Positions 1 through 62,327 of a DNA stretch of 62,327 nt are shown here, piece after piece. Numbering within the stretch: position 1 is the stretch's first letter; every line of letters begins with the position of its first letter. Where the stretch lies: positions 1 through 62,327 of the forward strand of contig JAUTCS010000048.1 in NCBI GenBank assembly GCA_030673825.1, written 5' to 3'. The position numbers and the translations under genes were made by a program. The DNA comes from Verrucomicrobiota bacterium JB024 (lineage in GTDB: Bacteria; Verrucomicrobiota; Verrucomicrobiia; Opitutales; Cerasicoccaceae). The notes under the pieces are model-generated. The model was not told where the DNA came from. It saw only the letters and a program-made list of their open reading frames with translations, and did no database searches.

Positions 1-189
1 TGGGCAGATCGCGCCAAGGAGCACCCGTGCGCAATATCCACAGCATCGCTTCGACAAACCGACGGTCTGCGTGACGGGGACGACCACCTCTGTCCCTTTT
101 TGTATCACCGCCTTTCAGGCAGTGCGCGTTAATTTTTTTAGGGGCTTCCAGGCTTCGTCTGAAAGCGTGCGGCGATAGCGTTGCTTCAC
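1..189 (-). mobile_element. IS5-family transposase, N-terminal fragment cut by window edge
   Basis: Read on the minus strand from a GTG at 189, the first frame gives a protein starting VKQRYRRTLSDEAWKPLKK, then stops. The neighbouring frame continues FVEAMLWILRTGAPWRDLP up to the window edge. Both are the hallmark N-terminal blocks of IS5-family DDE transposases (DUF4096/transposase_11 type). The two halves join perfectly if one base is slipped back on a run of seven A (plus-strand T run 133-139), so this is either a programmed -1 frameshift or a decayed copy. The catalytic part lies outside the window. The insertion-sequence end should lie a little to the right, between about 200 and 300, but I could not define its inverted repeat. 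Family assignment is solid; activity is unknown. Confidence 0.75.
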
Positions 190-366
190 ACCAATCAGAC
201 TAATCGCATCACGCTAATAGTCAATATATTACGATTGTAAGATAGCGAAGTTTGCGTACACGGCCTAGGAGTCCGGTTGTTGGAGAGCGGCATCCGGCTG
301 CGTTCGTTTTGAGCGACGGGGTTCACTCACTGGCCGGGTTGGGATACCCACTTGTTTGTGCAGGGC
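190..366. other. Intergenic stretch holding the outer end of the IS element
   Basis: No gene is visible. The A/T-rich part to about 245 is probably the untranslated end of the insertion sequence, and the rest is the 3' flank of the heme-protein gene. I did not find a convincing inverted repeat or target duplication because the other end is outside the window. Confidence 0.4.
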
Positions 367-1329
367 TCAGCTCTCCATGCTCATGGCGAGCGCCTGCCAG
401 GTGCGGTGTGTGTCGGGGTGGGGTGAACTGAGGCGGACAATCAACTCGCCGTGGGCGTTGGTTGCCTCCAGGTAGCTGAAGCGTTGCCCGTCCAGCTCGC
501 AGCTGCCGAGCCAGTACAGGGCGACCGCACTGAGGTTCAGCCGCAGGGCATAACCGGATTCGCCGGCGTAGAGCCACTGCGGAGAGAGACGCTCGACCGT
601 GTGCGGAGTAAACGCCACGCTCATGCGCCCGAAGCTCCCGGCCACGGTCACACCGAGTTCCTGGGCCTCCTCCTGGGCGGCACTGAGGGCGATCTCCACC
701 AGGGGCAGCGCCCCGTCGAAGCCGTACTCCTCCAGTCGCCGGGGCTGTTCGCCGTCAAAGGGTATGCTCAGCGGGTCTGTCGTGGCGAACACTGCATCCA
801 CGCCGGAGTCCGCACTGGGCTGGGCGGGATCGAGACGCCCCATGCGGTGCCAGCCGCTCATCTCGTCGAGCGGGACACTGCGCCGGTAATAGTGATTGAT
901 CAGGCTCTGGAGCTCGCGCTGTTCGGAATCGGGCGAGAGAAAGGTCCGGAAGAGCGCCTGATGGTGGCGGTCAAAAAACTCCAACCCCATGAACGTGCCA
1001 CGCGTGCGGTGGTGCTCATGGACGAGGTAGGCGTGCCGCCACTGACGCGTATCCAGATGAAAATCCGCGCGTGCCGTGCTCCCAGCGAACCGCCCATCTC
1101 CACCCCAAAGATCGGGCATGGCCAGGCAGCTCCCGAGGATGCAGGCCGGGTTACGGGCGAAACAATTCAGCTCACCCAGACGGCTGAGCTCGGGTAACAG
1201 GCTGTCAAATTCCCGGTGCAGCTCGGCGACATAAACGGCCTCGGGCTGGCAGCCACAGGCGCATTTGGAGAAAGCAGGCGTGGCGTGTGTTTGCGGGAGG
1301 CGGGAGGACGGGTCGCGCGGATCGGACAT
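367..1329 (-). CDS. HemS/HmuS/ChuX-family heme-utilisation protein
   Basis: A protein of about 320 residues in the family of cytoplasmic heme-binding or heme-degrading factors that receive imported heme and help release its iron. The N-terminal half carries the LEFFD-plus-'F.TFLSP' pattern of a HemS repeat. The C-terminal half has the matching second repeat (W-L-Y-A-G..Y-A-L-R-L-N-L, then an E-A-x-N-A-H-G-E-L-I-V strand and a closing W-Q-A-L helix), as in HmuS. A longer reading to 1407 exists, but the ATG at 1329 follows the flavodoxin stop by 29 bases and gives normal operon spacing. A small Cys cluster (K-C-A-C-G-C) near the N-terminus is unusual. Pairing with a flavodoxin supports a reductive heme-opening role. 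It could instead be a heme carrier without enzyme activity. Confidence 0.75.
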   Translation of the reverse strand: MSDPRDPSSRLPQTHATPAFSKCACGCQPEAVYVAELHREFDSLLPELSRLGELNCFARNPACILGSCLAMPDLWGGDGRFAGSTARADFHLDTRQWRHAYLVHEHHRTRGTFMGLEFFDRHHQALFRTFLSPDSEQRELQSLINHYYRRSVPLDEMSGWHRMGRLDPAQPSADSGVDAVFATTDPLSIPFDGEQPRRLEEYGFDGALPLVEIALSAAQEEAQELGVTVAGSFGRMSVAFTPHTVERLSPQWLYAGESGYALRLNLSAVALYWLGSCELDGQRFSYLEATNAHGELIVRLSSPHPDTHRTWQALAMSMES

Positions 1330-1358
1330 GTCGGGGACGTGGGAGATATGAGGGGTTC

Positions 1359-1823
1359 TCAGAGGCGTTGGAGGTCGGTCTCGCTCGCGATGAAGCGATC
1401 CGTCCACGCGTCGAAGTCCCGGTCAAAGTCGATGTCGAGGTCGAGCCGTTCACATAGGCGGGTGGCCCCGGCGGCGGCCAGCGCCTCGTCCAGTCGCCGG
1501 GCGCAGCCGCAGAAGTCATCGTACGAGGTGTCGCCCAGTCCGACCACCATATACTCCAGTTGCGAGACAGGTGCCTGGTGGGCGTAAAGGGCCTCGCAGA
1601 AGTCCACCGCATCGTCCGGCGGCTCCCCGTCGCCCCAGGTCGAGAAGATCAGGATGGCGCGCTTGATTTGGCCGAAGCGCTCCAGCGGCCACTCCTCGGC
1701 GGAGGTGAGCGTATAGGGGAGGCTCTCGTCGGCGCAGCGCTTGGCCAGGCGGTTGGCGAGATCTTCGGAGTTGCCGGTCATTGTGCCGAAGATGATGTGC
1801 AGGGTGGTGTCGGTCGGGTCCAT
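1359..1823 (-). CDS. Short-chain flavodoxin-like electron carrier
   Basis: About 154 residues forming one flavodoxin domain that should bind FMN and shuttle electrons. The phosphate-binding loop is seen near the start as FGTMTGNSEDLA (T-x-T-G-N-T type), followed by the FSTWGDGEPPDD loop and the GLGDTSYDDFCG loop that wrap the flavin ring. This resembles the flavodoxin half of sulfite reductase/CPR proteins and MioC. The start at 1823 is chosen because the conserved first strand (L-H-I-I-F-G) follows directly; an upstream in-frame ATG at 1940 would add a non-homologous tail. The downstream heme-utilisation gene is in the same operon, so it plausibly supplies electrons for heme breakdown. Confidence 0.85.
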   Translation of the reverse strand: MDPTDTTLHIIFGTMTGNSEDLANRLAKRCADESLPYTLTSAEEWPLERFGQIKRAILIFSTWGDGEPPDDAVDFCEALYAHQAPVSQLEYMVVGLGDTSYDDFCGCARRLDEALAAAGATRLCERLDLDIDFDRDFDAWTDRFIASETDLQRL

Positions 1824-2229
1824 GGTGGCGGAGGGTGTGAGAGGATGATGACGGAATAATTTGGTAAGCAGTGGATTAACCGTGGGATGGTCGCAGCCAC
1901 CCACCCAGCAGCGCGAGGGCGACCCGGCAGGCGCGGACAACTATGCCCAGCGGCCCCCGGACCGTCCCTCGCCGCAGTCGGCCCGGGCGCATGCGGGTGC
2001 CCCGAAGCCAGTGGGTGGATCGTTTTTGGATGGCGGGAGGATTCATCGGGCACACCAGACATCATGCCTACAAAAGCGTCAAGTTGAAAATGAGACTTAG
2101 GCTCAATAAGTTGCCTGGCGGGAGATAGGACTAGGGGGTGCGGCGGGTTGCCATTGACGGGCGGGCGAACTCGGTAATGACTGTTGGCGCACCTCTGCTT
2201 GTTTTCAGAACCCTCAGCCTGTTTTTCCC
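1824..2229. other. Divergent intergenic region between heme operon and SDR gene
   Basis: About 400 bp with no convincing gene; the small open frames here are G/C-driven. It must hold the promoters for the leftward flavodoxin operon and possibly the rightward SDR gene. The only notable element is a Fur-box-like stretch at 2086-2104. Confidence 0.5.
2086..2104. promoter_or_regulatory. Possible Fur-type iron box
   Basis: GAAAATGAGACTTAGGCTC matches 12 of 19 positions of the classical Fur box (GATAATGATAATCATTATC) by eye, and lies upstream of a heme-utilisation operon, where iron control is expected. The same bases also partly fit a DtxR/IdeR-like TTAGGCT core. It lies about 260 bp from the flavodoxin start, which weakens the case. 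Sequence resemblance only. Confidence 0.25.
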
Positions 2230-2985
2230 ATGCCTGCCTCTAGCCCAACTTCTCGTGTCGCTCTGGTGACCGGTGCTTCCAAAGGACTCGGTAAAGCTAT
2301 CGCCATCGCCCTGGGGCGAGCCGGCTACCGTGTCGCCGTCAACTACCGCTCCGACGAATCCGGGGCACAGCAGACTGTCGCCGCGATCACCGGGAACGGT
2401 GGGACGGCGCGGGCTTTTGCCGCCGATGTGACCGATCCCGGCGCCGTGCGCGGTCTCATCGCTGAGGTGAAGCAAACCTGGGGGCCGGTGGAGGTTCTCG
2501 TCAACAACGCTACCGGTCCGCAGCCGATGAAGCCGGTGGAGGAGTACACGTGGCAGGAGTATCAGGACCAACTCGACTTTTTTGTCAAAGCGCCTGTACT
2601 GCTCGCGCAGGCGACCCTGGCCGATATGAAGGCCGCCCGCTGGGGTCGTGTCATTCACATCGGCAGCGAGGTGGTGAATCTGGGCAACGCTAACTTTAGC
2701 GCCTACGTCGCGGCCAAGGCCGCCATGCTCGGGTTGACACGCTCCTGGGCAAACGAATTCGGCCCGTGGCAGATCACGGTGAACCTCGTCGCGCCGGGAT
2801 GGATCCCGGTCGAGCGTCATGCCGATATGGCCCCGGAGCATTTTAGCGCTTACAGCGCGAGCGTCCCCCTCCGTCGTCAGGGGCTTCCCGAAGATGTGGC
2901 CGCGTCTGTCGTTTATCTGGCCGGAGATGGGGCGAATTTCGTGACTGGCCAGTGCCTGTCCGTTAATGGCGGCAAGACATTTTGA
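2230..2985 (+). CDS. SDR-family oxidoreductase (FabG-like)
   Basis: A classical short-chain dehydrogenase/reductase of 251 residues that should use NAD(P)H to interconvert a carbonyl and an alcohol. Visible are the TGASKGLG dinucleotide loop (about residues 14-21), the NNAT stabilising motif (92-95; usually NNAG), Ser146 and the Y159-x3-K163 catalytic pair in YVAAK, and the C-terminal VTGQCLSVNGGK signature of FabG-type enzymes. The substrate cannot be read from the sequence: it could be a sugar or acyl dehydrogenase. It is transcribed away from the heme operon and convergent with the sulfatase gene, with a small hairpin between them. Confidence 0.85.
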   Translation: MPASSPTSRVALVTGASKGLGKAIAIALGRAGYRVAVNYRSDESGAQQTVAAITGNGGTARAFAADVTDPGAVRGLIAEVKQTWGPVEVLVNNATGPQPMKPVEEYTWQEYQDQLDFFVKAPVLLAQATLADMKAARWGRVIHIGSEVVNLGNANFSAYVAAKAAMLGLTRSWANEFGPWQITVNLVAPGWIPVERHADMAPEHFSAYSASVPLRRQGLPEDVAASVVYLAGDGANFVTGQCLSVNGGKTF

Positions 2986-3033
2986 TCTTCGTTTGTCCGC
3001 AGTTAGGGTGTTGAATGAGCTCCGTTTCCAATG

Positions 3034-3053
3034 TGTAGTTGAAAGCAACTACA
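3034..3053. terminator. Perfect 8-bp hairpin between convergent genes
   Basis: TGTAGTTG and CAACTACA surround an AAAG loop. It lies between the convergent SDR and sulfatase genes, so it could end transcripts from either side, although no strong U-tract follows. The core GTAGTTGAAA recurs in two other intergenic places (56324 and 57721). Confidence 0.4.
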
Positions 3054-3089
3054 TATATATGTCTGACGGAAACGGGGGCGACTTGACGG

Positions 3090-4634
3090 CTAGTTGGTGG
3101 CCTTTGTGCTCGCGGGCTGTTCCTTCTTGATCGGAGAGTAGCCGGCCTGTTGAGCCTTTTCAAACTCGGCCTCGAAGGTACGCATGCTTTCGGCTTTTGT
3201 CGCTGCCATGTCCCAGTTTCCCCGGTCATAGAAGTCGGCGAAAGTCGAGCCCGGCGCGTTGGGTGCGTTGTAGGCGGGGAAGTCGGCGGCGAGTATTGTT
3301 TTAATCTCCGCGTAGGCGGGATCGTTGGCGAGGTTGGTCCATTCGTGGGGATCTTGCTGGATGTCGTAGAGCTCCTCGCCCCCGTCGAAGTAGCGGATAT
3401 AGCGCCACCGCTCGGTGCTGACGGCGTGATTGTTCTCGCCCGCCGTGGTCAGCGCTGCATAGGGCCAGTCTGCTGTCGGGTTCTCCAGCAACGGGCTTAG
3501 GTCGTGCCCCTCCAGTGTGTGGTCGGGCTGAGGGAGTCCCGCCAGGGCGACCAGCGTCGGATAAATGTCCAAGAGCTGGACTGGCGCGTTACAGGTTTTT
3601 CCTGCGAGCTTGTCGGGCACGACAATAATGAGCGGGACGCGGTCGGATTCGCGCCAGAGTGTGAATTTCTTCCAGGTCTTTTTCTCGCCAAGCTGAAACC
3701 CGTGGTCACCCCAGAGCACGACGATGGTGTTGTCGGCATAGGGGCTGCGGGCCAGGGCGTCGAGCACCTTTCCGACCTGTCGGTCTGTGAACTCGACGCT
3801 GGCCAGGTAGGCCTGCAGGGCCTCGTTATTCCAGCCGAGTCGGGAGATCGTGTAGTCGTCGGCCACGCGGCCCGCACTGATGTAGTGTGCGAAAAATTCC
3901 CCGGCCTCGGGCACATCGTCGAGGTCATCCTCTTTGCGCGGGATGGGCGAGAGTGCATCTGCGGGCGAGAAGTCATCGAAGAACGCCGACGGTACCGCCC
4001 ACGGAAGATGGGGCCGGTAAAAACCGACCCCGAGAAAGAACGGTTGTGTAATGCCCTGGTCAATACGCCGTGTCGCCCACTCGGCGTGTTTATAGTCGCC
4101 CTGCGCTTCTTCGCCTTCGACGGTCGCTCCCCATTCCAGGTTCCCCCAAGGTTGGTAGTGTGTGGCGTAGGTGCCCATCGACTTGTCGCGCGGGCGTTCG
4201 ATGGAGGGCCAGTACTCGTCCCATTCCTCGGGGTCCGGTCCATGGCCGGAGGGAGCGCTGCCGTGGTGAATCTTGCCCGTTCCGATTGTGGTATAGCCAT
4301 TGTTGCGAAAGTGCTCAGGCAGCGTGGCCACATCCATGGCGGGGATATCCCTGCGCGGCTGGAATCCGTAGCAACCTGTGCTGGAGGGAAGCAGGCCGGT
4401 CATCAGGCTGTTGCGCGAGGGGGCGCACATCGGCGCCTGGCAATAGGCGTTAGTGAAAGAAATGCCTCGCGCTGAGAGGCGGTCGATGTTTGGCGTCCGG
4501 GCATCTGGATGGGCCTCGGGGAAGTAGCCCGCTACATCCCGCAGGTCGTCGATGGCGATAAAGAGGACATTGGGCGGGCTATCGGCTAAAGTGGTGTTCA
4601 TCAAAAGTAATAGAAGGACCGCGGGTTTAAGCAT
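3090..4634 (-). CDS. Secreted sulfatase, iduronate-2-sulfatase-like (S1 family)
   Basis: A 514-residue type I sulfatase predicted to cleave sulfate esters from a polysaccharide outside the cytoplasm. It starts with a short hydrophobic signal peptide (about residues 1-17). Metal-binding D29-D30 (A-I-D-D-L-R) is followed by the CAPSRNSLMTG signature, where Cys70 would be converted to formylglycine. The G-T-G-K-I-H-H-G segment provides further catalytic residues, and V-V-L-W-G-D-H-G-F-Q-L-G-E the second metal site. Overall pattern is closest to iduronate-2-sulfatase-like S1 subfamilies. No sulfatase-maturing radical-SAM enzyme is in the window. The promoter region, shared with a divergent PEP-CTERM gene, has a LacI-type operator candidate at 4831-4846. 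Confidence 0.93.
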   Translation of the reverse strand: MLKPAVLLLLLMNTTLADSPPNVLFIAIDDLRDVAGYFPEAHPDARTPNIDRLSARGISFTNAYCQAPMCAPSRNSLMTGLLPSSTGCYGFQPRRDIPAMDVATLPEHFRNNGYTTIGTGKIHHGSAPSGHGPDPEEWDEYWPSIERPRDKSMGTYATHYQPWGNLEWGATVEGEEAQGDYKHAEWATRRIDQGITQPFFLGVGFYRPHLPWAVPSAFFDDFSPADALSPIPRKEDDLDDVPEAGEFFAHYISAGRVADDYTISRLGWNNEALQAYLASVEFTDRQVGKVLDALARSPYADNTIVVLWGDHGFQLGEKKTWKKFTLWRESDRVPLIIVVPDKLAGKTCNAPVQLLDIYPTLVALAGLPQPDHTLEGHDLSPLLENPTADWPYAALTTAGENNHAVSTERWRYIRYFDGGEELYDIQQDPHEWTNLANDPAYAEIKTILAADFPAYNAPNAPGSTFADFYDRGNWDMAATKAESMRTFEAEFEKAQQAGYSPIKKEQPASTKATN

Positions 4635-5040
4635 AGTGGTTGCGGATGGATGCGCCGTGTCCGGATGGAGTCCGTGACGATACGCGAGGGTCGTGCCCGC
4701 TCGTGCAGGTTAGTTGATTCTCGGCCTGGATACGGCGGCTTTTTTCTGTGCGAGGTACAGTCTCGCTACACGCGCTGGTTGGGCAACGCTCCGGGTTGCG
4801 AAACCATTAGCGCAAGTGTCGCCGTTTTTATGCAAATGCTTGCGCACAGATTCCTCGTGCAATGGCGGTGGGTGATTTCTATAGACTGGGGCCCGTATAA
4901 CTTCTGCCTGTTACAAGTCGCCAGCCCCTTGCCCCGGAGAATAGCACCAATGCAGAACGGGGTGACCGCTCTGAATGCTGGGCGGCTTGTCCGCGCAGAC
5001 GGCATCCATCTCCCCAACCACTCAAGTTAAAGGACCCATC
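4635..5040. other. Divergent regulatory region, sulfatase / PEP-CTERM gene
   Basis: About 400 bp without a believable gene. It contains an operator-like motif (4831-4846) almost exactly in the middle, about 195 bp from each start codon, and an extra GCGCAAG half-site at 4810-4816 that forms an inverted repeat with CTTGCGC inside the motif. A Shine-Dalgarno-like AAGGAC precedes the PEP-CTERM start. Confidence 0.6.
4831..4846. promoter_or_regulatory. Operator-like motif, copy A (divergent sulfatase / PEP-CTERM promoter)
   Basis: TGCAAATGCTTGCGCA is a partial palindrome (TGCnnAnG / CnTnnGCA). Very similar sequences lie just ahead of the LacI-family gene (5818-5836, reverse strand) and ahead of the second sulfatase (6965-6980). 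The spacing pattern fits a LacI-family operator. Inferred from sequence comparison only. Confidence 0.5.
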
Positions 5041-5733
5041 ATGAAAACACTCATCACCGCAGGATTGCTCTTCTCCTTCGCCCTTGTCGCGCAGGCTGGC
5101 ACCATCGTCGCCTGGGATGTGCTCGAGGGCAATGTAACGGGCTCGCTCGCTGCTGGAACGATAGCCGAAAATCTCGACACCGGCACCGGCCTGAATGCTC
5201 TCAGCCGTACCGGCGTGACGTATTTTAACCGCAACCTCAGCTACGCCAGCCAGAACTGGAACACCACGGACACGATGAGCGTGAACGACCAGTACATCGC
5301 ATTTTCGGTCTCCGCTGCCGCAGGTTACGAGTTGACGCTGGAGTCTCTGGACTACTGCATCGACGGAGGTAATCTGGCTCCGGGCACCGGCGTCTGGGGT
5401 TACACCACGGATGGCGGTACGAGTTGGACCTTCAGCGACACATTTAACATCCGCAGCAACGGTGACCCCGTGCAGATGGAGACTTGGGATTTCGAGGACT
5501 TTACGGTCTCTTCGGGCGCGACGGTTGAGTTCCGTTTCTGGAGCTACGGCACCACGAATATTGCGGGCGATCCTGATGCATCACTGGCCACGAAACCGGT
5601 CGCTGTTGACAACATCACCGACAGCAACGATCTGATCCTCAACGGAACCGTCTCCACCATCCCCGAGGTCAGCAGCTCGCTCTGGCTCGTCCTGGCGGGG
5701 GTTGTCTTGGTGTTCCTGCGCCGTCGCAGCTAA
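5041..5733 (+). CDS. PEP-CTERM-type exported protein
   Basis: About 230 residues: signal peptide at 1-20 (hydrophobic stretch ending A-L-V-A-Q-A), a beta-rich body with G-V-W-G-Y-T-T-D-G-G-T-S-W, and a C-terminal sorting region with a variant I-P-E-V-S-S motif, a single membrane span and a final R-R-R-S. PEP-CTERM proteins are thought to be recognised by an exosortase and anchored or exported with exopolysaccharide. ATG 5041 is chosen over upstream in-frame codons because it directly precedes the signal peptide and has AAGGAC 5 bases upstream. The body resembles family members without assigned function. It shares a promoter region with the secreted sulfatase, suggesting a cell-surface role in the same process. 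Confidence 0.85.
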   Translation: MKTLITAGLLFSFALVAQAGTIVAWDVLEGNVTGSLAAGTIAENLDTGTGLNALSRTGVTYFNRNLSYASQNWNTTDTMSVNDQYIAFSVSAAAGYELTLESLDYCIDGGNLAPGTGVWGYTTDGGTSWTFSDTFNIRSNGDPVQMETWDFEDFTVSSGATVEFRFWSYGTTNIAGDPDASLATKPVAVDNITDSNDLILNGTVSTIPEVSSSLWLVLAGVVLVFLRRRS

Positions 5734-5817
5734 CAGGTATCGGCCGGGGGAAGCGAAATGCCATCGGCGCCGAAGTTTGTCTGGCTTGCGGCTGCCTGTG
5801 GTATCTTCGTCAACTCA

Positions 5818-5836
5818 GCGCAAAAGCATTTACGCG
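5818..5836. promoter_or_regulatory. Operator-like motif, copy C (upstream of the LacI-family gene)
   Basis: On the reverse strand this reads CGCGTAAATGCTTTTGCGC, sharing the AAATGCTT core and GCGC end with copies A and B. It is 35 bases before the regulator's ATG, the position expected for autorepression. Confidence 0.45.
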
Positions 5837-5871
5837 GGCCGTCACTCGCGCTAATATCCAGACTTGTTGCT

Positions 5872-6909
5872 ATGGCACTTGTCACCCTCAAACTTGTGGC
5901 GGAAAAGGCTGGGTTCCACGTGACGACGGTGTCCCGCGCCCTGCGTGGGGATTCCCGTATCCCGGCCTCAACGCGGGATCGGATTCAGGAGCTCGCCCGC
6001 GGCCTGGGTTACAGTCCCGATCCGCTTCTGTCGGCGCTCTCCGCCTACCGCCGCCAGGGAAGGTTGGGAGATGGGTCCACGCTGGCCTATCTGACCAACT
6101 GGCAGAAGAGCCACCCCGTCAAGCAGCACTGGGGGCAGGCAGAGTATTTTCCCAACGCGCAGGAGAGAGCAGGGATGATGGGCTACCGATTGCAGGAGTT
6201 TTCCCTGGCAACGCCCGGCATGACCGCGAAGCGCCTTTCCGAGATCCTGCACACGCGGGGGATCATCGGCGTGATCGTGCAGGACTCTCCCTATACGACG
6301 GAGCGTGAACTGGAGGGGTTCCAATGGGAGGCGTTTTCGTGCTGCACGATCGGCTACTCGCTGAAGCATCCACGGCTGCCGCGCATCGCCCACTCGCCAT
6401 ATCAGTCGATGAAGGTGGCCATGCAGGGACTGCTTCAGCGCGGGTACCGCCGGATCGCCCTGTGGATGCCGCGTTGGCAGGACGAGCGTGTGGAGTACCA
6501 GTGGAGCGATGCCTACTGGGGGGAGTGCCGACGGGCGGGGCAGGAGCCGCTAACCCTGTTATTCGAAAAAGGGGTACCCTCCGGTGCCGAGCTGGAGCGG
6601 GTCTGGAAGAGTCAGCAACCCGACGTGATCATGAGCTACGGCTATTACAGCTCCGAACGTATCGCCTGCCAGCAGCTCAAAAAAAAGCGTCGTGCCCCGG
6701 ACTGGTTTGTCCTCAATGTCCGAGGCAACAGTACCACACACGCGGGCATAAATCTGAACCTCGACGTCGTCGGGCTGAAGGCTGTCGATGTGGTCGCGGC
6801 CCGGATCACGCGCCGCGAGCGTGGCCCGATTCAGGATCACGTCGTCACGCAGGTGACGGGGAACTGGCAGGAGGGGAAAAGCATCCGTCCGCTACCGTCT
6901 ATGTCATAA
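5872..6909 (+). CDS. LacI-family transcriptional regulator
   Basis: About 345 residues. An N-terminal LacI helix-turn-helix (roughly residues 4-25, V-T-L-K-L-V-A-E-K-A-G, then V-T-T-V-S-R-A-L-R-G) is followed by a periplasmic-binding-protein-like sensor that would bind a sugar derived from the polysaccharide. The open frame extends upstream to 5758, but ATG 5872 is placed directly before the HTH, as in the family. The C-terminal domain is divergent from classical LacI (no clear inducer-site signature is recognisable to me). Flanked by a PEP-CTERM gene and a sulfatase, and with an operator-like motif 35 bases upstream and similar motifs at both sulfatase promoters, it is the probable local regulator. 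Confidence 0.9.
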   Translation: MALVTLKLVAEKAGFHVTTVSRALRGDSRIPASTRDRIQELARGLGYSPDPLLSALSAYRRQGRLGDGSTLAYLTNWQKSHPVKQHWGQAEYFPNAQERAGMMGYRLQEFSLATPGMTAKRLSEILHTRGIIGVIVQDSPYTTERELEGFQWEAFSCCTIGYSLKHPRLPRIAHSPYQSMKVAMQGLLQRGYRRIALWMPRWQDERVEYQWSDAYWGECRRAGQEPLTLLFEKGVPSGAELERVWKSQQPDVIMSYGYYSSERIACQQLKKKRRAPDWFVLNVRGNSTTHAGINLNLDVVGLKAVDVVAARITRRERGPIQDHVVTQVTGNWQEGKSIRPLPSMS

Positions 6910-6964
6910 CATCCGCGGTTGCCCCCGGCACCGGGTGGGTGAAGCCCGCATTTCTCCGTGTTTG

Positions 6965-6980
6965 TGCAACTGCTTTCGCG
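6965..6980. promoter_or_regulatory. Operator-like motif, copy B (upstream of second sulfatase)
   Basis: TGCAACTGCTTTCGCG matches copy A (TGCAAATGCTTGCGCA) at 12 of 16 positions. It is about 55 bp after the LacI-family stop codon and 130 bp before the sulfatase ATG. Confidence 0.45.
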
Positions 6981-7108
6981 GAGTTTGCGGCTGTCATGGG
7001 GACAGCTTTCCATCAAGGATGGGATGATCGATTCCGAGGATGGCGTATTGTGCTATATGGCGCAGGGTTTCGTCTTTTTTCAGCTGCCTGACCGGAGTTT
7101 TTTTGCCC

Positions 7109-8614
7109 ATGTCCAAGCGACCGCATTTTGTTTTTTTCGTCCCGGATCAGTTCAGGGGCGACGCCCTGGGACACCGGGATAACCCGGCGGCCCGCACGCC
7201 GCACCTCGACGCCCTCGTCAACACCGGGGCGGTGTCGTTTGACGCGGCCTTTTGCCAGAACCCTGTTTGCACACCGAGCCGCTGCAGTTTCAGCACGGGC
7301 TGGTATCCGCATACCCGGGGACACCGAAGCATAAACTATCTGCTCCAGCCGGGCGAGGACTGCATGCTGCATTATCTGCGGCGGGCAGGCTGGCATGTCT
7401 GGTGGGGGGGTAAGAACGATCTGACGCTCGATGTGGATGGCGCGTGCGATGTGCGCTATCGGGCGCAGCCGACGCGTACCGGTCTGCACGGTGATCTTTC
7501 GTGGCGTAGCTCCGGGGAGGACTACTCCTTTTACGCCGGGAGGCTGGGCGATCAATCGTCGTCTGAGGTTTACCTCGATGAAGACTGGTGCAATGTGCTC
7601 GAGGCCGCCCGCGTTATTCGCGAGTATGACGGGGATAAGCCGCTGTGCGTTTTTCTCCCGCTGAGCTATCCGCATCCGCCCTATGGGGTGGAGGAGCCCT
7701 ACTACAGTCAGGTGGACCGGGAGGAGGTGCCGCCGCGCATTCACGAGGAAGAACTGCGCGGAGAGCGCCCCCGTCTGGCGTCCATCCTGCGGGAGCGTCA
7801 TGGGTTGACGGGGCGCGACGAGACTTTCTGGTGTGAGCTGCGCGGCACTTACTACGGGATGTGCAGCCGGGTGGACGCCCAGCTGGGCTGCGTGGTCGAG
7901 GCCCTGAAAGAGTCCGATCGCTTCGATGGCACAGCACTGTTCTTTTTCTCCGATCACGGTGACTACACCGGCGACTATGGGCTGGTCGAAAAGGCGCAGA
8001 ACCTTTTCGAAGACTGCCTGACGAACGTCCCCCTTGTGATCAAGCCCCCTCGCCATCAGGAATGCCGCCCGGGCCGCCGCTCCGCCCTGGTTGAGCTGGT
8101 CGATATTCCGGCCACGGTGTATGACCTGGCAGGCATACGCCCGCAGTACACGCACTTTGGCCGGGCGCTGACGGGGCTCTTTACGCGGGACGGCGAGCAC
8201 CGTCCGGCAGTTTTCTGTGAGGGCGGGCGCATGCGGGATGAGCTGCACTGTGCCGAGGGTGAGGGGAATGCTCGGGGAAATCTCTACTGGCCCCGCCTGT
8301 CAGCCCAGGTCGAGTGCTGGCCAGCACATGGTAAGGCTATCATGTGCCGCACGAAGGACTGCAAGTACGTGTATCGACTTTTTGAGGCGGACGAGTTCTA
8401 TGACCTGAAGCTCGATCCCGGTGAGACGTGTAACCGCATCCACGAAGACGCTTGTCAGGGCAAGATCCAGGCCTGCCGGGATGCTGTGCTGCGCTTCATT
8501 TCTGAGACCTCCGATTTCGTCCCTGTCGTCTTGGACCCCCGTGACGTGAGGTCTAAAGCCGATGCCTTGCCGAATGCCGAGCTCTTGTCTTTAGCTCGCA
8601 CAGGCGGGCGCTGA
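7109..8614 (+). CDS. Sulfatase without signal peptide (S1 family)
   Basis: About 501 residues of a type I sulfatase. The metal-binding start is V-P-D-Q-F-R-G-D, and the formylglycine signature is CTPSRCSFSTG with Cys54. The S-D-H-G-D-Y-T-G-D-Y-G segment carries the second metal site. The frame extends to 7040, but ATG 7109 directly precedes the conserved first strand. Even the longer version lacks a convincing signal peptide, so the enzyme is probably cytoplasmic, acting on imported sulfated oligosaccharides, in contrast to the secreted sulfatase nearby. Controlled probably by the LacI-family protein next door. Exact substrate unknown. Confidence 0.9.
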   Translation: MSKRPHFVFFVPDQFRGDALGHRDNPAARTPHLDALVNTGAVSFDAAFCQNPVCTPSRCSFSTGWYPHTRGHRSINYLLQPGEDCMLHYLRRAGWHVWWGGKNDLTLDVDGACDVRYRAQPTRTGLHGDLSWRSSGEDYSFYAGRLGDQSSSEVYLDEDWCNVLEAARVIREYDGDKPLCVFLPLSYPHPPYGVEEPYYSQVDREEVPPRIHEEELRGERPRLASILRERHGLTGRDETFWCELRGTYYGMCSRVDAQLGCVVEALKESDRFDGTALFFFSDHGDYTGDYGLVEKAQNLFEDCLTNVPLVIKPPRHQECRPGRRSALVELVDIPATVYDLAGIRPQYTHFGRALTGLFTRDGEHRPAVFCEGGRMRDELHCAEGEGNARGNLYWPRLSAQVECWPAHGKAIMCRTKDCKYVYRLFEADEFYDLKLDPGETCNRIHEDACQGKIQACRDAVLRFISETSDFVPVVLDPRDVRSKADALPNAELLSLARTGGR

Positions 8615-8740
8615 TATTTTCCGCACGTCGTCGGGAGAGATTTTTTGTGCCTCAAACTCCAGCGGAGTTAGCAGGCCACCGCGAACGGTGGGGCGGACTG
8701 GGAACTTTATCAAAAGAAGAAAGAATGTGTTGACGGTTTC

Positions 8741-8764
8741 GATCAAATTAATTCATAAATGATC
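8741..8764. promoter_or_regulatory. Imperfect inverted repeat ahead of the DeoR gene
   Basis: GATCA at 8741 and TGATC at 8760-8764 enclose an A/T-rich spacer, just upstream of the DeoR-family start. Position and A/T-richness fit an autoregulatory operator, but only five bases per arm are perfect. Confidence 0.3.
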
Positions 8765-8780
8765 TAAGGATTATTTGCTC

Positions 8781-9545
8781 ATGACTACCTTTGATCGCCG
8801 CCAGAGGATTCTCGAACTCGTCCGTGAGGACGAAAGCATCGCGGTACAAACCTTGGTCGATACCCTGGGGGCGTCTCCGGCGACGGTGAGGCGCGATCTG
8901 GTGGAACTGGAAAAAGAGGGCAGGGTGGTGCGCACCCATGGCGGCGTGTTGCATCCGCGCAAGCTCTCCGCCGAGCCGAGTTTTTCCGTCAAGCAGCAGC
9001 GTGTACCTGCGAACAAGCGCGGCATCGGGCGGGCTGCCGCCAGCGCGATCCCGAAGGGCGCGAGCGTCTTCATTGACGCGGGCACGACATGTCTGGAAGC
9101 AGGACTAGCCTTACTGGAGCGCAATGCTAACACCTTGTTTACGAACTCCCTGCCGTTGCTCTATCACGGCTGTTCCCAACCGGGGCGTGTGATAGCACTG
9201 GGGGGCGAGGTACGCTCCATCAGCCGGGCCTTGGTGGGCGGGATGGCGCTGGAGTGGTTGCGGCATCTGCGCTTTGACTACGCGATCGTCGGCGCCTCTT
9301 CGCTGGATGCGCAGGCCGGCGCGTTTACCACCGAAATGAGTGAGGCCGATGTCAAGAGCCAGGCCCTTCAGCATGCCGGTATCTCGCTGCTTGCCGCCGA
9401 CAGTGAGAAACTGACGCTCAGCGCCCCGGTCAATTTCGCCCCCTGGACAGCGTTCAACCATTGGATCACAGATGCCAGCGTTCCGCCCGAGCTTCTGCGC
9501 AAGCTGAGAAAGCAACTTAATGTGACGATAGCCCCCACCTCTTAA
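8781..9545 (+). CDS. DeoR-family transcriptional regulator
   Basis: About 254 residues. N-terminal DeoR winged HTH (F-D-R-R-Q-R-I-L-E-L-V at about 4-14, then the T-V-R-R-D-L-V-E-L-E recognition region at 35-44 and G-x-V-V-R-T-H-G-G wing). The C-terminal DeoRC sensor resembles an ISOCOT sugar-phosphate isomerase fold and should sense a phosphorylated sugar. ATG 8781 is preferred over a TTG at 8775 because AAGGA lies ten bases upstream. The gene is followed after seven bases by the aldolase-like gene, so it heads the mannose-type operon and probably represses it in the absence of a sugar phosphate. Confidence 0.93.
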   Translation: MTTFDRRQRILELVREDESIAVQTLVDTLGASPATVRRDLVELEKEGRVVRTHGGVLHPRKLSAEPSFSVKQQRVPANKRGIGRAAASAIPKGASVFIDAGTTCLEAGLALLERNANTLFTNSLPLLYHGCSQPGRVIALGGEVRSISRALVGGMALEWLRHLRFDYAIVGASSLDAQAGAFTTEMSEADVKSQALQHAGISLLAADSEKLTLSAPVNFAPWTAFNHWITDASVPPELLRKLRKQLNVTIAPTS

Positions 9546-9552
9546 CACGACC

Positions 9553-10599
9553 ATGCTCAAGAGCCTCGACCAGAAACTTTCCCGCATCCACGCCGGAACC
9601 GCCACCGCGCAGGATTTCATCATCGCCGACGCCAAAGACGCCGACATGGCCTTCGGGATCACCGCCCCCGGCCCCAACCGCGCCGGTGCCTGCCCTCACG
9701 GCTACAACGAGTCCGACGGCTGCTACAAGACGCTGGCCGACTACCGCGAGCAGATCCGCGCCGTGATCAAGCAGGGCTTGGTGGACATCATGCTCCTGTC
9801 CGCCTCCAACGTCGAGCAGCTCGCCATCGAGGAAAAGCTCTTCCGCAACTCGCCCATCACCCCGGCGGCCCGCGCCAACGACACGACGGACGTGTGGGTC
9901 GTGCGCGGCGGCAAATACCCCAGCCAGCCCTCGCGGCACTTCCGCACGGCCACTCTCGACCACATCAAGTACGGCAAGCTCGAAACCAACTACCATCGCC
10001 CGCACGTCGGGGCGGACCTCGGCCTCTACTCGATCACCTTCACCAACAACATCGACTGGGACTACCGGGCACTGGAGGAGTTTCACAAGTTCCGCCTGGA
10101 GGCCGAGACCAAGCGTTTCCGCTACTTCCTCGAAGTCTTTAACCCCAACGTCGATCCCGGCATCGACCCCAAACAGGTCGGCTCCTTCCTCAACGACCAC
10201 ATCATCCGCTGCCTGGCGGGCGTCACCCGCGCTGGTCGCCCCGTGTTCCTGAAGATCCCGTACAACGGTCCCGGCCCGTTGGAGGAACTCGTCTCCTACG
10301 ACCCCTCGCTTGTGGTCGGCATCCTCGGCGGCAGTGCCGGGACGACCCTCGACGCCTTCCAACTCATCCACGACGCGCAGAAACACGGCGCGAAAGTCGC
10401 TCTCTTCGGTCGCAAGATCAACCTCTCCGAGCACCCGCTGGCTTTTATTGAGTTCCTGCGCCGCATCACCGACGGCGAGGTCGCGCCCGCCGAGGCCGTC
10501 CGCGCCTACCACGGCGTGCTCCAGCGCTCGGGCATCAGTCCGGCCCGCCCGCTCGAAGACGACCTCGTGCTCTCCAGCACCAAACAGAGCTACTCCTGA
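9553..10599 (+). CDS. Aldolase-like TIM-barrel protein (DeoC/LacD superfamily)
   Basis: 348 residues. I recognise a class I aldolase-like pattern rather than a named enzyme: F-L-K-I-P-Y-N-G-P-G-P in the position of the Schiff-base strand, then G-I-L-G-G-S-A-G-T-T-L-D-A-F, typical of a phosphate-binding end of a TIM barrel, and V-A-L-F-G-R-K-I-N before the last helices. The gene sits between a DeoR regulator and genes for a lyxose/mannose-type isomerase and a PfkB kinase, with an ATG eight bases after the DeoR stop. It could therefore split a ketose phosphate (for instance fructose-1-phosphate) into two three-carbon units. That function is inferred from neighbours. No frameshift or oddity was seen. 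Confidence 0.65.
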   Translation: MLKSLDQKLSRIHAGTATAQDFIIADAKDADMAFGITAPGPNRAGACPHGYNESDGCYKTLADYREQIRAVIKQGLVDIMLLSASNVEQLAIEEKLFRNSPITPAARANDTTDVWVVRGGKYPSQPSRHFRTATLDHIKYGKLETNYHRPHVGADLGLYSITFTNNIDWDYRALEEFHKFRLEAETKRFRYFLEVFNPNVDPGIDPKQVGSFLNDHIIRCLAGVTRAGRPVFLKIPYNGPGPLEELVSYDPSLVVGILGGSAGTTLDAFQLIHDAQKHGAKVALFGRKINLSEHPLAFIEFLRRITDGEVAPAEAVRAYHGVLQRSGISPARPLEDDLVLSSTKQSYS

Positions 10600-10603
10600 C
10601 CTC

Positions 10604-11176
10604 ATGAAACGTTCCGCGATTAACGCTATCTTCCGCGAGGCCCGCGCGTGTTTCGAACGCCACGGCTGGACCCTGCCGCCCGCGCCCCGCTGGGACATCA
10701 CCGATTTCGGCCTCGGACGTTTTGATGAATATGGGCTGGTCCTGATCAATCTGGCCGAAGAGCCTGAATATTGCGAGAAGCTGATGTTCGCCCGTCCCGG
10801 CCAGCGTACGCCCGCGCACACGCACGCCCGTAAAAAGGAGGACATTATCTGTCGCCATGGACGTCTGGCTCTCCGCTTGTGGGACGGCCACCCCGAGCGC
10901 AGCAAGTCCCGTGACCCACTGAGTCTGCGCGTCAACGGCGCACCCCTCACCCATGCATCGGGTGAGATACTGGTCCTTGATGCCGGGGAACGTGTCACCC
11001 TCACGCCGGGTATTTATCACGAATTCTGGCCAGAGACCGAAGACTGCATCATCGGCGAGGTATCCACTGCGAACGACGACGCCAACGACAATATTTTCGT
11101 CGATCCGGCCATCGGGCGCTTCCCCGGCATCGAGGAAGACGAGCCCGCCGTCGTGCGCCTGATCAGCGAAGCCTGA
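10604..11176 (+). CDS. D-lyxose/D-mannose ketol-isomerase family cupin
   Basis: About 190 residues of the D-lyxose isomerase family (former DUF1498), cupin enzymes that use a divalent metal to interconvert D-lyxose/D-xylulose or D-mannose/D-fructose. The metal ligands are visible: H72-x-H74 in A-H-T-H-A-R, E79 in K-K-E-D, and H139 in G-I-Y-H-E-F-W. Length is close to that of the family. The start ATG at 10604 is four bases after the upstream stop; longer in-frame readings would overlap the aldolase-like gene. A beta-mannosidase two genes downstream suggests mannose as the substrate here, producing fructose for the adjacent PfkB kinase. Confidence 0.88.
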   Translation: MKRSAINAIFREARACFERHGWTLPPAPRWDITDFGLGRFDEYGLVLINLAEEPEYCEKLMFARPGQRTPAHTHARKKEDIICRHGRLALRLWDGHPERSKSRDPLSLRVNGAPLTHASGEILVLDAGERVTLTPGIYHEFWPETEDCIIGEVSTANDDANDNIFVDPAIGRFPGIEEDEPAVVRLISEA

Positions 11177-11201
11177 CTCCAACCGATCTCCCCATCTACC
11201 C

Positions 11202-12212
11202 ATGACGAGAAACGGCATCCTATGTGCAGGAAACTGGATCATCGATCACGTCAAGGTGCTCGACGCCTGGCCGCATCAGGACGGGCTCGCCACCATCACA
11301 GAGCAGTCAGACGGCAACGGCGGCTGCCCTTATAACGTGGCCAAGGATCTCGCTCGGCTCCACCCTGGCCTTCCCCTTTACGCCTCCGGCCTGCTCGGGG
11401 ATGATGCTGATGGGCGCGCTATCATCGCGGATTGCCAGGAGCACGGTATCGACAGTGCGCGCCTGCAACTGACCGCCGAGGCTCCCACCTCGTACACCGA
11501 TGTGATGACTGATCGTTCGACCGGTCGCCGTACGTTCTTTCATCAGCGTGGCACCAACGCGTTACTGGGAGCGGAGCATATTCGCCTGGACGACTGTCCA
11601 GCCCGTCTTTTCGTGATGGGTTACTTCGGCCTGCTTGACACTCTTGATGCGGTCGGTCCCGACGGCAGCAACGGCCACGCCAAGGTCTTCGCGCGTGCTT
11701 CCGAGTTGGGCATGCTGACCTGTGCTGACTTGGTGAGTACACCCTGTGACTTTCCGGCTATCGTTGGTCCCAGCCTGCCGCACCTCGACCTGCTCGTGCT
11801 CAACGAGTGGGAAGCTGCGGAACTGACGGGTATTCCGAACGGAGATAACGGCGAAGTCGATATCGCCGCGCTTCAGAACCAAGCACGCATGCTGCTGGGT
11901 CGCGGCGTTCGCCGAGCCGTGGCCATCCACTTCCGAGAGGGCGCAGTCATCGTTACCGCAAGCGGCGAGACGCACCTTCAGGGCTCCGTTAAATTTTCCT
12001 CCGAACGCATTCGGGGAGCGGCCGGAGCCGGTGACGCCTTCTTCGCCGGGCTCCTTTATGGCCTGCACGAAGGCTGGTCATGGTCTGATTGCGCCCGACT
12101 GGCTGTCTGCACCGCGACCGCTTCTCTCGAAGCCCCCACTTGCTCCGACGCAGTCCGCCCCTGGCGGGAATGCCTCGCTCTCGGCGACGAGTTCAGTTTC
12201 GAAACGCTATAA
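11202..12212 (+). CDS. PfkB-family sugar kinase (probable fructokinase-type)
   Basis: 336 residues with PfkB hallmarks: an early G-N-W-I-I-D-H substrate-binding strand, a D-G-N-G-G-C-P-Y-N-V-A-K-D-L motif (G-G-x-x-x-N-x-A), and the catalytic G-A-A-G-A-G-D-A-F-F signature with Asp278 as base. The family phosphorylates sugars or nucleosides using ATP. Placed after a mannose/lyxose-type isomerase, the likely substrate is fructose. If it makes fructose-1-phosphate, the aldolase-like neighbour could cleave it. The stop codon TAA lies within a perfect TAAGCGCTTA palindrome (12210-12219). Confidence 0.88.
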   Translation: MTRNGILCAGNWIIDHVKVLDAWPHQDGLATITEQSDGNGGCPYNVAKDLARLHPGLPLYASGLLGDDADGRAIIADCQEHGIDSARLQLTAEAPTSYTDVMTDRSTGRRTFFHQRGTNALLGAEHIRLDDCPARLFVMGYFGLLDTLDAVGPDGSNGHAKVFARASELGMLTCADLVSTPCDFPAIVGPSLPHLDLLVLNEWEAAELTGIPNGDNGEVDIAALQNQARMLLGRGVRRAVAIHFREGAVIVTASGETHLQGSVKFSSERIRGAAGAGDAFFAGLLYGLHEGWSWSDCARLAVCTATASLEAPTCSDAVRPWRECLALGDEFSFETL

Positions 12213-12219
12213 GCGCTTA
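12210..12219. promoter_or_regulatory. TAAGCGCTTA palindrome at PfkB stop / ahead of beta-mannosidase
   Basis: A perfect 10-bp palindrome with central CG, like the core of LacI-family operators, about 170 bp before the beta-mannosidase start. Outer CGCT and AGCG extend it with one base shift. It might be an operator or a weak hairpin; no dedicated LacI regulator for this cluster is present. Confidence 0.25.
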
Positions 12220-12373
12220 AGCGTCCGGCATCGTTGTGATATCGACATCGTCCCATGTCATTATCCCCCATTCAAGCGTCCACCGCGACCGCTTTTTATC
12301 TTAAGAGAGACAACCTAGATCACGAGTGAGCAATACAGTCAGCTGACGAATGTAATATCGTCAGGCTGCCAGT

Positions 12374-12379
12374 AAGGAG
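12374..12379 (+). promoter_or_regulatory. Ribosome binding site fixing the beta-mannosidase start
   Basis: AAGGAG lies seven bases before ATG 12387 and settles the start of the GH2 gene against an out-of-frame ATG at 12383. Confidence 0.6.
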
Positions 12380-12386
12380 AGCATGT

Positions 12387-14936
12387 ATGCAGTTTGATCC
12401 CATTGATTTAACCGGTATCTGGCAACTGTTGGAACGACCTTTGGGCGATGATATTCATGCCATGCGGGATGTACAAGACGCCATGTCGGATGCGATAGTC
12501 TGCCATGTCCCCGGCGATGTGAGTGACAGTCTGGTTCAGGCCGGGAAGATGCCTGAGCCGCTTGTTGGCCTGAATTTTCAGCAGTTCGACTGGATCGATG
12601 ACCGTTCATGGTGGATGACCCGTGAGGTTGAGGTGCCTGCCGAATGGGAAACCTTGCCCCAAGTCCAGCTCTTACTCGATGGGCTGGACTACGGCGCAGA
12701 TATCTGGCTCAACGGTCATCACTTGGGGCACCATGATTCCGCGTTCTATCCGTTTACCTGTGATGTAAAGCCACACCTGCAATGTGGCAGCGCCAACACA
12801 CTGCTGGTGCGCCTGACGACCGGGCGTGATATCGCAGAGCAGTACCGGGACGATCCTCTGTGCAATGCCACCGCAACTGAAGCCGCGCGCGGCTATCCCG
12901 AGCGAGGGATGAAGCATCGTATTTTCCTACGCAAGCCGGCCTACACATGGGGTTGGGACTGGGGGCCGTATCTTGCCACCTGCGGCATCACCGGTCATGC
13001 AATGCTCAAGCCGGTGCCCACCGTGCAGATCAACGATGTTGCCGTGGTCACAACCTTGCAGGGTAAGGATGCCATCGTCGATGTGTGTGTCGAAACGAAT
13101 CACCAGTCAATCTCCTCCACCTGCCGTGCGGATGTAACGGTCAGCCTCACCGACGAAGCCGGTAAGACATTTTCAACCACGCGGTCCAATGTTACCTTGA
13201 GTAGTGGGCTGTCGCATTTGGACTTGCGCTGCATCATCCCCGACGCACGACTGTGGTGGCCCAACGGTACAGGGGAGCAGCATCGCTATGAATTAGTCAC
13301 GAGCATTGCTGTTAAGGATCAATGCGTGCATACCCGTAAGACCAGGATCGGTCTACGCACCGTCCGCCTGATCGATGAACCGGGCCACTTCGCCTTTGCT
13401 GTTAACGGGCAACCGATCTTCATCAAGGGTGGCAACTGGATCCCGTCCGACAGCCTGTACGGGCGCATCAGCGATGCCAAGCTCACGACGTTGGTTGCCG
13501 AGGCCGCCAACGCTAATTTCAACTGCTTGCGAGTCTGGGGTGGGGGGCGCTATGAAGCGGACCGATTTTACGATGCCTGCGACGAGTATGGCATCCTGCT
13601 TTGGCATGACTTCATGAGCGCCTGCGCGGCTCTGCCTGCGGATCGTGATTGGTTTGTACGCAGCTTCGAAGCGGAAGCAAGATACCAGATCAAGCGTCTT
13701 CGTAATCGCGCATGCCTGATGCTTTGGTGTGGCAACAATGAAGTCTCACAGTTCTATGACTCTCCTGATTTTGCAGACAAAATCCAGCAGGTACGCGATC
13801 CGGGCTGGGCGCTGTATCACGAGCTCCTGCCTGCGTTAATCAGGGAACTTTGCCCGCAAGTGCCCTATCGCCCGACCAGCCCTTACGGCGGGGCGACGAC
13901 CGTGCATGACCACCGGGAGGGAGACTGTCATCACTGGACGGTCATGCTGCCGGAGACGGAATACTGGTCCAATCCATGGTACTGGGATACCGATGATGTT
14001 CCGATCTTCAACTCCGAGTATGGCTACGGTGGGCCCTGCTGCATCGAAAGCACAAAGCAGTATCTCGACAGCAACAGGCCCAATCTGTTTGATGAAACGG
14101 GACGACAACACACCAACACGTTTTACGATATCCGGCGCGTGAACTTCAGCATTACGGAACATTACCGCGATGCCGAGGGTTTGTCGCTGGAGCAATACAT
14201 TCTGCTTGGCGGTTTATGTCAGGGCTTGAATCTGGGATACTCGCTGGAGAGCATGCGTGCCAACCCGCAAACGATGGGCGGTATCTTCTGGATGTATAAC
14301 GACACGTGGGGCGAGAACGGTTGGACGATCGTTGACTATAATCTTCGTCGCAAGATTTCATATTACAACGTTAAGCGTTCCTTGGCTCATCAGCGTCTAC
14401 TGTTGCGTAAGGGCGGACAGGTATATGGTGGTAAATCCAGTGAGATACTGCTCATGGCTGTGAATGACACGCCCTCGACGATGGATATTTGTGGGCGATG
14501 GGGGTATCAACGTTACGACGGATCGCAAAGACAACTCACGCCATTGAAAGCCAGCGTTCCGCCATTTGATCATTCCGTCATCGCGACAATGCCCATGCCA
14601 TCCGCTGATCAACTTGAAGTCGGCACTGTGATCGCCATCCCCGATCAGGTCACCACGTTGGAGCCGGTGAGCTGGTTGCGCGGGCCGTATCGCACATTGC
14701 ACCTGCCTGATGCCAATGTGCAGATCAAGGCATGTGAGCGTGCCGACGATAAGTTACTGGTCACGGTTAAGAGTGATGTCTTTGCTCACGCGGTGCATTT
14801 GAACATACCCGGGGATTACCGCTTGAGCGACCACTACTTTGATCTGTTTGCAGGCGAATCACGCACAGTGGTGATTGAGGATGCACAGGACATTGATGTT
14901 GGCACACTCACAGCATCGTGCGTCAATCAGGCGTGA
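12387..14936 (+). CDS. Beta-mannosidase, glycoside hydrolase family 2
   Basis: 849 residues of a GH2 beta-mannosidase, which removes terminal beta-linked mannose. Domain order: jelly-roll sugar-binding domain (about 1-200, ending in the Y-T-W-G-W-D-W-G-P motif typical of beta-mannosidases), immunoglobulin-like domain (about 200-310), TIM barrel (about 310-640) and C-terminal beta domains. The acid/base is Glu452 in W-C-G-N-N-E-V and the nucleophile Glu544 in F-N-S-E-Y-G. There is no signal peptide, so it should act on imported oligosaccharides. Its base composition looks less G/C-rich than flanking genes, hinting at separate origin. Together with the isomerase and PfkB kinase it makes a mannoside utilisation set. 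Confidence 0.95.
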   Translation: MQFDPIDLTGIWQLLERPLGDDIHAMRDVQDAMSDAIVCHVPGDVSDSLVQAGKMPEPLVGLNFQQFDWIDDRSWWMTREVEVPAEWETLPQVQLLLDGLDYGADIWLNGHHLGHHDSAFYPFTCDVKPHLQCGSANTLLVRLTTGRDIAEQYRDDPLCNATATEAARGYPERGMKHRIFLRKPAYTWGWDWGPYLATCGITGHAMLKPVPTVQINDVAVVTTLQGKDAIVDVCVETNHQSISSTCRADVTVSLTDEAGKTFSTTRSNVTLSSGLSHLDLRCIIPDARLWWPNGTGEQHRYELVTSIAVKDQCVHTRKTRIGLRTVRLIDEPGHFAFAVNGQPIFIKGGNWIPSDSLYGRISDAKLTTLVAEAANANFNCLRVWGGGRYEADRFYDACDEYGILLWHDFMSACAALPADRDWFVRSFEAEARYQIKRLRNRACLMLWCGNNEVSQFYDSPDFADKIQQVRDPGWALYHELLPALIRELCPQVPYRPTSPYGGATTVHDHREGDCHHWTVMLPETEYWSNPWYWDTDDVPIFNSEYGYGGPCCIESTKQYLDSNRPNLFDETGRQHTNTFYDIRRVNFSITEHYRDAEGLSLEQYILLGGLCQGLNLGYSLESMRANPQTMGGIFWMYNDTWGENGWTIVDYNLRRKISYYNVKRSLAHQRLLLRKGGQVYGGKSSEILLMAVNDTPSTMDICGRWGYQRYDGSQRQLTPLKASVPPFDHSVIATMPMPSADQLEVGTVIAIPDQVTTLEPVSWLRGPYRTLHLPDANVQIKACERADDKLLVTVKSDVFAHAVHLNIPGDYRLSDHYFDLFAGESRTVVIEDAQDIDVGTLTASCVNQA

Positions 14937-15108
14937 GGAGGGTTGCTACGCCCTGCACGTCGCCCAGTGAAAGCTCCTTCATTCGCCCATGCTCGGGGTC
15001 CAAGTAGGCCTCGATCGTGCTCGCTGAGATGTGGTCGAGCAGGCTGTCGGTCGATGGCTGTTGGCTGTTGCGGTGGTGTTCGATCGGCTGGATCATGAAC
15101 GTGCTCAT
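14923..15108 (-). CDS. Possible small hypothetical protein (61 residues)
   Basis: Not recognised. It is a leftward frame of 61 residues with reasonable composition and a predicted helical C-terminal half (S-L-L-D-H-I-S-A-S-T-I-E-A-Y). It overlaps the last 14 bases of the beta-mannosidase gene in antiparallel sense, and its ATG overlaps the stop of another leftward frame as ATGA. No ribosome binding site is clear. It may be a remnant or chance frame. Confidence 0.2.
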   Translation of the reverse strand: MSTFMIQPIEHHRNSQQPSTDSLLDHISASTIEAYLDPEHGRMKELSLGDVQGVATLLTPD

Positions 15109-15440
15109 TTTCTTGTATCAGTTTTTCGGTACACCGGTAAAAGGTATTGATTCAGCGAGGCTTTCAGCGGTGGGACGATGGGGGCGCGGCGCTTGATTTT
15201 GCCGTCTATCTTGCCCCGTAGATGATCAGGTATTCCTGTGCGGATGTCCGTGGCTTTTAGGTCGGTCAGACTCGCATGCGGACCTTCGGTCAGAGATGTT
15301 TTCTCGTTAAGCCAAAAGGGCGGAGTGAATCTGCACATCATTTTGGCGTATTGGGGTATCGGTCTTTCTTGAGTGGGGGAGGCGGGATAGGGGAGAATCG
15401 CAATTCGATTCACATGCTTAACCTCAATCATACTCCTGCC
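14937..15440. other. Mostly non-coding stretch between beta-mannosidase and PEP-CTERM gene
   Basis: About 500 bp. The only possible coding content is a short leftward ORF (14923-15108), listed separately, preceded by a 108-codon leftward frame (15105-15431) that I do not believe is a gene. No hairpin with a U-tract is evident after the beta-mannosidase stop. The promoter of the PEP-CTERM gene must lie at the right end. Confidence 0.5.
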
Positions 15441-16211
15441 ATGAGAAAGATATTGCAGATACTACCCCTCGCTCTTTTAACTCCGTTTTTCGCTTTCGGA
15501 AGTGCGGCTGTTTACGAGCCGTTTGCATACGCGGACGGCCTTCTGGGTGGTGATGATGGTGGAACCGGCTTCTCGGGAGGCTGGACAGCCGTCAACAGAT
15601 ATCACGTGGAAAATGAAACACTGATCACCTCCCTGGCGCAAACCGGCTCAGCCAGCCGCGGGTTGGCTTCCGACCTCGCGGACGACTTTTACTTCTCGAT
15701 CGACTACTCGTACAGCGGGACGCTCGGGGTTACCGTCAATGACGTGTTCTATTTCAGTGATGGAAGCACCAATGTGCTGGGCGTCGGCTGGTACCGTTTC
15801 GGTGACTCAAGCACCTACCGTGTCAGTCTCATGAACGGGGGAAGCACGACCTACATCGATAATGCTTTTGCCTATGTGGCCGGACATCAGGTTGTCGGAA
15901 ATGTTAAGTTCAACGGCGACGATACCGTCACACTGACCGTGTGGATTGATCCGACTGGAGTAGAAACTGCGCCCTATTCAGAGTCTATCACCTTGAGCTA
16001 TGCGGGTAGCGGGCTGGATACCGTGAAGCTGGTGCGTTATTCATCCGGATCCGGCGAGACGACGATCCAGCAGAATGTGGACAGCTTTGCCATCGGGGCG
16101 ACGTGGAATGACGTGACTCAGATTCCCGAGGAAAGCACCTCAGTGATGCTTGGTCTCCTTGCTTCTTGCATGGTTCTTGTTGTTTGGAAGCGAGGCGCGG
16201 GGAGAAAGTGA
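15441..16211 (+). CDS. PEP-CTERM-type exported protein
   Basis: About 256 residues. Signal peptide 1-22 (M-R-K-I-L-Q-I-L-P then hydrophobic to G-S-A-A), then Y-E-P-F-A-Y and G-G-x-G-F-S-G-G-W, the typical opening of LamG-like verrucomicrobial/planctomycete PEP-CTERM proteins, a beta-strand-rich body, and an I-P-E-E-S-T motif plus membrane span and K-R-G-A-G-R-K tail. ATG 15441 is chosen because it precedes the signal peptide; an earlier ATG at 15414 is possible. It probably is anchored or sorted by an exosortase and may bind or present polysaccharide. It is followed after 51 bases by the GH13 pair. Confidence 0.85.
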   Translation: MRKILQILPLALLTPFFAFGSAAVYEPFAYADGLLGGDDGGTGFSGGWTAVNRYHVENETLITSLAQTGSASRGLASDLADDFYFSIDYSYSGTLGVTVNDVFYFSDGSTNVLGVGWYRFGDSSTYRVSLMNGGSTTYIDNAFAYVAGHQVVGNVKFNGDDTVTLTVWIDPTGVETAPYSESITLSYAGSGLDTVKLVRYSSGSGETTIQQNVDSFAIGATWNDVTQIPEESTSVMLGLLASCMVLVVWKRGAGRK

Positions 16212-16262
16212 TTTCACCGCTGCTTTTCCGGCGCGCATTTCATTCTTGTTGAACTTTTTGCG

Positions 16263-17654
16263 ATGAACACTCTTCTCGATTATTCAGAACACCTGGGCGC
16301 GTCTGCTGGAAAGCATCGTAGGTGCTCGTATGATAGTGCTCTCAGCGCCTCCGTCATCTATAAAATCTGGCTGCGTTCGTTCACCGCGGAGGGAACAATT
16401 CGAGCCGCGAGTGAACGCCTGCCTGAGGTGGCCGACCTGGGCGTGAGCTGGCTGCTGGTATCTCCATTCCTTAAACCGTCACCGGACACCACGTCGAGCC
16501 CGGGTAGTAAGGCGGCGGAGTCAACTCAGAGTCATACGGCCCCCAATCCCTACGGCATCGCGGATTTCGAGGCGGTGGACCCGGAGTTCGGAACATGGGG
16601 TGACTGGCGTAGGTTCGTCGACACCGCACACCGGCTTGGGATGAAAGCGATGATGGAGGTTGTGTTCACCCACAGTGGCACCCGCTGTGGGCTTTTGGAA
16701 TATCCGGGCTTCTATCGGCTCGACGACCGGGGAAATCCTCTGCTCGGGGAATGCGGATTCCCACTGTTTGATTTCAAGAGCGATAAGCTCAGAGCTTACT
16801 TGATCGCGCGACTGTGCCAATGGGTCAGCGACGACCATGTTGATGGCTTTTCTTGTGTGCGCTCGTCTGAGGTTCCTGTTGATTTCTGGAAGAAGGCTCG
16901 AGTGACCCTTGAGGAGCGGAATCCACAAGTCGTCATGCTTGGGGACGGTACGCCTGAGGAAATGAATGGTGTATTCGATCTTGGATACGATAAGTGCTAT
17001 TATTCGTCGATATTGTCGGCGGTGACGGACGGGCAACCTGCGATCGTTGTTCACCGGGCATGGGAGGATGTTCAGGCTGGTATGCCGGAAGGGAGCCTGA
17101 TGGTCCGCTCCAATGAGGATGTCGGCACCGAACGGGCCGACCTGGCCCTGGGGGAGGGGGGAGCCGAGGCCACGGATGTGCTTGCCTGCTTGTTGGATGG
17201 TGTCCCACTTTTTATGAACGGGCAGGAGATCGGCGATGCAACCCCGATTAACGTCACGTCAGCGCAGACTATCCGCTGGGATTCGGGTTCCTTCGTTGCG
17301 TCCAACTTCCGCGCCCGCCCTCGGCGGAAGTTGTTCCGCCAACTGCTCGAACTGCGCAAGGAAAACGCCTGCCTGAACCGCGGCGAGGTCGTGTGGCTGG
17401 ATAACGATCAGCAGGAGAGCGTGCTTTCTTTTGTTCGTCAGCACGATGGTCGGAAGATGCTGGTGGTGATCAATCTCTCTAACCGTTCCCTTCAAGTGTC
17501 GCTCGACACCAGCCTGAAGCCATTTAACCGGCTATTCGATTTGGTTCGCGGATGCCCTCGGTCGTCCGTGTTGGGTTACGGACGTCCGACGTTCATGCTT
17601 GAAGCCTACGCTTATATCGTCGGTGAACCCATGAGCCAAAGAGCGTGCATATGA
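16263..17654 (+). CDS. GH13 alpha-amylase-family protein with lost catalytic residues
   Basis: 463 residues and a tandem paralogue of the next gene: both share I-W-L-R-S-F, N-P-Y-x-I, D-P/E-P-E-x-G-T, H-R-L-G, L-D-G-V/I-P and N-G-Q-E-I blocks and nearly equal length. Compared with the downstream copy, the nucleophile Asp in G-F-R-C-D-V is Val199 here (G-F-S-C-V-R), the acid/base Glu of L-A-E-S-E is Asp228 (L-G-D-G-T), while the last Asp (N-E-D, Asp286) is kept. The usual Arg before the nucleophile is Ser. It is therefore expected to be unable to carry out normal GH13 hydrolysis. It may be a binding or regulatory pseudoenzyme. No signal peptide. The frame is intact, so it is not a decaying pseudogene. 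Confidence 0.88.
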   Translation: MNTLLDYSEHLGASAGKHRRCSYDSALSASVIYKIWLRSFTAEGTIRAASERLPEVADLGVSWLLVSPFLKPSPDTTSSPGSKAAESTQSHTAPNPYGIADFEAVDPEFGTWGDWRRFVDTAHRLGMKAMMEVVFTHSGTRCGLLEYPGFYRLDDRGNPLLGECGFPLFDFKSDKLRAYLIARLCQWVSDDHVDGFSCVRSSEVPVDFWKKARVTLEERNPQVVMLGDGTPEEMNGVFDLGYDKCYYSSILSAVTDGQPAIVVHRAWEDVQAGMPEGSLMVRSNEDVGTERADLALGEGGAEATDVLACLLDGVPLFMNGQEIGDATPINVTSAQTIRWDSGSFVASNFRARPRRKLFRQLLELRKENACLNRGEVVWLDNDQQESVLSFVRQHDGRKMLVVINLSNRSLQVSLDTSLKPFNRLFDLVRGCPRSSVLGYGRPTFMLEAYAYIVGEPMSQRACI

Positions 17655-19036
17655 GAAAAGACATCCCTACAGTCGCTCCTGATGAATGGCTTGGCGAAGC
17701 ACCGTGCTGCGAGACGCCCTTGCGCCTGCGTCCCGCCCGGCCCGCGGCGGACCATGTCCCGGAAATGATGATCTACCAGATCTGGCTCCGGTCGTTTACC
17801 CCCGAAGGCACCCTGCGGGCGGCTAAAGATCGTCTGGAGTACGTGGCTGAGCTCGGAGCCAACACGGTTTACCTCTCGCCGATCTCGAAGCACTCCGAGG
17901 ATGCCCGGCCACAATACCTAAGCCCTCGCACAAGCCAGTCGTCGGCCGGGCACGTGAAAAACCCTTACCGCATCTCTGATTACGACACCGTGGAGCCGGA
18001 ATACGGAACCGAGGAGGACCTGCGGGCGTTCATCGCGGAAGCGCATCGCCTTGGGTTACGCGTGCTCATGGATTTGGTGTATTTTCATTCCAGTGCGGAC
18101 AGTGTGCTATTGAAGGACCCGGAATTCCATGTGCGCGATGAAAACGGAGAGCCGGTTTTGGGAGACTGGAATTTCCCTGTCCTGAACTTTGAGTCTGCGA
18201 ACCTGCGTCGGTGTATGATCGGCAATATGTTGCACTGGGTACGTGATTGCGGTGCGGATGGTTTCCGCTGCGATGTTTCCTATGGGGTGCCGTCGAGTTT
18301 CTGGGAGGAGGCCCGCTATGCGCTGGAGGCTGTGAAGCCGGATATCGTGATGCTGGCCGAATCGGAAGTGCCGCAGGAGCAGCTCAAGGCCTTCGATCTG
18401 AGCTACAATTTTTCCTATTACCTGGTGCTGTACGATGTGATGCGCAAGGGCCATCCGGCCACGCGCTTGCGTGAGCAATGGGAAATCAAGCGGTCAAAGT
18501 TCCCGGCGGGTGCCCGCCATGCCTACTTCTGCGACAACCACGACAAGGACCGGGTTGACGTGGTGTTCGGATATCGCGGAGCCGAAGTCGTCGCCGCTCT
18601 GATGTTCGCGCTCGACGGGATTCCTTTTGTCTATAACGGGCAGGAGATCGCAGACGCCACGCCTGACGACGTGATGTCGCGCGAGACGATCCGTTGGGAC
18701 CTGGCTGACGAGCCGTCACGGCGGGAACGAACTGCGTTTTTCCGCGACTTGTTCGCTGTGCGCAGAAGGGAGCGTGTGCTCACACACGGCGTGTTGAAGT
18801 GGATGGCAAACTCCGCGCCCGATGCCGTCCTGACGTTTACCCGCGAGGATGGCGCCCGGAAACTGCTGGTGGCGGTCAATCTCTCCAATCGCAACGAGAT
18901 TGTGGACCTGGATTGTCGCCTGAGCGAAGAGACGCCGCTGCTGGAGAGGCGTTGGTCGCGGATGAGTGCCCCCGGAGGTTCCTGTGAGCGCCTGTGCCTG
19001 AGGGCTTACGGCTTTCTGGTGGCAGCCATCGACTGA
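17651..19036 (+). CDS. GH13 alpha-amylase-family glycosidase, catalytically intact copy
   Basis: About 461 residues. A short GH13 enzyme with (beta/alpha)8 barrel and no signal peptide, so cytoplasmic. The four regions are visible: D-L-V-Y-F-H (region I; Asn replaced by Phe), G-F-R-C-D-V with nucleophile Asp208, M-L-A-E-S-E with acid/base Glu237, and D-N-H-D with Asp298. A C-terminal beta-sandwich follows from about residue 370. Its ATG 17651 overlaps the stop of the preceding paralogue as ATGA, indicating translational coupling; a GTG at 17645 is an alternative. Substrate is not clear: a short alpha-glucan or alpha-glucosyl oligosaccharide is likely. Confidence 0.92.
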   Translation: MRKDIPTVAPDEWLGEAPCCETPLRLRPARPAADHVPEMMIYQIWLRSFTPEGTLRAAKDRLEYVAELGANTVYLSPISKHSEDARPQYLSPRTSQSSAGHVKNPYRISDYDTVEPEYGTEEDLRAFIAEAHRLGLRVLMDLVYFHSSADSVLLKDPEFHVRDENGEPVLGDWNFPVLNFESANLRRCMIGNMLHWVRDCGADGFRCDVSYGVPSSFWEEARYALEAVKPDIVMLAESEVPQEQLKAFDLSYNFSYYLVLYDVMRKGHPATRLREQWEIKRSKFPAGARHAYFCDNHDKDRVDVVFGYRGAEVVAALMFALDGIPFVYNGQEIADATPDDVMSRETIRWDLADEPSRRERTAFFRDLFAVRRRERVLTHGVLKWMANSAPDAVLTFTREDGARKLLVAVNLSNRNEIVDLDCRLSEETPLLERRWSRMSAPGGSCERLCLRAYGFLVAAID

Positions 19037-19139
19037 TGCCTTTCTTTCTGATGGGAGGAGAGCAGCCTGGCAAGGGCTTTGGGCTTGTGATTGCCACGGG
19101 GACGAAATAGAACTCTGACGGTTACCCCGTGTTGTGGCA

Positions 19140-20282
19140 ATGACAGCTACCCCCCTCATCTGGCATGGCAAGTACGTCCTGGTTTTGGTAAGATGGATAT
19201 CCCCAAGCCTGGAATATGGTATCCGCTCCTATGCGCGCGAAACGGACTGGATGCTGTTGTTCCCGCGTTTACAGTTCAGCGTCGGAGATGGGATCAAGCA
19301 CGTGGATGGCCTCATCATGCTGCTTTACGAAGATGAGGTGGTTTCCACGCGAAAGCTTTTTCCTGACGCGAAAATTGTGGACATCCGCGGCACGCGTGGG
19401 TTGTCCTCGGATGCGGTGGTGCACCCGGATAACGCGCGTATCGGTGTCATGGCCGCCGATTACTTCTACGCCAAGGGATTTCGCTCGTTCATGGGTATCT
19501 CGCCGCGGAAAGAGTCGATTATGGATACCCGGTTGCGGAGTTTTGCCCGCCGGGTGAGAGAACTGGGTTGCGATGTCGCCATCGAGAGTGGGGAGGGATG
19601 GTTCTACGACCCCAAACGGGTGGTTGAGCACTTTGAGAGATACCTGCGTAAGCGGGTGCAACCGCTGGCCATCTTTACGCCGGGAGATTTCATGGCCACT
19701 GTGGTCGTGCAGGCGGTGCAGATACTCGGCTACCGTATCCCCGAGCAGATATCCGTGCTAGGGGTGAACAATGACCGTATCTTCTGTGAAACCTCGAAGG
19801 TGCCCATCTCAAGTATCGATGAGGACCTGACGCTGGTGGGCTATGAGGCGGCGCGGACATTGGATGCCCTGATGGGGGGGAAGTCCGTGAAAAAACGCAC
19901 GCTCATCTCGCCGCTCAAGGTGCATGAGCGACATTCGACTTCGCGGGAGCACTCGGCCGACTCGCTGGCCAATGCCATTCTGGTCTATATCCGCGATCAT
20001 TTTTCGGAGAAAATTTCTATCGAGGAACTCTGCCGCCATGTGGGCGCTTCACGTTCTTTGGCCAACAGCCGTTTCCGCAAAATCATGGGCCGGACGATCG
20101 GGGATGAAATTGAACGCGTCAGGATGGAGTATGGGCAGTCCTTGTTGCGCAAGACGGATTACAAGGTCGATGCCGTGGCCAGGCTTTGCGGTTATGAGAA
20201 CACCTCGGCCTTTTGCCGCCGCTTTCGTCGCAATATCGGACTGACACCGGGAGCTTTCCGCGAGAAGGAGCAAGTCCAGTAG
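19140..20282 (+). CDS. XylR-like AraC-family regulator with LacI/PBP-type sensor
   Basis: About 380 residues. The N-terminal two thirds (about 10-270) is a periplasmic-binding-protein-like sensor, with I-P-E-Q-I-S-V-L-G-V-N-N-D and S-S-I-D-E-D-L-x-x-V-G-Y-E-A-A, as in XylR and LacI sensors. The C-terminal AraC domain (about 280-375) has two HTH elements, ending in V-A-R-L-C-G-Y-E-N-T-S-A-F-C-R-R-F-R-R and G-L-T-P-G-A-F-R. Such proteins activate sugar genes upon ligand binding. It lies between the GH13 pair and the large GH42-like gene in the same direction, so it likely controls one or both. ATG 19140 is chosen; a GTG two codons earlier (19134) is possible. Confidence 0.93.
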   Translation: MTATPLIWHGKYVLVLVRWISPSLEYGIRSYARETDWMLLFPRLQFSVGDGIKHVDGLIMLLYEDEVVSTRKLFPDAKIVDIRGTRGLSSDAVVHPDNARIGVMAADYFYAKGFRSFMGISPRKESIMDTRLRSFARRVRELGCDVAIESGEGWFYDPKRVVEHFERYLRKRVQPLAIFTPGDFMATVVVQAVQILGYRIPEQISVLGVNNDRIFCETSKVPISSIDEDLTLVGYEAARTLDALMGGKSVKKRTLISPLKVHERHSTSREHSADSLANAILVYIRDHFSEKISIEELCRHVGASRSLANSRFRKIMGRTIGDEIERVRMEYGQSLLRKTDYKVDAVARLCGYENTSAFCRRFRRNIGLTPGAFREKEQVQ

Positions 20283-20385
20283 TTCGGGCGACCCTGTTCT
20301 GCCGGCGTATCTGCATATATTTCTGGCACACTGGCGGATGGCTGTTTGTTGACGGTAACCCTTGAGAACTCAAGTCTTGCGCTTA

Positions 20386-23300
20386 ATGCCCCCCATGCCT
20401 CTTTCCCTTGCGACCCCAACGCTTTCACTCACCCTTTCCTTTGCCACAGTTATGCTTCTTGGAACGTCACACGGTCAGCTGGCACCAGACGATCCCCTGA
20501 GCCGTACTGATCCCTACACCCTTTATTTGAATGGCGACGAGCGACCGCTTCCCGGTTACTTCTCGCTTGCCTTTGTGGGAGGGCTTCCGGCCAGGACGAT
20601 TCCGCTGGGTTATAATCTGTCCAGCATTCATTCTTCCTTTGCTCAGGATTTTGCGGACGGTGTCGCATTTCCCCCGGCTCCGTTTCAGCCGGAAGACCAC
20701 CTGCGCTACATGAGCAAGGAGCTGGGAGGGATCAATCTCGGCATACGCATGCTCTCGGCCGCAAAGAAAGGAGCCCTGCCCCTGAAAACCAAAAAGTACG
20801 GAGACATGTATCCGTCTCTGGATGCGTCGGGGGAGCCCTATGCGCATGTGTTGAAGATTATCAATGTCTTCGATCCGGCCACGCGGCGCTACCTGCTCGA
20901 TTATGCCCGCGCGCATGTGCGTGAATGGGGCGTGGACGACCCGTCGGGTAAGACGATCATCTACTGGTCGATGGATAATGAGTGGGAGGGAGCTCCCAAT
21001 TATTCCCCTGCGGCCCGTGCGGCATTCGCCAATTGGCTGGAGGAGGCGTACGCGGGCGAGGTGGCGGCGTTGAACGATTGCTGGGGTGAAGATTACGCCA
21101 GCTTTGAAGCCGCCGCGAACGGTGATCTTCCCGCGCCGGATGAGTACCGGACGCGCCCGGCTGTATTCCTCGACTGGTACACTTTTCAGAGTGAGGCCTT
21201 TACCGGATTCCTCAGCGAGATTGCCACCGCGATGTATGAGGAGGACCCGCAGCGGCGTCCCGTCATCCACAAGTCCACTCAACAAACGATAGAAATGCCG
21301 ACGGCGAACCGGCGCTTCACGTTCGATCCGGCGCTCTTCGCGGAGCAGATGCGGACGGTCGGTGGCGGCTATTTCGGCATCGATATATACGGAGCCGGTG
21401 ATCGTGAGACCTACGAGACGAACTACGCTTACCAGTGCATCCGCCCGGACGGGCACAGTCCCGGCTACGGGGTTGTCCTGTGCGAGACTAATAACCACGG
21501 CGGTCCCGGCCATCAGTATGCGGCGACCTTCTGGCGCCTGCTGGCCAATGGCGTAAAAGGCCTGCACAACTTTACGACCGGCTTTGCCGGAGCCGAAGGC
21601 GACTTCTCCAAGTTCGGGTTTCTGGACGCTCAGACGGGGATGCCGAGAGACAAGTTCTTTTACGCCGCGCGCCTGGCCCACGAGATCCACCGCGCCGAGG
21701 GATTCTGGACACAAAGTGTCCCTGCCGCATCCAACAAACGGGTCGCTCTGCTGATGCCGCGCCGGGACGTGCTGCTGGCCGACTCGTCCCAGAGAAACAA
21801 GCACGTCAGTATCTGGGCCTACGCGGAGAATCACCGCTGGCTCCTGTTTCGCAGGTTGCGGGAGCAGGGCTATTGGGTGGACATCATTCCCTACACCAAG
21901 CTGAATCCAGACTACCTGAAGGGCTACGAGGCTTTGTTCCTGATTGGGGCTGAGCACCTGAGTCAGCCTGAGCAGGATGTGATTGAGGAGTATGTCGCCG
22001 GTGGCGGCACCCTTGTTGCAGACGAGCGTCCGGGCTACTACGATGAGCACCATCGCGTGCTTAACGACCTCGAAACCGTGCTGGGAATGTCGCTGGGGGA
22101 GACGGAAAATGTTTCACCGGTGCGCTTCGAGACCGGAGGCATCGAGATTTCCGGCAAGCGGTCGTTTTCCTCCCAGCCGGTCGGTGCCGAGCCTGTGGCT
22201 GAAAACGCCGACGGTGTGCCGCTGGCTTACCTGCATCGCTATGGAGAGGGGACCGTCCTGTATTTCCCCTGCATGCTTGGCACGCTGGAGGGCGATTTTT
22301 CGAGTGTGGACGGAAAGAGCTTTGTCGTTGAGGATGGTCCGACCGCTGACGGCGAGGAGTACCGCGCGCGAACGGGAGAGTTTGCGCTTGGCGACTGGTT
22401 GGGGGACATGCTCGCTCGGGCAGGGCTGACCCCGGCTGTGGAGGTGGCGGGCGATCACCCGGAGACACGCGGCCTGTTGCGGCTGGAGCAGCCGGTTATC
22501 GATGAGCAGGGAAACGTCGCGGTGGTCGTCAGCAGTCGGGCCGCTTCCGAGCATGAGGTCATCGCTCCGTGTACGGTTCGGCTCGCACTGCCGGGCGGAC
22601 CCTGGTCGGTGGGGCTGTGGTCGCCCGCCGAGCACGACGGACTGGAGGCGGTTTCCCTGACCGCTCTGGAAGACGGACGCTATGAGATCGCTCTGCCGGA
22701 GGTTCAAACGGCGGGGGTGCTTTATCTTTTCAACCACCACAGCCCCCTGTTGGGTATCGCGCCGGTCGAGACCGCCCGCCGTTCGGTGGATGGCCATGGT
22801 CCGGTCGTCCGTCCCGGTGAGACCTTCGATGTTTGCGTTCAGATTTTCAATACCACCGGAGACGAGATGCCGGAGGGGGCTTTGCGCTTGGTCGCCCCGA
22901 TGGAGTGGCATGTCGGACGCTCCGAGGTGCCGACCGAGGCGCTCCCGGCGGGAGCGAGCACAAGCGCGACATTTGCCGTAACGCCTCCGGGGGGCGACGC
23001 GGCTTTGCAGCCCGGATTTTTATATCCTCTCGTGGCGCGATGGAGCGATGGCGATGAAGACCGCGCTGTGATTTCCACCAACGTCGAGGCAGCCCCGGAC
23101 CCGTCAGCGGTTCCCCGACTGCTTACGGATAACGCGACCTACCCGGATACCTATCCTTACCGGACCCAGACTGGCGCCACTTACCGGACACTCGCCCCGG
23201 AAGATCGTGGCCTCTACCGCGATCCCGCCGCCCCGGATGAAAATGATCCCCGTGGTGCTTTGCTCAATGGACACGGATGGTGGCTCGGGCGCATGGGCCT

Positions 23301-23628
23301 GCCTGTCACGCGCACCGTCGAGCGGAAAGCCTATGCCACGTACCGCTCACCCGAGACGGTGTTGCTCTTCGATCTGAAAGGGGTGAGGGAGTTATCCTCG
23401 GTCTATGTCGTCACGATCCCAGAGCTGGGTACACCGGCCAGTATCAGCATTGAAACCAGCCAGGACGGGAAGGTTTTCGAATGGCAGGAAACGGCTGATT
23501 TTTCCGGGCGATGGCAAACGGCCAGGATTGAGCTACCAGTCTGCCGTGCACAATACGTGAAAATGACCATTGCCTGGCCATCTGAAAAAGGAGGAGCGCT
23601 CGATGAAGTCGAAATCTGGGGAAGATAA
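20386..23628 (+). CDS. Exported GH42-like beta-galactosidase-type glycosidase
   Basis: About 1080 residues. N-terminal signal-like hydrophobic stretch (to about residue 30, ending H-G-Q). TIM barrel of the GH42 (glycosidase clan A) type to about residue 440, with Glu199 in W-S-M-D-N-E-W-E-G as acid/base and Glu367 in V-L-C-E-T-N-N as likely nucleophile. Next is a GH42 trimerisation-like domain (V-A-L-L-M-P-R to Y-V-A-G-G-G-T-L-V), then beta domains, and a C-terminal discoidin/F5-8-like sugar-binding module (E-T-S-Q-D-G-K-V-F-E to V-E-I-W-G). Probably acts outside the cytoplasm on galactose-containing or related glycans. A TTG at 20362 would extend it slightly. The next gene begins inside its last 26 bases. 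Confidence 0.85.
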   Translation: MPPMPLSLATPTLSLTLSFATVMLLGTSHGQLAPDDPLSRTDPYTLYLNGDERPLPGYFSLAFVGGLPARTIPLGYNLSSIHSSFAQDFADGVAFPPAPFQPEDHLRYMSKELGGINLGIRMLSAAKKGALPLKTKKYGDMYPSLDASGEPYAHVLKIINVFDPATRRYLLDYARAHVREWGVDDPSGKTIIYWSMDNEWEGAPNYSPAARAAFANWLEEAYAGEVAALNDCWGEDYASFEAAANGDLPAPDEYRTRPAVFLDWYTFQSEAFTGFLSEIATAMYEEDPQRRPVIHKSTQQTIEMPTANRRFTFDPALFAEQMRTVGGGYFGIDIYGAGDRETYETNYAYQCIRPDGHSPGYGVVLCETNNHGGPGHQYAATFWRLLANGVKGLHNFTTGFAGAEGDFSKFGFLDAQTGMPRDKFFYAARLAHEIHRAEGFWTQSVPAASNKRVALLMPRRDVLLADSSQRNKHVSIWAYAENHRWLLFRRLREQGYWVDIIPYTKLNPDYLKGYEALFLIGAEHLSQPEQDVIEEYVAGGGTLVADERPGYYDEHHRVLNDLETVLGMSLGETENVSPVRFETGGIEISGKRSFSSQPVGAEPVAENADGVPLAYLHRYGEGTVLYFPCMLGTLEGDFSSVDGKSFVVEDGPTADGEEYRARTGEFALGDWLGDMLARAGLTPAVEVAGDHPETRGLLRLEQPVIDEQGNVAVVVSSRAASEHEVIAPCTVRLALPGGPWSVGLWSPAEHDGLEAVSLTALEDGRYEIALPEVQTAGVLYLFNHHSPLLGIAPVETARRSVDGHGPVVRPGETFDVCVQIFNTTGDEMPEGALRLVAPMEWHVGRSEVPTEALPAGASTSATFAVTPPGGDAALQPGFLYPLVARWSDGDEDRAVISTNVEAAPDPSAVPRLLTDNATYPDTYPYRTQTGATYRTLAPEDRGLYRDPAAPDENDPRGALLNGHGWWLGRMGLPVTRTVERKAYATYRSPETVLLFDLKGVRELSSVYVVTIPELGTPASISIETSQDGKVFEWQETADFSGRWQTARIELPVCRAQYVKMTIAWPSEKGGALDEVEIWGR
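23588..23594 (+). promoter_or_regulatory. Strong ribosome binding site inside the glycosidase gene
   Basis: AAGGAGG lies 8 bases before the pseudopilin ATG at 23603, within the last codons of the GH42-like gene. It fixes the pseudopilin start and implies translation of both from one message. Confidence 0.75.
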
Positions 23629-24277
23629 ACAGCGGTTCGTCAAGATCGGGCGAACTCACGGATTTAGCCTGATCGAGCTACTGGCGGTTATCGCCGTCAT
23701 CGCTGTGCTGGCCGGGATCATCCTTGGCGTCCTCGGTAAGACGAAAAACGCGGCGCAGACCGTTCAATGCGTTTCAAATCTCCGGCAGATCGGGATGGCC
23801 GTGAAATCCTTTATCGTGGATAACAACAACACGATGGTCCCGGCCACGGATAAGACGATTGCGGATTCGTGGACGGTGTGGCACACGTTTTTAAGGCCTT
23901 ACATCCCTTTGCAATACACGGAAGAGGGTAAGCTGGTGCGCTCTCTCTATTGCCCGGTGATCGACCACAGCTTGAGCCCTTCTTCCTATTATACGGGTTA
24001 TACCTTCAATGAGGGTTTCGACTTCCAGAAGATGGGCGGACAGTTTGACGACACCCGCTGCCCGATCACCTGGGATGACGAGCAGATCACGGGGAATTCG
24101 AGCTTTTTCGGAGGACGTCCGTCTGCGGGGCCCGGGGGAGGCTCCTGGTACAAGTTCGCTTTCAGGCATGACGGCGATTGCCATGTGCTGATGCTCGACG
24201 GGCATGTCGAATCTATCGAGAAAATCGGAAACGGCAAAGCGGACAATTATCCCCAGTATAACTGGGATGCCGAATAA
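23603..24277 (+). CDS. Type II secretion/type IV pilus-like pseudopilin with H-X9-DG domain
   Basis: About 224 residues. A prepilin peptidase site is present: G20/F21 with Glu at the +5 position (G-F-S-L-I-E-L-L-A-V-I-A-V-I), followed by the hydrophobic N-terminal helix. The rest is the globular domain common in verrucomicrobia, lentisphaerae and planctomycetes, ending in F-A-F-R-H-D-G and L-M-L-D-G-H-V-E (the H-X9-DG type). Function of this family is unclear: cell-surface filaments or a minor pseudopilin for export. It overlaps the glycosidase gene by 26 bases with a strong Shine-Dalgarno. Four Cys are present in the body. No other pilus or secretion genes are in the window. Confidence 0.9.
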   Translation: MKSKSGEDKQRFVKIGRTHGFSLIELLAVIAVIAVLAGIILGVLGKTKNAAQTVQCVSNLRQIGMAVKSFIVDNNNTMVPATDKTIADSWTVWHTFLRPYIPLQYTEEGKLVRSLYCPVIDHSLSPSSYYTGYTFNEGFDFQKMGGQFDDTRCPITWDDEQITGNSSFFGGRPSAGPGGGSWYKFAFRHDGDCHVLMLDGHVESIEKIGNGKADNYPQYNWDAE

Positions 24278-24589
24278 TCACCTACGGGTGTCTGCATCGG
24301 GACATCGACGCGTTTACCCGTTGGGGAAAGGCGCGTCGTAGGGGGCTGCCCCGGGCTTTCCACTTCCTTCTCAGGTAGCTGGGAGGGGTTGGGGCGGGTC
24401 GGAGAGGCGGTCACGCATCCGGTGAATCAAACCCGTCCTGATTTTTCAAGTCACTAGGCCCAAAGGGTCACTAAAAGTCACTAGGATTTTTGTCCACTGG
24501 AGGCTCTTGGGGGCAAATTCAGGCTTTTCCTGAAAATCGAAAATCGCATTCAAGCGTCTTGTTTACAGCGATTTAGGCCTAAAATAGCG
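24278..24589. other. Non-coding stretch between pseudopilin gene and tRNA-Gly
   Basis: No gene seen. It contains three GTCACTA repeats (24450, 24467, 24477) and a 12-bp perfect palindrome TTTAGGCCTAAA (24572-24583) seven bases beyond the tRNA CCA end. These could be traces of an integration site, since tRNA 3' ends are common attachment sites, but no integrase gene is present. Confidence 0.45.
24450..24483. repeat. Three short GTCACTA direct repeats near tRNA-Gly
   Basis: GTCACTA starts at 24450, 24467 and 24477, the first and third extended to GTCACTAGG. Function unknown. Confidence 0.6.
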
Positions 24590-24664
24590 TGGTGCGGGCG
24601 GAGGGAGTCGAACCCTCGTCTCAAGCTTGGGAAGCTCACATAATAGCCGTTATACGACGCCCGC
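24590..24664 (-). tRNA. tRNA-Gly (anticodon CCC)
   Basis: On the minus strand the acceptor stem GCGGGCG (24664-24658) pairs with CGCCCGC (24600-24594), followed by discriminator A and an encoded CCA (24592-24590). The T arm is GAGGG-TTCGACT-CCCTC, and the anticodon loop TTCCCAA gives anticodon CCC (24631-24629). Overall sequence strongly resembles bacterial tRNA-Gly. It separates the sugar-use region from the housekeeping region. Confidence 0.95.
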
Positions 24665-24931
24665 AGCTCAAGCCATCAACATAGTGGTCTTGTCCCGGCT
24701 GTAAAGGGCGATTGCGCGTTGGCTGAAAGAAAAACGCAGGGCCTGGAGGGCCCCAGGTCTGCGCGGGGATGGCTGTCAGAGGATGGGGAAAGCTGTGGCT
24801 TGTAAAAACAGTGCTAAACGGGCTTATTAAAAACCCTTGCCTGTGATGGCTTTAGACTGGCCAAGACCGGGGTGGTGGGGCTAGCTTGTATTTCTGCTTA
24901 CTCACTCCGCGAAACGCCATCCAGACTTGCT

Positions 24932-25918
24932 ATGAAGGTCATTTTTTGGGGCACCCAGGGTTCTCTGCCGGCGACCGTGAACGAGAAAACCGTTCGCGAA
25001 AAGGTCTTCATGGCCCTGCAGGCTGCCCAAGGCTACACGCTGGATTCGCCTGAGGCGATCAACACCTTCATCGACGAGGAGCTGCCTTTTTCCGTGCGTG
25101 GCACCTACGGGACGAACACTTCCTGTGTGCAGCTGGACAATCCCGGGGGCGATTTCGTCATCCTCGACGCGGGATCGGGCTTGCGGGACCTGGGGCTGTC
25201 GCTGGTGCGCTCGGGCCAGGCCAAGGTGCCCTCGACTTACCACTTTGTGATGAGCCACCTGCATTGGGACCACTTGCAGGGGTTTCCGTTCTTCGTGCCA
25301 GCGTTCATCCCGGGGAACAAGATCGTGTTCCATACCTACCACCCGCAGGCCGAGACGTGCTTTCGCACGCAGATGTCGGGGCAGTTTTTCCCCATCGGGT
25401 TCGACCAACTGGCGGCGGACATCCGTTTCGAGCTGCGTGAGCCTGGGACGCCCTTCGAGGTGGGGGGCTTCAAGGTGACGAGCCGCGAGCAGAACCACCC
25501 GGGCATCTCCTACGGCTACCGCTTCGAAAAGGCGGGCAAGTGCGTGGTGTACTCGACCGACTCCGAGCACAAGCACGACGCCTACGAAAAGGATTACCCG
25601 TTCGTGGAGTTTTTCCGTGAGGCGGACCTGCTGATCTTTGACGCGCAGTACACCATGGCGGACGCGACCTTTACCAAGGCCAATTGGGGCCACTCCAGCA
25701 ACGTCATGGGGGTGGAGCTGGCCGCCCGCGCCCGGGTGCGCAAACTGGCGATTTTCCACCACGAACCCACCAGCAGCGACGCGGCCCTCGAAGAATTTCT
25801 TTTCAACACGCGGATGTACTGCAATATATACCATCAGGAAACGGGCAGCAAACTCGGCCACGAGCGCTACCCGGAGGAAATTCTTCTCGCCTATGACGGC
25901 CTGGAGATGGAGATTTAG
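24932..25918 (+). CDS. Metallo-beta-lactamase-fold hydrolase (RNase Z/phosphodiesterase-like)
   Basis: About 328 residues. The metal-binding motif S-H-L-H-W-D-H (H109, H111, D113, H114) identifies an MBL-fold hydrolase. Further ligands are in Q-N-H-P, in Y-S-T-D-S-E and in a late F-H-H-E-P. The pattern resembles the phosphodiesterase/RNase Z branch rather than lactamases. ATG 24932 is used because the conserved first strand K-V-I-F-W-G-T-Q-G-S starts there; the open frame extends upstream. Substrate cannot be told. The RNase D-like gene follows after 24 bases, so a nucleic acid or nucleotide substrate is plausible. Confidence 0.85.
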   Translation: MKVIFWGTQGSLPATVNEKTVREKVFMALQAAQGYTLDSPEAINTFIDEELPFSVRGTYGTNTSCVQLDNPGGDFVILDAGSGLRDLGLSLVRSGQAKVPSTYHFVMSHLHWDHLQGFPFFVPAFIPGNKIVFHTYHPQAETCFRTQMSGQFFPIGFDQLAADIRFELREPGTPFEVGGFKVTSREQNHPGISYGYRFEKAGKCVVYSTDSEHKHDAYEKDYPFVEFFREADLLIFDAQYTMADATFTKANWGHSSNVMGVELAARARVRKLAIFHHEPTSSDAALEEFLFNTRMYCNIYHQETGSKLGHERYPEEILLAYDGLEMEI

Positions 25919-25942
25919 AAGGTTGGAGAGGATATTGTAGCA

Positions 25943-26575
25943 TTGGAACGCGAGACTGAAACCGAGGCGGCGCCTTATGCCGCCAGCATTACGAAAGCAG
26001 AGATCAACGATCTGCCCCTTTTCCGGTACGAGGGGCCGATCCACCTCATCAGCGACGGCGACGAGGCACGCCGGGCGGTCAAGATTCTGAAAAAGGAGCC
26101 CGTTCTGGGCTTTGACACCGAGTCGCGCCCGTCTTTCCGCAAGGGGGACCACTACCTGCCCTCGCTGGTGCAGTTCGCTTCCCGCACGGAGGTGTACCTG
26201 TTCCAGATTGGGCAGTTCGACGGGATCGAGGCCCTGAGTCCGCTGCTCAGCAGCAAGTCCGTGGCCAAGGTCGGGGTCGCCCTGCACGACGACGTGCGCC
26301 GCCTCAAGGAGATCGCCCCGTACAAGGACCGGGGCTTTGTCGAGGTTGCCACCATGACCAAGCAGCTCGGCATCACCAACACCGGGCTGCGCTCGCTGGC
26401 GGGGATTTTGCTGGGCTTTCGTATCTCCAAGGGGGCGCAGGTCTCCAACTGGGCCCGCGTTAAGCTGACCCGTAGCCAGCTCATTTACGCGGCGACGGAC
26501 GCCTGGGTCAGCCGGATGCTCTACGAAAAGGCGGAGGAGCTGCTGAAGAGCTTCGGGCCGGTCGAGGGGGCGTGA
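25943..26575 (+). CDS. RNase D-like 3'-5' exonuclease domain protein
   Basis: 210 residues, essentially one DEDDy exonuclease domain. Exo I is F-D-T-E (D58, E60), Exo II is the A-L-H-D-D-V-R-R-L segment, and Exo III is Y-A-A-T-D-A-W, where Tyr and Asp complete the site. Full RNase D has C-terminal HRDC domains that are missing here, so this is a short, single-domain version likely acting on RNA 3' ends or short nucleic acids. It begins with TTG, preceded by a GGAGAGG stretch, and no in-frame ATG is near. It lies 24 bases after the MBL hydrolase gene and is probably co-transcribed. Confidence 0.85.
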   Translation: MERETETEAAPYAASITKAEINDLPLFRYEGPIHLISDGDEARRAVKILKKEPVLGFDTESRPSFRKGDHYLPSLVQFASRTEVYLFQIGQFDGIEALSPLLSSKSVAKVGVALHDDVRRLKEIAPYKDRGFVEVATMTKQLGITNTGLRSLAGILLGFRISKGAQVSNWARVKLTRSQLIYAATDAWVSRMLYEKAEELLKSFGPVEGA

Positions 26576-26640
26576 GCTTGCGGGAAGCGCTTCTGCGTAC
26601 CCGGCTCAGCTCTTCCCCGAATTAGAAATGGTCGCCTGCC

Positions 26641-28341
26641 TCAGGGGCGGTTTTCGTCCATTTTCTGGCGGACACGCTTTTCCTGCTCCTGCTGCATGGT
26701 GTCGGTCAGGCTGAGCTGCCAGCGTTCGGCCTTTTCGGTCTGGCCGAGTTTGTGGGCGAGCTGGATGGCGGCGGTGGTATAGTCGGTGAGGGCGGCGGGG
26801 GTGTCCTGGGCGAGCCCCATCAGGTACTCGTACACGGCGAGTGCCTTTTCGCCCTCGTTGATGGATTCGAGGTAATCGCCGATCTCGAAGTACAGGCTCC
26901 ACTGGCTGACGGTCAGCTCGGGCTCATCAAGCCAGGGCTCAAGCATGTCCAGGGTCTTGGCGCGGCTGCCGCGCATCTGGTACTGGCGGGCGAGGGAAAA
27001 GGCCAGGGCGATGCCCTTGAGCTTGCGCTGCTCCTCGACGCCGTAGATGAAGGAGTCCTCATACTGCTTGGCGTCGCGCATGTACTTCATCCGGCGCAGG
27101 ACGACGTACTGGGAGAGCTCGTCGGGCTGCTTTTCCATCTGGGCGAGTTGGTCTTCGAGGTTGACCTTGAACGGCTGGTAAAGCGGGTCGCCGACGAAGA
27201 CACCCATCCAACTGAGCACGGGCAGCGAGTAGTAGGCCGCCTCGCCCGCGCACATGCCCTTGAGCAGCATCCCCTCCATGAAGAGGTTAGGGCGGTGGGT
27301 GAGCTGGAGGTACGGCTCATAGACGTTGCCCACGGTGACGGCGGCACCGCGGTCGATGAGGGGGCCGACCCAGCGGTTCGTCCGGCTGCGCACATCGGCG
27401 GCGGAAAAGCTGTGAACGTGAAAGGCGATCGCCCCCGGCGGGAAGCGGAAGTCCGGGTCGGCCAGGACGCCGGTGGCGTTCGTCGTCCACCAGCCGAAAT
27501 AGAACGCGGCGGCGTCGATGCGGTTTTTCCAGCCGATGAGGGCCTTTTCGCGGTCCCAGCTCACGGGGTAGCCGGCCTGTTCGATGAGCTTGCCCGCCTG
27601 CTCGATCCAGCGGTCGCCGTCGCCATGGGGACCGCCCATGTCGATGTAGCCGCGCCCGCGCAGGCCGGTGCGCTCGGCTTCCAGGGCGGAGTCGAGGCTA
27701 CGCTTGACCGAGGCGAAGTCGTGCCCGTCGAGCCGCGCCACACGCACGATGCCGTCCTGCACGGCCTTGGGCAGCCCGGCCTTGGCGAAGAGCGGGTTGG
27801 GCACGAAGCCGATGGTGGGCGTGTCGTTGAGCATGAGCAGGCTCAGCTCTCCGTCCACCGAGGCGCTGTTGATCTTAAACTCCTTGCGCTCCGGCGGCTT
27901 GGGGGCGCGGGCCTCGCGTTCCTTGTCGCGGCCGATACGGGCGGGCAGGCGGCACAGCACGAGAAAGTCGATGTTGTTCGCCCCGAGGGCGGCCTGGACG
28001 CGCCCCTCGGCGTCGGGCAGATCCATGAGCGTGCCGCTGAGCCAGTCCCCGGCGACAAGCTGGCGGCGCAGCGGGTTGTAGATGGTGGAGATGAAATCGT
28101 CCCAGGTGATCTCCTGCTTGAGCGAGGTTGTGAGCTCGATCAGGTTCTTTTCCGGGATGTCGCGGACCTGCATGTAATAGCGGGCGATTTGCAGCGACTC
28201 CGGATCGGCGGCGTTGGCCACGACGACGACGCGCTCGGGCGACATCTCCGCCTGGCAGAAACGGGCGGGCAGCAGTCCAAGCAGACCGAAAACCAGCCCC
28301 GCGCGGACGAGCAGGCGGAAGCGGAAGAGAGAACACATCAT
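26641..28341 (-). CDS. Exported TIGR03790-family protein with TPR-like C-terminus
   Basis: 566 residues. N-terminal signal peptide (about 1-31). The central region has the V-V-V-V-A-N-x-x-x-P-x-S opening, A-R-Y-Y-x-x-x-R-x-I-P, W-D-x-F and G-D-P-L-Y-x-P-F blocks that I associate with the TIGR03790 family, seen in verrucomicrobia, planctomycetes and acidobacteria, with no assigned function. The C-terminal 150 residues look helical and repeat-like (L-A-R-Q-Y-Q-M-R-G to A-V-Y-E-Y-L-M-G-L-A), perhaps TPR units for protein contacts. It is the last gene before a convergent RNase D-like gene. It lies 18 bases after the fluoride channel gene. Confidence 0.75.
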   Translation of the reverse strand: MMCSLFRFRLLVRAGLVFGLLGLLPARFCQAEMSPERVVVVANAADPESLQIARYYMQVRDIPEKNLIELTTSLKQEITWDDFISTIYNPLRRQLVAGDWLSGTLMDLPDAEGRVQAALGANNIDFLVLCRLPARIGRDKEREARAPKPPERKEFKINSASVDGELSLLMLNDTPTIGFVPNPLFAKAGLPKAVQDGIVRVARLDGHDFASVKRSLDSALEAERTGLRGRGYIDMGGPHGDGDRWIEQAGKLIEQAGYPVSWDREKALIGWKNRIDAAAFYFGWWTTNATGVLADPDFRFPPGAIAFHVHSFSAADVRSRTNRWVGPLIDRGAAVTVGNVYEPYLQLTHRPNLFMEGMLLKGMCAGEAAYYSLPVLSWMGVFVGDPLYQPFKVNLEDQLAQMEKQPDELSQYVVLRRMKYMRDAKQYEDSFIYGVEEQRKLKGIALAFSLARQYQMRGSRAKTLDMLEPWLDEPELTVSQWSLYFEIGDYLESINEGEKALAVYEYLMGLAQDTPAALTDYTTAAIQLAHKLGQTEKAERWQLSLTDTMQQEQEKRVRQKMDENRP

Positions 28342-28359
28342 GGATGTGCTCTATAAAGC

Positions 28360-28734
28360 CTAGGCCCCGGCGGTAAGTCCAGCCAGTTTCAGCCCGGCCA
28401 GCACGGCCAACAGTGTCAGGATAAGGTTGAGGGCGATGTTGGCGATTGCGCCCGCGACATGGCCCTCGTTAAAGAGCGCCATCGTCTGGTAACTGAAGGT
28501 CGAGAAGGTCGTCAGTGCCCCGCAGAAGCCCGTGGTCAGCAGGATGCGCAAGTGCGGGTTGACGTGGTGAAAGGCTTCCAGCCCGAAGATAAAACCGATC
28601 AGCAGCGAGCCGGCGACGTTGACCACGAGCGTGGCCCACGGGTACTCTGCCGGAATCCACAGGCTGACCAGAGCCCGCGCCACCGCGCCAAGCGCGCCCC
28701 CGAGGGCGATCCAGATGAAGTGTACGGCGTTCAC
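28360..28734 (-). CDS. crcB: Fluoride ion channel CrcB/FluC
   Basis: 124 residues with four membrane spans. Seen are the G-G-A-L-G-A-V-A-R-A start, T-L-V-V-N-V-A-G-S with the conserved Asn, and the G-F-C-G-A-L-T-T-F-S-T-F-S motif that lines the fluoride pathway. FluC proteins act as dimers in the inner membrane and expel fluoride. A single gene implies a homodimer. No fluoride riboswitch is visible because the preceding amidase gene ends only 12 bases upstream, so expression seems constitutive with its operon. Confidence 0.95.
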   Translation of the reverse strand: MNAVHFIWIALGGALGAVARALVSLWIPAEYPWATLVVNVAGSLLIGFIFGLEAFHHVNPHLRILLTTGFCGALTTFSTFSYQTMALFNEGHVAGAIANIALNLILTLLAVLAGLKLAGLTAGA

Positions 28735-28746
28735 GATGGAGAGAGC

Positions 28747-29799
28747 TTAGCCTTTTCCGCGCAGGATGTTGAGCTTCTTCTGATAGAGCAGGATACCTTC
28801 CACGATGGAGTCGGCGAGCTTTTCGCGTCCGGCGGTAGTCTTGAGCCGCTCGGCCTCGGCACCATTGGAGAGGAAGCCGCCCTCGACGAGGACCCCGGGG
28901 CAGTTAAGGTCGCGCAGCACGGCGAAGCGGGCGCGCTTGAGGCCGCGGTCCGTCACCCCGAGGTTGCGCACCATGGCTGTTTGGATGAAGTAGCCTGCGA
29001 GGACGTTCCAGGGGTCGTTCTTGTTGCCCGGGTAGCTCTTGCGGGCGGAGGCGGTGAGGGAGGAGCTGCTGGTCGAGGGCAGGTAGGCGGGGGTCATGAC
29101 GTAGCTCTCCACCCCGCTGACGCGGGCGTCGTCCACAGCATTGAAGTGGATGCTCACGAACAGGTCGGCGTCCACGCGGTTGGCGTGGGCGGGGCGATCC
29201 GGCAGGTCGATGAACGTGTCCGTCTCGCGGGTCATGACGATCTTGTAACCGTAGGTTTCGAGCTTACGCTTGATGCGGTGGGCTACGTCGAGGGTGAGGG
29301 TCTTCTCGTTGACGCCGCGGGTGCGGTTCTGCGCGCCGGGATCCTTGCCCCCGTGGCCGGGGTCGAGGACGATGCGGTAGAGCTTCGGGACCGGCTCGAA
29401 TTGCGTGGGCGTGAGCAGCGGGCGGATCGTCGTGTCAAAATCACGCTGCGAGAGCATGAGCTGCCCGCGGTTGGAGGCGACGGGCAGACCCAGGTAGATG
29501 CGCTCGCCATTGAGCATGAGCCAGCGCTTGTGCAGTGTAAAACGCAGGGTCGTCCAGCGGCTCTTGAGTTGGCACTCCTCGCCACGTTTGATCCACGCGC
29601 TGTCCATGCCGAGCTGGCCAGCGATGGTGTCGAGGGAGACGTACGTGGAGCCGTTGATCGTGGCCTGGGCGGCGGTCGCCTGCGGCAGCAGCGGTCCCAG
29701 CGCCAGGAGAAGCACAAACAGCAGCACCCAGGCGGGAGGATTATTCCTCGTCGCCCTCGTCGCTGTCGTCGTCTTCGTCCTCGTCCGAGATGGTGGCAT
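28747..29799 (-). CDS. N-acetylmuramoyl-L-alanine amidase (amidase_3)
   Basis: About 350 residues. A signal-like segment ([10 protein letters not shown]) is followed by a copper-amine-oxidase-N-like domain (Y-V-S-L-D-T-I-A, about residues 45-130). The amidase_3 catalytic domain has zinc ligands in [14 protein letters not shown] and S-I-H-F-N-A, and the catalytic Glu in V-E-G-G-F-L-S-N. It cleaves the bond between muramic acid and the stem peptide in the envelope. The listed start at 29799 overlaps the IF3 gene by 59 bases; a GTG at 29730 just after the IF3 stop would still leave a signal peptide. Start therefore uncertain. Confidence 0.9.
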
Positions 29800-30403
29800 T
29801 ATACTTGAGCTTGCGCTTGTTGGCGGGCAGGGGCGACATCGTCAGGGTGATGTTGCGCCCGACCAGCTTGGCGGGAGCGTCAGCATTGGCGATGTGCGAC
29901 AAGTCTTCAACGGCGCGCTTGATTACGTCAAACCCAAGGTCTTTATGTTCCATTTCACGGCCACGGAACATAAGCGTCATCTTGAGCTTGGAGCCCTTGG
30001 CCAGGAACTGCTCGCCGCGCTTGATCTTGGTCATGTAGTCGTGCTCCTCGATGCGGACACGGAATTTGACCTCCTTCAGCTTGTTGGCGGATGAACTGTG
30101 GGACTTGGCCTTGCTTTCCTTCTCCTTCTTGCTCTGCTCGTACATGTACTTGCCGTAGTCGAGGATACGGCAGACCGGCGGGCGCGCGGTAGGGGAGATC
30201 TCGATCAGGTCGAGTCCGTTGTTCTGGGCCAGGGCGAGGGCTTCACGCGTCTGCATGATCCCGATCTGCTTGCCGTCGGGTCCGATGACACGGACTTCCG
30301 GTACGCGGATGCGCTCGTTCTTGCGAGGCCCCCGGTTGTGTTGCTGTCGGCGTCGGTTGCCGCCTGGGCGGCGACCGCCTCCTGAGAATGGCATGTTACC
30401 CAT
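29741..30403 (-). CDS. infC: Translation initiation factor IF-3
   Basis: 220 residues, longer than E. coli IF3 (180) because of a basic N-terminal tail ([12 protein letters not shown]) and an acidic C-terminal tail ([10 protein letters not shown]). The N domain has [13 protein letters not shown] and the linker [11 protein letters not shown]; the C domain has the [14 protein letters not shown] binding region. It keeps the 30S subunit free and checks the start codon. ATG at 30403 or 30394 are both possible. The usual partners rpmI and rplT are not adjacent. Confidence 0.97.
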
Positions 30404-30640
30404 TACGAAACGAGTGTCCGCACGGCGGCGGCGTGCCCTTCACAATGGGGCGTGGGGGTTGTGGTGGTGATTACCTGTTGGATCAGCATAAAAATGAATC
30501 AGTCACAGTGATAAAGCATCCGGGCGGTAACTTTCAACTCTTTTTCCCGTTACGGTGCGTGACAAAATCGAGTCACTCCGGACGGGGAAGAGGGGATTGT
30601 CTGGTGCCCGGAATGCGTGGCGGGCTCGAGCCGGGGCGGC

Positions 30641-31810
30641 TCAGGCGTCCAGCGGGACATCCGGCTCGGTCTCGGCGTCGTAGTCCACGGCGTCGTAGTT
30701 GAAGCCGAAGAGCTTCAGGAAGTCGTCCTGGTACCCGGCGAAGTCTGTCACCGCTTCGAGATTTTCGGTGGTGACGGTTGGCCAGATCACTTTGACGGCT
30801 TCCTGGATCTCGGGCTTCATCTCCCAGTCGTCGAGGCGGATGCGCCCTTCGGCGTCGGTCTCGGGGTTGCCGTTGCCGTACTTTTCGGCGAACAGGCGGG
30901 TCATCTGCTCGATGCAGCCCTCGTGCAGGCCCTTTTCCTTCATGACCTTGAAGAGGATAGAGACGTAGAGGGGGACGACCGGGATGGCCGAGCTGGCCTG
31001 CGTGACCACGGCTTTGTTAATGGCGACCCAGGCGGGGATGCCCTTGTCGCGCAGGGTGGCGGCGGTGTTTTCGAGGTGCTCCTTGGCCTTGCCGATGGTC
31101 CCGCTGCGGTAAATGGGGTGGGTGACTTCCGGCCCGATGTACGAGTAGGCCAGGGTGGCCGCCTCGTCGGCGAGCACGCCGCCGGCCTTGAGAGCGTCCA
31201 TCCACAGCACCCAGTCCTCGCCGCCCATGACCTTGACGGTGTCGGCGATTTCCTGCTCGTTGGCGGGCTCTATGCCCTGCTCGACGATGAGCTTCTTGTC
31301 GGTGTCGAGGGTCTTGGCGGTAAAGGGGGCGCCCACGGGCTTGAGCACGGACTTGAAGACCTCGCCGGTCTCGGGGTCGGTGCGGCGGGGGGAGGCCAGG
31401 CTGTAAATGACCAGATCGACCTGCCCGAGCTTTTCGCGGATCATCTCGACGGTCTTGTCCTTGATCTCCTGGGAGAAGGCGTCGCCGTTGATGTTACCGG
31501 CGAAGAGGCCCTTGGCCTCGGCGGCTTCGGTGAAGGCCGCGGTGTTGTACCACCCGGCGCTGGCGGGGCGGCCGTTGGAGCTCGGACGCTCGAAAAAGAC
31601 GCCCACGGTGTCCGCGCCGAACCCGAAGGCCGTCACGATGCGCGAAGACAGGCCGTAGCCGGTGGATGAGCCCACGACGAGCACGCGCTTGGGGCCCGGG
31701 AGGGCGCCCTTGGCGGCGACATGAGCGATTTCTTCCTGCACGTGCGCGGCGCAGCCGGCGGGGTGAGAGGTGATGCAGACAAATCCGCGGATCTTCGGCT
31801 TAATGACCAT
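30641..31810 (-). CDS. fabV: Enoyl-ACP/trans-2-enoyl-CoA reductase FabV
   Basis: 389 residues of the FabV/Ter family, which reduces the enoyl intermediate using NADH and is structurally an extended SDR. The first signature is V-I-K-P-K-I-R-G-F, then G-S-S-T-G-Y-G (47-53) for NADH, S-P-R-R-T-D-P, and the Y-S-Y-I-G-P-E-V-T-H-P-I-Y-R-S-G-T-I-G-K catalytic region (Y-x8-Y...K). Likely the main enoyl reductase of fatty acid synthesis. FabV enzymes are usually insensitive to triclosan. Monocistronic; its start is divergent from the HAD phosphatase gene. Confidence 0.96.
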   Translation of the reverse strand: MVIKPKIRGFVCITSHPAGCAAHVQEEIAHVAAKGALPGPKRVLVVGSSTGYGLSSRIVTAFGFGADTVGVFFERPSSNGRPASAGWYNTAAFTEAAEAKGLFAGNINGDAFSQEIKDKTVEMIREKLGQVDLVIYSLASPRRTDPETGEVFKSVLKPVGAPFTAKTLDTDKKLIVEQGIEPANEQEIADTVKVMGGEDWVLWMDALKAGGVLADEAATLAYSYIGPEVTHPIYRSGTIGKAKEHLENTAATLRDKGIPAWVAINKAVVTQASSAIPVVPLYVSILFKVMKEKGLHEGCIEQMTRLFAEKYGNGNPETDAEGRIRLDDWEMKPEIQEAVKVIWPTVTTENLEAVTDFAGYQDDFLKLFGFNYDAVDYDAETEPDVPLDA

Positions 31811-31919
31811 GGGCCGCAGTAAACCATTGTTTGCCCGGATTAATCACGCCTTTTTTTTGCCCTCTGAAACGAAAAAAACCGTGCTCCCGGCCACCCCCTT
31901 CGCCATGCTGGCGGGACTT

Positions 31920-32579
31920 ATGGCCAGCCTGCAAGGAGCACTTTTTGACTGGGACGGGGTCGTCATCGACTCCTCCGCCGCGCACGAACACAGCTGGGCC
32001 CTCCTGGCCGAGGAGGAAAAAAAGCCGTTGCCCGAGGGGCATTTCGTGCGGGGTTTCGGGCGCAAGAACACCGTCATCATCCCCGAAATCCTGGAGTGGA
32101 CGACCGATCCGGCCGAAATCGCCCGCCTCGACGCCCGCAAGGAGGCGCTCTACCGCGAGATCATCCGCGAACGCGGGATCGAGCCGCTGCCCGGCGTGCG
32201 CGAGCTGCTCCAGGGGCTCAACGATGCGGGCATCCCGTGCTCGGTCGGCTCCTCCACCTCCCGCGAGAACATCGAGACGATCATGGATATCGCCGGGCTG
32301 CGGGAATACTTCGCCGCCATCACCAGCGCCGAGGATGTCTCCGCCGGTAAGCCCGACCCGGAAGTCTTTGTCGTGGCCGCACGGAAAATCCACCGCCAGC
32401 CCGAGGACTGCGTGGTCTTCGAGGACGCCATCCACGGCATCGAGGCCGGGCTGGCGGGCGGGATGAAAGTCGTCGCCGTTGCCACGACCAACAAGCTCGA
32501 AGACCTCGGTATCGCCCACCTCGCCGTCCACCGCTTGACCGACGTGGACGTGCCCAGGCTGCGCGGGCTGTTTAGCTGA
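31920..32579 (+). CDS. HAD-family phosphatase (beta-phosphoglucomutase-like)
   Basis: About 219 residues. HAD motif I is F-D-W-D-G-V-V-I-D (both Asp present), motif II lies in the S-V-G-S-S-T-S segment, motif III Lys in G-K-P-D-P-E-V-F, and motif IV in V-V-F-E-D-A-I-H-G-I-E-A-G. A subfamily I cap follows motif I. The pattern fits beta-phosphoglucomutase/phosphoglycolate phosphatase-like proteins. ATG 31920 or 31905 is likely; the open frame runs upstream into the fabV start region. The substrate cannot be read out. Confidence 0.88.
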   Translation: MASLQGALFDWDGVVIDSSAAHEHSWALLAEEEKKPLPEGHFVRGFGRKNTVIIPEILEWTTDPAEIARLDARKEALYREIIRERGIEPLPGVRELLQGLNDAGIPCSVGSSTSRENIETIMDIAGLREYFAAITSAEDVSAGKPDPEVFVVAARKIHRQPEDCVVFEDAIHGIEAGLAGGMKVVAVATTNKLEDLGIAHLAVHRLTDVDVPRLRGLFS

Positions 32580-32636
32580 CCAGCCTTCGGCGGATTTGTC
32601 GTGAGATGGGGACTTCCCAATCGGGATCACCAGGTC

Positions 32637-32764
32637 GTTGTCATCCTGAGTAAGTCCGCGAAGCGGGCGCATCGAAGGATCTCCTCGCACAGCCTTCGGT
32701 GCGGCTACGTGAAAGCTCGTACCGGGAGATACTTCGACTCGCTGCGCTCGCTCAGGATGACAAC
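32637..32764. repeat. Short element with perfect 14-bp terminal inverted repeats
   Basis: GTTGTCATCCTGAG (32637-32650) is repeated exactly in reverse as CTCAGGATGACAAC (32751-32764), 128 bp overall, between two convergent genes. The ATCCTGAG...GAAGGATCT bases resemble a dispersed intergenic repeat that I have met in many environmental bacteria. No coding capacity. It may be a MITE-like or REP-type element, and as a long hairpin could end both convergent transcripts. Confidence 0.75.
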
Positions 32765-32798
32765 ATCAGAGGGGGGACGCTTGCGGGGGACGCGGCGG

Positions 32799-34160
32799 TT
32801 ACTCGGCCGGCTGCACGTCGAGGCTGACGAGCTCGCCCACGAGCATGAGCTCACCGGCGTACCAGTCGCTGGCGGCGTACTTCTCGGGGTTCTTCTCCAT
32901 GTCGGGACGGTTCTTTTCGAAGAGGACCTTGGCTTTGTCCACGGAGTTTGCCAGCGGGCGGATTTTCACGGTGTGGACGGTGTCGGGGAGGTTGTCGCCG
33001 ACATTGACGGCGGAGATGCGATAATAGGTGCAGTAGCCGTCGAAGCGGTCGATGGTCCGCGTTTTGCCGTCAAGCTCGACTTCGACCGCGTCGCAGCCGG
33101 AGCCCTTCAGGTCGTAGATCATGACCTTGGTGCCCTTGAACTTGAAGGTGAGCTCCGAGCCGGGCGAGAGCTTCCACAGCGTCCGCATACGGTTCTGGAA
33201 ACGCTTGCCGGTCGGGTCAGTGGCGAGGTCGAGCTCCTCGGTCGGGCCGGTCAGGCTGATCATGTCGCCGGGGGCGAGGGGGATCATTTGAGCGTCTTCC
33301 CAGTTGTCGGTATCGAGGGGGGCGGGCAGGCCGCCGGAGTCATTACCGAGGCTGGCGGCCTCGATGATCGGAAAGGATCGAATAAACGCCTGCGTGTAGA
33401 GGACGTGCCCGGTGTTCGGGTAAGGGTGGACGCCGTCGCGGGAGAAGGGGATCTTGTCCCCGCTGGCCACCATGGCTGAGGCCTGCTCGTTGAGAGTGTC
33501 ACCGGAGGGGATGGCCAGCTGGCTCTCGTCGGCGACCATCTCGATCTTGTCGTCTTTGTAGAGCTTGATGATGGCGTCGCCAAACTGAATGGACGGCAGC
33601 CCGTAGTGGTCGGCCACATCCTCCATCGCGCTGGCCGAGGCGGTCATTTTGCCCTGGCCAAGGGTGTCGATGAAGGCCTTGGTCAGGGTGTAGACAAAGC
33701 CGATGTCGCAGTCCGGGTACGCGGCGAGGGTTTGGCGGATGATGCCCTCCATGGCCTTGTGAATCTTGTCGGCGGGTGCGCTCCCGTCGTTGACGGCGAA
33801 CTCCACCAGCAGCAGGTCCGGGTGGTGGTCGAGGACGTCCTTTTGCAGGCGGAACACACCGAGGTCCGAGCCGGTTCCACCAATGGCGGCGTTGACCTCC
33901 GTGAATTTCACGTCCGGGTACTGGCTGCGCAGCCAGTCCAGGGTCTGCACCCGCCAGCCGCTCTGTGCGGTGATACTGCCGCCGAGGTAGGCGACCGTGA
34001 CCGGTTCACCCGCGTCCACTTTTTCAAAAAAATGCGGCCAGCCGTCGCGCGGGGTGCACTCGACCAACTCGCGCAGGTCGGCGGGGGGCGTCGCCGCGAG
34101 CAGGCCGTTGACGGCGCAGAGGGTGGACAGCACAAGCACGGATAAGGTTTTCTTTCCCAT
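32799..34160 (-). CDS. Exported SGNH/GDSL-type hydrolase
   Basis: 453 residues. Signal peptide 1-23 (K-K-T-L-S-V-L-V-L-S to L-L-A-A). SGNH blocks: G-G-S-I-T with the Ser nucleophile, A-A-I-G-G-T-G-S-D with Gly, V-E-F-A-V-N-D with Asn, and D-G-V-H-P with the Asp/His pair. Block V is normally D-x-x-H and is intact. A C-terminal beta domain of about 150 residues with L-T-F-K-F-K-G-T-K-V-M-I-Y-D may bind carbohydrate. The enzyme likely removes acetyl or other acyl groups from glycans outside the cytoplasm. Neighbours give little: the gene stands alone, convergent with the HAD phosphatase. Confidence 0.9.
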   Translation of the reverse strand: MGKKTLSVLVLSTLCAVNGLLAATPPADLRELVECTPRDGWPHFFEKVDAGEPVTVAYLGGSITAQSGWRVQTLDWLRSQYPDVKFTEVNAAIGGTGSDLGVFRLQKDVLDHHPDLLLVEFAVNDGSAPADKIHKAMEGIIRQTLAAYPDCDIGFVYTLTKAFIDTLGQGKMTASASAMEDVADHYGLPSIQFGDAIIKLYKDDKIEMVADESQLAIPSGDTLNEQASAMVASGDKIPFSRDGVHPYPNTGHVLYTQAFIRSFPIIEAASLGNDSGGLPAPLDTDNWEDAQMIPLAPGDMISLTGPTEELDLATDPTGKRFQNRMRTLWKLSPGSELTFKFKGTKVMIYDLKGSGCDAVEVELDGKTRTIDRFDGYCTYYRISAVNVGDNLPDTVHTVKIRPLANSVDKAKVLFEKNRPDMEKNPEKYAASDWYAGELMLVGELVSLDVQPAE

Positions 34161-34344
34161 GGGAGGGTATTTTAGCGGGGACGGTTCGCTTCTGAAGCTT
34201 TTTGCGGAAAATCGGTGGTATGGCTTTTTCCTCTAGTGTACCAGTAAAGACGTTCGGAGAGCAGGCGGGGAAGACTGAAAGGCCGGTTTGTTTGCTGCCG
34301 GTGAGGGAATTATAAATCCGCCCAGAAAAGTGATAGTTAATATC

Positions 34345-34653
34345 ATGCCCCACGCCCTTGAAACAGAACAGAGTCAGGCTGAATCAGCTTGGGATCTTCG
34401 GGCCGTTTCCTGGTTTCTCGGAGGGTTGTTTCTCTTTTTTATGCCGCTCTCCCTGCTATTCAGCCTGCTCCTGCTTGTTATTGTACATTGGACGAATTTT
34501 TATCTGCTTCTGGGGGAGTATGTTTGCGCAACTGTGGTCGTTTTATCTGGAGTCAATCATGTGCGTTATCGCGTCTATGCTCTGCTGGTTATTGTCATTA
34601 TCCCTCTCGTGCCGGTAGCTTGTTTGTTCCTATGGCCCGTGCCGTTGTTCTGA
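34345..34653 (+). CDS. Small membrane protein of unknown function
   Basis: About 102 residues, not recognised. Three hydrophobic helices are clear (F-L-G-G-L-F-L-F-F-M-P-L; Y-L-L-L-G-E-Y-V-C-A-T-V-V-V-L; A-L-L-V-I-V-I-I-P-L-V-P-V). A hydrophilic N-terminus carries H, E and Q. The gene is visibly more A/T-rich than its neighbours and ends 64 bases before uvrB. ATG 34345 is used; the frame extends to 34288. Could be lineage-specific. Confidence 0.5.
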   Translation: MPHALETEQSQAESAWDLRAVSWFLGGLFLFFMPLSLLFSLLLLVIVHWTNFYLLLGEYVCATVVVLSGVNHVRYRVYALLVIVIIPLVPVACLFLWPVPLF

Positions 34654-34717
34654 GACGTTGCACATATGGATATTTGCCTGCGCTTGCGCTTTGAGGGCGG
34701 GCACTGCATGGTAGGGC

Positions 34718-36745
34718 GTGCGTTTTGAACTGGCAGCGGAATACCAGCCGATGGGCGACCAGCCTGCGGCGATCGAGAAGCTCACAGCCTCCGTGCAGGC
34801 GGGCAACAAGTACCAGACCCTGCTAGGGGTGACCGGCTCGGGGAAGACCTTTACCGTGGCCAATGTGATCGAGCGCGTGCAGCGACCCACGCTCATCATG
34901 TCGCACAACAAGACCCTCGCGGCCCAGCTGTACTCGGAGCTGAAGACCTTTTTTCCGAACAACGCGGTCGAGTATTTAGTCTGCTACTACGACTACTACC
35001 AACCCGAGGCCTACGTGCCCGCGACCGACACGTACATCGAGAAGGACTCCTCCATCAACGACGAGATCGAGCGCCTGCGCATCGCCGCGACCAGCTCGCT
35101 CATCAGCCGCCGCGATGTGATCGTGGTGGCGAGTGTCTCCTGCATCTACGGTCTGGGCTCGCCGGAGGACTTCGCGGAGATGATGATCCCCATCCGTGTG
35201 GGCGAGGAGCTGGGGCGCGACCGCTTTCTGGAGCGGCTCGTGGAGAACCTCTACACGCGCAACGACATTGTCCTGTCGCGGGGGAACTTCCGCGTGCGCG
35301 GCGAGGTCGTGGACGTCTTTCCGGCCTACATGGAGAGCGCGATCCGGATCGAGTTCTGGGGCGACGAGGTGGAGTCGATCCAGGCGCTGGACCCGCTCAC
35401 GGGCGACACTGGCGGGCGCATGGAGCACTTCCAGCTCTACCCGGCCAACCAGTACATCACCCCGCGCCGCAAGCTCGAAACCGCCGTGCAGGCCATTCGC
35501 CAGGAACTGGACGGGCGCATCGCCGATCTGGAGAGCAACCACCGGCTGGTCGAGGCTCAGCGCCTGCGTATGCGCACCGAGTACGACCTGGAGCTGTTGC
35601 AGGAGATGGGCTTTTGCAGTGGGATCGAGAACTACTCCCGCCACCTCAGCGGACGCGAGCCGGGCGAACGCCCCTGGTGCCTGATCGACTTCTTTCCCAA
35701 GGACTTCCTGCTCGTGCTCGACGAGAGTCACGCCACCTGGCCGCAGATCGGCGCCATGTACAAGGGCGACCGCTCGCGCAAGGAGCGGCTCGTCGAGTAT
35801 GGCTTCCGCCTGCCCTCAGCGCTGGACAACCGCCCGCTCCAGATGGAGGAATTCCAGCGGGTGGTGGGGCAGACGATCTTCGTCTCGGCCACGCCCGCGG
35901 CCTACGAGCTGGAGAACTCCAGCGTCATCGCCGAGCAGGTCATCCGCCCGACTGGCTTGCTCGACCCGGTGATGGAGATCCGCCCCATCAAGGGCCAGGT
36001 CGAGCACCTCATCGGCGAGGTCAAAAACGCCGCCGAGCGCGGCGAACGCGTGCTCGTGACCACGCTGACCAAGCGCATGTCCGAGGACCTCACGACCTAC
36101 CTGCGCGAGTCCGGGGCGCGGGTGGAGTACCTGCACTCGGATATCGACGCGATCGAGCGCGTGGAGATTTTACGTAACCTGCGGCGTGGGGACTTCGACG
36201 TGCTGGTCGGGGTCAACCTCCTGCGCGAGGGCCTCGACCTGCCCGAGGTTTCGCTCGTGGCGATCCTCGACGCGGACAAGGAGGGCTTCCTGCGCAGTGA
36301 GACGAGCCTCATCCAGACCGCCGGACGCGCCGCCCGCCACGAAAAGGGCCGTGTCATCCTCTACGCGGACGTGATGAACGATTCGCTGAAAAAAACGCTA
36401 GCTGTGACGGAAAAGCGCCGTGCCCGTCAGGCTGCCTACAACGCCGAGCACGGTATCACGCCGCGTTCGGTCAAGCGCGGACTCCAGGCCAGCCTGCACG
36501 TGGTCGGGGCCGAGGAGGCCGATGTGGTCAATGTGGCCGAGGCCGGGGGCGACGAGGATGTGGCCGTGGTTCTGGCCGAGCTGGAGACTGAGATGCTGGA
36601 GGCTGCCGCGAATTTGGAATTCGAGCGGGCTGCCGTCCTGCGCGACCAGATCGACGCGCTCAAAAGCGGAGAGGCCAAGGGCGGTTTTTCGCAAAAGCGT
36701 CGAAAGTCAGCGAGCCGGAAGGGGAAGGTTTCCCGCCGAAAGTAG
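34718..36745 (+). CDS. uvrB: Excinuclease ABC subunit B
   Basis: 675 residues, the usual UvrB length. Starts with GTG, directly followed by the conserved F-x-L-x-x-x-Y-x-P-x-G-D-Q-P-x-A-I motif. Walker A is G-V-T-G-S-G-K-T; the beta-hairpin that inserts between DNA strands is in the Y-Y-D-Y-Y-Q-P-E-A-Y region; D-E-S-H is Walker B; R-E-G-L-D-L-P-E-V and Q-T-A-G-R-A-A-R are helicase motifs V and VI. The C-terminal UVR domain (L-E-F-E-R-A-A-V-L-R-D-Q-I) contacts UvrC. UvrB verifies damage and loads UvrC in nucleotide excision repair. UvrA and UvrC are not in the window. Confidence 0.98.
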   Translation: MRFELAAEYQPMGDQPAAIEKLTASVQAGNKYQTLLGVTGSGKTFTVANVIERVQRPTLIMSHNKTLAAQLYSELKTFFPNNAVEYLVCYYDYYQPEAYVPATDTYIEKDSSINDEIERLRIAATSSLISRRDVIVVASVSCIYGLGSPEDFAEMMIPIRVGEELGRDRFLERLVENLYTRNDIVLSRGNFRVRGEVVDVFPAYMESAIRIEFWGDEVESIQALDPLTGDTGGRMEHFQLYPANQYITPRRKLETAVQAIRQELDGRIADLESNHRLVEAQRLRMRTEYDLELLQEMGFCSGIENYSRHLSGREPGERPWCLIDFFPKDFLLVLDESHATWPQIGAMYKGDRSRKERLVEYGFRLPSALDNRPLQMEEFQRVVGQTIFVSATPAAYELENSSVIAEQVIRPTGLLDPVMEIRPIKGQVEHLIGEVKNAAERGERVLVTTLTKRMSEDLTTYLRESGARVEYLHSDIDAIERVEILRNLRRGDFDVLVGVNLLREGLDLPEVSLVAILDADKEGFLRSETSLIQTAGRAARHEKGRVILYADVMNDSLKKTLAVTEKRRARQAAYNAEHGITPRSVKRGLQASLHVVGAEEADVVNVAEAGGDEDVAVVLAELETEMLEAAANLEFERAAVLRDQIDALKSGEAKGGFSQKRRKSASRKGKVSRRK

Positions 36746-37052
36746 AAGGGAGACTCTATTCCTTAATGGGAAGGCCATATTGGGCTATGCAGATATACCT
36801 TTCTTAAAAAAAACAGACGGGCGGATTTCTCCGCCCGCCTGTCTGATTGAAATCAGGTTACCCTGTTGTGCGGTGAAAGATCGGTCAATAAAAGGCGCAG
36901 ATGACCAGATGCCGTTACCACTTCGCCGGGATGATCAGGTCTCCATCGCGCACGCAAACGATGGATCCTTGATGAGTAAATGCCCTTTCGGGCGGTATCC
37001 GGTGGCTGGTTTACTCGGCCCAGTCGCCGGTTAAAACCCGCGTGTGCGAGTG
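36746..37052. other. Non-coding stretch between uvrB and the RHH gene
   Basis: About 300 bp; holds a leftward-facing intrinsic terminator (36806-36845) and otherwise no gene that I can support. Confidence 0.5.
36806..36845 (-). terminator. Intrinsic terminator of the RHH gene (minus strand)
   Basis: CGGGCGGA (36818-36825) and TCCGCCCG (36830-36837) form a perfect 8-bp stem with a TTTC loop. On the minus strand the stem is followed by eight T (plus-strand A run 36806-36813). It serves transcripts coming from the ribbon-helix-helix gene. Confidence 0.85.
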
Positions 37053-37265
37053 CTATTTCTTTTTGGCGGTTTTGAACGCCGCTGCCGGTTCACTGGCAGC
37101 CACGTCGTCCGCGAGCCTTTCGAGATGAGTCGCAATGAAGTTGGAACGATTGCGATTCTCCTCCTCCGCAAGCTTGTCGATACGCTCAACCAGATTTTGC
37201 GGCAGGCTGATGGAGATTTGGGTTTTTCCGGGCGCACGCCCGTGGTTTTGTTTTCTTTGTGCCAT
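37053..37265 (-). CDS. Ribbon-helix-helix (CopG-like) DNA-binding protein
   Basis: About 70 residues. A single RHH_1 domain: strand T-Q-I-S-I-S-L-P followed by two helices (Q-N-L-V-E-R-I-D-K-L-A-E-E, then R-N-R-S-N-F-I-A-T-H-L-E-R-L). Such proteins are dimers that bind operators, often antitoxins. No toxin gene is next to it, so it may be a stand-alone repressor. ATG at 37265 is chosen because the conserved strand starts soon after; the frame extends to 37334. Its transcript ends at the strong terminator downstream. Confidence 0.8.
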   Translation of the reverse strand: MAQRKQNHGRAPGKTQISISLPQNLVERIDKLAEEENRNRSNFIATHLERLADDVAASEPAAAFKTAKKK

Positions 37266-37390
37266 ATGCAGTGTGCTTATTGATAAACCTTTATCTATTA
37301 CATCGGGGAGAATGATTTTCAACAAAAATATCATTCCCGTCCTATCTAATGAGATACAGGCTATCTCGGTATATTCCGATTGCCAATCAA

Positions 37391-37416
37391 CTGCTGCCTA
37401 CATTGGTAGGCAACAG
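37391..37416 (-). terminator. Hairpin just downstream of sucD
   Basis: CTGCTGCCTAC and GTAGGCAACAG flank an ATTG loop (11-bp stem, one mismatch). It lies 17 bases past the sucD stop. No clear U-tract follows on the minus strand, so it may be a weak terminator or an mRNA 3'-end stabiliser. Confidence 0.45.
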
Positions 37417-37432
37417 TACGGACAGTGTATAA

Positions 37433-38308
37433 CTAACCCTTGTAGATTTCAAGCAGCGTGTCCGCAATTTCCGACGGTGTCGGGGCGACTGCGATACCCG
37501 CGTCCTTGAGGGCGGCAATTTTGGTTTCGGCCGAGCCGCTGCTGCCGGAAACGATGGCCCCCGCGTGGCCCATGCGGCGTCCGGGAGGGGCCGTGGTGCC
37601 CGCGATAAAGGCGGCGACAGGCTTCTTTACATTGGCTTTGATGAAGGCGGCGGCTTCTTCCTCCGCGCTGCCTCCGATTTCTCCGATGAGGATAATGGCT
37701 TCCGTTGCCGGGTCGTCATTAAAGAGTTTGACCGCATCGAGGTGGCTGGTGCCGTTGACGGGGTCCCCGCCGATACCGATGCAGGTGCTCTGGCCGTGGC
37801 CGCGCACGGTCAGCTGGTACATGGCCTCGTAGGTCAGGGTACCGGAGCGGCTGACGACGCCGACCTTGCCGGGCTGGGCGATGTAGCCGGGCATGATGCC
37901 GATGTTGCAGATGCCGGGGGTCATGATGCCGGGGCAGTTCGGGCCGATCAGGCGCGTCTTGCTCTTTTTGAGCGCGTCCTTGACGATGGTCATGTCGCGC
38001 ACCGGGATGCCCTCGGTGATGCAGATGATGGTCTCGATCCCGGCGTCGATGGCCTCGAGGATGCCGTCCGCCGCGAAGGGCGGGGGCACGAAGATCACCG
38101 AGGTGTTGGCGCCTTCCTTTTCGACGGCGTCATGGACCGTGTTGAAGATCGGGAGTTTGTCCTCCCAGGTGGTACCGCCCTTACCCGGGGTGACGGCGGC
38201 GACGTAGTTGGTGCCGTAGGCGATGTTGTTGAGGGCGTGCAGGGTGCCGGCCTTGCCGGTAATGCCCTGGCCAACCACCCGCGTGTCTTTTCCGACGAGA
38301 ACGCTCAT
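37433..38308 (-). CDS. sucD: Succinyl-CoA synthetase alpha subunit (ADP-forming type)
   Basis: 291 residues. CoA-binding N-terminal domain with V-V-G-Q-G-I-T-G-K, and ligase domain with R-L-I-G-P-N-C-P-G and [12 protein letters not shown]. The catalytic phosphohistidine is in [10 protein letters not shown]. With SucC it converts succinyl-CoA to succinate, forming ATP in the TCA cycle. It follows sucC after 48 bases on the same strand. Confidence 0.98.
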
Positions 38309-38356
38309 TGTACCGAAATTACTCTGAAAATTATAAGAATGGGTGGGCTCGCGAAC

Positions 38357-39544
38357 TTACTTTTGGATGAGTTCGACGATTTTCTTGGCGGCGTCGGCCA
38401 GCGAATCGGCCGAGGTGAGCTTGAGGCCGCTTTCATCAAGCAGCTTCTTGCCTTCCTTGACTTCGTTGCCTTCGAGGCGGACGACGAGGGGGACGTTCAG
38501 CTCGACGTTCTTGGCCGCGCCGATGATGCCCAGGGCGATGGTCTTGCAGCTCATGATGCCGCCGAAGATGTTGACCAGGATGCCCTCGACGTTCGCGTCG
38601 CTGAGGATGATGCGGAAGGCCTCGGTGACCTGCTGCTCGTTGCCACCGCCGCCGACATCGAGGAAGTTGGCCGGGTTGCCGCCGAAGTGCTTGATGATGT
38701 CCATCGTGGCCATGGCCAGGCCCGCGCCGTTGACGAGGCAGGCGATGTTGCCGTCCAGGGCGATGTAGCTCAGTCCGGCCTTGGAGGCCTCGACTTCCTT
38801 CGGGTCCTCTTCGCCCAGGTCGCGCATGGCGACGATCTCGGGGTGGCGGTAGAGGGCGTTGCTGTCGAAGTTCATCTTCGCGTCGAGGGCTTCGATGTCG
38901 CCGTCGACCGTGGTGATGAGCGGGTTGATTTCGACCAGCGAGCAGTCTTTTTCCCAGAAAAGGTTGTAGAGCCCGGTCAGCAGCTTGTCCAGTTGCTTGA
39001 GCTGTTCCTTGGTGGTCAGGCCCAGCGCGAAGGCGATCTTGCGCTTGTGGAAGGAGTGGAGCCCGCCTGCCGGGTCAACGTGGACGCGGGTGATCTTCTC
39101 AGGCGTCTCGGCGGCGACCTTTTCAATGTCCATGCCGCCCTCGGTCGAAGCGATGAACACCGGCTGCGAATTCTCGCGGTCGAGCAGGATGGCCAGGTAA
39201 TACTCCTTGGCAATCTTGCTGGCTTCGGTGAAGTAGACGGTCTTGACCTCGCGGCCCTTGGGGCCGGTCTGGTGAGTTACCAGGGTGTTCCCGAGCATGG
39301 CCTTGCCGGCCTCGAAGGCGGCCTCCCTGCTGTCGAGGACTTTGACCCCGCCCTTGTACCCGTCGGTAAAGGTGCCCTTGCCGCGGCCACCGGCATGGAT
39401 CTGTGACTTCACGACGATTTTCTCGCCGGTGACAGTATCGATAGCCGCCTGGAATTCGTCTACACTCTGAACCGCCTTGCCCGCCGGCACCGGAATGCCG
39501 TACTGCGTAAACAGTTCCTTCGCCTGATATTCATGAATATTCAT
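38357..39544 (-). CDS. sucC: Succinyl-CoA synthetase beta subunit
   Basis: 395 residues, the normal length. ATP-grasp N-terminal half (M-N-I-H-E-Y-Q-A-K-E-L-F, V-V-K-S-Q-I-H-A-G-G-R-G-K-G) and CoA-ligase C-terminal half (L-D-V-G-G-G-G-N-E and I-F-G-G-I-M). It binds nucleotide and succinate and pairs with SucD. First gene of the sucCD operon. Starts ATGAATATTCAT, a palindrome that seems fortuitous. Confidence 0.98.
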   Translation of the reverse strand: MNIHEYQAKELFTQYGIPVPAGKAVQSVDEFQAAIDTVTGEKIVVKSQIHAGGRGKGTFTDGYKGGVKVLDSREAAFEAGKAMLGNTLVTHQTGPKGREVKTVYFTEASKIAKEYYLAILLDRENSQPVFIASTEGGMDIEKVAAETPEKITRVHVDPAGGLHSFHKRKIAFALGLTTKEQLKQLDKLLTGLYNLFWEKDCSLVEINPLITTVDGDIEALDAKMNFDSNALYRHPEIVAMRDLGEEDPKEVEASKAGLSYIALDGNIACLVNGAGLAMATMDIIKHFGGNPANFLDVGGGGNEQQVTEAFRIILSDANVEGILVNIFGGIMSCKTIALGIIGAAKNVELNVPLVVRLEGNEVKEGKKLLDESGLKLTSADSLADAAKKIVELIQK

Positions 39545-39630
39545 GTGTGTGCTGTGCTGTTATCACATGACGTGCCAGAGCGCCGTCATGGCAACCAATT
39601 TTTTTGCGATTGCAGGTATTAGAAGCTCTC

Positions 39631-40362
39631 TTAACCGAGCACTTCAGCCTGGCTGGCCGTGATTTGCGCGATTCCGTGTTTTCCCAGTTCGAGCAAACGG
39701 GCCAACTGGTCGGACGAGAAGGTCGCTTCCTCGCCCGTACCCTGTACCTCTACGTACTCGCCACCGCCGGTCATGACAATGTTAAAGTCCACCGAGGCTT
39801 CGCGGTCCTCGTGGTAGTTCAGGTCGAGGATCTCCAGGTCGTGGAAAATGCCCACGCTGACCGCCGCAACGGAGTCGCGGAAGGGGCTCTCGGCTAAAAC
39901 GCCGTCGGCCATGAGGCGCTTGACCGCGAGCTGGGAGGCCACGTAGGCCCCGGAAATGGAGGCGGTGCGGGTGCCGCCGTCGGCCTGGAGCACATCGCAG
40001 TCGATCCACAGCGTGTAGCCGGGGAGCTTTTTCAAGTCCACTACGGCGCGCATGGAGCGGCCGATCAGGCGCTGGATCTCGACCGAGCGCCCGTCGAGCC
40101 GGCCCTTGGCGATGTCGCGGGCCTTGCGGTCGTGGGTGGAGTAGGGGAGCATGGAGTACTCCGCCGTGATCCAGCCGCCCTCGACGCCCTGTTCGCGCAT
40201 CCAGCCGGGGACGCGCTTCTCCAGCGTGGCCGCGCAGATGACCCGCGTGTTGCCGTAGCTGGCCAGCACGGAGCCGGTCGCATGGGGGGCGAAGCCCGGT
40301 TCGAAAGACAAGGGGCGCGTTTGGTCGGGCAGCCGACCGTCGAGTCGCTTTTCAATGGACAT
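39631..40362 (-). CDS. rph: Ribonuclease PH
   Basis: 243 residues, typical. The N-terminal D-G-R motif, the W-x-x-A-E-Y-S-M-L-P phosphate-site segment, G-R-S-V-E-I-Q-R-L-I-G-R-S for tRNA contacts and D-C-D-V-L-Q-A-D-G-G-T-R-T with catalytic Asp are all seen. It trims the 3' ends of tRNA precursors by phosphorolysis as a hexamer. It stands alone, upstream of sucCD by 86 bases, on the same strand. Confidence 0.97.
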   Translation of the reverse strand: MSIEKRLDGRLPDQTRPLSFEPGFAPHATGSVLASYGNTRVICAATLEKRVPGWMREQGVEGGWITAEYSMLPYSTHDRKARDIAKGRLDGRSVEIQRLIGRSMRAVVDLKKLPGYTLWIDCDVLQADGGTRTASISGAYVASQLAVKRLMADGVLAESPFRDSVAAVSVGIFHDLEILDLNYHEDREASVDFNIVMTGGGEYVEVQGTGEEATFSSDQLARLLELGKHGIAQITASQAEVLG

Positions 40363-40480
40363 ACCCCGATCAGCATGACGCCCGGCGGCGTTTGGGCAAC
40401 GGGAAAGCGCCCGCGGAAAACAGATGGCGGGTGGGACGGGTTACTTTTGCCCGTTATGTCCCTCGGGGAGCCTGCGGGAG

Positions 40481-42049
40481 CTACAGATCCCGCCCCCCGG
40501 CGAGGCCGGGACCGCCCGCGGCGGTGTAGCCACCGCTCTTACCCTCGGCGGAGTCAGTCGTCCAGAACGCGTATAGGTCCCCGCGGGCCATTTTGAACTG
40601 GAAACACACGCCCGCGTCCCCGAGTCCCTCCAGGCTGCGGCTTTTCCAGCGGATTTCGGCACAGGTGCTGTTTCCCAGCAAGCCCAGGCAATCTTCATGG
40701 GCGAGGCCCGCGATAGGGTTGGCGTCGGCGTTGAGCACGGCGACCGTCAGGCGTGAGCACGCGGTGTCGGCGTTGACGAAGAGGCGACTTCCGCTGAAGG
40801 CCAGGCGACGGGTCTGAATGGCGCTCCCGGGGAAAATCGGACGCAGGGAGACGAAGCCGTCCCGGCGCAGCTTGGCCAAGCCGACCGCGCCGTTGGCGTA
40901 GGTGCCGTTGAGGCGCCAGTCCTTGGTGATGCGGTCGGGGTCGCCCGCATAGGCCGAGTAATAAAACCATAACTCGTCGCCGACGATGCAGCACATCCCG
41001 GCGGAGGACTCGACGTAACCGTACTCCCAGGAACCGTATTCGCGGCGTGCGCCGATAAACGGCTCACGGTCGGGCCGGTGCCAATGGGTGCCGTCGCGGC
41101 TGGAGCCCAGGTAGAGCTCGGTCAGCTTGGGCAGGCCGGTGCGCTCGCCAATGTAATTGTCGGGGCCATGCAGGATCTGGTGAAAGCCGATCATAAGGCT
41201 CTCGTAAGCGATGGCGTCGAAGTTGTACAACTGCGCGGGGGTGAACTTGCCGTGGTCGAGGCAGTCCGCCCGTTGCCACGGAATAGGCTGACCTTTTTCC
41301 CAGCGTGTACTTTCCTGAAAGGTGTCCCCGTCGAAATACTCGCGCATCCGCCCGATGGTTGGGTTCGCGTTGCGGATGCTCTGGACCCATTTGCGGGCAA
41401 AGGGATTGTAGAACATCGTGCTGCGGTCGTGCATGGGACCGGTGCGGCCACACTCGCTCCAGTGCACCCCGTCGGGCGAAGTGTAGGCGCGGGCGCGGGA
41501 ATTGTCCACGTCGGGGCGGTCAGGCTCGCGCAGGAGCATCTTGTAGCGCGGCTCGTCGCCGATGGCCTCGTGGTCGATAACGACGCTGCCGGAATCGGGG
41601 TGGATGCCCCTGGGGAGGATCAGATTCGTGCCAGGAACCACGTCGAGCAGCGGGCGCTCCCAGTGAATGCCGTCCGTACTGGTGGCGAGTGCGGCGTACC
41701 CGAGGTAGCCGGTCATGTACCACATCTTGAAAAGGCCGTCCCGGTCGTCGAACCACACTCCGCCGCTCTTGGCGATGGCGCAGGGCGGAAACTCGGCAGA
41801 GGTCTCCTCGGCGGACTGGGGCAGCAAGACCGGGTTGGCGGGGTACTTCACAGGATGGTGAAAAACCTGTGCCATGGTGGTCTTGCCGGAGTCGATCAGG
41901 GTGTCGTCAACGAAGAGCTGACGGCCCGGGGCGAGCGTGACAACCGCCGGAATATCCTGCAGATAAGGGACCGGGATTGGTTGCCGGTTGTCCATCTCAA
42001 CCGGAGTAAAGGGGGTGCGGGGGGAGTCCGTATGGGAATCGGGGGGCAT
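40481..42049 (-). CDS. GH43/GH32-like five-bladed beta-propeller protein
   Basis: 522 residues. Repeated blade signatures S-x-D-G-x-x-W (S-T-D-G-I-H-W, S-P-D-G-V-H-W, S-R-D-G-T-H-W) and the F-V-D-D-T-L-I opening place it with the verrucomicrobial/planctomycete group of glycosidase-like propellers (GH32/43 superfamily). No signal peptide is apparent, so it is likely cytoplasmic. Catalytic acids cannot be assigned with certainty. The C-terminus (G-G-Y-T-A-A-G-G-P-G-L-A-G-G) is a low-complexity tail. Start M1 or M19 are possible. Not part of a visible sugar operon: it lies between rph and ispG. Confidence 0.7.
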   Translation of the reverse strand: MPPDSHTDSPRTPFTPVEMDNRQPIPVPYLQDIPAVVTLAPGRQLFVDDTLIDSGKTTMAQVFHHPVKYPANPVLLPQSAEETSAEFPPCAIAKSGGVWFDDRDGLFKMWYMTGYLGYAALATSTDGIHWERPLLDVVPGTNLILPRGIHPDSGSVVIDHEAIGDEPRYKMLLREPDRPDVDNSRARAYTSPDGVHWSECGRTGPMHDRSTMFYNPFARKWVQSIRNANPTIGRMREYFDGDTFQESTRWEKGQPIPWQRADCLDHGKFTPAQLYNFDAIAYESLMIGFHQILHGPDNYIGERTGLPKLTELYLGSSRDGTHWHRPDREPFIGARREYGSWEYGYVESSAGMCCIVGDELWFYYSAYAGDPDRITKDWRLNGTYANGAVGLAKLRRDGFVSLRPIFPGSAIQTRRLAFSGSRLFVNADTACSRLTVAVLNADANPIAGLAHEDCLGLLGNSTCAEIRWKSRSLEGLGDAGVCFQFKMARGDLYAFWTTDSAEGKSGGYTAAGGPGLAGGRDL

Positions 42050-42169
42050 GTTTATAGCAGAGATCGACGTCCTGAAACTGTTTACACAGTACAGGCCATC
42101 ACTCCCCCTCTGGGCAAGCTCTAAGCTTATCCAGTCAGCGATTCCAGTAGGTAATCCGTTGCGGGAAGA

Positions 42170-44212
<2,043 letters not shown>

Positions 44213-44400
44213 TCTCTACGGCATTACTAGGACGGGCGCTTGATAACAAGCGAAAAGACGGAGCGGGAGGCGGACATTTTGCGGGTTTGGACGGCTGTTT
44301 GCGGGCTCCGGCTGCGCGTGGGGACGTTGGTTTTGGGCGAGAGGCGAGCGTTTTCGGCCAGCGGGTGGGGACATCCGCTCCGTGGCACTCATTTCCACAC

Positions 44401-44441
44401 AAAAAACCGCCCCCGGCAGGTCCTGCGGCGGGGGCGGTGAA
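44401..44441 (-). terminator. Intrinsic terminator of the thaumatin-like PEP-CTERM gene
   Basis: On the minus strand ACCGCCCCCG... pairs with CGGGGGCGGT and is followed by six T (44401-44406 as A on plus). It lies 22 bases after the stop codon of the PEP-CTERM gene. Confidence 0.85.
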
Positions 44442-44463
44442 AGGCGAGGGACGCTTGGCGGAA

Positions 44464-46131
44464 TTAGCGGCGTGCGCGGCGGCGGCGCCAGAGCGTCACC
44501 GTCAAGACCAGCGCACCGGCCAGCGCGGCCCACTGGGAGGGCTCGGGGACGGCATTGTAGGTGTAGCCGCCCGCTTCGAGGATAATCTCCAGATAGAGGT
44601 CTTCGAGCGGCACCGTGGCATCCACCGGGGTGTAGAAGACGTCCGGACTGCCTTCGCCGGCGAGACGGTCGGAGTAGGAGAGGGTGTAGGCCTCGGTGTC
44701 CTGCGCCAGCATGCTCGCGTAGGTGTTGTAAAAATCCGGATTGCTTTCGATGGCCTCGCCGAACCACTGGGCCAGGTTGTCGCTGGTGGCGGTATCCTGA
44801 AGGGAGAGCAGGTAGATGAATTCCCCGGAGCTGAGGGTGTTGATCGCGTTGTTGTTGTTTTCGAAGATCGAGTTGGCCAGGTTGCCGGTGGTGCTGGTGG
44901 CGAGGGCGTGGTCCCAAATCTGGGTCAGGCTGTCGCCTGCGCCCATGTTGATCATGGTCAGCAGGTCGCCGACGATGCGGTCGGTCAGGCTGTTGGTGTT
45001 CGAGGTGGAGACGACCATGCCGTCCCAGACGATGACGTAGGTCGGGTTGGCTCCGTAGATGCCCGTCGGGTCGTCGAGCTGGGTATTGGTGATGTAGATG
45101 GTGATGTCGCCGACGACACTGCCGGTCCCCACGAGTTTGACCCCGCTGGTGCCTTGGGTGATGCCCTTTGCGGCCAGATTGGGGTCGTTGCTCTGATTCA
45201 GATCACCCTCAAAGGTGGCCGTCAGCGTGTAGTCCTGGGCTTGGGTGAACTCGCTCGTCGGGTCGTTGGCGCCAAAGGGAGAGGTGCCGCCGCTGCCCAC
45301 GAAGCCGAACTCGGTGCCTCCGAGTGCCTTGTTGACGGGAACCGTGTAGTTGGAAACGTTGATGGTTTTGCCCTGGTTCTGCATCCAGGAGGTGAAGCCG
45401 CTGGTGGCGCGGGTGCCCGTGTAGGTGCCGACCCAGCCGTGGTAGTCGGGGTTGTTCTGGGGGGATTGGATGCTGGCGATGCCGCTCATCGTGCCGATGG
45501 TCTTCCCCGCGTCGTTGACGACGTTATAGCTGGCATTGACGCGGGCGCTCAGCGGGGTGACCGTGGTGCTCGAGGTCAGGTTCGTAAAGGCGCTCGTACC
45601 CTGGGTGAGCACCTGGTTGGTCTGGCCGGTGAGGGTGACGAGGCTGCCGTTGCTGCGCTGCTTGACCGAATAGCTGATCGGCATGCTGATGCTGGAGACG
45701 TAGGAGCTGTCGATGTTGTTGCTGGTGCTGGCGCCGTCGATATAGGCTTCGAAGCGGCCGCTGACCACATTCGTTGCCGGCTGGGAAGAGCCGATGTCCT
45801 GGCCTGCCGTGACATAGAAGACTGCGCCGTTGGCGAAGGTGCCGGCGGAGATCGTGGCCACCGTGCCGGTAGGGCCGCCGGTGCCCGCGCCGGAGACGCT
45901 GCCGTAGAGGCTCTTCAGGCTGTAGGAGGTGTTCTGGTTCAAGCCCGTGCCGCTGCCGTTGGTCACATTGGCGAAGCTGCTGGCCCCCTGCATGTTGACG
46001 AATATGGCGTCGTCGGGCAGCCCGGTGTTATTAATAAAAACGATCTGGGTCGTTTGGGCGTGGGAGGTGAAAATCGAGCTAACGACTGCTAATGAAAGAA
46101 TGGCGGCAGGATAAAAACGGCTAATGACCAT
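44464..46131 (-). CDS. PEP-CTERM protein with GH64/thaumatin-like N-terminal region
   Basis: 555 residues. Signal peptide 1-25 (to S-H-A-Q). The opening strand I-V-F-I-N-N-T-G-L-P-D-D-A-I-F-V resembles that of GH64 beta-1,3-glucanase/thaumatin-like folds, and the later R-V-Y/G-E-F-G-F segments fit loosely. I cannot confirm catalytic acids. It ends with V-P-E-P-S-Q-W, a membrane span and R-R-R-R-A-R-R, a textbook PEP-CTERM signal, so it is probably sorted by an exosortase to the surface. It may bind or cleave beta-glucan. Monocistronic, with a good terminator. Confidence 0.85.
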   Translation of the reverse strand: MVISRFYPAAILSLAVVSSIFTSHAQTTQIVFINNTGLPDDAIFVNMQGASSFANVTNGSGTGLNQNTSYSLKSLYGSVSGAGTGGPTGTVATISAGTFANGAVFYVTAGQDIGSSQPATNVVSGRFEAYIDGASTSNNIDSSYVSSISMPISYSVKQRSNGSLVTLTGQTNQVLTQGTSAFTNLTSSTTVTPLSARVNASYNVVNDAGKTIGTMSGIASIQSPQNNPDYHGWVGTYTGTRATSGFTSWMQNQGKTINVSNYTVPVNKALGGTEFGFVGSGGTSPFGANDPTSEFTQAQDYTLTATFEGDLNQSNDPNLAAKGITQGTSGVKLVGTGSVVGDITIYITNTQLDDPTGIYGANPTYVIVWDGMVVSTSNTNSLTDRIVGDLLTMINMGAGDSLTQIWDHALATSTTGNLANSIFENNNNAINTLSSGEFIYLLSLQDTATSDNLAQWFGEAIESNPDFYNTYASMLAQDTEAYTLSYSDRLAGEGSPDVFYTPVDATVPLEDLYLEIILEAGGYTYNAVPEPSQWAALAGALVLTVTLWRRRRARR

Positions 46132-46272
46132 ATCTAATGATCGTAATGAGCCTCCGTGATTTTGTCAATCCGTATTAGGGCCCGTCAGGACGAGTCATAG
46201 GGTATATCGACCCCGGCCGAACGGTACCTTGCGGGGCTTCTCCGGGTTCGTTGTCGGCTCCGGCGGCACGGC

Positions 46273-48114
46273 TCAGTGCCCGGCCTGATCGCTGATAAAC
46301 TCCGGGGTGATGCGGTACTGCTCGATCTGGAGGGCGCGTCGCTTGGCCTCGGCGTCACCGAGCCAGTCGAGCGAGTCGAAAAGAGTGATGTACAGCATCA
46401 GCCCCAGCAGCAGAACGACGAACGCCCCCGAGGCGGATTCGATCAGGCTGCGCGGCATTGGGCGGCCCATCAGCTTGGAAATCGTGGCGATGGTCATGTG
46501 CCCGCCGTCCAGGACGGGGATGGGCAGCAGATTGAGCAGGGCGAGGTTGACGTTGAGGATGACGGCGAAGGCCAGCGCGGCCCGGAAGCCGTCCCATTTC
46601 GTGTTGAAAATGTCGGGGCTGGAGAATCGGTGCACGAGTCGTCCGATGCCGACCGCGCCGTTGAGGTCCTTGAACCCGATGTCCGAGCGCGGGCTGATCA
46701 GGCTGCCCAGGACGTGACCGATCATCTTGATACTGGCTGTAAATTGCTCCACCGGAGAGGGATGGGCGATGATGAGGTCGTCCTGGATGCCGAAGCCGAG
46801 GCGATTCTCGGTGATCGGATCGACCAGCTCGGCCTGCCATGGGCCACCGGCCTGGTACACGTAGTCCCGTCCGTCCTGCTGGAAGCTCAACTGCGGGTCG
46901 TCCCCGGCGGCGTTGACGGCGGCGACGAGGGCCGTGAGGCTGTCCACCGGCTGGTCGTTAACGGCGAGCAGGGGGTTGCCGGTTTTGAAGGCGTCCTTGA
47001 GCGGCGAGTCCGGACCGAAATCGAAGATGACGAGCTTTCCGGGGGTCTGGGGGGAGGCCGCGCTGCCGCTTTCGCCCGGGGCGTACATCGGCATAAACTC
47101 GGTGTAGGCGGCCGGTTTGTCTGCCGGGGCGAGTTTGGCCAGGGGCTTGGTCAGGGCCACGGTCTCGGGCGTGAGGCTGAGGCTGACCGGCTGGCCCCCG
47201 CGCAGGATTTCCAGGGTGACGGGGCCGGAGCCGTGCGTCTGGATGTAGTCGCTGAGCGCGTAGAGATTGTAAAGCTGGTGGCCGTCCACCGCTTCGATCA
47301 GGTCGCCACGCTGGAGCCCCGCGCGCTCGGCCGGGGAGCCGGACTGGGTGAACCCGATGCGGATCGGCATGGCCGGGGCGATCCCGATGCGGCGGATATC
47401 CCGCCCCGAGCGCTCATTGTAGGTGGCCAGCACGGGAAAGGCCTCGATAGGAAGGATGTCCCCGTCGCGCTCGACCAGGAGCTTGACCCGGGGGTTGCCA
47501 GCGGCGTCGCGGCCCTTGCCGGTAGCGATGAGCATGGAGATGTCCTGCCAGTTCTCGACGGGCTCGCCGTCGATCTGGAGGATGCGGTCGCCCGCCTGGA
47601 GCCCGGCCTTGGAGGCGGGGGAGGGGACGGTGGTTTCCGCGTCCACGGCCAGCATTGGCTCGACATAGCCGATGACGTTCGTCTCGGCGGAGCTGCTGGA
47701 GGGGGTGCCCACCAGCCACACGGTCGTGGCCAGGAGGACGGCCAGCACGAGGTTGAAAAACGGTCCGGCGAAGGCCACGATCATCTTGTCGGCGTAGCTG
47801 ATCGGCGGGAGGGTGTCGGCCTCCTCGCTCTCGCCCTCGATGGATTTCATGTCCGCCAGCTGGGGCAGGGCGACGAAGGCTCCGAAGGGAATCCAGCAAA
47901 AGCAGTACTCGACCCCGTCCTTGCCGCGCCAGCCGACGATTTTCGGCCCGAGCCCGAAGATGGAGAAACGCTCGACCTTGAGGCCGCGCCACTTGGCGGC
48001 GAGGAAGTGCCCCAGCTCGTGGATGATGATCGCCCCGTTGAAAAAGAGGATAATGAGCACCCAGCCCCACACGTTGGTGAAGAGAGTTTGCAGGAGGTTG
48101 CCGTCGCCGCTCAT
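46273..48114 (-). CDS. rseP: RseP-type site-2 metalloprotease with PDZ domains
   Basis: 613 residues, longer than E. coli RseP (450). H32-E-L-G-H36 in the first membrane helix and L-L-P-I-P-V-L-D-G-G-H in a later helix are the zinc site and third ligand of M50 proteases. PDZ-like domains are visible at about 165-220 (A-G-L-Q-A-G-D-R-I-L-Q-I) and 260-315 (A-G-L-Q-R-G-D-L-I-E-A-V), and a third PDZ-like stretch follows near 365-425, which would explain the length. It cleaves membrane-embedded regulators or signal peptides. Fourth gene of the uppS-cdsA-dxr-rseP row. Confidence 0.95.
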   Translation of the reverse strand: MSGDGNLLQTLFTNVWGWVLIILFFNGAIIIHELGHFLAAKWRGLKVERFSIFGLGPKIVGWRGKDGVEYCFCWIPFGAFVALPQLADMKSIEGESEEADTLPPISYADKMIVAFAGPFFNLVLAVLLATTVWLVGTPSSSSAETNVIGYVEPMLAVDAETTVPSPASKAGLQAGDRILQIDGEPVENWQDISMLIATGKGRDAAGNPRVKLLVERDGDILPIEAFPVLATYNERSGRDIRRIGIAPAMPIRIGFTQSGSPAERAGLQRGDLIEAVDGHQLYNLYALSDYIQTHGSGPVTLEILRGGQPVSLSLTPETVALTKPLAKLAPADKPAAYTEFMPMYAPGESGSAASPQTPGKLVIFDFGPDSPLKDAFKTGNPLLAVNDQPVDSLTALVAAVNAAGDDPQLSFQQDGRDYVYQAGGPWQAELVDPITENRLGFGIQDDLIIAHPSPVEQFTASIKMIGHVLGSLISPRSDIGFKDLNGAVGIGRLVHRFSSPDIFNTKWDGFRAALAFAVILNVNLALLNLLPIPVLDGGHMTIATISKLMGRPMPRSLIESASGAFVVLLLGLMLYITLFDSLDWLGDAEAKRRALQIEQYRITPEFISDQAGH

Positions 48115-48324
48115 GATCGTCTAATAGAGGTTCCGCCCATTTACGGAATGGCTTCCGGGGGAAAAGTCAAAGGCTGGGTGCATGATGCGGCTGGGTATGA
48201 GGGGACATTATCCACATCCGGGCGGCTATGAGAGGCGGTCCGTGCCGTGGAAACTGCGAAAGAGGTCTTATCACTTAAACCGCAACCGTCCTGAAATGTT
48301 CGGCGCGGCGGTGAAAAAACACGC

Positions 48325-49509
48325 CTACCGGGCGGTGGACGCGAGGCAGGCGGCGACCTTTTCGGCGGCGATACGGCGGGCCTCGGCGTCGGCGGCCAGA
48401 AGGTCGTCGAGGTTGTCCGGGTCGTGGTTGGAGATGGTGGAAAGGGTCTGCTCGATCACGCGGGGGATGTCGAGGTAGCCGATGCGGTCCGCTACAAAAG
48501 CTTCCACCGCAACCTCGTTGGAGGCGTTAAAGGCGCCGGTGGCGATCCCCCCGGCCAGGGCGGCCTCGCGAGCCAGGCGCAGACAGGGGAAGAGTTCCTC
48601 GTTCGGCGGGCGGAACTCCAGATTGAGCAATTGGGAAAAGTCGAGGGTGGCGTCCACCCCCTCGGCCCGCTCGGGGTAGAGGAGGGTGTGCTGGATGGCG
48701 AAGGTCATGACCGGCGGGCAAAGCTGGGCCAGGATGGAGCCGTCCACGTACTGGACCATGGAGTGGACGATGCTCTGGGGGTGGATGGTCACGTCGATGC
48801 GGTCGGCCGGCAGGTCGAAGAGCCAGCGCGCCTCGATCAGCTCCAGGCCCTTGTTGGCCATGGTGGAGGAGTCGATGGTGATCTTCGGCCCCATGGACCA
48901 GTTCGGGTGCTTGAGCGCCATCTCCTTCGTGATGGTGGCGAACTGCTCCCGGGTAAAATCGCGGAAGGGACCGCCCGAGGCGGTCAGGATGAGCCGGTCC
49001 ACGTCCACCTTGCGTTCGCCCTGCAGGCACTGGAAGATGGCGTTGTGCTCGCTGTCGAGCGGAAGCATCCGCGAACCGGACTTTTTCGCCGTCTCCATGA
49101 CGAATTTGCCCGCGAGCACGAGGATCTCCTTGCTGGCCAGGGCGATGTCCTTGCCCTTTTCCAGGGCGGCCAGGGTGGGCTTGAGCGAGAGCGTGCCGAC
49201 CACGGCGGGGACGACGAGTTGGGCGTCGTCCAGCGTGGCGACCTCGATCAGCCCTTCCAGTCCGCAGTAAACTTTCGTCTCCGCCGGGAACGCGCCCGCG
49301 GCCTTGGCCTCGGCGCAGGCTTCCTCGTCGTAAATGGCGACATGGGGGACGTTGAACTCCTTGGCGATACGGGCCAGGTCGCGCCAGCGGCGGCGACCGG
49401 CGACGGCGAGCAGTTCGAGCTTGTCCGGGTGCTTGGCGACGACGCGCAGCGTGTTTTCACCAATGGAGCCGGTGGCTCCGAGCAGGACGATCTTTTTGGG
49501 ACTGGGCAT
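48325..49509 (-). CDS. dxr: 1-deoxy-D-xylulose 5-phosphate reductoisomerase
   Basis: 394 residues. NADPH-binding G-A-T-G-S-I-G near the start, L-A-S-K-E and metal-site D-S-E-H-N-A-I-F-Q, then A-S-G-G-P-F-R and H-P-N-W-S-M-G-P-K-I-T-I-D-S, and the flexible loop. Carries out the second step of the MEP pathway. It is third in the operon after cdsA (42-base gap), and about 200 bases upstream of rseP, which could have an extra promoter. Confidence 0.98.
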   Translation of the reverse strand: MPSPKKIVLLGATGSIGENTLRVVAKHPDKLELLAVAGRRRWRDLARIAKEFNVPHVAIYDEEACAEAKAAGAFPAETKVYCGLEGLIEVATLDDAQLVVPAVVGTLSLKPTLAALEKGKDIALASKEILVLAGKFVMETAKKSGSRMLPLDSEHNAIFQCLQGERKVDVDRLILTASGGPFRDFTREQFATITKEMALKHPNWSMGPKITIDSSTMANKGLELIEARWLFDLPADRIDVTIHPQSIVHSMVQYVDGSILAQLCPPVMTFAIQHTLLYPERAEGVDATLDFSQLLNLEFRPPNEELFPCLRLAREAALAGGIATGAFNASNEVAVEAFVADRIGYLDIPRVIEQTLSTISNHDPDNLDDLLAADAEARRIAAEKVAACLASTAR

Positions 49510-49551
49510 GGAACGGGAAATTCAATCGGGTCTGGTGGGCCGTAGCAGGGC

Positions 49552-50349
49552 CTAGACCAGATACTTGAATAAGAGATACCCGGCGGGTGCGGTCAAGATC
49601 AGGCTGTCGGTCAGGTCGAAGATACCGCCGATCCCCGGAATGGCGCTGCCGGAGTCCTTCACGCCCGCGCGGCGCTTCAGGATCGATTCGATCAGGTCTG
49701 AAATCAGGGCCAGGTCGCCCAAAATGGCCGCGATGAGCGCGGCCTTGAGCCAAGTCAGCCCCTCGGGCATATAGCCGGGAAAGCACGCCAGCAGGATCAC
49801 TCCGACCAGCGCGGACATGGCCACCCCGCCCAGCGCGCCCTCGACGGTCTTTTTCGGGCTGATGTGCGGGCAGAGCTTGTGTTTGCCGAACTTCATCCCG
49901 ACCAGCAGGCCGCCCACGTCGGAAAACTTCGCCACGGCGATGATCCAGATCGAGACCAGGATCGTGCCGTAATCGTGGATCAGCAGGGCGTAGAACTGGA
50001 GCAGGAAAGGCACGTAAACCAGCCCGAAGAGCGTGGGCAGGAACACCTTCTGAATGTTCGGCCAAATCAGCAGGGTGAAGGCCAGCGCGAGGATGCCAAA
50101 GACCAGCAGGTCCAGCGGGCCGACCGCGGGCGCGTAGTAGCTGCCCAGCACGAGGGCCACGCCGAGCACGGTGCCGAGCGCCTTGAGCGGGCGGGCGCCG
50201 CCCATCTTTTCCAGCAGTTGGTAAAATTCGATCTGGGTCAGCGCAGTCAGGGCGGCCAGCAGGAGCACGCCTCCCTGGTCCCCGAAAAGCACGAGCACGG
50301 CGACAATGACGGCCCACAGGCCCAGGGTGCTGGCGATGCGTTTCCTCAC
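49552..50349 (-). CDS. cdsA: Phosphatidate cytidylyltransferase
   Basis: 265 residues with about eight membrane helices. The C-terminal signature S-I-L-K-R-R-A-G-V-K-D-S-G-S-A-I-P-G-I-G-G-I-F-D (S-x(2)-K-R-x(4)-K-D) is diagnostic. K-F-S-D-V-G-G and F-G-K-H-K form the metal/CTP site. It makes CDP-diacylglycerol for phospholipid synthesis in the inner membrane. Its start overlaps the uppS stop by four bases. Confidence 0.96.
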   Translation of the reverse strand: MRKRIASTLGLWAVIVAVLVLFGDQGGVLLLAALTALTQIEFYQLLEKMGGARPLKALGTVLGVALVLGSYYAPAVGPLDLLVFGILALAFTLLIWPNIQKVFLPTLFGLVYVPFLLQFYALLIHDYGTILVSIWIIAVAKFSDVGGLLVGMKFGKHKLCPHISPKKTVEGALGGVAMSALVGVILLACFPGYMPEGLTWLKAALIAAILGDLALISDLIESILKRRAGVKDSGSAIPGIGGIFDLTDSLILTAPAGYLLFKYLV

Positions 50350-51122
50350 CGGTTGATGGCAGGTTCGCTCGCCGGGGCGGCCTTGATCTGCTCGCCGGTC
50401 TTGCCGAAGCGGCGCTGGCGCTGGTGGAAGCTCTCCACCGCGTCGAGGAAGTGCTTGCGGTCAAAATCCGGCCAGAAGACCGGGCTGAAAAACATTTCCG
50501 AGTAGGCGCACTGCATGAGAAGGAAATTGCTGATGCGGGTCTCGCCGGAGGTGCGGATGAGCAGGTCCGGGTCGGGGATGTCCGCCGTGTAGAGGTAGCG
50601 CGAGAACAGCGGCCAGTCGAGGTGGGCCGGGTCAACCTTGCCCTGGCTCACATCCTCGGAGTAGGCCCGCACGGCGTCCAGCACCTCGGTGCGCGAGCCG
50701 TAGTTGAGCGCCACCTGGAGCACGTAGTCCTGAAAGTCCTTGGTCGCCTCCAGCGCTTGATGCAGCTTCTTCTGGACGCCTTCGGGCAGGTCGTCGGGCC
50801 GACCGATGACGCGCAGGCGCACCTTGTTCTTGACCAGTTCGCGGGTGTTGCGCTCCAGAAAGAACTCCAGCAGCCCCATCAGCGAGGAGATTTCCTCCGC
50901 CGGGCGCTGCCAGTTCTCCACCGAAAAGGCGAACAGCGTGACGTACTTGATGTTCAGCTCGCGGGCGATTTTCAGCACCTCGCGCACGTTACTGACGCCG
51001 CGGCGGTGCCCCTCGATCCGCGGCAGGCCGCGTTGACGCGCCCAGCGCCCGTTGCCGTCCATGATGATGGCGACGTGGTTCAGGCCGGGGGAGCCGGTCG
51101 GTTGGCTGGGTGAGTCTTGCAC
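50346..51122 (-). CDS. uppS: Undecaprenyl diphosphate synthase (isoprenyl transferase)
   Basis: 258 residues. H-V-A-I-I-M-D-G-N-G-R-W-A holds the catalytic Asp and phosphate loop, G-H-R-R-G follows, and the C-terminal R-T-S-G-E-T-R-I-S-N-F-L-L binds IPP. Makes the C55 carrier lipid for cell-wall sugar export. First gene of a leftward operon with cdsA, dxr and rseP, the well-known bacterial arrangement. A GNG-x-W context supports it being a cis-prenyl transferase. Confidence 0.98.
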   Translation of the reverse strand: MQDSPSQPTGSPGLNHVAIIMDGNGRWARQRGLPRIEGHRRGVSNVREVLKIARELNIKYVTLFAFSVENWQRPAEEISSLMGLLEFFLERNTRELVKNKVRLRVIGRPDDLPEGVQKKLHQALEATKDFQDYVLQVALNYGSRTEVLDAVRAYSEDVSQGKVDPAHLDWPLFSRYLYTADIPDPDLLIRTSGETRISNFLLMQCAYSEMFFSPVFWPDFDRKHFLDAVESFHQRQRRFGKTGEQIKAAPASEPAINR

Positions 51123-51315
51123 GGAGGAGAGTTAGACAGTGTACGGGCGCAAGGGTTCACAGCTGAAGACCGTGCCCACCTATGCGATCAGCGCCACCCT
51201 ATAGGGGAAAGACTTCCGAATGCAAATCCCAATCGCGGCTCTTTCGCGGGGGCGGGGGAGGGTTGCGCGCTGCCGCTCCGTTTGACTCCGGCCCGCTTTG
51301 GCGTTATCTTGCCTT

Positions 51316-51606
51316 ATGTCAGAACCGCTTAACACTACCGCCATTGCTGACGCTCTGGCGGGACTGCCCGGCTGGACCCATGGAGAGGACCGCCTCAAGA
51401 AAACCTTCACCTTCGCGGATTTTTCCGCGGCCTTGGGCTTTATCGTCCGGGTGGGGCTGGAGGCCGAGAAACTCGGGCACCATCCGGAGCTTTTCAATGT
51501 CTACAACCGGGTCGAGCTCGCCCTCTGCACCCACGACGCCGACGGCAAGGTCACGGACAAGGACGTTCGCCTGGCCAAACGCGTGGAATCGCTTGGCGCG
51601 GTTTAA
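51316..51606 (+). CDS. phhB: Pterin-4a-carbinolamine dehydratase
   Basis: 96 residues of the PCD/DCoH family. The substrate-site pattern G-H-H-P-E-L-F-N-V-Y-N-R-V is complete (two His, Pro-Glu and Trp-less variant), and V-T-D-K-D-V-R-L-A-K-R-V-E follows. It dehydrates the 4a-hydroxy pterin formed by aromatic hydroxylases and may serve molybdopterin or folate salvage in bacteria. ATG 51316 is chosen. It lies 125 bases before a GTP cyclohydrolase gene on the same strand, linking it to pterin metabolism. No aromatic amino acid hydroxylase is in view. Confidence 0.93.
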   Translation: MSEPLNTTAIADALAGLPGWTHGEDRLKKTFTFADFSAALGFIVRVGLEAEKLGHHPELFNVYNRVELALCTHDADGKVTDKDVRLAKRVESLGAV

Positions 51607-51679
51607 GCTGCTCGATGTCAGTTAATTAGCCTAAAGATCACCCCGTCGGACCCGTCCGGTCAAAAATCACATTCCGCAG

Positions 51680-51708
51680 TTGCACAAGGCGGACGTGTAA
51701 GGTATAGC
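51680..51708 (+). promoter_or_regulatory. Predicted sigma-70 promoter of folE2
   Basis: TTGCAC (51680-51685) and TATAGC (51703-51708) with a 17-base spacer, 24 bases before the folE2 ATG. Good fit to the housekeeping consensus, so folE2 probably has its own promoter besides read-through from phhB. Confidence 0.5.
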
Positions 51709-51731
51709 TGGACGCTTCGACACATAAGCCG

Positions 51732-52703
51732 ATGAACGAATCAGTTACATCCAGCCTACAGAGCGCGCCCGGTCACAAGCCGAAGGCGTACTACGACAAG
51801 GATTTCCAGGTCACCGACGCTTACCGGCAGACCCTGCCGGACATGCAGAACAGCGACTCTTCGGAAATCCAGGGCGCGAACGTACCCATCATGCAGGTGG
51901 GCATCTCGAATTTCCGTCTGCCCCTGACCTATGTGACCAAGGGCTGCGAAAAGCGCGTGCTGGAAACCTCCGTGACCGGCACCGTCTCGCTCGGGGCCGA
52001 TGCCAAGGGCATCAACATGTCCCGCATCATGCGGACCTTTTACGACTTTAAGGACCGGGTCTTTTCGCTGGAGTTGCTGGAGGAGATCCTCCTGCGCTAC
52101 AAGCGCGAGATCGGCAGCAGCCGCGCCCGCCTGAAGCTCAACTTCAACTACCCGATCGTGCAGAAAAGCCTGCGTAGCGGGCTGGAGGGCTTCCAGTACT
52201 ACCAGGTTGCCTACGAGGGCTTCATCGACGACCTCGACCGCTACCGCCGGTTTATCCATTTTGACTTTGTGTACTCCTCGGCCTGCCCGTGCTCCTCGGA
52301 ACTCTCCGAGCACGCCCGTGCCGAACGCGACATCTACACCATCCCGCACTCCCAGCGCAGCAAGGCGCGCGCGAGCGTGGAGGTGCGCGAGGGGGCCGAC
52401 CTGTCCATCGAAGATCTTCAGCAGCTCTGCCTCGAAGCCCTCAAGACCGAGACCCAGGTCATGGTCAAACGCGAGGATGAGCAGGCCTTCGCCGAGCTCA
52501 ACGGTGCCTACGTCAAGTTCGTTGAGGACGCTGCCCGCCTCATGTACGAGCAGCTCGACGCCGAGCCGCGCATCAAGGACTTCCAGGTCGCCTGTGCGCA
52601 CTTGGAGTCGCTCCACTCGCACGACGCCGTGGCTGTGATCAATAAGGGGCTGCCCGGCGGTTTCACCGGCGACACCCGCGACTTTCACGACCTGGTCTGC
52701 TAA
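51732..52703 (+). CDS. folE2: GTP cyclohydrolase FolE2 (type IB)
   Basis: 323 residues. The diagnostic opening L-P-D-M-Q-N-S and the V-G-I-S-N-F-R-L-P segment, the active-site Cys in [10 protein letters not shown], and H-S-Q-R-S are visible. FolE2 opens GTP to dihydroneopterin triphosphate for folate synthesis and does not depend strictly on zinc, unlike FolE. Whether another FolE exists cannot be told. A short hairpin (52702-52720) overlaps the stop codon. No Zur-box that I could recognise is ahead of it. Confidence 0.95.
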
Positions 52704-52720
52704 GGGCGTTTTCCGCCCTT
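52702..52720 (+). terminator. Hairpin at the folE2 stop codon
   Basis: AAGGGCG and CGCCCTT with TTTTC loop, starting at the stop codon. No U-tract follows; weak terminator at best. Confidence 0.35.
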
Positions 52721-52793
52721 GCTGACACGGGGAATTGAAGCTCGTAGGCCCTGACGGATGGAGTGGCTTTTCCTTGTGGGTGACCGTTACGCC

Positions 52794-52893
52794 CAACCCC
52801 AACGGGGTTGCGCACCTTAGCCCGCGGTTGCGAAGCTACCCCGGGTGGCACAAGGGAAGCATGCTTTTCTTCAACCCTGAAAGGGTTGCGCAC
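52794..52893. repeat. REP-like palindromic repeats (CAACCC...GGGTTGCGCAC)
   Basis: CAACCCC-AAC-GGGGTTG followed by CGCAC at 52794-52815, and CAACCCT-GAA-AGGGTTG followed by CGCAC at 52872-52893, 78 bp apart; a related GCCCCTGCGGGGC palindrome is at 52933-52945. Such palindromes are dispersed in many PVC-group genomes. Here they fill the gap between folE2 and the first paralogous exported protein. Confidence 0.7.
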
Positions 52894-52960
52894 TTGCCGT
52901 GCCGCATGTATCCCGCCTTTCTGGCTTGTGTGCCCCTGCGGGGCGTTGTAGGACGGACGC

Positions 52961-53485
52961 ATGACTCGATTGCCCGCCCTCTGCTTCCTTTTGGTATTCA
53001 TCTTCGGTCTGTCCGGCTCTCTGCGCGCGGACGACGAATTCCTGCGCAATGGCGATTTCTCCCGTGGCACCAGCGGTTGGAAGGGTGACCGCAAGATTCA
53101 GGAGGAAGACGGCAACAAGTACATGTACGTCGAGGCTGATGACGACGAGGAGCAGGTCGTCCGTCAGGAGAAGCTCGACGGAAAGAACCTGGAGGCGCTC
53201 GTGATCCGTTTCCGCTACCGTGCGAGCGAGGACTACACGGGGCGCGGCGTGGCTGTGCGCTTCGTCCGGCCCAGCGGCTCTTACTTTCAGGCCAGGCTCA
53301 AGGTCAAGCCCGGCGGCGATTGGGAGTCCGTGCGCGGGCGCTTTCGCGAGTTGAGCAAGATGGACGAATTTGCCTTGGAGCTGGTTGTCCTGCCCGGCGA
53401 GGGCGGTATCGCTTTTGACGATATCTCCTTGAAACCACTCACCGCCGCCGACGAAGAGGGCAAGGACGCCGTAGAGCAGGAGTAA
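52961..53485 (+). CDS. Exported single-domain protein, CBM4/9-like, copy 1
   Basis: 174 residues. Signal peptide 1-23 (to S-L-R-A). The mature part starts D-D-E-F-L-R-N-G-D-F-S-R-G-T-S-G-W, a typical start of carbohydrate-binding CBM4/9-like jelly rolls, and ends I-A-F-D-D-I-S-L-K, the typical final strand. It shares the whole layout with the next gene. Probably a periplasmic or secreted binding domain; ligand unknown. An acidic tail (A-A-D-E-E-G-K-D-A-V-E-Q-E) is unique to this copy. Confidence 0.8.
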   Translation: MTRLPALCFLLVFIFGLSGSLRADDEFLRNGDFSRGTSGWKGDRKIQEEDGNKYMYVEADDDEEQVVRQEKLDGKNLEALVIRFRYRASEDYTGRGVAVRFVRPSGSYFQARLKVKPGGDWESVRGRFRELSKMDEFALELVVLPGEGGIAFDDISLKPLTAADEEGKDAVEQE

Positions 53486-53543
53486 CGGTTTTGCTGCCAG
53501 TTTTTGGGCTTGCCGGGTGTGCCGGTGAAAGTATCATGAGAAC

Positions 53544-54029
53544 ATGCTTCGTATCAACGCCCTCTCTCTCCTGATCGTTTTAACTCTCGGCCTGGCCGGG
53601 ACTGCGCACGCGGGCGATGAGCTGTTGCGTAACGGCGACTTCTCTCGCGGTAAGAGCGGCTGGAAGGGCGAAGGCAAGGTTACCGAGGACGACAAGGAAA
53701 ACAAGTACATCGAGCTCCGCGTGGACGCCAAAGATATCCTCGATTTTTACCAGGAGGATCTCGACGTTAAGGATGTCAAGGACCTCGTGCTCACCTTCCG
53801 CTACAAGACCAGCGCCGACTACAGCGGGCGGGGGATTCAGCTGGAGTTTGTGCGGCCCACGGGCGGCTTTACCTACCGTACCGTGTCGATCCAGAGGACC
53901 CCGGAGTGGAAAAGCTACACCTGGAACTTCGCCCGCACCAGGGACAGTGATGAGCTGACCCTGCGCATCAAAATCCTCGAAGGCGACGGGGAGATCATGT
54001 TTGATGATTTTTCGGTTATCGCGAAGTAG
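53544..54029 (+). CDS. Exported single-domain protein, CBM4/9-like, copy 2
   Basis: 161 residues, a tandem paralogue of the previous gene: signal peptide to A-H-A, then G-D-E-L-L-R-N-G-D-F-S-R-G-K-S-G-W, matching F-R-Y segments and I-M-F-D-D-F-S-V. Lengths and motif order coincide, so it arose by duplication, and the divergence in between suggests that the two may bind different partners. No enzymatic motif. The genes are 58 bases apart. Confidence 0.8.
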   Translation: MLRINALSLLIVLTLGLAGTAHAGDELLRNGDFSRGKSGWKGEGKVTEDDKENKYIELRVDAKDILDFYQEDLDVKDVKDLVLTFRYKTSADYSGRGIQLEFVRPTGGFTYRTVSIQRTPEWKSYTWNFARTRDSDELTLRIKILEGDGEIMFDDFSVIAK

Positions 54030-54152
54030 GCCGCGCACCTTCGCCGCAGGTTGAGTTTCCCGCCGGCAGGATTGGTATGAATGTCTGCCGGTCGGCTACG
54101 GACCGGCAGAAAAAGAACTGGCACGTACGCGCAGGTGTGGCATGGTGGGGGA

Positions 54153-56237
54153 ATGGATTTTACCGGACCCAGTGTCAGCCTCAACGACCCCTTCGCGCCG
54201 ATCGACTACGCGAGGGAGCTGAACCCGCAGCAGCTCGCAGCGGTGCAGGCGGCGGACGGCCCGGCGCTCGTGCTGGCCGGGGCGGGCTCGGGCAAGACCC
54301 GCACGCTCACCTACCGTGTGGCCTGGCTGCTGGAGCAGGGCGTGTGGGCGGGCGAAATCCTCCTGCTCACCTTTACCAACAAAGCCGCCCGCGAGATGCT
54401 CGGGCGTGTTGAGGACCTGACCGGCGTGCCCCGCTGGAAGTTCTGGGGCGGGACCTTCCACTCCATTGGCCAGCGCACCCTGCGCACGCACGGCGAGAGC
54501 GTCGGCATCGAGAAGGGCTTCACCATTCTGGATCAGGGCGACGCGGAGTCGCTCCTGGGCGATGTCATCCGCGAGCGCGACAGCACGTTTTTAAAGAACA
54601 AGGACCACCCGAAGGCCCGCGTCGTGGCCGAGATGATCAGCTACGCGCGTAACACCCGCCGCCCGCTGGAGGACGTCATCTGCGAGCGTTACCCGTGGCT
54701 GGAAGATATGCTGGACACGCTTCTGGGCTTTGCCCGCGGCTACGCCGAGCGCAAGCTGCGCCAGCAGACCCTCGACTACGACGACCTGCTGGAGTATTGG
54801 CTCAAGCTGCTGGAGACCGACGAGGCCGCCCGCACCCACTATCAGGAGCGCTTCCGCCACATCCTCGTGGACGAGTTTCAGGACACGAACAAGCTCCAGG
54901 GCTCCATCGTGAACCTGCTTGCGGCCAAGCGCCGCAACGTCATGGTCGTCGGCGATAACTGGCAATGCATTTACACTTGGCGCGGCGCGGAGTTCGCCAA
55001 CATGGAGGACTTCGCCGCTGTCTTCCCCGAACGCACGATCTACAAGATCGAGACCAACTATCGCTCCAGTCCGCAGATTCTTAATTTCGCCAACCATATG
55101 ATGGGTGGCCATCCGTCCATCCCCGGCTACCCGCTGGAGCTTCAGGCGCACCAGCCCTCGCGCGACCGGCCCTACGTGCTGCCATGCATGGACACGCGCC
55201 AGCAGGCCGACATCGTCATCCGGCGGCTGGAGGGGCTGCGCGAGGAGGGCCGCTCGCTCAAGGACGTGGCTGTGCTCTACCGCGCGCACTACCAGGCGAT
55301 GGACCTCCAGATGGAGCTCTCCCGCAGCGGCGTGCCCTACACGATTACCAGCGGCGTGCGCTTCTTCGAGCAGGCGCATATTCGCGATCTTGTGGCGCAG
55401 TTGCGCGTCGTCTCGAACCCGCGCGATACCGCTGCCTTTGAGCGTCTGGTCATGCTCCTGCCGAAAGTCGGTGCCGTCACCGCCAAGAAGCTTTACAAAC
55501 TCGCTCATGACTTTGCCGAAAAGGAGCGCACCTCGCTGGTCGCGGCCCTGCTCGCCGAGCCTGTGGTGAAAAAAGTTCCTGAGGCCGCCCGCGAGGAGTG
55601 GAAGGACATGGCCTACACGCTCGCCGATATGGAGCGTGCCATGGGCGGCCCCGCTGTCACCCCGCCTCAGAAGGACGAGCCCGACCTCTTCGACCACGCG
55701 CAGAAAAAACAGAGCGCCGAGACGCGGGTCTCCGCCACGCCGCAGGAGATCGTCAAGCTCGCCATCGAGGGCTGGTACGGCGACTACCTGCGCAACATTT
55801 ACGACAACTGGCAGAGCCGCAAGGACGACCTCGAAAGCCTCCTGGGCTTTGCCGCCCGCTACGAGGACATGACCGAGCTGCTCGCGCAGCTCGTGCTCCT
55901 GAACTCCGAGACCAGCGACCGGCGCATCGATCCCGACGAGGAGACCGTCAAGCTCACCACCATCCACCAGTCCAAGGGGCTGGAGTTTCCCGTGGTCTTC
56001 GTGCTCGGCCTCTCCGAGGGCCTGCTCCCGCTCAAGCGCGCCATCGAGGATGGCGACGTGGAGGAGGAGCGCCGCCTGCTCTATGTCGCCGTCACCCGCG
56101 CCATGGAGGAGCTCTACCTGTGCTTCCCGCGCGTGACTGCTTCCGGCGGCCCGCCCCAGATTCTGGAGCCTTCGCGCTTCCTCACCGCCGTGTCCGAAGA
56201 GTACTACGAAGTGCTCCGCGTCGGCGGCGGGAGGTAG
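54153..56237 (+). CDS. UvrD/PcrA-type superfamily 1 DNA helicase
   Basis: About 694 residues. Q-x-x-A domain start L-N-P-Q-Q-L-A-A-V, Walker A G-A-G-S-G-K-T, T-F-T-N-K-A-A-R-E-M, Walker B L-V-D-E-F-Q-D-T-N, N-Y-R-S, T-T-I-H-Q-S-K-G-L-E-F and Y-V-A-V-T-R-A. It unwinds DNA 3' to 5' in repair and replication restart. ATG 54153 is chosen because of G-G-G-G upstream and family length; the frame extends to 54081. Closely resembles UvrD/Rep; paralogue identity cannot be settled here. Confidence 0.95.
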   Translation: MDFTGPSVSLNDPFAPIDYARELNPQQLAAVQAADGPALVLAGAGSGKTRTLTYRVAWLLEQGVWAGEILLLTFTNKAAREMLGRVEDLTGVPRWKFWGGTFHSIGQRTLRTHGESVGIEKGFTILDQGDAESLLGDVIRERDSTFLKNKDHPKARVVAEMISYARNTRRPLEDVICERYPWLEDMLDTLLGFARGYAERKLRQQTLDYDDLLEYWLKLLETDEAARTHYQERFRHILVDEFQDTNKLQGSIVNLLAAKRRNVMVVGDNWQCIYTWRGAEFANMEDFAAVFPERTIYKIETNYRSSPQILNFANHMMGGHPSIPGYPLELQAHQPSRDRPYVLPCMDTRQQADIVIRRLEGLREEGRSLKDVAVLYRAHYQAMDLQMELSRSGVPYTITSGVRFFEQAHIRDLVAQLRVVSNPRDTAAFERLVMLLPKVGAVTAKKLYKLAHDFAEKERTSLVAALLAEPVVKKVPEAAREEWKDMAYTLADMERAMGGPAVTPPQKDEPDLFDHAQKKQSAETRVSATPQEIVKLAIEGWYGDYLRNIYDNWQSRKDDLESLLGFAARYEDMTELLAQLVLLNSETSDRRIDPDEETVKLTTIHQSKGLEFPVVFVLGLSEGLLPLKRAIEDGDVEEERRLLYVAVTRAMEELYLCFPRVTASGGPPQILEPSRFLTAVSEEYYEVLRVGGGR

Positions 56238-56281
56238 GGGTGGCGCCAATGCTGCTTGGCTGAGTCCGCAGGTATGCATAC

Positions 56282-56313
56282 AAAAAACGCCCGAAGCTGC
56301 GTGCTCCGGGCGT
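56282..56313 (-). terminator. Intrinsic terminator of lipoprotein gene 1
   Basis: ACGCCCG and CGGGCGT stem with a 13-base loop; on the minus strand six T follow (A run at 56282-56287). It ends transcripts from the lipoprotein gene starting at 56582 and may also stop helicase transcripts in the other direction. Confidence 0.75.
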
Positions 56314-56323
56314 GTAAAAAGGC

Positions 56324-56341
56324 GTAGTTGAAAATAACTAC
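56324..56341. repeat. GTAGTT hairpin, copy 2
   Basis: GTAGTT-GAAAAT-AACTAC, a 6-bp stem with the same GTAGTTGAAA core as the hairpins at 3034 and 57721. Lies between the lipoprotein stop codon and its terminator. Confidence 0.4.
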
Positions 56342-56351
56342 ACGACCGCGC

Positions 56352-56582
56352 TTATTCGGTCGCTTCGTTGACTTTGTCCTTGGTGTCTTCGTAGGCGCCC
56401 TTGATGGCGTCGCCGGTTTGGTCGGCGGTCTTGCTGATGGCGTCACCGGTCTTGTCGGCGGCATCGGAGATGCTCTGGCCGGCGTCCTTCATGTCGTCCT
56501 TGGCTTCTTTGCTGCACCCGGCTGCGAGTGTGAGTGAGAAGGCGGCGGTGAGAAGCGCCAGAAGGCGGAGTGTGTTTTTCAT
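56352..56582 (-). CDS. Entericidin-like lipoprotein with repeated amphipathic helix
   Basis: 76 residues. Lipobox L-A-A-G-C with Cys23 as lipid anchor. The mature part is one long amphipathic helix with an 11-residue-type pattern (D-A-G-Q-S-I-S-D-A-A-D-K-T-G-D-A-I). Repeats of this kind resemble LEA-like or apolipoprotein-like helices and small stress lipoproteins. Its paralogue is encoded 200 bases away. It may stabilise membranes or respond to osmotic stress; function is not established. Confidence 0.8.
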   Translation of the reverse strand: MKNTLRLLALLTAAFSLTLAAGCSKEAKDDMKDAGQSISDAADKTGDAISKTADQTGDAIKGAYEDTKDKVNEATE

Positions 56583-56728
56583 GGATATGGTGAGTTGATG
56601 GTTAGGAGATAGGCAGTCGGATGGCTGCGATCATCTAATGACTAACGCTTTTTCGCCGGATGCCAAGGCCAAGAACATCATTTCTACTGACGAATTTCGG
56701 CGGTCATGTGTAGTGCCTGACCATGACG

Positions 56729-56760
56729 AAAAAAACGCCGGGCTAAATTTGCCCGGCGTC
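56729..56760 (-). terminator. Intrinsic terminator of lipoprotein gene 2
   Basis: ACGCCGGGC (56735-56743) and GCCCGGCGT (56751-56759) make a perfect 9-bp stem; on the minus strand seven T follow. Clear Rho-independent terminator. Confidence 0.9.
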
Positions 56761-56785
56761 GTTGGTAAAGCGGATGCGTCAACTC

Positions 56786-56992
56786 TTACTTGGCGTCATC
56801 GGTGGCGTCTTCCACCTTGTCGCCGGCTTCTTCGACGGCATCACCCATGGAGTCGCCAGCCTGTTCGGCAGCGTCAGAGATGCTGTCGCCAGCGTCTTCG
56901 AGGTGGTCGCCAGTGGACTTTTCACAGCCTGTCGCAAAGGTGAGAGCGGCAGCGGCGAAGAGAACGGTGAGAAAACGAGTCAGAGTGTTCAT
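56786..56992 (-). CDS. Small lipoprotein with repeated amphipathic helix, paralogue
   Basis: About 68 residues. Lipobox F-A-T-G-C, then E-K-S-T-G-D-H-L-E-D-A-G-D-S-I-S-D-A-A-E, a helix with the same repeated D-A/A-G-D pattern and S-I-S-D-A-A core as the lipoprotein at 56352. Start ATG 56992 is used; the frame extends to 57061. The two are independent transcription units, each with its own terminator, which suggests separate regulation. Confidence 0.8.
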   Translation of the reverse strand: MNTLTRFLTVLFAAAALTFATGCEKSTGDHLEDAGDSISDAAEQAGDSMGDAVEEAGDKVEDATDDAK

Positions 56993-57166
56993 GATCAGTC
57001 GTGGTTTGATGTTTGTTGTATTATCAGTGATGAACTGTAACGACTGACAGTATAGGCCCATTGACGGGATAATGCAAAAAGAGACGGCCCTTTTACGAGA
57101 GAATCACACGCGTTTAGATTTCATAAGGTGCTTATCCCCAGTGCTTATCGAGTGGGCTTGAGGTTT

Positions 57167-57685
57167 TTACTTTGTCGCCTGAAAAAGCTCCCATACCAGG
57201 TGAAAGCTCGGGGCGTAATCGTCATGATGCGCTTGCATGTCGGCGGCCAGCTCCTGCGGGTCGAACCACCGCCCCTCGCTGATTTCCTCCGGATCGAAGA
57301 CGATCTCGCCGTTCCAGACGAGCCGGTACACATGAATAAACTCGTAGCCGGTGGCGCGGCAGGGGCTGTGAGTGAAGCTATCGTCGAGTGTATCCGCACT
57401 GTCGATACGGATGCCGAGCTCCTCGCCCAGTTCGCGCACGGCGGCGATGTCGTAGGTCTCGCCTGCGTCCACGTGGCCGGAGCAGGAGGTCGTCCAGCGG
57501 TTGGGGTAGGTGTCCTTATGAGGTGAGCGGCGCTGCATATAGATGTCGCCGTCGCCGTTAAAGACGAGGATGTGCACCGCGCGATGAAACAGCCGCCGCC
57601 GGTGCACTTCATGGCGGGGGAGCTGCATGATGACTTCGTCACGCTGGTTGACGACGTCGAAGGGTTCGTCCGGATTGGAAGGCAT
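57167..57685 (-). CDS. Nudix hydrolase (Idi/YfcD-like)
   Basis: About 172 residues. The Nudix box G-H-V-D-A-G-E-T-Y-D-I-A-A-V-R-E-L-G-E-E-L-G is complete; F-D-V-V-N-Q-R-D-E-V precedes it and C-S-G-H is typical for the YfcD/isopentenyl-diphosphate isomerase-like group. It hydrolyses a nucleoside diphosphate derivative or acts as an isomerase-like enzyme; substrate not readable. ATG 57685 is chosen since the conserved D-x-x-N-x-x-D-E-V begins a few residues later; the frame extends to 57826, overlapping the SDR gene. Confidence 0.88.
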   Translation of the reverse strand: MPSNPDEPFDVVNQRDEVIMQLPRHEVHRRRLFHRAVHILVFNGDGDIYMQRRSPHKDTYPNRWTTSCSGHVDAGETYDIAAVRELGEELGIRIDSADTLDDSFTHSPCRATGYEFIHVYRLVWNGEIVFDPEEISEGRWFDPQELAADMQAHHDDYAPSFHLVWELFQATK

Positions 57686-57720
57686 GGTTTTTACATTAGG
57701 GTGGGGGTACGAGATCGGGT

Positions 57721-57738
57721 GTAGTTGAAAATGGATAC
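57721..57738. repeat. GTAGTT hairpin-like sequence, copy 3
   Basis: GTAGTTGAAAATGGATAC shares the GTAGTTGAAA core with the hairpins at 3034 and 56324, but the right arm is degenerate here. It sits between the SDR stop and the Nudix start. Confidence 0.3.
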
Positions 57739-57755
57739 GTGCTTGCGGCGAATGT

Positions 57756-58475
57756 TCAGAGATCGCCGCTGAGCGGCTGAAGATAGATTTCATCGACCAC
57801 GGTTTTGGCCGGGAGTTCCCAGGCATTTACAATAGCTTGGGCGACATCCTCGGCGGGCATGAGGCGTTCACGCAGGGTGGCCTCGTCGATCCCGGACTGG
57901 TTCCAGGCGTCGGTCAGCGTGGGGCCGGGTAGGATGCACAGCACGCGCACACCCTGGCTCATCAGCTCTTGGCGCATGACGCGCGTCATTCCGAGCAGTC
58001 CGTACTTGGCGGAGCTGTAGGCGGCCATGCCGGGGAATATTTTACGCGAGGCGGAGGAGGCGATGTTGATCAGCGTGCCCTGTCCGCGCTCCGCCATGGC
58101 GGGGGCGAAAGCCTGCGAGACGAGAAACGCGCTGCGCAGGTTGGCCGCGATCACCGTGTCGAAGTCCTCCGTGCTCAGCTCCAGGAAGGGTTTTCCCAGA
58201 AAGTACCCGGCGTTGTTGACCACCGTGTCCGGTTCGCCCTGGGCGGTACGGACGGCCTCTGCCAGCGCGGCCACGGCGTCGGGGTCGGAGACATCGCAGG
58301 GATAGGCGCGGGCCTCGACGCCGAGCTTTTCGCAGGCTTGGGCCGTGGCCTCAAGCTGGTCGGTGGAGCGAGCGCTCAACGCCAGGCGGCAGCCGCCTCG
58401 TTGCGCAAAGGCGAGGGCAATGGCCGCGCCGATGCCGCGCCCGCCGCCGGTGATGAGGATCAACGGTTTATCCAT
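57756..58475 (-). CDS. SDR-family oxidoreductase
   Basis: 239 residues. T-G-G-G-R-G-I-G for dinucleotide binding, V-V-N-N-A-G, the Ser in I-A-S-S-A-S and Y-S-S-A-K with Tyr and Lys. G-A-A-I-A near the start is typical of the FabG/sepiapterin-type branch. It probably uses NADP, to judge from the basic residue after the second strand (S-A-R-S). Substrate unknown. Seventy bases upstream of the Nudix gene, same strand. Confidence 0.86.
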   Translation of the reverse strand: MDKPLILITGGGRGIGAAIALAFAQRGGCRLALSARSTDQLEATAQACEKLGVEARAYPCDVSDPDAVAALAEAVRTAQGEPDTVVNNAGYFLGKPFLELSTEDFDTVIAANLRSAFLVSQAFAPAMAERGQGTLINIASSASRKIFPGMAAYSSAKYGLLGMTRVMRQELMSQGVRVLCILPGPTLTDAWNQSGIDEATLRERLMPAEDVAQAIVNAWELPAKTVVDEIYLQPLSGDL

Positions 58476-58604
58476 GCCCGGCAGATTAACCGCGCCCAGT
58501 CAGCCCGCCAAGCCGCTATGTTGAAAAAATTACCAAACCGGTTGCACCGTTACCCGAGAGGGGCCAGCTGATCTTTAGGCCGGGGTGCAGAGCCCCGGTG
58601 AAAC

Positions 58605-59540
58605 TCACCCCTGCTTGACGCCGCTGGCCAGGAGGGTCTCGAAGTACGGCTCCTGTTCCTCGCAGGCGACGACGGACACATCCACGTGCTCGAAGCCGAG
58701 CTCCTTGAGCCACTGATAGAGCGTGTTTTCGGCGAAGCCCAGCCAGGTATCGGCATAGAGCTCGCGGGCCTTTTCGAAGGTGTGCTCCTTGAGGTCGAGC
58801 ACGATCAGCCGCCCGCCGGGCTTGAGGATGCGGTGGGCCTCGGAGAGGGCGCGGAAGGGCTTGCGGGCGTGGTGGAGAGCCTGGCTGAGGTAGGCGAGGT
58901 CCACGCTGGCGTCCTCCAGCGGCACATCTTCGATATCGCCGTGCTGGTAGTAAAGGTTGTCGATGCCGTGGCGGGCGGCCAGTTCGGTGCCGACCTCGAC
59001 CATCTTTTTCGAGTTGTCGATGCAGTACACGGCCTCGGCACGCTGGGCCAGGAGCTGCGCGAGTACGCCTTCGCCCGCGCCCAGGTCCGCGATCTTGATG
59101 CGCGGGGTCAGGTGGAGCAGGAAGTGGCCGATGCCCTCCCACGAGCGTCCGGGGCAGTAGTTTTTCCCTAAACGCCCGGCGACCTGGCTAAAGTATTGCT
59201 CGGCCTGGCGACGGCGCTTGTCGAGGATGCGGGCGAGATTGGCGGCGTCACCCTCCAGCTCGGGCTGGTGGGCGGTGGCTCGGCAGGCGGCCTCGATGAG
59301 CTGGCGCTCGCCGGCCGGCAGGTTCCGCGCGAGCGAGTAAAAGCTGCGCTTGCCGTCGCGGCGGTCGGTGGTCAGTCCGCCCTTGCGCAGCAGGGACAAG
59401 TGCGAGGAGATGCGCGACTGCCCCATCCCGAGGATTTCCTGAAGCTCCGCCACGGACAGCTCCTCCTGCGCCAGCAGCGCCACCACGCGCAGGCGCGTCG
59501 GGTCGGCCAGAAGTTTCAGCGTCTCAAGCGGATCGGACAT
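58605..59540 (-). CDS. ArsR-type regulator fused to SAM-dependent methyltransferase
   Basis: 311 residues. N-terminal ArsR/SmtB winged helix (about 1-75, L-L-A-D-P-T-R-L-R-V-V-A-L-L, then G-Q-S-R-I-S-S-H-L-S-L-L-R). C-terminal class I methyltransferase from about 140 (I-A-D-L-G-A-G-E-G-V-L-A for SAM, I-L-K-P-G-G-R-L-I-V-L-D). Such fusions are known from methionine or SAM-related gene neighbourhoods. The ArsR part lacks the usual Cys metal ligands I would look for, so it may sense SAM or a substrate instead of metal. Target operon cannot be seen. Alone in its transcription unit. Confidence 0.9.
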   Translation of the reverse strand: MSDPLETLKLLADPTRLRVVALLAQEELSVAELQEILGMGQSRISSHLSLLRKGGLTTDRRDGKRSFYSLARNLPAGERQLIEAACRATAHQPELEGDAANLARILDKRRRQAEQYFSQVAGRLGKNYCPGRSWEGIGHFLLHLTPRIKIADLGAGEGVLAQLLAQRAEAVYCIDNSKKMVEVGTELAARHGIDNLYYQHGDIEDVPLEDASVDLAYLSQALHHARKPFRALSEAHRILKPGGRLIVLDLKEHTFEKARELYADTWLGFAENTLYQWLKELGFEHVDVSVVACEEQEPYFETLLASGVKQG

Positions 59541-59602
59541 CGCGGCCCATGTTCGTGCCTCACCGCGCGCGGGTCAATGCGAATGGTGGAGGAGGTATCA
59601 GG

Positions 59603-60568
59603 TTATGGGCGTTTGGGATTTTTATCCCATTCATTGTTGTCAACCAGGTTACTGCCGACGGCGTACTCAAGATTTCGGTCGTTGACGGTGGGATTTACAT
59701 AGTAAGCCTTCGGACGAATATAGCTGCCTTCATCGCTGGCTCCCGCGAAATCGAAATCACCGTATATCTTGGCATACATGGCCTCGACCACATTGCCATC
59801 TTCATCTAAAACTGTCCGAAAGCGGATGGCATAATTCCTTGTCTCGTCGACAGTGTTTTCATTGTCCCATTCATGCAGCTTGTCGGTTGGCTTCGTCATC
59901 TTTCGGTACGAGAGTGTGGGAGAATAGCCATTTGCAGGGGCTTCGTAAGGTGAAATAAACTGGCTTTCTGTTATGGCGTCGAAAGCACAGGCACCATCTC
60001 CCTTATTGGGAAATCGGACGGTTAGCGTAGAATCCTTGTCGCGGAATGAATGATAATAGCCGCTGAGTTCAAAAGTGATATCGGCTACCTTGCCCTTCCC
60101 ATACGGAGCGACCCAATCGAAGACCAGAAGGTCAAAGCCAACCTCTTCATCCATCGTATACAGGTTAATCGTCGTGTTTGAGCGGGCATACATCGCGATT
60201 GGATTTTTGATCTTACGCAGAACCAACACGACATCTTGATCAACGACTTTCCACTTTCCCGGTTCAACCTCCATTTTTGCGTTCAGTTGCTCTTTGCTGC
60301 TATCGTAATAGCCGTCTTTTTCTACGCTCACTCGGTAGTGCAGATTGCTTTCGCCGTTGGCGACAAACACGCCTCCTTTATCGGTTTTTCCTTCTGCGAA
60401 ACTACCTCCAATGCCGAGGGGCAGGAAACCGACACTGACGGTGGCGTCTGGAACAGGTGTCCCGTTCTGGTCGATAACCTTGACACTCACCTCCAGCGAG
60501 TCTTTGCCCGAGCAAGAGGTACAAAGGCAAAGCAGAAGGGCGAGGAGTATAACGACAACATTGTTCAT
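59603..60568 (-). CDS. Lipoprotein with carboxypeptidase-regulatory-like fold, A/T-rich
   Basis: 321 residues, not assigned to a known function. Lipobox L-C-T-S-C with Cys20. The first domain (V-S-V-K-V-I-D-Q-N-G-T-P-V-P-D-A-T-V) is a carboxypeptidase-regulatory-like or transthyretin-type beta sandwich, with a G-K-T-D-K-G-G-V-F turn. The rest is beta-rich. The gene is visibly more A/T-rich than both neighbours, so it may be a recent arrival. ATG 60568 is used because it precedes the signal peptide; the frame runs on into greA. Confidence 0.7.
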   Translation of the reverse strand: MNNVVVILLALLLCLCTSCSGKDSLEVSVKVIDQNGTPVPDATVSVGFLPLGIGGSFAEGKTDKGGVFVANGESNLHYRVSVEKDGYYDSSKEQLNAKMEVEPGKWKVVDQDVVLVLRKIKNPIAMYARSNTTINLYTMDEEVGFDLLVFDWVAPYGKGKVADITFELSGYYHSFRDKDSTLTVRFPNKGDGACAFDAITESQFISPYEAPANGYSPTLSYRKMTKPTDKLHEWDNENTVDETRNYAIRFRTVLDEDGNVVEAMYAKIYGDFDFAGASDEGSYIRPKAYYVNPTVNDRNLEYAVGSNLVDNNEWDKNPKRP

Positions 60569-60619
60569 CGGTGGTATTCCTGTGCCATGATGGACGCTGT
60601 CTTGGCGATTGTGGAGCAC

Positions 60620-60651
60620 AAAAAAAGGCGGGGCCGTTTCGGGCCCCGCCT
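60620..60651 (-). terminator. Intrinsic terminator of greA
   Basis: AGGCGGGGCC and GGCCCCGCCT on the minus strand with a CGAAAC loop, then seven T (plus-strand A run 60620-60626). It lies 30 bases past the greA stop codon. Confidence 0.9.
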
Positions 60652-60680
60652 GGGTGAAGAAAACAAATGGCGGCTGTATC

Positions 60681-62327
60681 CTAGAGCTTGCGGCCGGAGT
60701 CGAGCCAGCGGGTGATGCCCTTGATGTTCCAGTTGTGGACGGTGCCGTCGATTTCGGTCTGGACGGTGTCGCCGACGTGCTTGCCCATGAGGGCCTGGCC
60801 GAGCGGGGTCTTGTAGGACATGATGTTCTGCTCCGGGGCGGAGTCCCAGGCGCCCAGCAGGGCGTATTCCTGGACTTCGCCGGAGGCGGTGTCTTGCACC
60901 GTGACGATGGAGCCAATGCCGACGGTGTCGGCGGCGACATCCTCGAAGGTGGTCACGCGGGCGCGATTGAAATCCTTTTCCAGCAGGGCCTTGCGGGCCA
61001 TGAGGGTTTCCTGGTCCTGGCGGGCCATCTTGTACTCGGCGTTTTCGCGCAAGTCCCCGTGTTCGCGGGCGACCTCGATGGCCTCCTTGTTCTCGGGGAT
61101 CTTCTTGTTGATAAGTTCTTCGTACTCGGCCTTGCGCTCGTCGAGGCTCTTCTGGGAGACGATGAGCTCGTCCACCTTCTGCTCGGCTTCGCCGGAGACG
61201 AGGTTCTGGATGCTCGGGAAGCGCTTGATGAAGCGGGCCAGGAGCGACTTCTTGGTCAGGTCCTCGAAGCCCTGGTTGAGGATGAGGCCCTGGGCCAGGT
61301 CGCGGGCGACTTCGTCGTTGGCCTCGGCGAGCATGTCCGGGATGAGCTCCTGGTCGTCGCTGAGGACGTCGGCGAGCTGGATGCGGCGGTTACCGGTGCT
61401 CTGGAGCGCCTCGTAGTCGATAGCGTAAAGGATGGCGTTGAGCATGCGGGGGCCGACCATGCCGTCCACCAGTTTGGCGAACTTGCGCGAGTTGCGGTTC
61501 TTGACGATCCAGTAGAGGACCGGGCCCTTGAGGTTCTGCTCATTGAGCCAGCGCTTGAAGTGCTCGTGGACCATCTCGCCGCAGTCGCGGTCCACCAGGA
61601 AGCTGATAGACTCGCTGGTCATCTTGCCCTCGGAGTTCTTGAGGATGTCGATGAGGACGCTCTTCCAGTCTTCCGGGTAAACGCGGGTGAGCAGGTCGAG
61701 GAAGCGCTTGTGGTAGCCGTTGGGGATCTCGGCGGCGAGCTCGTTGAGGTCGCTGGCGCCGAGGATGAGGGACTTCGAGGTGGGCTCGATGGTCTCGGGG
61801 TCTTCGTGCAGGTGGCGGGCCAGGTCGTTACGGACCCAGACGCCGTGCAGGCGCTCGGCATGGTTGAGGCCCATGGCGTCCTTGACCGCTTCGGTCAGGT
61901 GTTCGAAAATGTTGGGCAGGTCACTGGCGATCTCCTCGACGTTTTCGGAGATCTGGTAAAGCTTTTCCGCGAGGGCGATCTTCTTCTTGGGCTGCTTGAC
62001 CAAGTAGAAGTCCTCGAGGATCTCCTGTTCGGGCTTCAGCGGCTCGTCGCGCAGGGTATACGGGTCGGTCTTGCGGGAGGGGGTGGCGATGCGGGGGTCC
62101 TTCACGAGGGCCTTCTTGGTCGCGGTCCACCACTTCTTGAATTTGACGGGGCCCAGCAGGCGGGCGAGGAGGTTCTCCAGCTCGGTCGGGCTGGCGCTCT
62201 GGCCATCGCAGTGGGAAAGAATGTCGGCCACGAGGTCACCCGGGCGCTTGTTTATAAAATCCGCGACGGCCTCGGGCGCGGTGCGCTGGCGCCCCCGAAA
62301 TCGTCGCGCAACGAGCAGGGCGGCTCG
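60681..62327 (-). CDS. greA: Transcription elongation factor GreA with large N-terminal extension, partial
   Basis: At least 548 residues; open to the window edge with no start, so the true N-terminus is outside. The last 160 residues are GreA: coiled coil with H-G-D-L-R-E-N-A-E-Y-K-M-A-R-Q (tip Asp and Glu conserved) and a C-terminal FKBP-like domain (G-S-I-V-T-V...I-M-S-Y-K-T-P-L-G-Q-A-L-M-G-K). Upstream is a long helical region with a G-P-V-K-F-K-K-W-W-T-A-T-K-K motif. Long GreA proteins are known in Chlamydiae and other PVC bacteria. The factor rescues backtracked RNA polymerase; the extension's role is not known. Confidence 0.94.
   Translation of the reverse strand, partial: RAALLVARRFRGRQRTAPEAVADFINKRPGDLVADILSHCDGQSASPTELENLLARLLGPVKFKKWWTATKKALVKDPRIATPSRKTDPYTLRDEPLKPEQEILEDFYLVKQPKKKIALAEKLYQISENVEEIASDLPNIFEHLTEAVKDAMGLNHAERLHGVWVRNDLARHLHEDPETIEPTSKSLILGASDLNELAAEIPNGYHKRFLDLLTRVYPEDWKSVLIDILKNSEGKMTSESISFLVDRDCGEMVHEHFKRWLNEQNLKGPVLYWIVKNRNSRKFAKLVDGMVGPRMLNAILYAIDYEALQSTGNRRIQLADVLSDDQELIPDMLAEANDEVARDLAQGLILNQGFEDLTKKSLLARFIKRFPSIQNLVSGEAEQKVDELIVSQKSLDERKAEYEELINKKIPENKEAIEVAREHGDLRENAEYKMARQDQETLMARKALLEKDFNRARVTTFEDVAADTVGIGSIVTVQDTASGEVQEYALLGAWDSAPEQNIMSYKTPLGQALMGKHVGDTVQTEIDGTVHNWNIKGITRWLDSGRKL

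Follow-up and report, generated by a model that had tools for sequence, protein, structure and literature searches.

The window, a stretch of 62,327 nucleotides from Verrucomicrobiota bacterium JB024, encodes two GH13 paralogues: P2, which carries a complete catalytic set, and P1, in which five of the seven canonical catalytic columns are replaced, the nucleophile and the acid/base included. On alignment and modelling evidence, P1 is a maintained pseudoenzyme and not junk. P1 is an old paralogue of P2, probably made in step with it via overlapping stop and start codons, and we propose that the two may form a heteromer in which P1 would be a non-catalytic, ISA2-like subunit and P2 would do the chemistry. 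We give this proposed complex an even chance of being correct.

Table 1. Features of the P1–P2 locus, with positions in the window.
Feature	Position	Strand	Basis
P1, GH13 pseudoenzyme, 463 aa	16263..17654	+	ORF translation, PF00128, alignment, AlphaFold
P2, catalytically complete GH13 enzyme, 461 aa	17651..19036	+	ORF translation, PF00128, alignment, AlphaFold
ATGA, P1 stop over P2 start; possible translational coupling	17651..17654	+	sequence
Regulator, periplasmic-binding-like sensor domain and AraC-type HTH, XylR-like	19134..20282	+	PF13377, PF12833, PF00165
P1 E132 (GAG), replaces invariant region-I Asp (P2 D141)	16656..16658	+	alignment
P1 H137, region-I His retained (P2 H146)	16671..16673	+	alignment
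P1 S197 (TCT), replaces invariant Arg (P2 R206, CGC; three base differences)	16851..16853	+	alignment
P1 V199 (GTG), replaces nucleophile Asp (P2 D208, GAT)	16857..16859	+	alignment
P1 D228 (GAC), replaces acid/base Glu (P2 E237)	16944..16946	+	alignment
P1 E285 (GAG), replaces region-IV His (P2 H297); next codon D286	17115..17117	+	alignment
P2 nucleophile D208	18272..18274	+	alignment
P2 acid/base E237	18359..18361	+	alignment
P2 transition-state stabiliser D298	18542..18544	+	alignment

The two genes lie head to tail, both on the plus strand and both with frames open throughout. P2 comprises 461 residues when read from the ATG at 17651, while an in-frame GTG two codons upstream would extend it to 463. 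The first-pass annotation had described two alignable paralogues of 463 and 461 residues, the first with an intact frame that overlaps the second by ATGA, and both descriptions were confirmed. No export signal is apparent in either protein by our reading of the sequence; three aligned relatives, read in the same way, seem to carry a signal peptide, unlike P1 and P2. Past the end of P2, 97 bases further downstream, a XylR-like regulator begins in the same orientation; it is possibly the regulator of the cluster. Promoter and terminator scans at the locus did not rise above shuffled sequences, and a plasmid DNA search with the window gave no match; the assembly that holds the window measures 4.6 Mb. 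We rejected the view that the genes around the pair mark a locus of conserved content: phmmer (E 1e-8), run on 156 family stretches of which some cover one and the same place, found no relatives of the window's GH42-like, GH2, PfkB and PEP-CTERM-like genes, and a XylR/AraC-like gene is present in 13 of the stretches.

P1 and P2 are GH13 paralogues. They share 39% identity over 425 aa (BLASTP, E 2e-100), PF00128 scores above the Pfam cutoff in both (53.8 bits in P1, 117.8 bits in P2), and domain-C models score above cutoff in P1 (PF16657, 28.1 bits) and just below it in P2. The pair may stem from a lineage-specific duplication: its grouping as sisters reached an SH-aLRT of 94 in one tree (L146, L147 and L121, partial, left out), did not resolve in another, and is compatible but unproven in the AU test (p-AU 0.25). 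The P1 branch is about twice that of P2 in all three trees (2.3–2.7 vs 0.9–1.25), being the longest in two of them and the second longest in the remaining one; short rows and a subset of loci were left out of the other two trees, and L159_3, which has a very long branch, was dropped from the tree used for the AU test. Such a long branch fits a partial relaxation of constraint on P1. Between P1 and P2, four-fold sites at identical residues are near saturation (70 of 98 differ), too far for an estimate of dN/dS.

The GH13 catalytic set consists of an Asp nucleophile, a Glu acid/base and an Asp stabiliser, together with an Arg and two His. In the alignment, P2 has all of these (D208, E237, D298, R206, H146 and H297), in agreement with the earlier statement that it keeps the three acidic residues. 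P1 shows, in P2 numbering, the replacements D141E, R206S, D208V (nucleophile), E237D (acid/base) and H297E. Val199, Asp228 and the Ser in place of Arg had been correctly recognised in the first-pass annotation, which missed the two further losses at E132 and E285. From the old active site, Tyr97 and H137 remain. D286 is probably the retained third catalytic Asp (P2 D298), in a position that is ambiguous because one alignment shifts that segment; in the AlphaFold model of P1, an Asn-Glu-Asp triplet directly follows strand 279–283. Taken together, the five losses do not look fresh, since 1, 3, 2, 1 and 2 bases separate the substituted codons from their P2 counterparts.

In a first aligned set of 92 rows including P1 and P2 (repeats L064, L065, L072 and L074 and matches below 100 bits left out), 90 rows have the complete set and one is truncated, which leaves P1 as the sole loss. 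A second set of 117 rows, which overlaps the first in genomes and leaves out the window's own locus (L254), a fusion (L207) and matches below 60 bits, contains 109 complete rows, one truncated row, P1 itself and six rows (five genes) that are otherwise substituted. The canonical catalytic columns are essentially invariant in 152 non-redundant intact rows, and, judged by these alignments, chance is excluded as the cause of the catalytic loss in P1.

The same 152 rows (P2 included; rows shorter than 400 aa, L159_3 and rows at least 90% alike removed) hold 41 columns conserved at 90% or more, of which 7 are catalytic and 34 are not. P1 loses five of the former vs four of the latter (Fisher p 0.003), or six of the seven catalytic columns if region IV is scored as lost (p 0.0003). 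Keeping 30 of 34 scaffold columns has a probability of about 2e-9 under uniform drift at the overall identity of 38%, a result that speaks of past constraint and is silent on present-day selection on P1. All of 300 neutral simulations, each ended when half of the divergence had been reached (62% identity to the starting sequence), acquired stops, with a mean of 7.5. The G+C of P1 by codon position (0.611, 0.454, 0.648) is that of a coding gene and lies inside the range of its neighbours.

Structure prediction of each protein, suggested in the first-pass annotation, gave a full barrel for P1 (pLDDT 87.6, pTM 0.89) and a complete barrel for P2 (pLDDT 93.9) with AlphaFold, on folding alignments of 55 of the 72 listed rows. 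Among solved structures, both Foldseek and VIA-align place 4gkl at the top for the P1 model (Z 41.3, 2.5 Å over 409 residues). The GH13 fold, a (beta/alpha)8 barrel followed by domain C, is thus recognised in P1 by PF00128, PF16657, the AlphaFold model and the match to 4gkl.

These results bear on two accounts in which P1 has no function of its own as a protein. The first, ongoing pseudogenisation or a sequencing error, is the explanation given in a GH13_48 survey, in the part of it available, for 17 of 364 sequences that were removed for lacking complete catalytic machinery (PMC11239784), and copies with an internal stop do exist (3 of 31 matched stretches in the class search). The 463 open codons of P1, the five distinct replacements at its catalytic positions (one to three bases each), its retained scaffold and its coding-type G+C all run against this account, and we consider it highly improbable. 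The second takes P1 as a mere translated leader, a relic frame that survives because translation of P2 needs ribosomes arriving through P1. The ATGA overlap, the long P1 branch and the failure to find a P1 orthologue in the genomes searched agree with it. A leader would preserve an open frame, but not the scaffold columns, nor would it concentrate losses in catalytic ones, which makes it quite unlikely in our view. Of the earlier claim that the dead copy is maintained and made together with the live one, the first half is borne out by the kept frame and scaffold; for the second half, with the P1 stop lying over the P2 start, we infer that the two are probably translated jointly through this overlap. 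Relaxed selection on P1, which that annotation had raised against its own reading, finds an echo in the long branch, which fits a partial relaxation.

Both proteins find their best sequence match, and P1 also its best structural match, in 4gkl, the AmyB of Thermotoga neapolitana. Subfamily GH13_48 was defined around the maltogenic amylase of T. neapolitana (PMC11239784, in the sections available), and three of its features can be sought in P1 and P2 using our own placement of the conserved sequence regions. The Cys directly before the nucleophile (CSR-II; PMC11239784, same sections) is C207 in P2 and is kept in P1 as C198, before V199. The GQ at the end of CSR-VII is G330-Q331 in P2 and G320-Q321 in P1. 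L-[DN] at the end of CSR-V, reported there for 262 of 304 GH13_48 sequences (PMC11239784), is L178-N179 in P2; P1 has F169-D170, without the Leu. With three features in P2 and two in P1, we use the careful term "GH13_48-like" for both, a placement made by motifs and by the closest solved structure, 4gkl. P1 differs from the subfamily by its missing catalytic set, and the sections of the survey available describe no live/dead pair (PMC11239784).

Could P1 be an enzyme with changed chemistry? BmaN1, of GH13_45, has Lys and His at two catalytic positions and yet shows amylase activity, and its group carries the same change of the region-I Asp to Glu as P1 (PMC5347038, available part). P1, too, has replaced catalytic residues, and it keeps H137 and probably D286. 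However, BmaN1 keeps its acid/base Glu and is active alone, whereas P1 has also lost the Arg, the acid/base and the His. In the case of BmaN1, an Asp that directly follows the lost nucleophile has been put forward as the explanation; this fails for P1, which reads C198-V199-R200-S201 at this point and has no acidic residue beside the lost nucleophile. We consider such an activity very unlikely.

The old active site of P1 is also unlikely to bind substrate in the ordinary way, because the subsite −1 Arg, the nucleophile, the acid/base and the His are lost. This weighs on a further alternative, in which P1 would be a stand-alone cytoplasmic pseudoenzyme that binds or senses oligosaccharides independently of P2, for instance with the adjacent XylR-like regulator. 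The retained barrel (AlphaFold), the persistence of H137 and Tyr97, and the position of a regulator with a sugar-sensor-like domain so close downstream of P2 on the same strand speak for it. The sugar-binding cleft would, however, have to have been rebuilt, the P1/P2 overlap is left unexplained, and XylR/AraC-like genes accompany just the 13 of 156 family stretches mentioned above, some repeating one place. We regard this alternative as rather unlikely.

The P1–P2 heteromer would instead give P1 a role through its partner: its barrel, domain C and surface would stabilise P2 or widen the glucan-binding face of P2, a putative stabilising or substrate-guiding function. The reading in the first-pass annotation, a heteromer whose pseudoenzyme binds substrate or regulates, finds partial support, namely in the lost catalytic machinery, the kept frame and scaffold, and the overlap of the two genes. 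The first-pass annotation had called such an arrangement rarely described in GH13, which does not hold: plant ISA1/ISA2 is a well-studied heteromer of live and dead GH13 proteins, and rBAT/4F2hc are GH13-like transporter subunits. Each of ISA1 and ISA2 depends on the other for its stability, and catalysis is done by ISA1 (PMC3787081, in the part available). Of the eight active-site residues, six are replaced in the ISA2 of Arabidopsis (Asp by Glu, Arg by Cys, the nucleophile Asp by Ile, Glu by Asp, His by Asn and Asp by Ser), while the Val and His of region I are kept (PMC3787081, same part).

P1 and P2 resemble this system in that an active GH13 protein stands beside a paralogue that is catalytically dead. 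At the first five of these positions, which we matched by motif, P1 carries Glu, Ser, Val, Asp and Glu; it shares with ISA2 the retained Val and His of region I, and its catalytic residues are lost with the fold retained (alignment, AlphaFold). ISA2 has also lost the third Asp (to Ser), which P1 probably keeps. The likeness of the substitutions is suggestive and not proof, because Asp/Glu exchanges need a single base. ISA1/ISA2 is, moreover, a eukaryotic and proven complex, whereas P1 and P2 are adjacent and overlapping, belong to another GH13 branch and would form a complex that is so far a proposal. Plant isoamylases have an N-terminal CBM48 in their architecture; no CBM48 is among the Pfam matches of P1, in which about 30 residues precede the barrel. 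Their type is classified as GH13_11 (PMC12516185, available part). In rBAT and 4F2hc, ectodomains of the alpha-amylase family likewise serve as heteromer subunits (PMC8537225, available part), but as membrane-anchored partners of amino acid transporters and not, as proposed for P1, of a GH13 enzyme. A search of open-access literature, covering titles and the starts of abstracts, found no bacterial live/dead GH13 operon.

Within the genomes searched, the live/dead P1–P2 pair is a singleton, present in one assembly. With P1 as query, no orthologue of it was found among 104 relatives, 28 genomes of the order of G113 or 384 genomes of the class, nor was one confirmed in a contig scan with six P1 peptides. 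With P2 as query, 387 genomes of the phylum and 372 of the order yielded none, and neither did the best 80 of 178 relatives from a contig scan whose query was P2 aligned to three of its relatives. These sets overlap, and a weak second copy may be missed because the phylum, order, G113-order and class searches used strict limits (E 1e-25 or 1e-35) and the phylum, order and class searches took no more than four candidates per genome into account. In nine mates from the genus and family (G001–G009), P2 as query gave no match, and P1 as query gave only weak partial matches, at an E of about 5e-5 or worse, in four genomes. The nearest relatives of P1 and P2 come from other orders and phyla; their catalytic sets are intact, and P2 reaches up to 49% in the best segment. 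Two genomes (G719, G734) hold two non-adjacent copies each. Three of the closest relatives in the class (G711, G714, G737) have a single match at threshold and no second copy within 16 kb around it; with one match each, their enzymes appear to work without a partner, which counts against the heteromer.

Adjacent co-directional copies recur in nine other assemblies (G183, G433, L183, G304, G446, G413, L185, L229 and G799), and a tenth (G338) has both copies fused in one frame of 909 aa. Measured to candidate start codons (the nearest ATG or GTG, starts unconfirmed), the distance to the second gene's nearest ATG is 9 bases in G183, 1 in G433, 1 in L183, 10 in G304, 1 in G446, 1 in G413 and −4 in L185; it is 125 bases in G799 and, in L229, where the second copy is cut by the end of the stretch, 21 bases to a GTG and 54 to an ATG. 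L185 has three consecutive copies, with an ATGA overlap between the first and the second. Because their partners fall in separate branches in the same order, G183/G433/L183 and G304/G446/G413 are conserved hetero-pairs, and the recurrence of adjacent pairs in nine assemblies, together with the fusion, shows that the family habitually makes two neighbouring paralogues. The readable copies in the other adjacent pairs are catalytically complete, G799 excepted, so that a dead partner does not follow from adjacency or coupling; to this habit of paired copies, the window contributes a dead member. An active first copy in relatives, the other observation that had been raised against the first reading, is indeed seen in these pairs, but those copies are not P1 orthologues.

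The exception belongs to a second group with altered catalytic residues. Five genes (G768, G882, G879, G933 and G799) share a change of the acid/base Glu to Asp, with the third Asp turned into Glu or His and, in some, a His into Gln; nucleophile and Arg are kept. They form one supported clade (100/98) with P1 outside it, and membership of P1 in this clade (f38/f106 genomes) was rejected by the AU test (p 7e-60). Every genome of the clade also holds an intact copy, which is adjacent in G799. On the sole comparison with dS below 1, that of the G882 and G879 altered copies (dN/dS 0.24, dS 0.52; all other computed pairs have dS >1), the clade looks to be under purifying selection. Its members may be dead or merely altered, given that BmaN1 is reported, in the part available, to be active with a His at that place (PMC5347038).

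In sum, we tentatively suggest, somewhat short of an even chance, a two-subunit amylase of bacteria whose dead, GH13_48-like subunit would be obligate and co-translated with its live sister. It would have arisen independently of ISA1/ISA2 but with nearly the same active-site replacements, and would be one case of a wider habit of adjacent, coupled or fused pairs in which catalytic loss or change in one copy has occurred at least twice. Plant live/dead GH13 heteromers (PMC3787081, in the part available) are known already, as are bacterial GH13_48 members that lack catalytic residues (PMC11239784, in the sections available). Such incomplete sequences, including the 17 set aside in the latter survey, may include maintained proteins, since the altered clade looks to be under purifying selection in its one comparison with dS below 1. 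If the P1–P2 complex is real, bacteria would have a counterpart of ISA1/ISA2 that is small, apparently soluble and encoded in an operon, and what a dead GH13 subunit contributes, be it stability, specificity or polymer binding, would become open to study in E. coli.

Five genes (L276:8022-11065 in assembly G799, L277, L279, L281 and L284; L numbers denote fetched stretches) form a GH13_48-like clade, the label being a cautious one for relatives of the GH13 pair, in which aligned rows reveal altered catalytic residues: the acid/base Glu is replaced by Asp, and the third Asp by Glu or His. An intact copy is also present in all five genomes and, in G799, adjoins the altered gene. Within this clade, dN/dS was 0.24 for the single pair with dS below 1.

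Natural fusion was also observed. In assembly G338 (L097:5845-8571; also L207), two GH13_48-like modules, both catalytically complete, share a single 909-aa frame. A Planctomycetia assembly carries a tandem run of three GH13_48-like genes (L185:580-4803), the first and second overlapping by ATGA.

One stop codon each was found in 3 of the 31 stretches matched by the pseudoenzyme, L235 (G738), L255 (G734) and L256 (G719). These stops possibly mark decaying copies, or merely an alignment running beyond the gene end.

A Pfam search of the protein encoded immediately upstream of the pseudoenzyme gene gave no match, PEP-CTERM-type anchor included; the protein's C-terminus resembles such an anchor. 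The neighborhood also encodes sugar-catabolism proteins and sulfatases.

Features of the window around the GH13 pair
Feature	Position	Remarks
Sulfatase	3090-4634	Near sugar-catabolism cluster
Sulfatase	7040-8614	Near sugar-catabolism cluster
Sugar-catabolism cluster	8775-12212	DeoR regulator, D-lyxose isomerase domain, PfkB kinase
GH2 enzyme	12387-14936	Adjoins sugar-catabolism cluster
Protein without Pfam match	15276-16211	Immediately upstream of pseudoenzyme gene
GH42-like protein, 1088 aa	20362-23628	Pfam: beta-galactosidase and trimerisation domain matches
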